Source of the DNA: a virus
IMG/VR virus record: IMGVR_UViG_3300032223_001446
Coordinates: 1-20,205 of that record
Strand: one strand, 5' to 3'
DNA: 20,205 nucleotides
This document shows, piece by piece, positions 1-20,205 of this stretch (positions are counted from its first letter, which is position 1; each line of letters begins with the position of its first letter). The translations under genes and the position numbers were made by a program. A model generated the notes under the pieces. That model made no database searches. It was not told the origin of the DNA and was given only the letters and a program-made list of their open reading frames with translations.

Positions 1-2
1 TA

Positions 3-78
3 TGGTGGAGCCACAGGGATTCGAACCCTGACCTGACGGATTAAAAGTCCGCTGTCTTAACCGTTTGACTATAGCTCC
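3..78 (-). tRNA. tRNA-Lys (anticodon UUU)
   Basis: The minus strand folds as a complete cloverleaf. The acceptor stem is GGAGCTA with TGGCTCC, the D stem is GTC/GAC, the anticodon arm is GCGGA-CTTTTAA-TCCGT (anticodon TTT) and the T arm is CAGGG-TTCGAAT-CCCTG. The discriminator A and the CCA end are encoded. It is the most downstream RNA of the tRNA/structured-RNA region transcribed from the promoter at 788-816. Confidence 0.97.
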
Positions 79-136
79 TTCGTTTTAATAATACACTTGT
101 CACTGTCCATAATGGACTCTCCTTAAAATAAAAAAA

Positions 137-200
137 GTGAAGGTTCCTATAAAGCCCATCGTCACCTACAACCATTGGACATATTGCTATGTCATCTGAT
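137..200 (-). ncRNA. structured RNA repeat X, copy 1
   Basis: A 42-nt block (137-178) is identical to 485-526. In both copies it is flanked by a 5-bp hairpin of different sequence and then the same ATCTGAT (plus-strand reading). Here the hairpin is GACAT-6 nt-ATGTC (178-193); in copy 2 it is GGTAG-4 nt-CTACC. Keeping the helix while changing its bases points to a functional RNA. On the minus strand the element ends in TTCAC followed by seven T (130-136), so it may also act as a weak terminator before tRNA-Lys. Its function is unknown. Confidence 0.6.
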
Positions 201-275
201 TGGCACACTGTACCAGAATCGAACTGGTCTTCCTGCCGTGAAAGGGCAGTGTCCTAACCGATAGACGAACGGTGC
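201..275 (-). tRNA. tRNA-Glu (anticodon UUC)
   Basis: Cloverleaf on the minus strand: acceptor GCACCGT with ACAGTGT (one G-U and one C-A mismatch), anticodon arm CTGCC-CTTTCAC-GGCAG (anticodon TTC), T arm ACCAG-TTCGATT-CTGGT, encoded GCCA end. It lies between the two copies of a repeated structured element (137-200 and 485-547). The C-A mismatch in the acceptor stem is slightly unusual but does not prevent the fold. Confidence 0.95.
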
Positions 276-480
276 AAAAAACTTGGTAGGTCGGACCATC
301 ACCCCGACATTTGAGGACTAATACACAGGTCTCTTACGCATTTAAGCCGCCTGGTTTCTCTACCATATAAACGAATGCCTAACTATTCACACTGGATGAA
401 CTCATTAGATTGTCTCGGTATGCAAGTCAACCACAATTAACTTAACAGTTTACAGAACTCAAACATACCGTCTATTTCAA
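276..480 (-). ncRNA. non-coding, probably structured RNA segment
   Basis: No plausible gene lies here. Several long-range helices are visible: TGGTAG 284-289 with CTACCA 360-365 encloses hairpin GTCGG/CCGAC (290-294/304-308) and a stacked stem CAGG/CCTG (326-329/350-353) with CTTA/TAAG inside it (333-336/343-346). A separate helix pairs CGGTATG 416-422 with CATACCG 464-470. The first group makes a three-way junction. The strand is inferred from the promoter at 788-816 and from the neighbouring tRNAs. Part of it resembles a tRNA D-arm, but no cloverleaf closes. Confidence 0.5.
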
Positions 481-484
481 ATTC

Positions 485-547
485 GTGAAGGTTCCTATAA
501 AGCCCATCGTCACCTACAACCATTGGGTAGTTGTCTACCATCTGATC
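485..547 (-). ncRNA. structured RNA repeat X, copy 2
   Basis: Second copy of the element at 137-200, with the 42-nt core 485-526 identical. The hairpin is GGTAG-TTGT-CTACC at 526-539. On the minus strand the loop region ACAAC could pair with GTTGT inside the core, a possible pseudoknot seen only in this copy. It directly follows (minus-strand sense) the pseudoknot repeat Y at 553-610. No T-run follows this copy. Confidence 0.6.
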
Positions 548-552
548 TAATG

Positions 553-655
553 CTAACAAGGAACTGACTGTTACATGATGCCGAAGTCATTACTGCATCA
601 AACCCTTGCTCAACTCTTTTCAGAGACAGACCGCATTTGTCTGTTTTATCTTAAA
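553..655 (-). ncRNA. pseudoknot RNA repeat Y, copy A
   Basis: One of two tandem copies with a period of 111 nt. Read on the minus strand: outer helix AGCAAGG/CCTTGTT (610-604 with 561-555), inner hairpin GATGC/GCATC (599-595 with 581-577), and loop TGACT (589-585) pairing with downstream AGTCA (569-565), an H-type pseudoknot nested in the outer helix. A separate hairpin ACAGAC/GTCTGT is at 626-644. The outer helix contains a G-U pair only if the minus strand is the RNA; on the plus strand it would be A-C. Confidence 0.65.
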
Positions 656-663
656 TTCGAAAA

Positions 664-765
664 CTAACAAGGAACTGACTGTTACATGGTGCCGAAGTCA
701 TTACCACACCAAACCCTTGCTAAACTCTTCTCAGAGACGGATCGTTTATTTCCGTTTTTTTCTTT
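664..765 (-). ncRNA. pseudoknot RNA repeat Y, copy B
   Basis: Second copy of the pseudoknot element. The helices correspond to copy A: outer 721-715/672-666, inner GGTGT/GCACC at 710-706/692-688, pseudoknot 700-696/680-676. Relative to copy A, one inner pair changes from A-U to G-C and another from C-G to U-G, both allowed on the minus strand. The accompanying hairpin ACGGA/TCCGT (737-755) also differs from copy A in both arms. It would be the first element transcribed from the promoter at 788-816. Confidence 0.65.
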
Positions 766-787
766 CTCAATCAACTCAACAGAATCT

Positions 788-816
788 ATTATAGCCGAAA
801 GGGGTTACTTTGTCAA
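788..816 (-). promoter_or_regulatory. sigma70-type promoter for the structured RNA/tRNA region
   Basis: Minus strand: TTGACA (816-811), 17-nt spacer, TATAAT (793-788), a perfect consensus, preceded by CGC. It points into the non-coding region and the tRNAs and has no protein gene downstream before the window edge, which is the main reason to assign the RNAs to the minus strand. Confidence 0.85.
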
Positions 817-822
817 GCGTTT

Positions 823-1062
823 TTATGTGTTGTTTTTTAACAACTTCTCAATTTCATAGTTGTCAAGTTTGAAATGTTTGACAATATCATCCCAGAAGTC
901 TAGAGCCAAATAATCTTCCGGTATATTCTCACCTTTTTGATAGACTTTATATAGCTCTATCAAGATATTTAAAATGTAGTCTTTTTGATATGTTTTAAAT
1001 ACATCAGGAAAATGAGCACCGCCGGTCATAAGCCCAATCTTATTCAATAGTTCTTGATTCAT
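823..1062 (-). CDS. hypothetical protein
   Basis: Encodes 79 residues. The start ATG at 1062 follows AAAGGAGCAAA, a strong ribosome binding site, and overlaps the previous gene by 23 nt. The protein is soluble, with amphipathic helical stretches (for example YILNILIELYKVYQKG) and an acidic middle. No family recognised. It is the last gene of the operon that begins at the promoter 3689-3717. Its 3' end, GTTGTT-AAAA-AACAAC, could form a small hairpin just before the next promoter. Confidence 0.75.
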   Translation of the reverse strand: MNQELLNKIGLMTGGAHFPDVFKTYQKDYILNILIELYKVYQKGENIPEDYLALDFWDDIVKHFKLDNYEIEKLLKNNT

Positions 1063-1255
1063 TTTGCTCCTTTAATGCTTTCAAGTTATCGTTCACCTGC
1101 ACCAACTCCAACAGAATAATCCACCATGCTGCAATCGCCATATCTTCATAGTTCTTAACCCATGTTGCTACTGCTAACAGTAACCAAAAGAAGGCTTGAA
1201 GTATCACATCCAGAACTGGTCGATAACTTGCAATCTTGTCTAAAATTTTAATCAT
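1040..1255 (-). CDS. small membrane protein
   Basis: Encodes 71 residues starting MIKILDKIASY. The ATG at 1255 has AGGAGA five bases upstream; the same frame stays open further upstream, but that part overlaps another small gene (1264-1407), so the internal start is preferred. Two hydrophobic segments, at about residues 17-33 and 38-53, suggest a helical hairpin in the inner membrane, followed by a charged tail (LKALKEQNESR). No family recognised. Confidence 0.75.
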   Translation of the reverse strand: MIKILDKIASYRPVLDVILQAFFWLLLAVATWVKNYEDMAIAAWWIILLELVQVNDNLKALKEQNESRTIE

Positions 1256-1263
1256 ACGTTCTC

Positions 1264-1407
1264 CTAAAAAATAGTATCTAACACCAACGCACCATTCATA
1301 GCCGACAAAAAGAAATACACCCATGCCATTGTCGGTCGCCCTTCTTCCCATGCAACAGTAGCCATTGCCCACAGGAGAATACTCATCAAAGTGCAGACTA
1401 GTATCAT
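1264..1407 (-). CDS. very small membrane protein
   Basis: Encodes 47 residues (MILVCTLMSILL... ends VLDTIF). Its ATG at 1407 overlaps the TGA stop of the preceding gene (ATGA), so it is probably translationally coupled. It is hydrophobic, with two possible membrane segments separated by a short charged loop (WEEGRP). Coding potential is judged from the tight fit between neighbours and the membrane-like composition. An internal ATG at 1386 is an alternative start. Confidence 0.55.
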   Translation of the reverse strand: MILVCTLMSILLWAMATVAWEEGRPTMAWVYFFLSAMNGALVLDTIF

Positions 1408-1586
1408 CGTGGTGCTACAGGAACGCAACGATAACGTTCATTAGAAATACCCATTACCTTTGCGGCATCATTGCAACGCTCCTGAGTATAAAACGAGGCC
1501 AGATAACGCCAATCACGTGCTTGTACTAGCGATGCATTTTGACCAGACATAGCAACCACTGTATAAATCATTAATGCATAATTCAT
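1404..1586 (-). CDS. small protein with hydrophobic N-terminus and two cysteines
   Basis: Encodes 60 residues. It starts at ATG 1586 with GGAGG upstream and an ATGA overlap with the preceding gene. The N-terminal 15 residues are hydrophobic and could be a weak export signal; the C-terminal part has C38 and C54 (ERCNDAAKVM, YRCVPV). The pattern 'aromatic - x - C..A - ... - C near the end' recurs in the protein at 18226-18390. Function unknown. Confidence 0.7.
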   Translation of the reverse strand: MNYALMIYTVVAMSGQNASLVQARDWRYLASFYTQERCNDAAKVMGISNERYRCVPVAPR

Positions 1587-1786
1587 TCTTCATCCTCCGA
1601 TTCGTGTGGAATCTCTTTGTCTAAAAATTCTGTCTTACATCTACGGCAAGTGTACTTCATGAAGACAGCCATACCACCATTATAGTCTACTTCTGTTCCT
1701 TTGTCAATCTGATCCGACTTGCATACGATACAGTTTATCTTTTCTGCCTGCATCTCGAATAAGAACTCTAATGCTCTAGGGTGCAT
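1583..1786 (-). CDS. zinc-ribbon protein
   Basis: Encodes 67 residues. Two CxxC knuckles, CIVC (residues 19-22) and CRRC (47-50), are about 25 residues apart, as in a zinc ribbon. The tail is very acidic (HESEDEE). Such small ribbon proteins in phages often bind nucleic acid or RNA polymerase, but nothing here identifies a target. The start overlaps the end of the previous gene; the stop overlaps the next start (ATGA). Confidence 0.78.
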   Translation of the reverse strand: MHPRALEFLFEMQAEKINCIVCKSDQIDKGTEVDYNGGMAVFMKYTCRRCKTEFLDKEIPHESEDEE

Positions 1787-1961
1787 TTTCTATCCCAAAG
1801 TATTTTGCTATCTCAACGCCAGGTCGTGCATCTGGATTCTCAATATCGATCTCTATGCACTTACGCACAATCAACTCGGCGAATTTTTCTCTATCAAAAA
1901 AGTAATATCCGATTTCTTTAGTTTCAGCCTGTTCAGCAAGTTCTTTAATTCGTTCGTTCAC
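1776..1961 (-). CDS. phage protein of the 'NERI...KYFGIE' small-protein family
   Basis: Encodes about 61 residues starting from GTG at 1961 (MNERIKELAEQ), with AAGGA six bases upstream and a GTGA overlap with the stop of the previous gene. A TTG two codons further up is less likely. The layout 'NERI.ELA.QA ... DREKFAELIVRKC ... IAKYFGIE' is common in tailed phages, of unknown function. Related proteins in this window are at 3035, 3259 and probably 6812. Confidence 0.8.
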   Translation of the reverse strand: MNERIKELAEQAETKEIGYYFFDREKFAELIVRKCIEIDIENPDARPGVEIAKYFGIENAP

Positions 1962-2095
1962 TTGCAATCCTTGTTCACAACAGTTACTTGATTAGCGGGT
2001 GTAGCCGTAACGTGCATAGCATAGTCGTGCAGATTGTCCCATACGTCAGGTTCACCAGCAAATAGAAATACCAGCACTAATATTAAAATCACCAT
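1958..2095 (-). CDS. small exported or membrane-anchored protein
   Basis: Encodes 45 residues (MVILILVLVFLFAGEPDVW...NKDCK). The ATG at 2095 follows GGAAAGGAAGAAA. The first 14 residues are purely hydrophobic, a signal peptide or anchor, and the rest is hydrophilic with one cysteine near the end. The stop overlaps the GTG start of the next gene. The assignment rests on ribosome site, gene spacing and the hydrophobic start. Confidence 0.65.
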   Translation of the reverse strand: MVILILVLVFLFAGEPDVWDNLHDYAMHVTATPANQVTVVNKDCK

Positions 2096-2268
2096 TTTCT
2101 TCCTTTCCATATACCAATCGCCTGTTGTAATTGATCCATCTGTTTAAATCGAATATCATCCATAATACTCATACCATATCCTGACTCCATTTGTGCTTGA
2201 GTCATATTCCACAGTTTATCATAATGCTTCTGAAGAATATCGACCACAACATCATATTCTTCTTCCAT
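2089..2268 (-). CDS. hypothetical protein
   Basis: Encodes 59 residues (MEEEYDVVVDILQKHYDKLW...GIWKGRKW). The ATG at 2268 follows AAGGAAGTGTA and overlaps the TAA of the upstream gene by one base. It is probably helical, with an acidic N-terminus and a basic C-terminus, methionine and glutamine rich. No family recognised. The stop codon lies inside the start of the next gene. Confidence 0.68.
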   Translation of the reverse strand: MEEEYDVVVDILQKHYDKLWNMTQAQMESGYGMSIMDDIRFKQMDQLQQAIGIWKGRKW

Positions 2269-2648
2269 TACACTTCCTTTGTGGTTCGTTCATCTTGGTG
2301 TTTATCGCAAAGTGTTACCAACCACGAACCATTACGTAGTTCACCTGGATTACCACACATCTCGCAGGTATGGGCTGACATATGTTCAGCCAACCAAATC
2401 ATACCGTCAACCACTCTGTCGGTATTATCAGCATAGAATCGGAGCGCACCGAATTTCTCTTTGACTTGAGAAACAATAGCATCAAAGACTGGAAACTCAG
2501 TTGTTGGATTCGTGTATGAGGTAATAGCACCAGAGAGATTGTCAATGATATTATACCATCCGTCACCACACTCAAACCCCCAAAAGTGTTTCGATGCATA
2601 GAGTTTAGGATACTTATCAATTAGTTCTTTTTGTAGTTCAGGACTCAT
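2268..2648 (-). CDS. conserved phage protein with C-terminal zinc-binding cysteines
   Basis: Encodes 126 residues. It matches, from memory, a family widespread in phages with the order 'GFECGDGWYNIID', 'QVKEKFGALRFY', 'GMIWLAEHMSAHTCEMCG.PG', 'LCDKH'. C95, C98, C114 and H117 form a likely zinc site. The function of the family is not known. The start overlaps the stop of the upstream gene (ATGA). Confidence 0.85.
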   Translation of the reverse strand: MSPELQKELIDKYPKLYASKHFWGFECGDGWYNIIDNLSGAITSYTNPTTEFPVFDAIVSQVKEKFGALRFYADNTDRVVDGMIWLAEHMSAHTCEMCGNPGELRNGSWLVTLCDKHQDERTTKEV

Positions 2649-2824
2649 AATGATTCTTTCATATCAGTGTGCCCATGCTCGGCATAGAACTTAGCGTATG
2701 CCCAACCTTTCTTAAATCCGTAGTATCGTGCATCAGCTAATTCCATACCACGATCTGTCATTGGTATTTGATACGCTTCAGCATTGCGCCACGCTTCATG
2801 TATCAACTTATCTTCATCAGTCAT
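2645..2824 (-). CDS. hypothetical protein
   Basis: Encodes 59 residues (MTDEDKLIHEAWRNAEAY...MKESL). The ATG at 2824 overlaps the TGA of the upstream gene by one base. It has an acidic N-terminus and an aromatic middle (ARYYGFKKGWAYAKFYAEHG). No family recognised. It lies in a tightly coupled run of genes from 3668 down to 823. Confidence 0.68.
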   Translation of the reverse strand: MTDEDKLIHEAWRNAEAYQIPMTDRGMELADARYYGFKKGWAYAKFYAEHGHTDMKESL

Positions 2825-3048
2825 CAGTCAATCCAATCGTAGGTCTTTTCAAAGATTTCTTTATCGCAGATATACAACTCACCATCAATACCACGCATCA
2901 GGTAATCACCAGGCTTACCTTGTTTATAGTTACCTTCTAATGTATCAACCCGAAACTCTTCGTCAATTTGTTTAGCATGAACCACAATAGGTCGTTTCAT
3001 GCAATTGTTCATTCCAATCACTTCTTCAAATGTATCAAATGTCTTCAT
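2824..3048 (-). CDS. PGDYG-type small phage protein
   Basis: Encodes 74 residues from ATG 3048. The core 'RPIVVHAKQIDEEFRVDTLEG ... GKPGDYLMRG ... ICDKEIFEKTYD' has the shape of the PGDYG/PGDYL small-protein family, common in phages and of unknown role. The start is uncertain: ATG at 3012 (MNNCMKRPI) or at 3000 (MKRPIVV) would give a product closer to the family length. No start has a strong ribosome site. Confidence 0.78.
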   Translation of the reverse strand: MKTFDTFEEVIGMNNCMKRPIVVHAKQIDEEFRVDTLEGNYKQGKPGDYLMRGIDGELYICDKEIFEKTYDWID

Positions 3049-3262
3049 TAGTTTCAATCCCAAAATGTTCACGAATTCTATCACCATACGTCGAGGCTGG
3101 CTCACGCAAGTCTACGCAGTCTTCAACCAAATCAACGCAGATGTCCACGATTCTCTTAGCGAACTCAATATTAAATCGGCGAGTGTCGTAAGTACCAGAA
3201 GGGCGAGTCTGAACCTTTTGTTCAACTCCTTCCGCTAACATGTCAATATACAGTTCGTTCAC
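3035..3262 (-). CDS. phage small protein, 'HFGIE' family paralogue
   Basis: Encodes 75 residues (MNELYIDMLAEG ... NIEFAKRIVDIC ... YGDRIREHFGIETNEDI). It shares the layout of the proteins at 1776 and 3259: an N-terminal helix, an 'FA..IV..C' central helix and a C-terminal 'I..HFGIE'. The ATG overlaps the stop of the upstream gene. Function unknown; a local gene-family expansion is likely. Confidence 0.78.
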   Translation of the reverse strand: MNELYIDMLAEGVEQKVQTRPSGTYDTRRFNIEFAKRIVDICVDLVEDCVDLREPASTYGDRIREHFGIETNEDI

Positions 3263-3456
3263 GATTCAACTCCAAAATGTTTTCTAATACATTCGTAGGG
3301 GTCATGTTCCTCTCTAAGAGCGATGGAAGCACATTCCAGAATAATCAACAATGCAAACCTCTCGACCTGTTCATTACCCATCAGAGCAAACTCACCGCCA
3401 AAAAGGCGTGACGGTCCTACGACCTCTTTAGCCAGTTCCTCAATCCTACCGTTCAT
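3259..3456 (-). CDS. phage small protein, 'HFGVE' family paralogue
   Basis: Encodes 65 residues: N-terminal 'MNGRIEELAKEV', central 'VERFALLIILECASIA', C-terminal 'YECIRKHFGVES'. It is adjacent to its paralogue at 3035-3262, consistent with tandem duplication. ATGA overlap with the upstream membrane-protein gene. Function unknown. Confidence 0.8.
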   Translation of the reverse strand: MNGRIEELAKEVVGPSRLFGGEFALMGNEQVERFALLIILECASIALREEHDPYECIRKHFGVES

Positions 3457-3668
3457 TCTTTATCCTTAGTAATCCTAGTATTCCAATCATTCCACTTTAA
3501 CTTAGACAGCATCAAGTTATATACACAAACGAACAGCACCACTAACCAGAACACAGGCCACATCCATGGTTCCAGATACTGGATAGCGGTATTAACTAAT
3601 ACCCCTACAGCGAAGATACCGACAAAGAAGCCGATAGAATACAGTGCAGCACGAACTCGAATATCCAT
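3453..3668 (-). CDS. two-helix membrane protein
   Basis: Encodes 71 residues. There are two hydrophobic stretches, about residues 9-29 and 36-53, then a basic, polar tail (KLKWNDWNTRITKDKE). The ATG follows AGGAGATTCT. First gene of the operon transcribed from the promoter at 3689-3717, only about 20 bases after that -10 box. No family recognised. Confidence 0.75.
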   Translation of the reverse strand: MDIRVRAALYSIGFFVGIFAVGVLVNTAIQYLEPWMWPVFWLVVLFVCVYNLMLSKLKWNDWNTRITKDKE

Positions 3669-3688
3669 AGAATCTCCTATAAAGAATA

Positions 3689-3717
3689 ATTATAAAATAA
3701 ACTCAGTAATATGTCAA
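3689..3717 (-). promoter_or_regulatory. sigma70-type promoter
   Basis: Minus strand TTGACA (3717-3712), 17-nt spacer, TATAAT (3694-3689). The TGA stop of the HNH gene (3714-3716) lies inside the -35 box. It drives the run of about 14 small genes from 3453 down to 823. Confidence 0.85.
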
Positions 3718-4154
3718 GCGACACCAAGGCGTTTGCGACCTTTGGTTTTGTAGTCACCGAACAGATTAGTCTTAATAGCATGGCAGCACTTGCACAGTGT
3801 CATCATATTATCAGCATCATTATTAGTAGGGTTACCATCAATATGATCGGTATCTAACTGTAGATGAGGCATGACAATTTTTGTTGTGCAAACGAAGTGC
3901 AACCATCCTGCATGTTCACCATGAGCGTTCTCACAGTAGTTCTTGCGATATTGTTTGTAGGGGTGCATAGCATTAACCCACTCGTTCACCGACACCCCTT
4001 TTTTCGCAGCTTGTCTTTCATAGTGATGAGATTGGCAATACTTGCGAAATTGTGGGCTACCATCTTTCGTGTAAGTACCCATAAACTGACCGTGTTTTGT
4101 GCAGCCTTCAACGCAGCACCTTGGGCGACGACCTAATTTTAGTTTGAGTTTCAT
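3714..4154 (-). CDS. HNH endonuclease (probable homing endonuclease)
   Basis: Encodes 146 residues. The HNH core is LDTDHIDGNPTNND followed by MMTLCKCCHAIKT: H104, N116 and H125 are the likely catalytic set. Cysteine pairs (C13/C14/C18, C40, C74, C121/C124) suggest zinc binding. The N- and C-termini are very basic, as expected for DNA binding. The ATG follows TTGGAGT. It stands between operons and its stop codon sits in the next promoter, consistent with insertion of a free-standing mobile nuclease gene, although its target site cannot be seen. Confidence 0.9.
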   Translation of the reverse strand: MKLKLKLGRRPRCCVEGCTKHGQFMGTYTKDGSPQFRKYCQSHHYERQAAKKGVSVNEWVNAMHPYKQYRKNYCENAHGEHAGWLHFVCTTKIVMPHLQLDTDHIDGNPTNNDADNMMTLCKCCHAIKTNLFGDYKTKGRKRLGVA

Positions 4155-4163
4155 TTTTACTCC

Positions 4164-4242
4164 AAAAAAAATTTTAGCACGGTGCAGTATAGAAAAGCGG
4201 AATTTGCTCAGGATTTTCCAGAAAAAAAATTTTGCACCGTGC
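4164..4242 (-). repeat. paired A8T4/GCACsGTGC motif upstream of the HNH gene
   Basis: Two copies of A8T4 next to GCACGGTGC (4164-4185) and GCACCGTGC (4222-4242). Because each 9-mer is a near-palindrome, the copies are both direct and inverted repeats; TGCACCGTGC at 4233-4242 is the exact reverse complement of 4177-4186. On the minus strand the two arms can form a 10-bp stem with a 46-nt loop, followed by T-rich sequence and then the HNH ribosome site. This could be an attenuator or a pair of operator sites. Confidence 0.6.
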
Positions 4243-4247
4243 GGGTA

Positions 4248-4367
4248 CTAATGCTCGAAAAGGTTGCTTGAGAATAGCATGTTCCTTGTAGAGGACTCCT
4301 TCTTTGTAGTGTATTGCCGTTTTCGTTTCAGTGTAGTCGCATCACACCACGTCCACTCCGTATTCAT
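4248..4367 (-). CDS. possible small basic protein
   Basis: Encodes 39 residues (MNTEWTWCDATTLKRKRQYTT...SSNLFEH) from ATG 4367, overlapping the 3' end of the HTH gene in another frame. No ribosome site is visible and no family is recognised. It is included because it fills the gap between the HTH and HNH genes. It may be a chance reading frame. Confidence 0.25.
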   Translation of the reverse strand: MNTEWTWCDATTLKRKRQYTTKKESSTRNMLFSSNLFEH

Positions 4368-4485
4368 TAATCACATATTCGACCACTTCGGGTGTAAGAC
4401 CTGTAGCCCCTGCAATTCGTGCAAAGGTGTAGCCATTCAGCCACATGTCTAGGATATCATTCACTTGCCGTTTCATCATTCCCAT
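4342..4485 (-). CDS. small helix-turn-helix protein
   Basis: Encodes 47 residues (MGMMKRQVNDILDMWLNGYT...). The segment 'WLNGYTFARIAGATGLTPEVVEYVINEYG' region reads as a classic helix-turn-helix: helix, turn after AGATGL, recognition helix TPEVVEYVINEY. Such tiny HTH proteins occur in phages and may be DNA-binding regulators. The ATG follows AAGGTG with seven bases spacing and overlaps the upstream gene. The target is unknown. Confidence 0.7.
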   Translation of the reverse strand: MGMMKRQVNDILDMWLNGYTFARIAGATGLTPEVVEYVINEYGVDVV

Positions 4486-4624
4486 TTGGTTGCACCTTAT
4501 TGTAAACTGTTATTGGACCATTCAGACCCACGGCCGGGCGTAAGCCCCATTCAATACTCAAATTATCATCCTGAAAGAACTCAGCCTTAGCCTGTTCTAT
4601 CTGCTCCTGTGTAAATCTAGCCAT
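4457..4624 (-). CDS. hypothetical protein
   Basis: Encodes 55 residues (MARFTQEQIEQAKAEFFQDD...NGNDETASE). The ATG at 4624 follows GGGAGA with six bases spacing and overlaps the end of the upstream gene. N-terminal amphipathic helix, polar C-terminus. No family recognised. Confidence 0.7.
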   Translation of the reverse strand: MARFTQEQIEQAKAEFFQDDNLSIEWGLRPAVGLNGPITVYNKVQPNGNDETASE

Positions 4625-4814
4625 TCACTGTCTCCCAATGATACAAATTAACTGTTTCACGCATAGAACCATATACCTCTATAGGGGTATCGAGTGCTAT
4701 GGTGTGCTTTACTCCAGAGCCATATGTGACCCTAGACTCTATCACCACACCCTCTACGGGGAAGGTCTCTAGGTACATACCCCTCACACGCTGACCCTCT
4801 AATACCCAACTCAT
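4617..4814 (-). CDS. hypothetical phage protein (probable small beta protein)
   Basis: Encodes 65 residues, rich in beta-forming segments (VRGMYLETFPVEGVVIESRV, HTIALDTPIEVYG). The pattern 'G.VRG.YL..FPV.G.V..SRV.YG....HT..LDTPIEV.G..R' is one I associate with small phage proteins of unknown function. ATGA overlap with the upstream gene. Confidence 0.75.
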   Translation of the reverse strand: MSWVLEGQRVRGMYLETFPVEGVVIESRVTYGSGVKHTIALDTPIEVYGSMRETVNLYHWETVNG

Positions 4815-4975
4815 AACTTAAACGCCTTAATAGCAGCGGCTACGTCAGCAGCAGCAAGGTTAAGTGTTTTTGCAATCGAATCAATTACAATCAAGTCCCA
4901 ATTGGCATAAACACCAGGATTAAACTTAGCCTTTAGAGTGGCAATCTCATTCAGGGTTTCTTTACGGACAATCAT
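4811..4975 (-). CDS. hypothetical protein
   Basis: Encodes 54 residues (MIVRKETLNEIATLKAKFNP...AAIKAFKL), alanine rich and helical at the C-terminus. The ATG follows GGAGACATT, and the start and stop overlap the neighbouring genes. Second gene after the promoter at 5121-5149. No family recognised. Confidence 0.7.
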   Translation of the reverse strand: MIVRKETLNEIATLKAKFNPGVYANWDLIVIDSIAKTLNLAAADVAAAIKAFKL

Positions 4976-5088
4976 AATGTCTCCATTTGTTCAATACTCA
5001 ATATAACACCGGTTCGGACAAACTGTTTTTCAGCATACGTCAGAGCGGCTCTCAAGGACTTAAACTTTCGGTTGTCACAGATATACAT
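4972..5088 (-). CDS. small hypothetical protein
   Basis: Encodes 38 residues (MYICDNRKFKSLRAALTYAEKQ...IEQMETL). The ATG follows GGAGATTTTGTG. First gene downstream of the promoter at 5121-5149, about 30 bases from the -10 box. ATGA-type overlap with the next gene. Too short for family assignment. Confidence 0.62.
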   Translation of the reverse strand: MYICDNRKFKSLRAALTYAEKQFVRTGVILSIEQMETL

Positions 5089-5120
5089 CACAAAATCTCC
5101 ATATCATTCACCACACAATC

Positions 5121-5149
5121 ATTATAACTGGATGCCGAAACATTGTCAA
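5121..5149 (-). promoter_or_regulatory. sigma70-type promoter
   Basis: Minus strand TTGACA (5149-5144), 17-nt spacer, TATAAT (5126-5121). It drives the genes from 4972 down to the HNH gene. Confidence 0.85.
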
Positions 5150-5167
5150 GCACTTTATTCGGCAATC

Positions 5168-5260
5168 TTACATCCCCATGCGGTCGAAAATCGCATCCGT
5201 CACAATATAAATCGCACCGACGATAGTTGCAATAACGAAAAGAATCTCAATTGTTTCCAT
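5168..5260 (-). CDS. single-helix membrane peptide
   Basis: Encodes 30 residues (METIEILFVIATIVGAIYIV...FDRMGM). One transmembrane helix covers about residues 5-21. The ATG follows GAGGTAGAATAAA, one base after the stop of the previous mini-gene. Paired with a second membrane peptide; together they fill the transcript from 5365-5393. Confidence 0.5.
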   Translation of the reverse strand: METIEILFVIATIVGAIYIVTDAIFDRMGM

Positions 5261-5261
5261 T

Positions 5262-5336
5262 TTATTCTACCTCAGGCGCAGGGGTTATTAAAATCGCTAT
5301 TAATAGCAAAACCGCAATACACTCTAGAACTAACAT
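5262..5336 (-). CDS. single-helix membrane peptide
   Basis: Encodes 24 residues (MLVLECIAVLLLIAILITPA...). Almost the whole product is one hydrophobic helix. A strong ribosome site (GAGGAGCAAAAA) and a consensus promoter 30 bases upstream argue that it is expressed despite its size. Confidence 0.5.
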   Translation of the reverse strand: MLVLECIAVLLLIAILITPAPEVE

Positions 5337-5364
5337 TTTTTGCTCCTCACTCAATTCAGACTAC

Positions 5365-5393
5365 AGTATACCGCAAAGGGGCAATGATGTCAA
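5365..5393 (-). promoter_or_regulatory. sigma70-type promoter
   Basis: Minus strand TTGACA (5393-5388), 17-nt spacer, TATACT (5370-5365). The start region TAGTCTGAATTGA is shared with the promoter at 6745-6774. It drives the two membrane peptides at 5262 and 5168. Confidence 0.82.
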
Positions 5394-5504
5394 GCGATTC
5401 GGCAGAAAAGGTGCAGTGTTGTGCCACGGCAACGGAATGGGCGAACACACTGATCCCCACTTCACCCCACATTTCCACACTGTTTTTACTAGTGCGTTCC
5501 CAAT

Positions 5505-5523
5505 GCAAATGAGAATCATTCTC
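5505..5523. promoter_or_regulatory. Fur-box-like palindrome
   Basis: The 19-mer GCAAATGAGAATCATTCTC matches the classical Fur box (GATAATGATAATCATTATC) at 15 of 19 positions by my count. It lies in a 155-nt gene-free stretch (5401-5555), about 110 bases upstream of the promoter at 5365-5393. It could alternatively form a 6-bp RNA hairpin (TGAGAA/TTCTCA). Confidence 0.35.
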
Positions 5524-5555
5524 AACGGGCTTGTGATTGTGCTATGTTTTTGCTC

Positions 5556-5825
5556 CTATGGTAATTCTGGGAACTTCGAATATACTACCTTGGACTCATG
5601 TACAATCATCCACTGGTATAGTCTATTATGCACCTTTAATGCTTCTTTCATTCTCTCGGCTATCTTACTATAGGGTGTAGGTAAGTCTGCATCAGATAGG
5701 ATAAACTTTGCGGAATATAGGGTTATACTTGGATGATGACTATCATTCATCCTCTCTTCTGTACTCAGGTCTATTACTGATTTTCCCATAGGCTTATCAG
5801 CAACCCATATGTTAGTGTATGGCAT
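5556..5825 (-). CDS. hypothetical protein
   Basis: Encodes 89 residues starting MPYTNIWVADKP (ATG 5825). A longer frame is open upstream but would overlap the previous gene more, so the shorter start is preferred. Mixed alpha/beta composition; no motif recognised. Last gene of the operon from the promoter at 6745-6774. It is followed by AGGAGC without a nearby start codon. Confidence 0.72.
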   Translation of the reverse strand: MPYTNIWVADKPMGKSVIDLSTEERMNDSHHPSITLYSAKFILSDADLPTPYSKIAERMKEALKVHNRLYQWMIVHESKVVYSKFPELP

Positions 5826-6012
5826 CTTTACTGATAAGTTTATTCCATTTATTGGCAAATTTCATTACGTCATTACCTACCTTGAATAGGTCTTGATTGT
5901 ACACGAATGCAATTAACGCTATCTCAGAATCGACATTGGTATTAGGCAGAGTGGCTAACTTGCCTATAAACTCGATGGATTCGGTATAGGTTTTTGTGTT
6001 GAATTTAGGCAT
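5812..6012 (-). CDS. hypothetical protein
   Basis: Encodes 66 residues, mainly helical, basic C-terminus (FANKWNKLISKDAIH). The ATG follows GGAAAGTCA and overlaps the stop region of the upstream gene by a few bases. No family recognised. Confidence 0.72.
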   Translation of the reverse strand: MPKFNTKTYTESIEFIGKLATLPNTNVDSEIALIAFVYNQDLFKVGNDVMKFANKWNKLISKDAIH

Positions 6013-6157
6013 TGACTTTCCATCCGAAGGTCTGTATCTCTGGGTTATAGTTCCGATCCAGTCTATTGAAGCGGATTATGGCTTGGCGCTTGGTTAATCG
6101 TTTCTCTTCAAAGATATACCCTGCTATTGTCTTATACCAGAATGTATACGTTTCCAT
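6005..6157 (-). CDS. small basic hypothetical protein
   Basis: Encodes 50 residues (METYTFWYKTIAGYIFEEKRL...FGWKVNA), aromatic and arginine rich with an 'LTKRQAIIRFNRLDRN' helix. The ATG overlaps the TAA of the upstream gene (TAATG) and follows GAGGGAAG. No family recognised. Confidence 0.68.
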   Translation of the reverse strand: METYTFWYKTIAGYIFEEKRLTKRQAIIRFNRLDRNYNPEIQTFGWKVNA

Positions 6158-6324
6158 TAATATACTTCCCTCTCGAATACATCATAGTCGATAAAATCGG
6201 CTGCAATTTCTTCTGCGGTTAACTCGTCAGCATATGCTATAGCATCTTTATAGTTAGCGAACACTCGCATTACGGTGTCCCCCTCATATGCTACCCGCTG
6301 GACTACAATGAATACTTTATCCAT
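6157..6324 (-). CDS. small acidic hypothetical protein
   Basis: Encodes 55 residues (MDKVFIVVQRVAYEGDTVM...YDVFEREVY). An N-terminal beta segment is followed by 'VFANYKDAIAYADELTAEE', typical of small phage proteins of unknown role. The ATG follows GGAGTATGCATA and overlaps the upstream stop. Confidence 0.7.
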   Translation of the reverse strand: MDKVFIVVQRVAYEGDTVMRVFANYKDAIAYADELTAEEIAADFIDYDVFEREVY

Positions 6325-6518
6325 TATGCATACTCCGTGTAATTTGCTATAGCATTATTAAAGAATTCCAGAGCCTCGTAATATTCGGTCTCATAGAATT
6401 TTAGCGTTTTCTTGCTCAGACCGGTACCGATATCCAACTCGTAGGTGTATTCACCAGTGCGCCACAGGATGACTCGTTCATTACGCCCATCCCGACCGTC
6501 AGTAATATATTGAATCAT
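6324..6518 (-). CDS. hypothetical protein
   Basis: Encodes 64 residues (MIQYITDGRDGRNERVILWR...NAIANYTEYA). The N-terminal half looks beta-rich, the C-terminal half helical and tyrosine/glutamate rich. The ATG follows GGGGTAAAAA. No family recognised. Second gene after the promoter at 6745-6774. Confidence 0.74.
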   Translation of the reverse strand: MIQYITDGRDGRNERVILWRTGEYTYELDIGTGLSKKTLKFYETEYYEALEFFNNAIANYTEYA

Positions 6519-6530
6519 TTTTTACCCCTA

Positions 6531-6713
6531 TTAGTTTGCAGAATAAAGAACCGTATCACCTACCGCATCGGCTGGGATATCGTCAAAATACAAGGAATCG
6601 CCGGAGATATACATCGAACCGACAGAATCATCATAATCCATACCCATTGTCATACGAACATTTAGGTCAGGATCAACATTTGCTAAAAGAGCAATCAAAT
6701 CACGTACTAACAT
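6531..6713 (-). CDS. small acidic hypothetical protein
   Basis: Encodes 60 residues starting MLVRDLIALLANVDPDLNVRM. The ATG at 6713 with GGAGAAGAAA upstream is clearly better than the upstream in-frame TTG. The pattern 'VRDLIA.L...DPD..V.M' resembles small phage and bacterial proteins in which an N-terminal helix is followed by beta strands and acidic loops; function unknown. First gene of its operon. Confidence 0.76.
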   Translation of the reverse strand: MLVRDLIALLANVDPDLNVRMTMGMDYDDSVGSMYISGDSLYFDDIPADAVGDTVLYSAN

Positions 6714-6744
6714 TTTCTTCTCCGTAATAATCAATTCAGACTAT

Positions 6745-6774
6745 AGTATACCGAAATGGGGGTAGGTTTGTCAA
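6745..6774 (-). promoter_or_regulatory. sigma70-type promoter
   Basis: Minus strand TTGACA (6774-6769), 18-nt spacer, TATACT (6750-6745). It drives six genes from 6531 down to 5556. Confidence 0.82.
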
Positions 6775-6811
6775 GCGATTATGGTGGATTGTTTTGTTGC
6801 TATTTTGCAAA

Positions 6812-7036
6812 CTAGTCTATCCCCATCCGTTGCCGAATGGCTTTTCTGCCATCTTCCTGCGGACATGCTTTGATACACTCACGGACTATAGCCTCGGCAA
6901 AGGTGTATACATCATCCTCGGTTGCCCATGCGGACATGAAATAATGCCGTGGTGTTTCATGCTCAATATAATTCAGCAGACCAGCATCAGTCCCTAGTTT
7001 GCTGAATAGGGGGTGCTGCGGCTTATATTCATCCAT
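6812..7036 (-). CDS. phage small protein, distant relative of the 'HFGIE' family
   Basis: Encodes 74 residues. The central helix 'VYTFAEAIVRECIKAC' and the C-terminal 'RKAIRQRMGID' parallel the 'FAELIVRKC ... IAKYFGIE' layout of the proteins at 1776, 3035 and 3259. The ATG follows AAGGTGTAAT. Function unknown. Confidence 0.78.
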   Translation of the reverse strand: MDEYKPQHPLFSKLGTDAGLLNYIEHETPRHYFMSAWATEDDVYTFAEAIVRECIKACPQEDGRKAIRQRMGID

Positions 7037-7037
7037 A

Positions 7038-7412
7038 TTACACCTTTGCGTATGGTTTGTTCCACTTACCGATATTCACATCGATATACCAGCCCACATT
7101 AAAGTAATCGGTTTGTGCATCAGACTTATCCCAATTACCCGCATTCATAGCAGGAATCACTTCGGATAAAAATGCACGTGTACGACCATTGAAGTGGTCT
7201 TTGTACCAGTAGGGATTAACTTGAATACCGAATTTCTGGGCATCCTCAGTATTACCATAATCTTTGTACATATCAAGGGCGCCTTCTTTGATATTCAGCA
7301 CCAGTGTGGAATGATTACGGACAGCCAGTGAACCCTTCACTTTGTATTTTTTCAGGATTGCTTTCACTTGGGGAGCGATTTTCGCTTTCAACTCTTGGGA
7401 AACGTAAGCCAT
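7038..7412 (-). CDS. conserved phage protein of unknown function
   Basis: Encodes 124 residues starting MAYVSQELKAKIAPQVKAIL. The sequence 'KYKVKGSLAVRNHSTLVLNI', then 'FNVGWYIDVNIGKWNKPY' at the C-terminus, belongs to a family I recognise as recurring in phages and plasmids, with no known activity. The ATG follows AGGAG with seven bases spacing. It is the longest gene of the operon from the internal promoter at 7882-7910. Confidence 0.85.
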   Translation of the reverse strand: MAYVSQELKAKIAPQVKAILKKYKVKGSLAVRNHSTLVLNIKEGALDMYKDYGNTEDAQKFGIQVNPYWYKDHFNGRTRAFLSEVIPAMNAGNWDKSDAQTDYFNVGWYIDVNIGKWNKPYAKV

Positions 7413-7426
7413 GATAAAACTCCTAA

Positions 7427-7642
7427 TTAAAGATCAATCTGTAAATCGTATGCTGTGGATTGCATATTGCCATTATATGCACGATAGGTTTTTCCCAACC
7501 CTGCTACACCCTCACGAATACACTCGTCTAAAGCCATCTGGGCGAACATATTAATGGATGCATTATCACCTACGCCACGCTTAATTTGCGCTTTTGTCGT
7601 GTAGAATGACACGCCATTCACAATCACTCGAACCTTACTCAT
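7427..7642 (-). CDS. hypothetical protein
   Basis: Encodes 71 residues (MSKVRVIVNGVSFYTTKAQI...TAYDLQIDL). Beta-rich N-terminus followed by a helical segment (MFAQMALDECIREG). ATGA overlap with the upstream gene. No family recognised. Confidence 0.76.
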   Translation of the reverse strand: MSKVRVIVNGVSFYTTKAQIKRGVGDNASINMFAQMALDECIREGVAGLGKTYRAYNGNMQSTAYDLQIDL

Positions 7643-7848
7643 ACTAATTCCCCTTTCAATTTCGCAACTAGAGCCAGTGCATATTCATTCGCATTGGTAG
7701 TCGCATAATCATCGGACATCTGGTTGAAACTATTAACATCAGTCCAACCTTGCTCATTGTATTCTACGAACCGCTGAACCACATAGTCCAGACCCCTAGA
7801 GATAACACGGACATCACCGTAATCCCTACTCACAAAAATATCACTCAT
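7639..7848 (-). CDS. hypothetical protein
   Basis: Encodes 69 residues (MSDIFVSRDYGDVRVISRGL...LVAKLKGELV). Predicted beta N-terminus and helical C-terminus. The ATG follows GGGAGTAATAA. First gene downstream of the promoter that lies inside the 7852-8046 gene. No family recognised. Confidence 0.76.
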   Translation of the reverse strand: MSDIFVSRDYGDVRVISRGLDYVVQRFVEYNEQGWTDVNSFNQMSDDYATTNANEYALALVAKLKGELV

Positions 7849-7851
7849 TTA

Positions 7852-8046
7852 TTACTCCCATTCGTCATCATCAATACGTTTATTATCGTCGATATCGGCA
7901 GGTTTGTCAAGCGGTTCTGGTAATTTGTTTTGTTGTGGTTTTACAACAGGATTGATGGGTTGGGGCAGTTCAGCGGACAATAGCACAATGACAACACCGA
8001 ACAGAATGAGAATTATTTCGCAAATGATAACAATGAACCATATCAT
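7852..8046 (-). CDS. single-pass membrane protein with proline-rich acidic tail
   Basis: Encodes 64 residues: a transmembrane helix at about residues 2-25, then a proline-rich linker (LPQPINPVVKPQQN) and an acidic end (DDNKRIDDDEWE). The promoter at 7882-7910 lies wholly inside its coding region. ATGA overlap with the upstream membrane gene. No family recognised. Confidence 0.76.
   Translation of the reverse strand: MIWFIVIICEIILILFGVVIVLLSAELPQPINPVVKPQQNKLPEPLDKPADIDDNKRIDDDEWE
7882..7910 (-). promoter_or_regulatory. sigma70-type promoter inside a coding region
   Basis: Minus strand TTGACA (7910-7905), 17-nt spacer, GATAAT (7887-7882), with the same CGC lead as the other promoters. It lies within the 3' end of the 7852-8046 gene and would drive 7639 down to 6812. 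Confidence 0.72.
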
Positions 8047-8231
8047 TTCAAAGGGATAATAGCCTTTGTCTTAACACAAATATAATCATTCTTGGTGGCT
8101 ATAAGTGTACCATTAGCCTCGGTGCATTGTTTAGAATATTCAGCCCGTTCATGGTATAGACCGAATACCAGTATAGGGACAAGGCAGATTAATCCTGCCC
8201 ATAAACCCATCATTATATGTTTATCACTCAT
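8043..8231 (-). CDS. membrane-anchored small protein with a two-cysteine exterior domain
   Basis: Encodes 62 residues: transmembrane helix at about 8-25, then a polar part with C36 and C52 (KQCTEANG, DYICVK) that could form a disulphide in the periplasm. The same plan is seen in the gene upstream (8228-8470). Overlapping stop/start on both sides. Function unknown. Confidence 0.76.
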   Translation of the reverse strand: MSDKHIMMGLWAGLICLVPILVFGLYHERAEYSKQCTEANGTLIATKNDYICVKTKAIIPLK

Positions 8232-8470
8232 TTATTATCACCTTCGACACAATAGCCACCAACAAATTGGTATACATTAGAATCCACTCTTACTTGCTCA
8301 TAAATTTGATTGTCAACGCATTTAAACGGATCACGATAATTTTGTGACCAATAAAACACACCGTAGCCAATGCCTGCTAGTATCATTAGAATAGGAATAT
8401 ACTTCAGGAATTTCACAATCCCTGGCATCATCTCCAATAATTTTGGCAATATGTTTAACAGGTTTTTCAT
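8228..8470 (-). CDS. membrane-anchored small protein with a two-cysteine exterior domain
   Basis: Encodes 80 residues: amphipathic N-terminus, transmembrane helix at about 24-42, then a hydrophilic part with C51 and C74. It resembles the neighbour at 8043-8231 in layout. ATGA overlap with the coiled-coil gene upstream. Holin or envelope functions are possible but unsupported by any motif. Confidence 0.76.
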   Translation of the reverse strand: MKNLLNILPKLLEMMPGIVKFLKYIPILMILAGIGYGVFYWSQNYRDPFKCVDNQIYEQVRVDSNVYQFVGGYCVEGDNK

Positions 8471-8775
8471 TTTTTCTTAGCTTTATTCTTTGCTATGGCT
8501 GCCGCACGTTCTAAGGCTTCTTTCTCTTGTGCATCACGTTTTGCTTTCTCTTGTGCGGCTGCTATTTTAGCACGGTCTTCATCAGCCTTGGCTATCATGC
8601 CTTTAATCATCAGCAGGACTTTATCTTTCTCACGTTCTGCAATAATCTTAACGGCCATGAGTTTACCCTCATAGGATTTGGCTTCTTCAAGAAAACCTTC
8701 AGGCACAGCCAATTTCTTTTTCTTTGGCTTATGTGCATCAAGTTGTTTTTTTAGGTCGTCAGCATCATCAGGCAT
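8467..8775 (-). CDS. lysine/alanine-rich coiled-coil protein
   Basis: Encodes 102 residues. After a charged N-terminus (DDADDLKKQLDAHKPKKKK) it is nearly all helix-forming with heptad-like alanine/lysine/glutamate repeats (KIAAAQEKAKRDAQEKEAL) and ends KNKAKKK. No signal peptide. The ATG follows AAGGCACT. The role is unknown; coupling to two membrane proteins suggests a shared function. Confidence 0.78.
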   Translation of the reverse strand: MPDDADDLKKQLDAHKPKKKKLAVPEGFLEEAKSYEGKLMAVKIIAEREKDKVLLMIKGMIAKADEDRAKIAAAQEKAKRDAQEKEALERAAAIAKNKAKKK

Positions 8776-8790
8776 AGTGCCTTATTTATT

Positions 8791-8967
8791 CTAGGCTGCT
8801 TCGGGCAACTTTTGCAGGTCTTCGATACGACTTTCCAATACACCAATAGCAGTATTGAAATGCCCAGTGCCTGAGGTTTCAGGCTTAAAATAATAACGGC
8901 GCAGAATCTCTACTTCATTTTGTAGAACGGCGATATACTCTTCACGGCTAGTAAAAAACTGTTTCAT
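8791..8967 (-). CDS. small helical hypothetical protein
   Basis: Encodes 58 residues starting MKQFFTSREEYIAVLQNEVE. ATG 8967 is preferred over 8973 because AAGGAG is six bases upstream of the former and abuts the latter. Two helices joined by a glycine-containing turn (PETSGTGHF). No family recognised. Confidence 0.74.
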   Translation of the reverse strand: MKQFFTSREEYIAVLQNEVEILRRYYFKPETSGTGHFNTAIGVLESRIEDLQKLPEAA

Positions 8968-8977
8968 AATCATCTCC

Positions 8978-9115
8978 TTATTTTAATGGTACTTGTTCTT
9001 TAGGGGTAGCCCATGCACCCGCAGCCTGTAGGTCTTTGCCAGCACCAGATAGTATGCCAGCGGTTGTGTTACATGCTGCCAATGATACGACCATAATCAA
9101 TAATACGATTTTCAT
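8978..9115 (-). CDS. entericidin-like lipoprotein
   Basis: Encodes 45 residues: a lipoprotein signal peptide with lipobox SLAAC (cysteine at 15), followed by NTTAGILSGAGKDLQAAG, which closely follows the EcnA/EcnB pattern 'CNT.AG.G.D.QAAG'. Entericidins are small bacterial membrane lipoproteins of a toxin-antidote pair linked to stationary-phase lysis. The ATG follows GGAGTTATAGA with an ATGA overlap. Whether this copy is lytic or protective cannot be told from sequence. It is too short for many gene callers. Confidence 0.8.
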   Translation of the reverse strand: MKIVLLIMVVSLAACNTTAGILSGAGKDLQAAGAWATPKEQVPLK

Positions 9116-9333
9116 TCTATAACTCCTTCACCAATATATTTTTTAAATCCATTCGCATCCTCAAACAACTTAGCATCGATGCCACACAAATCATCAGAAT
9201 TCCGCATCTCATATGCTGACATTTTTTCATGCCGACCCCATATCACATCGACGCATTTTACCGACTGCTCCGAGTTACACATCTCGGAGAGCGGTAGGAA
9301 GTGAATGCAATCTTTGCAAAATTTTACGGTCAC
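9112..9333 (-). CDS. cysteine-rich, probably zinc-binding phage protein
   Basis: Encodes 73 residues from GTG 9333 (MTVKFCKDCIHF), overlapping the TGA of the upstream gene (GTGA) with AGGTG close upstream; a TTG at 9348 is also possible. 'CKDC.HF', further cysteines, and the ending 'LCGIDAKLFED' match a small phage family seen repeatedly in tailed phages. The role is unknown. Confidence 0.8.
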   Translation of the reverse strand: MTVKFCKDCIHFLPLSEMCNSEQSVKCVDVIWGRHEKMSAYEMRNSDDLCGIDAKLFEDANGFKKYIGEGVIE

Positions 9334-9647
9334 GATACACCTGTCCAACGAATGCGGTCGATATATGATTTTTGGTCAAACACATTACCACGCACAAAAT
9401 TACGGGCAGGGGCTTTCCAGCTGGCTGCTCTCCATATATTGCCATTCTCTTTTTCAACAAAGCAAAAGACCGAACGGCTACCGCCACCAGAGATACTAAC
9501 AACCTTTACGTATTTTTTACCCTCGTCAAACTCCACGCCAAACTTATCTTGCGGGTAATCCAAATCTTTAAGAAATCTGGCATAGTCTGCCACGATTACA
9601 TCTTTCAAGCCAATCAAGGCGGTAGCTAATTCATTGCTCACGTTCAT
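9330..9647 (-). CDS. conserved phage protein of unknown function
   Basis: Encodes 105 residues. The C-terminal pattern 'SVFCFVEKENGNIWRAASWKAPARNFVRGN' is characteristic of a small phage family with unknown activity. An N-terminal helix is followed by beta strands (KYVKVVSISGGGSRSV). The ATG follows GGGGAGATGGT with an ATGA overlap. Confidence 0.84.
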   Translation of the reverse strand: MNVSNELATALIGLKDVIVADYARFLKDLDYPQDKFGVEFDEGKKYVKVVSISGGGSRSVFCFVEKENGNIWRAASWKAPARNFVRGNVFDQKSYIDRIRWTGVS

Positions 9648-9826
9648 ACCATCTCCCCATAAGCCATTGCATCATTATCATAACTATTGGCGGCGTACAA
9701 CATAGCCTCATGCTCGGCATACAATATATCCATCAAAGCCTCATACTCATCATCAATTTCTGCTTCGATACTCAACTCAGCCAACTCGGCTGCTAGTGCA
9801 TTAATTTCATTGAATTCATTAGCCAT
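9644..9826 (-). CDS. small acidic hypothetical protein
   Basis: Encodes 60 residues starting MANEFNEINALAAELAEL. The ATG at 9826 has GGAGATTGAT upstream. The open frame extends further to 9919, but that part is covered by the promoter at 9857-9885, so it is not counted. The product is strongly acidic and helical, rich in alanine and glutamate. First gene of its operon. Confidence 0.75.
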   Translation of the reverse strand: MANEFNEINALAAELAELSIEAEIDDEYEALMDILYAEHEAMLYAANSYDNDAMAYGEMV

Positions 9827-9856
9827 ATCAATCTCCAAGTCATCATCGAAAATACT

Positions 9857-9885
9857 ATTATCGTGGATAATAGGTTGTTTGTCAA
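9857..9885 (-). promoter_or_regulatory. sigma70-type promoter
   Basis: Minus strand TTGACA (9885-9880), 17-nt spacer, GATAAT (9862-9857). It drives about nine genes from 9644 down to 7852, including the entericidin-like gene. Confidence 0.8.
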
Positions 9886-9893
9886 GCGATTGT

Positions 9894-10187
9894 TTAGTTG
9901 TCAACTTGAAATTCTCCATTTGACAACAAATCTACTTCATCTTCCGGCTCGTTTAGGCGGTTTTCTTTTGCTTTGATGATAGCGATAGCATCCCGTATCT
10001 CAGACCAGTCAGGGCGCTCCCTATACGTTCCAACATAGAATCCCCGTATGGTACTCATACCACGTAACTCATCGGCGTTGGCAATGTATATAAAATCATA
10101 ACTAAAACCTTTCATTCTCTTATTGATAACAAAGTCTTGGAACTCCTGATAGTTACCAGCAACAACAAAAAGTTTCAATCTTGACAT
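9894..10187 (-). CDS. hypothetical protein
   Basis: Encodes 97 residues starting MSRLKLFVVAGNYQEFQDFV, with GGAGG just upstream and a TGATG overlap. The alternating strands and helices 'LKLFVVAGN..EF..F....', 'DFIYIANADELRGM' and 'GFYVGTYRERPDW..I.' suggest a small Rossmann-like alpha/beta fold; I recall similar phage proteins without known function. Confidence 0.78.
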   Translation of the reverse strand: MSRLKLFVVAGNYQEFQDFVINKRMKGFSYDFIYIANADELRGMSTIRGFYVGTYRERPDWSEIRDAIAIIKAKENRLNEPEDEVDLLSNGEFQVDN

Positions 10188-10357
10188 CAAGCCTCCACAC
10201 AATAGCCAGCCTCAATCAACGCCTTTGCAGTGCGCCCATATGAGCCTTGTAGTTTCCATGCCATACCAGAGGTAATCAATTCCTGAAACAAATCGATGAT
10301 ATCTAACGCATCCAATTCGCCTTGTTCGTAGGCGATAACTTGATTCAGCACAGTCAT
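10187..10357 (-). CDS. small phage protein of a common 'LFQ.LI..G.AW.LQG.YGR' family
   Basis: Encodes 56 residues (MTVLNQVIAYEQGELDALD... GYCVEA). The pattern 'IIDLFQELI.SGMAWKLQGSYGRTAKALIEAG' is one of the most frequent small-protein motifs in tailed phages; its role is unknown. The ATG follows AAGGGGTTGAATA and overlaps the TAA of the upstream gene by one base. Confidence 0.82.
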   Translation of the reverse strand: MTVLNQVIAYEQGELDALDIIDLFQELITSGMAWKLQGSYGRTAKALIEAGYCVEA

Positions 10358-10584
10358 TATTCAACCCCTTCACGTTGATCCATCATCTCAAACAAAATAA
10401 ATTTCGCAACATTTAATTGTTTGCGAACTTGCTCTGATTGCCCACGCTCTGTCAATTCTTGACAATCACTAAGAATACCTGCAACTACCATCTCCAATCC
10501 ACTCAACTTGGCAGTAATGCTTTCCATATACTGCTCACGAATGTCACTCTCGGACATACCAAACATTTGTTTATCGTTACTCAT
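10357..10584 (-). CDS. helical hypothetical protein
   Basis: Encodes 75 residues (MSNDKQMFGMSESDIREQYM...MDQREGVE), almost entirely helical. Similar small proteins ('Y...I.AKL.G..M...GILSDCQE') occur in phages without known function. The ATG follows AGGAGTTTAC. Confidence 0.78.
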   Translation of the reverse strand: MSNDKQMFGMSESDIREQYMESITAKLSGLEMVVAGILSDCQELTERGQSEQVRKQLNVAKFILFEMMDQREGVE

Positions 10585-10592
10585 GTAAACTC

Positions 10593-10862
10593 CTATCTAA
10601 AAACGATCAATGCTAACAATACGCTATTAAAAAAGAAACCCACTGCATTACTTATAATATACAGTTTATCATTTCTACCTAACGCACGAATCAAGAACAA
10701 GAACAATCCTGCCCAGACCATCAACACCATACTAACTGGTGGAAGTCTATCATTATAACCTAGTATCACACCAATACTTGTCGGAAGAGTCGCAGCATGT
10801 ATCAGAACCATACCAACCCAACCACACAACTCACTCAAATCAAAATCTGTTCTAAATCTCAT
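10593..10862 (-). CDS. integral membrane protein
   Basis: Encodes 89 residues with about three hydrophobic segments (roughly 13-33, 41-60, 67-88). The N-terminus is hydrophilic (MRFRTDFDLSEL). The ATG follows AAGTGAGTTTGAA. First gene after the promoter at 10899-10927. No family recognised. Confidence 0.76.
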   Translation of the reverse strand: MRFRTDFDLSELCGWVGMVLIHAATLPTSIGVILGYNDRLPPVSMVLMVWAGLFLFLIRALGRNDKLYIISNAVGFFFNSVLLALIVFR

Positions 10863-10898
10863 TTCAAACTCACTTTCTATTTCATCTTCTATGCTCCT

Positions 10899-10927
10899 AG
10901 TATACCGAAATACGGCAAGAATGTCAA
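10899..10927 (-). promoter_or_regulatory. sigma70-type promoter
   Basis: Minus strand TTGACA (10927-10922), 17-nt spacer, TATACT (10904-10899). It lies just downstream of a terminator, so it starts a new operon covering 10593 down to 9894. Confidence 0.84.
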
Positions 10928-10944
10928 GCGATTGTGTGGTTGTT

Positions 10945-10976
10945 GTAAAAAAACGACACCGAAATGTCGTCTTTTT
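10945..10976 (-). terminator. Rho-independent terminator
   Basis: Minus strand: ACGACA-TTTCGG-TGTCGT (10970-10953) followed by a run of seven T. It also has a T-run on the plus side, so it may work in both directions. It ends the transcript of the 11015-13749 genes and insulates the next promoter. Confidence 0.85.
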
Positions 10977-11014
10977 GTTATCTATTTGGAAACTTTCGCT
11001 TTCTCCACAGTGAT

Positions 11015-11455
11015 TTACGTTGTTTTTCTTGCATCTTTTATCTCCCTGATAAGTCTGACTTTATCATCTGGCAATACATGGACTCTGGAACGAAATATGT
11101 ATTCATTAGTTTCAAGATTTTCCATTCGTGTGAATTCTATACACTTTGCTTTGACCATTTCATCTAGCATTTTGTTAATCAATATTTTTTTGACTGCATC
11201 TATTGTATCGTCGCCTAGTAAATACGATCCGGGCAATCGATGCTCAACAAATAATGTTTGCCCTTCAATTACATGATCAACAAAATTTTGGAATGTATTA
11301 CTATTACTGATATGATGACCACCCAATGTACTATCCGCAATCAAATGTGACGGTACATGTGTAATTCCGGCTGCACTACTACCTCCACTACCACCAAGAA
11401 TTGGTCCGACTGTTACTGTCGTTACACCCTTGGGCACTTTGAATATTCCTGACAT
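11015..11455 (-). CDS. hypothetical protein with glycine/serine-rich N-terminal part
   Basis: Encodes 146 residues. Residues 1-60 are glycine/serine/threonine rich (VGPILGGSGGSSAAG), suggesting an extended, possibly structural segment. Residues 85-146 are helical and charged (DDTIDAVKKILINKMLDEM). The ATG follows TGGAGATGTT. It lies between tRNA-Arg and the terminator, last in its operon. A minor virion component is possible, but no motif supports it. Confidence 0.75.
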   Translation of the reverse strand: MSGIFKVPKGVTTVTVGPILGGSGGSSAAGITHVPSHLIADSTLGGHHISNSNTFQNFVDHVIEGQTLFVEHRLPGSYLLGDDTIDAVKKILINKMLDEMVKAKCIEFTRMENLETNEYIFRSRVHVLPDDKVRLIREIKDARKTT

Positions 11456-11474
11456 AACATCTCCATAATATATT

Positions 11475-11549
11475 TGGTCCGGCGTGTAGGAATCGAACCC
11501 ACATTAGAGGAGTAGAAATCCTCGGTATTATCCATTATACTAACGCCAG
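11475..11549 (-). tRNA. tRNA-Arg (anticodon UCU)
   Basis: Cloverleaf on the minus strand: acceptor CTGGCGT with ACGCCGG, anticodon arm GAGGA-TTTCTAC-TCCTC (anticodon TCT), T arm GTGGG-TTCGATT-CCTAC, encoded ACCA end. The TAA stop of the upstream gene (11550-11552) immediately precedes its first base, so it is probably cut from an mRNA. Confidence 0.96.
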
Positions 11550-12287
11550 TTAGATTGAACCGCCCGGTCCATCTTTTGGTTTATCAACTTCAGTTTTACG
11601 CCATTCTGTAGTTGCAATAGGTTCACCAGTGTGTAATGCAGTCAAACTTTCCTCTTCACCAATATAACCTTTTAAGAATGTGTTAAATGATAAACTGATT
11701 CTTGTATCGGCACTTTGTGTTTGTTCTACCATATGTGTTAGATATGATGGAAATAAAACTAAATTACATGTACCAACAGAGAACCACCATGATTCTGAAT
11801 TAAATGGATTAAACTTTTGTGTAGGCAATGATATACGTTTATAACCACTCTTGTAGAAATAGATTTTATCTTTTTCTGGATCAGCATTAATATACAATAC
11901 ACCCGAAATATAACTGTTTGGATGCTCATGCTTATGATGATATTCACCTGGTTGTGTATAATTTAACCATGATTGTGTAATGTATGCTTCAACAGGCTTC
12001 ATTGGCGATTCAATTGAAGCCATAAAATGATCAACATGAAATTGTACAAATGCTTTCAAATCAGCCATCGCTGGTTCTTCTAACACATATCGATCTATAC
12101 TTGTAGTGTTGCCTGTGTTCTTTGTTACGTTTTGCGAACACTTTTGAACATATTCCACTTCTTTATCAGTATATTTGCGGGGTAACTTTGCAAATACTAC
12201 AGGCGTAGGAAACAATTGATTGACAACTGGATCAGGATATACTGTAATCGTGCTGTTCCTTTCAGTCTTTTGTTTTTTTGTTGACAT
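11550..12287 (-). CDS. 2OG-Fe(II) oxygenase-like protein
   Basis: Encodes 245 residues starting MSTKKQKTER; ATG 12287 with GAGGACGAAA upstream is preferred over an earlier in-frame start within the previous gene. The middle 'YHHKHEHPNSYISGVLYI' (about 116-133) and 'NLVLFPSYLTHMVEQT' with 'RISLSFN' (about 175-202) fit the double-stranded beta-helix of phage-type 2-oxoglutarate/iron oxygenases, giving histidines around 120-122, H185 and the co-substrate arginine R196. The substrate is unknown; such enzymes recur in T4-like environmental phages. The stop touches tRNA-Arg. Confidence 0.8.
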   Translation of the reverse strand: MSTKKQKTERNSTITVYPDPVVNQLFPTPVVFAKLPRKYTDKEVEYVQKCSQNVTKNTGNTTSIDRYVLEEPAMADLKAFVQFHVDHFMASIESPMKPVEAYITQSWLNYTQPGEYHHKHEHPNSYISGVLYINADPEKDKIYFYKSGYKRISLPTQKFNPFNSESWWFSVGTCNLVLFPSYLTHMVEQTQSADTRISLSFNTFLKGYIGEEESLTALHTGEPIATTEWRKTEVDKPKDGPGGSI

Positions 12288-12423
12288 TTTCGTCCTCATC
12301 CATTTCATCAAATATATCTTTTACAACTTCATCAATTATTTCTTGTGACCACATCTCTTCATTATCAAGAATAGGCATATCATACTTACTCGACATCCAA
12401 GGTTTACTCGTATTTGCTGCCAT
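12262..12423 (-). CDS. small acidic hypothetical protein
   Basis: Encodes 53 residues (MAANTSKPWMSSKYDMPIL...NVNKKTKD). ATG 12423 follows GGAG with seven bases spacing and overlaps the previous gene by 20 bases; ATG 12396 is an alternative. The middle is very acidic (DEVVKDIFDEMDEDE). It overlaps the start of the oxygenase gene. No family recognised. Confidence 0.66.
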   Translation of the reverse strand: MAANTSKPWMSSKYDMPILDNEEMWSQEIIDEVVKDIFDEMDEDENVNKKTKD

Positions 12424-12619
12424 GAAAATACTCCATTGCTTTTAGTTTTGCTTCTCCAATACTGGTGGCTACAACTTTTACAAATGCTTTACCACCAGAT
12501 ATACTCATGTCATACGGAACAATACCATCAAACTGAAAATCTTCTGGTATGTCAACTTGCACCTCGAACTCGGTAAGATTCTTAATGCGATTCATTACTG
12601 CATCAAACTCGGTCGTCAC
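12404..12619 (-). CDS. hypothetical protein
   Basis: Encodes 71 residues if it starts at GTG 12619 (MTTEFDAVMNRIKNLTEF), which has GGAGGTG six bases upstream; the upstream ATG codons overlap the peptidase more and lack a ribosome site. Central beta segment (FEVQVDIPEDFQFDGIVPY) and C-terminal helix (IGEAKLKAMEYF). No family recognised. Confidence 0.74.
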   Translation of the reverse strand: MTTEFDAVMNRIKNLTEFEVQVDIPEDFQFDGIVPYDMSISGGKAFVKVVATSIGEAKLKAMEYFHGSKYE

Positions 12620-13538
12620 AATCAGCACCTCCATACATTCCATGATACATTATTCGCTTCACTGTGTCAACTCTTTGAGCGGTACTCTTTGCTCCCATCA
12701 CAACTATTACCTGATGATGCATTTCACTTTTAATCGGTTGTTCAACTAGAATAGCTACACAAAATCCTGCTGGATTAGTAAAACCTGTTTTACTCAATAA
12801 TATAGAATCAAATTCATGCAACAGGACTCTGTTAGTATTACTTATCACAACAGGCCAATCTTTGCGTTTGACTTGGATCAAAATAGTTGCTTCTTTTTTG
12901 GTAGAAATGTGTCTGATCATTGGATAGTATGCTGCACCAACAACTAAATGTGATACATCTTCTGCTGTGCTTACGTTACCCATATTCAAACCCGTCGGAT
13001 CATTGAAGTGTGTATTCTTTAATCCCATCGATGCTGCACGAAGATTCATATCATTGATGAATTTCACACGACCACCAGGATAATCTGCTGCAATAGTTTC
13101 TGCTGCTGCATTATCTGATTTGATTAGCATCGCATGAAATAATTGCCCACGTGTGTATTCATGCTTAGGTAAACGTGAACCTTCTCTGCTGCTTAACTTT
13201 AATACTTTATCGGTGTCGGTAGAATAATCTAATGCAACAATTGCTGTCATTAGTTTGGTGATACTTGCTAAACCACGAACCTTATCAACATTCTGCCCCT
13301 TGATAATAGCATCTTGTTCTAAATCAACGTGAATGTATGACATGCCATGCGTTTCAATAACACGCTGAACACGTGAATGTTTATGTGTATGACGAATTGG
13401 TTTTGCTTCTGCTGATTGTACAACCAATATGCATAATAAAATAACACAGACCAACATTTCAACAACGGTCATTTGTTTTGCATTGTACCAATTCTCTATC
13501 GCATATTGGATGTCTAATAGTTTGTTTTTTATGCTCAT
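12603..13538 (-). CDS. S11-family D-alanyl-D-alanine carboxypeptidase/endopeptidase
   Basis: Encodes 311 residues. The three motifs of penicillin-binding S11 peptidases are intact: SxxK (S92-I-T-K95), SxN (S141-D-N143) and KTG (K250-T-G252). A hydrophobic segment at about 25-42 ends in QSAEA and serves as signal peptide or anchor, placing the enzyme in the periplasm, where it would trim peptidoglycan peptides (PbpG/DacA-like). The first 24 residues precede the signal, so translation may start at M23. It is far from typical lysis genes, so cell-wall modification during infection is as likely as lysis. Confidence 0.9.
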   Translation of the reverse strand: MSIKNKLLDIQYAIENWYNAKQMTVVEMLVCVILLCILVVQSAEAKPIRHTHKHSRVQRVIETHGMSYIHVDLEQDAIIKGQNVDKVRGLASITKLMTAIVALDYSTDTDKVLKLSSREGSRLPKHEYTRGQLFHAMLIKSDNAAAETIAADYPGGRVKFINDMNLRAASMGLKNTHFNDPTGLNMGNVSTAEDVSHLVVGAAYYPMIRHISTKKEATILIQVKRKDWPVVISNTNRVLLHEFDSILLSKTGFTNPAGFCVAILVEQPIKSEMHHQVIVVMGAKSTAQRVDTVKRIMYHGMYGGADCDDRV

Positions 13539-13539
13539 G

Positions 13540-13749
13540 TTATTTCATAAATTCTTTAATCATTTTTTCATAGCCTTCACATAACTCCTCATAATAATCT
13601 ACCTCATAGTATGTTTCTAAAAGTTCTTGCCTTATTTCTTCTAGCACCATACACAAGGTTTTAAATTGTTTTACATGAGTAAAAAACTCTATTGCGGCAT
13701 CTATTTTTTCGATGATAGTTAGTTCATCTTCTTCTGGAATGTGTGACAT
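13540..13749 (-). CDS. helical acidic hypothetical protein
   Basis: Encodes 69 residues (MSHIPEEDELTIIEKIDAAI...MIKEFMK), almost entirely helical with a coiled-coil-like, tyrosine- and glutamate-rich second half. No ribosome site is visible; the ATG comes only three bases after the -10 box of the promoter at 13753-13781. Expression may therefore be leaderless or come from upstream transcripts. No family recognised. Confidence 0.68.
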   Translation of the reverse strand: MSHIPEEDELTIIEKIDAAIEFFTHVKQFKTLCMVLEEIRQELLETYYEVDYYEELCEGYEKMIKEFMK

Positions 13750-13752
13750 TTT

Positions 13753-13781
13753 ATTATATGTTATATAAATTTGTTTGTCAA
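13753..13781 (-). promoter_or_regulatory. sigma70-type promoter abutting a start codon
   Basis: Minus strand TTGACA (13781-13776), 17-nt spacer, TATAAT (13758-13753). The ATG of the 13540-13749 gene starts at 13749. It lies directly after the stop of the 13783 gene and would drive the peptidase, oxygenase and tRNA-Arg operon. It is the only such promoter seen in the right half. Confidence 0.78.
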
Positions 13782-13782
13782 G

Positions 13783-14097
13783 CTACCATTTTTCAGCACG
13801 ATTCCATGTATAATCAAAATCGGCTGAGTAATCGGTAACATCGGGTATTCCTACCGCATAATCATCTACACCAATTTCTTCCCAATTTTCACCTTTGTTT
13901 AATGCTGTTGTTATACGTGATGACTTCTCACGTGTCGCAGCACCTTCTGGTGTCTGATGATACTCGGTAAGTTTTTGTGAACGAATTGCCTTGTCTGCTT
14001 CAGTATGAACACGAATATTGCCACATGAACGTGAACAATATGGTCCACGTTTACTGTGTGTTACTTTGCATGTCGGGCAAGTCTTTTGAATTGGCAT
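13783..14097 (-). CDS. zinc-finger protein
   Basis: Encodes 104 residues. The N-terminus 'KTCPTCKVTHSKRGPYCSRSCGN' region has two CxxC-type pairs (C7/C10 and C21/C25), a zinc finger of the type found beside homing nucleases and in phage DNA-binding proteins. The remainder is polar, with 'TALNKGENWEEIGVDDY' and a tryptophan-rich end. It overlaps the 3' end of the gmhA gene by 47 bases. Function unknown. Confidence 0.76.
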   Translation of the reverse strand: MPIQKTCPTCKVTHSKRGPYCSRSCGNIRVHTEADKAIRSQKLTEYHQTPEGAATREKSSRITTALNKGENWEEIGVDDYAVGIPDVTDYSADFDYTWNRAEKW

Positions 14098-14701
14098 TGT
14101 TTAAATCTTCCATCTTATGTTCTATGTATTCGCATAATAGATGACCTAAAATCAAATGCCCCTCTTGAATTTGTGGAGTTCTTGTTGATGGCACTGCAAT
14201 ATAATAATGTGCATACTCTTGCATGTATCTTGTTTTCATACCAGTGAATGCAATATTAACGCAACCTAAAGTTTTTCCAATCTTCATGGCTTCAATAATA
14301 TTTTCAGATGTTCCTGAAGTTGAAAGATAGATTGCTACATCTCCACGTTGTGCTATTGCTGATAGTTGACGAGAGAATATTTCTTTAAAGTTATAATCAT
14401 TACCAATCGCAGTGATTGCTGATGTATCTGTAGTCAATGACATCGCAGCATATGGTCTGCTTTGTGACATAAAATGCCCCACCAATTCTGCTGATAGATG
14501 CTGTGCTTCTGCTGCTGATCCACCATTACCCATGAAAATTATTTTGTTACCACGCTGTAATGCTTGATAACATGCTTGTGCAGCATTTCGTGTTTCGTCT
14601 AATGGTGCAGGTATTTTATGTGATGCAAATGTTTGTTCTTTATTCAAAAACAAATCGGATAGCATACGCTGAGTATTAATCAGTTTGTCCACGATATTCA
14701 T
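14051..14701 (-). CDS. gmhA: phosphoheptose isomerase
   Basis: Encodes 216 residues, a single SIS domain. 'FMGNGGSAAEAQHLSAELVG' (57-76) and 'STSGTSENI' (127-135) bind the sugar phosphate; H68, E72, Q179 and H187 occupy the zinc-site positions of bacterial GmhA. It converts sedoheptulose 7-phosphate to D-glycero-manno-heptose 7-phosphate, the first step to LPS core heptose. The C-terminal tail (NNANSKDLPDMQSNTQ) extends beyond the domain and overlaps the zinc-finger gene. The ATG follows AGGAATTATT. The phage may use it to alter LPS or sugar-phosphate pools. Confidence 0.9.
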   Translation of the reverse strand: MNIVDKLINTQRMLSDLFLNKEQTFASHKIPAPLDETRNAAQACYQALQRGNKIIFMGNGGSAAEAQHLSAELVGHFMSQSRPYAAMSLTTDTSAITAIGNDYNFKEIFSRQLSAIAQRGDVAIYLSTSGTSENIIEAMKIGKTLGCVNIAFTGMKTRYMQEYAHYYIAVPSTRTPQIQEGHLILGHLLCEYIEHKMEDLNNANSKDLPDMQSNTQ

Positions 14702-14709
14702 AATAATTC

Positions 14710-14970
14710 CTAAGCTGATTCGAATGTATGTTGTGCGTTACATGTGGTAATGAAATTGATAAATGCTACTGCTTCACTTTCATCTTCATAATAACGTATA
14801 ATAGTTTGTGCGGTATATTTGGAAACGATCATTAACAAAATGTAGTGATCACGATAGGTGGAGAATTTAATCCACCACCCATTGCGACTCACTGGTTGCC
14901 AGAATTTAGATTTAGATTCTATTTCAAGCCTTAGTTTTTGTTGACTCACTTTTGACGATTTTCTTTGCAT
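14710..14970 (-). CDS. hypothetical protein
   Basis: Encodes about 86 residues from ATG 14970 (MQRKSSKVSQQ). The reading frame is open further upstream but there it only overlaps the phasin gene. The conserved-looking core is 'FWQPVSRNGWWIKFSTYRDHYILLMIVSKYTAQTIIRYYEDE', beta-rich and aromatic. The start is uncertain (GTG 14949 is another choice). No family named. Confidence 0.68.
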   Translation of the reverse strand: MQRKSSKVSQQKLRLEIESKSKFWQPVSRNGWWIKFSTYRDHYILLMIVSKYTAQTIIRYYEDESEAVAFINFITTCNAQHTFESA

Positions 14971-15172
14971 CTTCAGCCACATTCTGGTTAAAAGTTGAAA
15001 CCTTCTTTGTGTATGTAGTAAACTGATTATCTGTGATGCTGTCAAAATAGGCAATCGTGCTATCAAAGAACTGTTTATTAAAATCGATTGTCTTCACTGC
15101 TGCTTCCTCCGCTTTGCGACTAAGATCATTAAAAGTATAAAATACTGGGAATTGTGGTTGGTTTAAAAACAT
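14924..15172 (-). CDS. phasin-like protein
   Basis: Encodes 82 residues (MFLNQPQFPVFYTFNDLSRK...). The amphipathic helical sequence 'AEEAAVKTIDFNKQFFDSTIAYFDSITDN' resembles phasins, which coat polyhydroxyalkanoate granules in Betaproteobacteria, but at 82 residues it is shorter than the usual 100-190. The C-terminus is lysine rich (KKIVKSESTKTKA). The ATG follows AAAGGAAATTACA. If real, it would be a host-derived carbon-storage gene; a general helical protein remains possible. Confidence 0.62.
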   Translation of the reverse strand: MFLNQPQFPVFYTFNDLSRKAEEAAVKTIDFNKQFFDSTIAYFDSITDNQFTTYTKKVSTFNQNVAEDAKKIVKSESTKTKA

Positions 15173-15309
15173 TGTAATTTCCTTTTGTAGTTGAATTCAT
15201 TAATTAACATGTCCACGTCCGCTGCTGTCTTTGGATTATGTGACGAAATATATTGTTCTATTTCGTTTATTTGTGGTCTTGTGAACCATTCTATCATCTT
15301 TTTAATCAT
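15163..15309 (-). CDS. small hypothetical protein with masked ribosome site
   Basis: Encodes 48 residues (MIKKMIEWFTRPQINEIEQY...KRKLQCF). A strong ribosome site (AGGAGG, eight bases before ATG 15309) lies in the 3' arm of a hairpin at 15319-15346. The 3' end overlaps the phasin start. 'RPQI.EIEQYI...NPKTAADV' looks like a conserved small phage protein, function unknown. Confidence 0.72.
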   Translation of the reverse strand: MIKKMIEWFTRPQINEIEQYISSHNPKTAADVDMLINEFNYKRKLQCF

Positions 15310-15318
15310 TGTGCAACC

Positions 15319-15346
15319 CTCCTATACAAATATGTATGCATAGGAG
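15319..15346 (-). promoter_or_regulatory. hairpin sequestering a ribosome binding site
   Basis: Minus strand CTCCTAT...ATAGGAG forms a 7-bp stem, extendable by GTAT/ATAC pairs with a two-base bulge, around an AT-rich loop. The 3' arm contains the AGGAG of the 15163-15309 gene, so translation could be controlled by opening of the stem. Confidence 0.6.
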
Positions 15347-15373
15347 AGTCATTTTATGCTGCAACTGCACATT

Positions 15374-15790
15374 TTATTTAGTGATATCTGACATTTGGAT
15401 ATTAGTCAAATGCGCTCGGCGTATCTTGCATTGGCACCAATCATTATAATAGATGGGAGATATTAATGCATCTCGTTTGAATATTTCCGAAGTCTCATAG
15501 TATGAACATTCCGATTTAGTCTTACAAAGGTGAAGGATAGTTCTTACGAACTTATCCTCACCTAAGATTGAGACATCTTCTTTGAGTGTTTCATTGGAAC
15601 CGTAATAAGTTTGCCAGTCGGAAGGTTTTCGGATTTTTTTTCTTTTACCGTTGACTTGCTTGTAGCCAGCTTGTGTAAAGTATTTGCGTCCAATATATTT
15701 TCGTCCTGTAATTGTGTTTTCGATGAGGTACACAAAACCAAAATATGTACCATCATCGATGTATTCACTGTCACATAATAACCATTTCAT
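15374..15790 (-). CDS. GIY-YIG-type nuclease (Seg-like)
   Basis: Encodes 138 residues. 'GFVYLIENTITGRKYIGRKYF' region (18-38) is the GIY-YIG-type first strand pair (VYL...KYIGRK), followed by 'DWQTYYGSNETLKEDVSILG' and 'HLCKTKSECSYYETSEIF', as in phage Seg-type endonucleases. The canonical N-terminal GIY is altered to FVY. It may be a homing endonuclease or a phage DNA-processing enzyme. ATGA overlap with the zinc-ribbon gene. Confidence 0.8.
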   Translation of the reverse strand: MKWLLCDSEYIDDGTYFGFVYLIENTITGRKYIGRKYFTQAGYKQVNGKRKKIRKPSDWQTYYGSNETLKEDVSILGEDKFVRTILHLCKTKSECSYYETSEIFKRDALISPIYYNDWCQCKIRRAHLTNIQMSDITK

Positions 15791-15948
15791 AGCGGTTCGT
15801 CATCATCCTCATTAAAATCTTCTTCATTCAAAATCAAATACTCTCCACAGAATGGGCAATGTGTAGGGTCTGATTCTGTATTCATTTCATTGTAAGAAAT
15901 GGTGAACTTTGAACTACATGCTGAACATTCATGCTTGAGATTAATCAT
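15787..15948 (-). CDS. zinc-ribbon protein
   Basis: Encodes 53 residues from ATG 15948 (MINLKHECSACSSKFTI...). CSAC and CPFC pairs form a zinc ribbon; the tail is acidic (NEEDFNEDDDEPL). This layout (short ribbon plus acidic tail) is common in T4-like phages. A longer frame upstream overlaps the nuclease gene and is not used. Target unknown. Confidence 0.78.
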   Translation of the reverse strand: MINLKHECSACSSKFTISYNEMNTESDPTHCPFCGEYLILNEEDFNEDDDEPL

Positions 15949-16759
15949 CTTTACCACACTTTGCTTTTTTAGATTTACCCAATGCACCCAAATCTGCTAC
16001 CCATATTTTTGGCTTTGCATTCTTATCTACACCTTTTGGTACAGGAAATGTAATGCCTGTGCGTTTCTCAACTTCTGCAATCGATACTTGACCCAATGCA
16101 ATATCAGTTGGTTGTGATTCTTTATGCTCGTAGATAAATGCTAGAGCTTCGTTTGTTTGTGTGTCGATAACAATCTTAAACAACGCAGTTGGTACAACCA
16201 CGTTACTTTTACCAATCTTTTTAGCCGTAGCAGTGTCATAGATGTCTCCTGGAATTACGATGAGTTTATGATTACGCTGTACTGCCCATGCACGGACAGT
16301 TGATTCTAATTGTTTCCACACACCACGATTTAGATTAGGCAATTGTGGTGACATGTTCGACATGAGAAAAGATTCCCATTCAACTTGTGTATTATATGAT
16401 TGGTCACCATCAGGTACGATATGCCCTTGATCGTAACCGGTGCCAGCATAATCGGTTGGTGAAGATTTCTTACCCAATGGCAACGAATTGTCTGCAACGA
16501 ATGCGTTAGTACGTGCTACACATCCAAGACCAGTTGTCGCATCAATAGAATACGATGACCATACTGGAATCTTTGCTTGATTGTCATGCATAGTCACATA
16601 ACCATTACGGCAAATAACTGTTGCATCTGCTTTGCTAACTGTGGGTAAACCATATGGTGCATGAACTGCACATTTATCAATAGATAGTGGTGCTTGTTGA
16701 TCCCATGCAAACGCATATTGTGCTACAAATAATAGAACTAAACTAATAATTTTTTTCAT
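15941..16759 (-). CDS. secreted DNA/RNA non-specific endonuclease
   Basis: Encodes 272 residues. Signal peptide MKKIISLVLLFVAQYAFA, then a NUC1/Serratia-nuclease domain with 'GYDQGHIVPDGD' (catalytic H113), 'FLMSNMSPQ' and 'NLNRGVWKQLE' (metal-binding N144, E152). The usual DRGH reads DQGH here. The enzyme would cut nucleic acid in the periplasm, where it could destroy DNA of competing phages or scavenge nucleotides. The ATG follows AAGGATTCAGT with an ATGA overlap. Confidence 0.88.
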   Translation of the reverse strand: MKKIISLVLLFVAQYAFAWDQQAPLSIDKCAVHAPYGLPTVSKADATVICRNGYVTMHDNQAKIPVWSSYSIDATTGLGCVARTNAFVADNSLPLGKKSSPTDYAGTGYDQGHIVPDGDQSYNTQVEWESFLMSNMSPQLPNLNRGVWKQLESTVRAWAVQRNHKLIVIPGDIYDTATAKKIGKSNVVVPTALFKIVIDTQTNEALAFIYEHKESQPTDIALGQVSIAEVEKRTGITFPVPKGVDKNAKPKIWVADLGALGKSKKAKCGKDD

Positions 16760-17223
16760 ACTGAATCCTTACATATTTGGTTGTATACATCATTTCTTGC
16801 AGTGAATGGTGTCAGCAACTCGACTGTATATGCTCCATATTCATGTGATGCTTTGAATATTAAATTCTCATTCACATCAACATACCACTCGAACAAAATA
16901 TACAGGTTTGCTTCATTACAATTCATAACTCCGTATGTATATATCTTGCTTACTTCCATCTTGATTGCTTCACTATAGTACGGTTTCTTGTATATGGTAG
17001 CAGCATGAAATTCATACATGGGTTGATTTGGATTTTTGAATATGCCTTTTTCTAGGTATAGTAACCAATCGGCCCTCTCTGCTCCGAGAACCCATTCTTG
17101 CTGTACAAAAGGAATTTTAACTACGCCGTTTTGTAATTCTACAAAAGGTAAACGATATGATTCTGATGCCTGTGCTGCAACTGCTATAAATGCTGCTACA
17201 ACTAAAAAGAATAGGCGTTTCAT
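16756..17223 (-). CDS. secreted protein, possible surface-adhesin E type
   Basis: Encodes 155 residues. Signal peptide MKRLFFLVVAAFIAVAAQA followed by a beta-rich domain with two cysteines (VMNCNEAN and NQICKDSV). Spacing and composition resemble surface-adhesin protein E-like proteins of Betaproteobacteria, but the similarity is weak. The ATG follows GGGAGTAATTCC. It is coupled to the secreted nuclease, so the two may act together in the periplasm; an inhibitor or partner role is speculation. Confidence 0.68.
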   Translation of the reverse strand: MKRLFFLVVAAFIAVAAQASESYRLPFVELQNGVVKIPFVQQEWVLGAERADWLLYLEKGIFKNPNQPMYEFHAATIYKKPYYSEAIKMEVSKIYTYGVMNCNEANLYILFEWYVDVNENLIFKASHEYGAYTVELLTPFTARNDVYNQICKDSV

Positions 17224-17248
17224 GGAATTACTCCCTCTAAACGCCTAT

Positions 17249-18244
17249 TTAGATAATGTCTACTAAATTATCTCTAAAGATAGACCAGCACTGTTCCCAT
17301 GTCCAGATGCTTGATGCCTGTTTAACTAATTTACGGTCCATCTGAAGGCAGACCATAATTGCTTTGTGTAGATTTTCATGCATATAACCGGTATATTCAT
17401 CAATCACGTCCAATGGTCCATCTACTGGATATGCTGCCACTGGTGTGCCTAAACTCATTGCCTCAATCATCACAATACCAAACGTATCTGATTTGCTTGG
17501 AAAACAAAATACATCGGCACGTGCATAACTATTGGCCAACTCTGAATCTTGCTGATAACCCAAAAACTTTACCTTAGGATATTTTTCTTCTAATTTCTTT
17601 CTATATGGACCATCACCAACAATCTCAATATCATAGGTGTCCTGCATCACGCACAATGCATCCAGATTCTTTTCTTTCGATACTCTACCAACATACAATA
17701 CAATAGGTCTTTCGCCATAATCATATCGTTTGGTCTGCTTTAGTTTTTCTCTATCAACACCTCTGGTCCATGTGACCATCGGACCACTGAATTCTTTACT
17801 TTCCAATTCTTTCTTCATTGATCTTGTATTGACCAATAATTTACCTGAATGCTTATGAAACCAACGAAGATATGCCCATGTAATAGGCATAGGAATATGG
17901 TAGATTGCTTTTAAAAACTCAGGAAATTTAGTATGGTAAGAAGTATTGTAACGATAACCCCGTTTGTCAAGATAAAGTCTAGCAAACAAACCAAGAGGAC
18001 CCTCGGTGGCGATGTGTATATAATCCGGAGATATCTCTTCAATCTTCTTGCCAATGCCCCACGGAAGGGCAAGTTTAACTTCAGAGTAGCCTGGGCAACT
18101 AAAATTGAAGAACTGAAGGGGAGTAAGGTATACACTATTATAACCATCCACAAGCGCATGTTCTTCCATGCTTTTGAACGTAACCACGACACCGTTAATT
18201 TGGTCTGGAACATTGTCTGTTATTATTAAGATTTTCTTTGACAT
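17249..18244 (-). CDS. GT4 glycosyltransferase, Agt-like (diacylglycerol glycosyltransferase)
   Basis: Encodes 331 residues, complete GT-B fold. N-terminal domain: 'ILIITDNVPDQINGVVVTF', 'PDYIHIATEGPLGLFARLY', 'YNTSYHTKFPEF'. C-terminal domain: 'IVLYVGRVSKEKNL', 'IVGDGPYRKKLE', 'SDTFGIVMIEAMSLGTPVAA', 'PVDGPLDVI'. These are the hallmarks of Agt-type enzymes that transfer glucose or glucuronate to diacylglycerol; the EX7E motif begins with D, as I recall for that group. It follows a PlcP-like phosphoesterase, the partner that makes diacylglycerol. Another sugar acceptor (LPS, teichoic-type) cannot be excluded. Confidence 0.85.
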   Translation of the reverse strand: MSKKILIITDNVPDQINGVVVTFKSMEEHALVDGYNSVYLTPLQFFNFSCPGYSEVKLALPWGIGKKIEEISPDYIHIATEGPLGLFARLYLDKRGYRYNTSYHTKFPEFLKAIYHIPMPITWAYLRWFHKHSGKLLVNTRSMKKELESKEFSGPMVTWTRGVDREKLKQTKRYDYGERPIVLYVGRVSKEKNLDALCVMQDTYDIEIVGDGPYRKKLEEKYPKVKFLGYQQDSELANSYARADVFCFPSKSDTFGIVMIEAMSLGTPVAAYPVDGPLDVIDEYTGYMHENLHKAIMVCLQMDRKLVKQASSIWTWEQCWSIFRDNLVDII

Positions 18245-18390
18245 GATGCCTCAATTTTAAAATTCTTAAACTTTACCCAATATGATAAACTAGATTTTGC
18301 CTGTTCACATGATTGTTGATCAGGAAACTCCATTGTCATTCTTGCAGGTTGATCACTAGGATCATTTAGATGAACTGCTATCAGTATCAT
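18226..18390 (-). CDS. small cysteine-containing protein between plcP-like and agt-like genes
   Basis: Encodes 54 residues (MILIAVHLNDPSDQPARMTM...EASCQRKS) from ATG 18390, overlapping the 3' end of the phosphoesterase by 29 bases and the 5' end of the glycosyltransferase by 19. 'MTMEFPDQQSCEQAK...F.IEASC' recalls small phage proteins with two cysteines, such as the one at 1404-1586. The ribosome site is weak. Function unknown. Confidence 0.62.
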   Translation of the reverse strand: MILIAVHLNDPSDQPARMTMEFPDQQSCEQAKSSLSYWVKFKNFKIEASCQRKS

Positions 18391-19150
18391 CAACCACATT
18401 GTCGCTCTCCCGTGTCCATGAGATTATTTCCCATCGTCCATCATGATGTTCAACTAATGCTGTGCATGATTCAACCCAATCACCATCATTCATATAAATT
18501 ACACCATCTATTTCTTTTATCTCTGCTTTGTGTATGTGACCACAAATAACACCATCATATCCTTTTTTCTTACAGTAACCAGCAAGATTCTTTTCAAACT
18601 GAAACATAAAATCTATGGCTCGTTTGACCTTTTGTTTAAGATATAGAGACAGACTCCAATAACCAAAGCCAAAGCGATGTCGTATCCAATTGAATAGAGA
18701 ATTGAGTGCAAGAACAAAATCATATGCTTTGTCTCCTAATATGGATAACCATGGTGCTAATCTTGTGATGCCATCAAATAGATCGCCGTGAGTAACAAGA
18801 TATTTTTTACCGTCTGCACCAATGTGTTCGCATTGATTTGTAATTTCTAACATACCAAAACCTAATCCATAATGCAGATAAGGTCTGAGGAATTCATCGT
18901 GATTACCTAGAACATAAACAACTTTTGTTCCACGTTTAGAATGGCCAAGAACGTTGCGTACCACATTTGTATGTGATTGTTTCCAACGCCATTTATTTTC
19001 TTTGATTTTCCATGCATCAATTATATCGCCAATTAGATATAATGATTCGCATGTATTATGCTTGAGGAAATTATTCAGATGCCCAGCCTTGCAATCTTTT
19101 GAACCAAGATGAACATCTGAAATAAAAATACTACGATAGGTTTTATCCAT
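18362..19150 (-). CDS. PlcP/LpxH-type metallophosphoesterase
   Basis: Encodes 262 residues. Calcineurin-like metal ligands are all present: D12-V-H14, D42 (GDIID), N83 (GNHDE), H121 (THGD), H205 and H207 (GHIH). The C-terminal 'GDWVESCTALVEHHDGRWEII' and 'SDVHLGSKDCKA' are closer, from memory, to PlcP, which removes head groups from phospholipids to give diacylglycerol, than to LpxH (UDP-diacylglucosamine pyrophosphatase). It lies just before an Agt-like glycosyltransferase, as in the bacterial plcP-agt operon. No clear ribosome site at ATG 19150. Annotation as LpxH homologue would be the usual automatic call. Confidence 0.87.
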   Translation of the reverse strand: MDKTYRSIFISDVHLGSKDCKAGHLNNFLKHNTCESLYLIGDIIDAWKIKENKWRWKQSHTNVVRNVLGHSKRGTKVVYVLGNHDEFLRPYLHYGLGFGMLEITNQCEHIGADGKKYLVTHGDLFDGITRLAPWLSILGDKAYDFVLALNSLFNWIRHRFGFGYWSLSLYLKQKVKRAIDFMFQFEKNLAGYCKKKGYDGVICGHIHKAEIKEIDGVIYMNDGDWVESCTALVEHHDGRWEIISWTRESDNVVDDTDSSSSK

Positions 19151-19157
19151 TATAGTT

Positions 19158-19194
19158 TCTGGTTACGGTTCCAGAGTCACCTTATCGTCGTGAC
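19158..19194 (-). promoter_or_regulatory. two short hairpins between OMP and phosphoesterase genes
   Basis: TCTGG/CCAGA (19158-19162/19171-19175) and GTCAC/GTGAC (19176-19180/19190-19194) lie side by side in the 56-nt gap. There is no T-run, so they are not obvious terminators; they may be RNA-processing or translation-control structures ahead of the phosphoesterase start. Confidence 0.35.
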
Positions 19195-19206
19195 CGATTT
19201 GTTTGA

Positions 19207-19815
19207 TTAGAAACTACGTGAGTATGAAATTGCTGTAGTATTATACTCAGAAGATAGTCCATCTTTAGCACGTTCTTGTGCATATGAAACTGTGATTGTG
19301 TCTACCGGTGTGAACTTATAGAACAAACCAATACGTGTTTCATCAGTATCATATTTTGTTGCTGTGCCATGATATGTGCTATCCCATGCTTGACGATGAC
19401 GCCAGTTCAACTTAGCACCAATTTGATCAGTAAGTTTAACAGTAGTTCCGATGTCGTAACGGTAGATTGGAAAACTTAGTGATGCTTTGTTTTTCTCACC
19501 TACTGCTAAACTAACATAAGGAGTAAAGATAGTACCAGTATCAAATGATTTGTTTCCACGCAGTTGATACAGACCTTCATCAGCATAACTACCAGAAGAA
19601 GGATTCTTTACCAATTCTTCTTCAACCAATGCTTCAACGGAGAAACCGTAACCAAGTTTTGTACCAATGGTCATTGATGTGACATTGTGAAATTCATTTG
19701 TTTTACTGTTGAGTTTGTCTTTTTGATCAAATCCAACGCTACCATACCAGTCACCTGCTTGTGCTGCACCTGCTACCAATAATGTGGCTACTGCCAAGAT
19801 TTTCGCTAACTTCAT
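19207..19815 (-). CDS. outer-membrane beta-barrel protein
   Basis: Encodes 202 residues. Signal peptide MKLAKILAVATLLVAGAAQA, then alternating amphipathic strands (for example GTIFTPYVSLAVGEKN, DETRIGLFYKFTPVDTITVSY) and a terminal phenylalanine (SYSRSF), the usual barrel-assembly signal. Length suggests an 8- to 10-strand barrel. Tailed phages rarely carry such genes; it may block receptors or change permeability of the infected host. The ATG follows AGGAGATGTAA. Confidence 0.84.
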   Translation of the reverse strand: MKLAKILAVATLLVAGAAQAGDWYGSVGFDQKDKLNSKTNEFHNVTSMTIGTKLGYGFSVEALVEEELVKNPSSGSYADEGLYQLRGNKSFDTGTIFTPYVSLAVGEKNKASLSFPIYRYDIGTTVKLTDQIGAKLNWRHRQAWDSTYHGTATKYDTDETRIGLFYKFTPVDTITVSYAQERAKDGLSSEYNTTAISYSRSF

Positions 19816-19831
19816 TTACATCTCCTATAAA

Positions 19832-19837
19832 ATTATA
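19832..19837 (-). promoter_or_regulatory. possible -10 box upstream of the OMP gene
   Basis: AGTATAAT on the minus strand about 17 bases before the OMP start, without a recognisable TTGACA. The only candidates 16-17 bases upstream are T-rich. It could be a phage middle or late promoter, or chance. Confidence 0.3.
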
Positions 19838-19886
19838 CTACTCATAATATCTATCAAAAACAAGAATTGAAACAGAACTGTCACAA

Positions 19887-20205
19887 TTATGCTGCTTTAC
19901 CCCATACATTTTCCCACGTACCAGATAATGCACCCTTTGAATAATCTGTAGCCCGATTTTCAAAAAAGTTTGTATGAGTTGGTGCATTAATCATTTCTTC
20001 TACCCAAGGCAGAGGATTCTTTTTAACTTTGAATATACCTTTAAGACCAAGGCTAATCAAACGACGATCTGCAATATAACGAATGTATTGTTTCACATCT
20101 GCCGCAGTCAATCCTTCGATGCCACCTGTGGCAAATGCCAGATCGATGAAGTTATCTTCTAGTTCTACCATTTTTTCTGCGATAGAATAGATTCTTGATT
20201 TCAAA
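19887..20205 (-). CDS. nrdB: ribonucleotide reductase class I beta subunit, C-terminal part
   Basis: About 106 residues are visible; the frame runs off the right edge, so the catalytic di-iron residues are outside the window. 'LTAADVKQYIRYIADRRLISLGLKG', 'NPLPWVEEM' and 'THTNFFENRATDYSKG' are characteristic of NrdB C-terminal sequences; the tail ends TWENVWGKAA. The enzyme reduces ribonucleotides to deoxyribonucleotides for phage DNA synthesis. The methionine-like first codon at 20204 is an internal TTG (leucine). Confidence 0.9.
   Translation of the reverse strand, partial: LKSRIYSIAEKMVELEDNFIDLAFATGGIEGLTAADVKQYIRYIADRRLISLGLKGIFKVKKNPLPWVEEMINAPTHTNFFENRATDYSKGALSGTWENVWGKAA

Follow-up and report, generated by a model that had tools for sequence, protein, structure and literature searches.

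The tRNA cluster of phage T4 encodes two small stable RNAs, RNA C (rnaC, species 1) and RNA D (rnaD, species 2), which are annotated at 139 and 119 nt and lie within a few nucleotides of one another and of a tRNA. The putL and putR elements of phage HK022, which occupy an early position in the transcript and are not tied to tRNA arrays, bring about antitermination in cis via the zinc-binding domain of the RNA polymerase β′ subunit, and the antitoxin RNA ToxI consists of 36-nt repeats in tandem and is partnered by a toxin. The putRNA, about 70 nt long, folds into two stem-loops and contains non-canonical G-A pairs (PMC9378689); ToxN can be suppressed by a pseudo-ToxI repeat of phage origin, which expands via duplication (PMC3475682). 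GOLLD and ROOL are likewise non-coding phage RNAs, often found near tRNA islands (PMC12286853); they are single large cage-assembling RNAs, and many GOLLD members exceed 800 nt.

The window, i.e. the whole stretch of DNA analysed here, is the 20,205-nt virus record IMGVR_UViG_3300032223_001446, and all of its features relevant to this study lie on the minus strand (Table 1). For positions 137-787 the original prediction had proposed one large structured non-coding RNA beside the phage tRNAs, with many long-range helices, a perfect promoter at its 5′ end, internal duplications and no credible gene, perhaps of the GOLLD or ROOL class or of a new one. The interval is instead a series of short RNAs, each folded on its own, among phage tRNA genes; from the promoter onwards the order is A, A, B, C, D, tRNA-Glu, B, tRNA-Lys, and we consider the chances about even that the interval forms the first part of a phage tRNA operon with small structured RNA genes, namely A and B in two copies each and possibly C and D. 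Several parts of the prediction hold nonetheless. The promoter is indeed a full consensus match and probably drives the structured RNA region; the internal duplications are confirmed, one of 102 nt (84% identity, 546-647 vs 657-758) and one of 42 nt (100% identity, 137-178 vs 485-526); and none of the open reading frames matches a PHROG or exceeds the Pfam cut-off, leaving the interval free of credible genes and clear protein homologues. One Pfam match (E=0.0038) was set aside, as it reaches half the cut-off score and falls in an opposite-strand reading frame overlapping A. Structured non-coding RNA does adjoin phage tRNAs here, with one tRNA gene inside the interval and another beyond it, and the covariation among relatives that had been named as a check is found in both A and B. 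Beside the second of these tRNA genes, a tiny reading frame at 69-110 (minus strand) has a good ribosome site (AAGGAG..ATG, MDSDKCIIKTKEL) and ends within tRNA-Lys; the same start (MDSDK) occurs in the same place ahead of the tRNA-Lys of contig L006.

Table 1. Features of the promoter-proximal tRNA region of the window.
Feature	Position	Strand	Basis and remarks
Sigma-70 promoter, TTGACA-17 nt-TATAAT	788..816	-	12/12 consensus; transcript start expected near 781
A copy 1, 94 nt	664..757	-	Covariance model R2, 116 bits
A copy 2, 94 nt	553..646	-	Covariance model R2, 114 bits; within 84% identical 102-nt duplication
B copy 1, 63 nt	486..548	-	Covariance model R1, 78 bits
C segment, ~104 nt, candidate only	369..472	-	CGGUAUG/CAUACCG outer stem
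D segment, ~84 nt, candidate only	283..366	-	UGGUAG/CUACCA outer stem
tRNA-Glu (TTC)	201..275	-	ARAGORN; Rfam 48 bits; inside interval 137-787
B copy 2	138..202	-	Covariance model R1, 68 bits; abuts tRNA-Glu CCA end
tRNA-Lys (TTT)	3..78	-	ARAGORN; Rfam 71 bits; outside interval 137-787

To characterize B, we assembled a set from four IMG/VR pattern scans and BLAST of phage records, which comprises 99 copies in phage sequences, 76 of them distinct. The 5′ half of the element features a box (usually GAGCAAAY) that opens into the stem I hairpin, after which come CAAYGGUUGU and a second hairpin, AnGU-GA-CGAU-GGG..-AUCG-GA-ACnU. At fixed positions of stem I, 153 of 165 possible pairs form across 33 distinct 5′/3′ combinations, as compared to 86 ± 5.6 (maximum 107) when partners are swapped, and pairing drops to 27-45% in slid registers. 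Both sides change at all five pairs, and the covariation score of 0.442-0.472, against 0.134-0.144 for shuffled alignments, is reached by none of 500 shuffles, although sequence relatedness inflates shuffle tests of this kind on the A and B alignments. The two copies in the window illustrate this variation, as their stems are wholly different and yet both pair (GGUAG/CUACC in copy 1, GACAUA/UAUGUC in copy 2), and this free stem, with 33 distinct complementary versions, is the strongest single piece of support. Two core pairs vary in concert as well: pair 34-61 occurs as AU, CG, UA or GC and is formed in 67/76 copies (shuffled 43.7 ± 3.3, maximum 56), and pair 35-60 occurs as AU, GC or UA and is formed in 74/76 (shuffled 55.0 ± 2.2, maximum 62). 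A tandem G·A step is predicted from invariant positions and the MFE fold, and a closing stem P0 (GCAA/UUGU-type), the weakest part of the model, is proposed from purine-only changes together with the MFE fold. Two earlier drafts of the core, one with a longer helix containing a U·U mismatch and one with an RNAalifold hairpin implying a pseudoknot, gave way to the combination of P0 and stem 2, which suits the later variants and the MFE fold. In ten contigs (L093, L094, L096, L099, L101, L106, L111, L118, L122 and L124) stem I is replaced by a branched two-hairpin insertion.

The placement of B is tightly linked to tRNA genes. Across its loci, 772 tRNAs lie on the strand of B and 1 on the opposite strand; a tRNA is found at ≤400 nt from 68 of the 76 distinct copies, and B stands near a tRNA in 54/59 cases, vs 21 expected at random within the same loci. 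The box begins ≤4 nt after a CCA in 52/76 copies, and where a tRNA closely follows, it starts 6-12 nt past the core (29 nt in one case). The flanking tRNAs are of many different identities, and B is thus not tied to a particular one. Arrays that hold B reach 40 tRNAs, with 241 tRNAs upstream of B and 342 downstream over all loci (few arrays being complete), and both B and A are usually present in single copy per record, even in records of 100-364 kb. Two cultured phages carry B, Xanthomonas phage XAJ2 and Pseudomonas phage HU1, which are unrelated and whose searched stretches have only B in common (48 nt at 85%). The XAJ2 locus has no tRNA, and there B is followed directly by a terminator, as expected of a small-RNA gene, and then by an endolysin gene; in HU1, B is preceded by two tRNAs, and a terminator lies about 166 nt downstream. 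Elsewhere in the set, tandem copies occur at L077 6380-6551, where a 106-nt unit is duplicated, and at L071 8666-8781, where the second core is devoid of stem I; a long hairpin without annotation, perhaps one more structured RNA, follows B in L061 (~836-930), and at L050 5887-5963 and just downstream, in a 35-tRNA array, B is followed after 33 nt by a tRNA with a CTA anticodon (amber reading; Pyl according to ARAGORN).

Outside phages, B was found neither in plasmids nor in E. coli, and an exact-pattern scan of 84,980 genomes for bacterial copies returned a single hit (L081), which lacks the box, receives no score under model R1 and is attributed to chance. B therefore looks phage-specific within the limits of these searches, which relied on BLAST or on a pattern requiring A at position 34, such that divergent prophage copies could escape. 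A Mycobacterium prophage hit (H36) was likewise rejected as a chance match, as it is located inside a coding gene, and six further pattern hits devoid of the GGUUG part, with 0, 0, 0, 1, 0 and 0 surrounding tRNAs, are also ascribed to chance and serve as a negative control.

Element A was identified at 34 places by exact pattern and at 36 by covariance model R2. Its fold features two 5′ hairpins, followed by CAAGG/CCUUG around UGGUGU/GCACCA, and a pseudoknot between UGACU and AGUCA, invariant across the set, is possible. The alignment is 97.6% paired, its covariation score is 0.235 as compared to 0.129 ± 0.010 after shuffling, and changes on both sides of a pair (A:U to G:C and the like) are seen in three stems, the two 5′ hairpins and UGAUGC/GCAUCA. 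A is located 5′ of tRNA-Glu in many contigs and adjoins tRNA-Met or tRNA-His in others. It often lies about 25 nt downstream of a near-perfect promoter: a promoter matching at least 11 of 12 consensus positions lies within 110 nt upstream of 8 of 25 A loci, vs 4.5% of tRNA genes. The promoter together with a leader (TCTGTTGAGTTGAT or close to it) precedes A in the window (788-816) as well as in L009, L011, L013, L035 and L036, which suggests that promoter, leader and A form a conserved module. Among searched records, A is present without B in 16 (some of these being fragments) and B without A in 15, and this separate occurrence in other phages indicates that the two are independent elements.

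From sequence comparisons, the view that A and B are RNA families under structural selection, matching no catalogued family, is well supported. The C and D segments are candidates only, neither being supported as an RNA element: C recurs at 97% identity in L006 and 92% in L021, in both cases likewise in tRNA arrays, with no matches beyond these two contigs and the window, and D was seen in this window only.

Folding energies and a search of known families bear on whether the interval could still be read as one large GOLLD- or ROOL-type RNA. The 506-nt region from 781 to 276 (minus strand) folds at -123.1 kcal/mol, no better than its dinucleotide shuffles (-124.8 ± 5.1 kcal/mol, z +0.34), and the many long-range helices of the original prediction are consequently unsupported; the supported helices are local, within units of 63-94 nt. 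Individually, the two copies of A fold better than shuffled sequence (z -2.4 and -2.2), whereas those of B gain no such support (z -0.4 and -1.5) and neither C nor D beats it; the case for A and B comes from the comparison of relatives. The Rfam 15 covariance models, which include both GOLLD and ROOL, returned nothing except tRNA in 80-860 with lax filters and E≤10, and no ribozyme, riboswitch or type III antitoxin RNA model matched in the interval. As the same search detects phage tmRNAs in sister contigs, it works on such material, and its silence argues that the interval contains neither GOLLD nor ROOL nor a catalogued ribozyme, riboswitch or antitoxin RNA. The tmRNA genes themselves are permuted (L017 7341-7736, L029 13913-14302 and L028 11252-11504), and two of the three also match the betaproteobacterial tmRNA model, a hint of betaproteobacterial hosts. 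With the context alone (a phage, tRNA genes and structured non-coding DNA) speaking for a giant RNA, and with Rfam silent, the region folding like shuffled sequence and its units of 63 and 94 nt found apart in other phage records, we regard this reading as very improbable. The suggestion of a new class accordingly stands for A and B, as two families with no Rfam match, but not for one giant RNA.

Other functions can be envisaged for the individual elements. A ribozyme or aptamer would likewise show a small core that is conserved and peripheral stems that vary, and B or A might cleave itself as a ribozyme or act as a processing signal by which the tRNAs of a polycistronic transcript are separated, in agreement with the compact invariant core and a position exactly between tRNAs. 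Such a role sits poorly, however, with elements that usually occur once per genome although arrays can be so long, with the tRNA-less B locus of XAJ2 and with the silence of the Rfam ribozyme models, and we consider it quite unlikely. It is just as doubtful that A or B is a decoy or antitoxin-like RNA directed against a host defence nuclease. Like ToxI and phage pseudo-ToxI, they are small phage RNAs with a possible pseudoknot and a copy number that can rise, as illustrated by tandem A and B copies in the window, L006, L021, L071 and L077; unlike ToxI, they are usually single and match no known antitoxin RNA in Rfam, and the phages that have one core in common infect different hosts, a setting in which diversification would be expected of decoys.

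A further possibility, which we judge unlikely, is that A and/or B are RNA-only antiterminators similar to HK022 put, where the nascent element would bind the host RNA polymerase and help it to stay processive across terminators and across tRNA arrays, which are untranslated and Rho-sensitive. B is alike in architecture, with two adjacent stem-loops in about 63 nt and an apparently invariant tandem G·A step, and the promoter-proximal A matches the early-transcript position of putL and putR; this position of A and the terminators past B, above all the one just behind it in XAJ2, would also fit a cis-acting antiterminator. On the other hand, B is mostly placed among tRNAs and seems able to stand anywhere in the array, model R1 finds nothing in the HK022 early region containing put (L082), and comparison by eye with the putL/putR region reveals no likeness. 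A broader proposal, speculative and rather improbable in our view, sees in B a phage RNA that is widespread, is shared horizontally and on its own engages a central host machine, RNA polymerase being the most plausible one, for full transcription of untranslated tRNA operons; B would then be a second class of RNA-only antitermination, and A a leader element of similar function.

We favour, at roughly even odds, a model where A and B are phage small-RNA genes that share a transcript with the tRNAs; maturation of the latter would set the two RNAs free to act in trans on a host component that is conserved. The promoter at 816-788 would give rise to one transcript across the tRNA operon that likely includes A and B. 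RNase P cleavage at the 5′ end of the next tRNA, along with RNase E and exonucleases acting in the A/U-rich linkers, may then release both as compact stable RNAs by the normal tRNA-maturation enzymes, and the freed RNAs would present an invariant folded surface in trans to this component, for which a protein or RNP is the likeliest candidate. Selection at the RNA level, location on the tRNA strand, tight packing and a copy number that is usually one all favour such gene-like behaviour. By analogy, the best reading is that A and B are RNAs of the RNA C/RNA D kind, likewise tightly packed on the tRNA strand, and new families by sequence and structure: they are shorter than their T4 counterparts, and models R1 and R2 find no match in the T4 tRNA region with rnaC and rnaD (L084). 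We found no earlier description of either in the open-access literature, and one published elsewhere could have been missed.

The reason for the long tRNA arrays of phages, and the role of the non-tRNA RNAs within them, is a question that dates from the T4 stable RNAs. The present analysis adds two compact RNA families that sequence comparison strongly supports; B, one of the two, occurs in nearly a hundred phage contigs. As a 63-nt RNA in culturable phages is open to deletion, swapping and assay, its function is directly testable.

Follow-up and report, generated by a model that had tools for sequence, protein, structure and literature searches.

The membrane is a major cellular pool of phosphate, and the non-phosphorus lipids of phosphate-poor waters are ascribed to bacteria and phytoplankton. 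Two enzyme families, PlcP and Agt, make up a bacterial lipid remodelling pathway, the exchange of phosphate-containing membrane lipids for sugar lipids, that has been described (PMC4796936, PMC8231724, PMC8528852, PMC9239053) and is represented in Sinorhizobium, Agrobacterium, Phaeobacter, SAR11 HTCC7211 and Pseudomonas aeruginosa (PA3219-PA3218). Agt1 makes glucosyl-diacylglycerol from UDP-glucose and diacylglycerol (DAG) (PMC8528852), and GTcp of SAR11 is a GT4 enzyme whose essential residues for catalysis and for donor and DAG binding are known, replacement of the catalytic Asp by Glu causing a loss of more than 90% of activity (PMC8231724). On the viral side, changes in host phospholipids during infection have been reported (PMC12282109), and cyanophages and pelagiphages carry pstS, which is also a phage-encoded answer to phosphate shortage. 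PstS serves uptake from outside, whereas the plcP-agt cassette described here, which sometimes lies in the same island, would act on the host's own phospholipids. Our literature search, which ran without most subscription journals and preprints, returned no report of a phage plcP-agt pair or of the small gene and RNA element that accompany it, in line with the original prediction that the pair is not known as a phage gene set.

The window, i.e., the whole 20,205-base IMG/VR virus fragment that was analyzed, carries a plcP-agt pair on its minus strand. The relevant features are as follows.

17246..19211, minus strand: the cassette, consisting of RNA element, plcP, small gene and agt in one conserved block
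19155..19203, minus strand: structured RNA element of 49 nt with two hairpins and a pseudoknot
18362..19150, minus strand: PlcP-type metallophosphoesterase of 262 aa with an ATG start, a predicted phospholipase C giving diacylglycerol
18226..18399, minus strand: small gene of 57 aa, running from inside the phosphoesterase gene (3′ end) into the glycosyltransferase gene (5′ end)
17249..18244, minus strand: Agt-type GT4 glycosyltransferase of 331 aa with an ATG start, a predicted diacylglycerol glycosyltransferase
19207..19815, minus strand: predicted outer-membrane beta-barrel gene with a signal peptide, directly upstream; genomic context, not part of the conserved cassette

Both enzyme ORFs are intact and follow each other on the minus strand in the order phosphoesterase, then glycosyltransferase. 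The original prediction of a calcineurin-type phosphoesterase with all metal ligands followed by an Agt-like GT4 enzyme was borne out by the Pfam domains (Metallophos, E 4e-10, for the former; Glycos_transf_1, E 4e-23, and Glyco_transf_4 for the latter) and by the ligands D12, H14, D42, N83, H121, H205 and H207 (DxH, GDxxD, GNHD, H, HxH), which are invariant in a 50-sequence alignment. As to the pair as a conserved feature, its order and intactness stood, but the 117-bp gap between the two genes holds a third, overlapping gene (18226-18399) that had been missed. Similarly, the predicted extent of 17249-19150 includes both genes, but the conserved block begins further upstream, at the RNA element (19155-19203). 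In comparison with the nearest relative, a 169.8-kb phage contig (G015), the block 17246-19211 aligned unbroken over 1966 bp with 88.6% identity while only scattered short pieces of the flanks aligned, at 72-85% identity; thus, the RNA element and the three genes travel, or are retained, together. The product of 19207..19815 matched OMP_b-brl weakly, at a score under the curated threshold. The phage locus has in common with the bacterial systems both enzyme families, the plcP-then-agt order, the catalytic and DAG-binding residues and a probable association with phosphate stress, and it differs from them in its compact cassette, the bridging 57-aa gene and the structured RNA in front. The viral plcP-agt sequences are, moreover, distinct from all bacterial ones found.

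The phosphoesterase showed 57% identity over 233 aa with P. aeruginosa PlcP PA3219, the P. aeruginosa match being taken as PA3219-PA3218 (PlcP and Agt1 of PMC8528852) from gene order and description. Identity with other bacterial PlcP proteins was 48-60%, the best match (60%) lying in Proteobacteria, versus 26% over 121 aa (half its length) with E. coli LpxH. LpxH, an enzyme of the lipid A pathway, shares the calcineurin-type fold and the metal ligands with the window enzyme, and an alternative reading of the locus is that it encodes an LpxH-like lipid A enzyme and an LPS or capsule glycosyltransferase that together modify the host lipopolysaccharide. Such proteins are publicly annotated as UDP-2,3-diacylglucosamine diphosphatase, a GmhA-like heptose isomerase is encoded elsewhere in the window, and the core of the AF2 model (mean pLDDT 79) has the LpxH type as its nearest solved fold (E 3e-11). 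This fold match is expected because LpxH is the sister family, and no sequence in the PDB is closer to the phosphoesterase than LpxH. The cap region of the model (residues 121-190) is weak, with a pLDDT of about 50-75, and therefore the lipid site cannot be judged from it. In contrast to the fold, the scores with the two NCBI LpxH models were far under threshold: the phosphoesterase reached 49 of the required 134 bits with the first and 37 of 190 with the second. When the first of these models was applied to 14 PlcP-bearing bacterial genomes, a true LpxH was found in 7 of them at 224-333 bits, and their PlcP-type proteins scored 37-57 bits. All seven of these LpxH proteins read GNRD where the window enzyme reads GNHD (N83-H84-D85), and LpxH acts on a different substrate. 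In the phosphoesterase tree, eight LpxH sequences formed a clade of their own, separated from every PlcP and every viral sequence at an SH-aLRT support of 100, and the window phosphoesterase fell on the same side as PA3219 and a PlcP-type protein of S. meliloti; the monophyly of the viral phosphoesterases had a support of just 77. Phylogeny and model scores thus agree with the original prediction that the enzyme is PlcP-like and not LpxH. Together, these data showed that, as judged by sequence, the phosphoesterase is a member of the PlcP family, and as such it would cleave phospholipid (PG, PE or PC) to DAG in a Mn-dependent reaction. No good PHROGs family was found for either the phosphoesterase or the glycosyltransferase.

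The glycosyltransferase showed 40% identity over 333 aa with P. aeruginosa Agt1 (PA3218). Phylogenetic analysis placed 38 viral glycosyltransferases in one clade (SH-aLRT 100) and separated these, together with plcP-adjacent bacterial glycosyltransferases and Agt1, from 19 other GT4 enzymes, WaaG, WaaB and MgtA-like proteins included, again with a support of 100; the enzyme had been predicted to be Agt-like and to stand away from LPS and capsule enzymes, and this is where it fell. Residues G18, G82, G85, H104, R161, R187, K192, D253, T254, F255, G256, E261 and W316 match the GTcp essentials (PMC8231724), the equivalences being placed by motif and alignment without the GTcp sequence itself. At the catalytic Asp position, most viral enzymes keep Asp, as does the window (D253), and Glu is found in 10 of the 38; the Glu-bearing viral Agt proteins may use a different donor or mechanism. 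These results showed, at the level of sequence family, an Agt member with conserved catalytic and acceptor residues, and the phage enzyme would be expected to synthesize glycosyl-DAG, its lipid substrate and sugar being predicted by analogy with that family. The reading as an LpxH function paired with an LPS or capsule glycosyltransferase was rejected on the LpxH model scores, the bacterial genome comparison and the two trees; the GNHD motif and the Agt synteny also speak against it, and we consider it very improbable. Conversely, the original reading as PlcP-Agt lipid remodelling is supported by both trees and by the same gene order as in the characterized P. aeruginosa pair PA3219-PA3218, although the substrates are those we infer.

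Relatives of each of the two genes were found in at least 595 stretches of IMG/VR, whereas the phosphoesterase occurs in just 5 of 50,697 INPHARED phage records, indicating that the phage group carrying it is nearly uncultured. In 144 distinct IMG/VR loci, the downstream neighbor of the phosphoesterase was an Agt-type GT4 in 100, a GT2 in 32, neither in 7 (i.e., no recognized glycosyltransferase within 1.5 kb of plcP) and a contig edge in 5. The replacement of GT4 by GT2 in roughly one phage locus in five sets these loci apart from the bacterial systems, where most of 80 loci have an Agt-like gene after plcP, and it fits a shared DAG product with an exchangeable sugar transfer; the seven loci lacking a glycosyltransferase imply that not every phage with plcP encodes the second step. 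The cultured Pelagibacter phage Mosig has a plcP-type gene, 51% identical and publicly annotated as UDP-2,3-diacylglucosamine hydrolase, which is divergent to an adjoining pstS and is followed by a small overlapping ORF. This ORF contains a hydrophobic segment and is unrelated in sequence to the 57-aa gene; no glycosyltransferase lies beside the Mosig plcP, and no RNA element was found in its locus.

The window is a 20-kb fragment, and such a fragment could in principle stem from cellular contamination or carry a passenger gene pair in decay that has no role in the phage. Against this, the T4-type capsid gene Gp23 is present in 15 of 31 long phosphoesterase-bearing records (69-525 kb), the viral glycosyltransferases form their own clade, and the reading frames have stayed intact at 50-90% identity in more than 100 phages, with a conserved small gene that is confined to viruses. 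The Gp23 of the window's closest relative has its nearest counterparts in pelagimyophages, cyanomyophages and Methylophilales phages (65-67%). Contamination was therefore rejected on the Gp23 co-occurrence, the separate viral clade and the intact frames, and contamination or decay is in our estimation extremely improbable. The gene pair is a real conserved feature of phages, far beyond chance. One very large, 524,565-bp virus record (G029) carries plcP twice, the copies being separated by about 100 kb, and three loci (L071, L109 and L146) gave matches to permuted and betaproteobacterial tmRNA models, a possible hint at the host.

Of 146 distinct viral loci, 120 gave a hit with the profile of the small gene that bridges the two enzymes, whereas 80 bacterial plcP loci gave none. 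The small gene is present in 79 of 100 loci with GT4, 29 of 32 with GT2 and all 7 without a glycosyltransferase, and therefore tracks plcP and not one kind of glycosyltransferase. The position of its ATG is kept in 118 of 121 cases, and in the part that overlaps neither neighbor the 120 pairs compared gave a pn/ps ratio of 0.38, with much smaller values among close pairs. These data showed that the small gene is real and under purifying selection. The protein has two invariant cysteines and is predicted by AF2 to adopt a beta-beta-alpha-beta arrangement (mean pLDDT 83); it gave no sequence-family match, and the best hit of a fold search had an E of 0.7. As a guess, it is perhaps a partner of PlcP. 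Elsewhere in the window, a 60-aa ORF (1404-1586, minus strand) with a hydrophobic start and two cysteines has a similar layout without being matched by the profile of the 57-aa gene, and is possibly a small protein of the same type.

The RNA element begins just past the stop codon of the upstream gene and ends 4 nt before the phosphoesterase ATG, and the window copy scored 59.8 bits (E 3e-11) with the covariance model. Across 36 copies, 98.1% of cells are paired in the two hairpins and the 3-bp pseudoknot, as opposed to at most 37.5% when the partner was slid as a control. Compensatory changes were counted in 80 cells versus 19.8 in shuffles, a contrast that kinship among the copies can inflate, and in the first hairpin four pairs each change on both sides. 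A conserved RNA structure is the simple reading of the slid controls and of these double-sided changes. The folding energy of single leaders is barely better than that of shuffles (z -0.4 to -1.1), so it is covariation and not energy that carries the case. The element had no match in Rfam 15 and was absent from bacterial plcP loci, and a blastn search of isolated phages gave chance matches alone. The glutamine riboswitches of the phages Melnitz and Mosig are likewise small structured RNAs of marine T4-type phages, but they are tied to tmRNA (PMC9004378), whereas the present RNA is tied to phosphate genes.

A scan of IMG/VR with the 17-base core of the RNA, made independently of plcP, recovered 67 distinct copies, of which 25 lie directly after pstS and 14 directly before plcP; 57 of the 67 have within 3 kb a gene of the phosphate set, a set that includes the OMP and GATase genes added after the context had been seen. 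In the 31 long phage records, which had been chosen for plcP, the covariance model found 20 copies, each of them no more than 3 kb from plcP or pstS (expected 1.5), bearing in mind that such loci also supplied the training copies of the model, which may favor near kin. The RNA element thus marks phage phosphate islands. A terminator-like T run follows 47 of the 67 copies, and in relatives the element also comes after OMP-type genes. Perhaps it controls, in cis, expression or the 3′ ends of transcripts, and it may be an attenuator, a riboswitch or a 3′ stabilizer. Further copies were noted at L071:10182-10231, L134:4991-5040 and L344:6041-6090, and in 8 of the 67 cases the element is directly followed by a gene for a GATase/BPL_N-like protein of 215 aa (e.g., L072:7631-8275).

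The genomic context of the relatives pointed to phosphate as well. A PstS-type binding protein is encoded in 13 of the 31 long phage records, and in 12 of these 13 pstS lies within 5.5 kb of plcP (expected 1.2); the window's own 20-kb fragment has no pstS. Some clusters run in the order plcP, small gene, GT2, pstS and phosphate-selective porin (Porin_O_P, E 2e-50), and a phage-encoded Porin_O_P beside pstS and plcP was seen at L071:8705-10183 and in 17 other viral loci. Of 134 viral loci, 44 have a Pho-box-like direct repeat within 100 bp before plcP (expected 0.5; examples are L042, L058 and L033). With a single exception among 28 non-redundant cases, the repeat lies between -36 and -59, hinting that the host PhoB drives these phage genes. 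No locus combined such a repeat with a strict RNA leader directly before plcP, and the window, in which no Pho box was found before plcP, is of the RNA type. The plcP-agt cassette of the relatives thus clusters with phosphate-uptake genes, and the presumed purpose of phosphate release, as originally proposed, gains independent support from the pstS, porin and Pho-box context. A bolder idea is that the RNA is a phosphate- or lipid-linked sensor or a transcript-control element peculiar to phage phosphate islands and that, with the 57-aa protein and PlcP-Agt, it forms a phage-made phosphate regulon replacing host PhoB control in many loci; we offer this tentatively, as a possibility that we ourselves rather doubt.

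The same lipid chemistry could also benefit the phage through a changed envelope, by superinfection exclusion, altered surface charge or help in lysis or assembly, and not through phosphate supply. In P. aeruginosa, the glycolipids of this pathway alter the tolerance of a cationic antimicrobial peptide, so membrane properties do change (PMC8528852), and an outer-membrane protein gene lies directly upstream of the window plcP. The clustering with pstS and the phosphate-selective porin, the Pho-box-like promoters of relatives and the tie of the RNA to the same phosphate genes argue against an envelope benefit, which we regard as unlikely. We therefore favor the reading of the window as a phage-borne phospholipid-to-glycolipid remodelling cassette of a phosphate island, which is very probably correct; activity, substrates and the fate of the phosphate are what we infer in it. 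The PlcP-type enzyme would split phospholipids of the host membrane, releasing a phosphorylated head group and leaving diacylglycerol, and the Agt-type enzyme would transfer sugar from a UDP-sugar onto the diacylglycerol to give a phosphate-free glycolipid, which would keep the membrane intact as the diacylglycerol product is removed. The freed phosphate would feed phage DNA and RNA synthesis in phosphate-poor aquatic hosts. That many aquatic T4-like phages carry the two enzymes in such a cassette, beside phosphate-uptake genes, points to the host membrane as a phosphate source that phages may exploit. If so, phages would be not just phosphate importers but also membrane miners that swap phospholipids for sugar lipids, and viral infection would be linked to the non-phosphorus lipids of phosphate-poor waters. 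To this are added a small gene specific to viruses and a structured RNA, hitherto undescribed, which pinpoints phosphate islands in phage genomes.

Several other genes of the window were noted, all on the minus strand. Directly after the cassette come a second signal-peptide protein (16756-17223) and an Endonuclease_NS nuclease with a signal peptide (15941-16759), which perhaps serve the scavenging of DNA-derived phosphate; in loci without a glycosyltransferase (L004, L005 and L009), plcP is likewise followed by relatives of one or both. Further along are a GmhA/DiaA-like SIS-domain protein (14051-14701), scoring 163 bits on the phosphoheptose isomerase model, which is below its cut-off, and a D-alanyl-D-alanine carboxypeptidase (12603-13538; Peptidase_S11, E 2e-37), here encoded by a phage.
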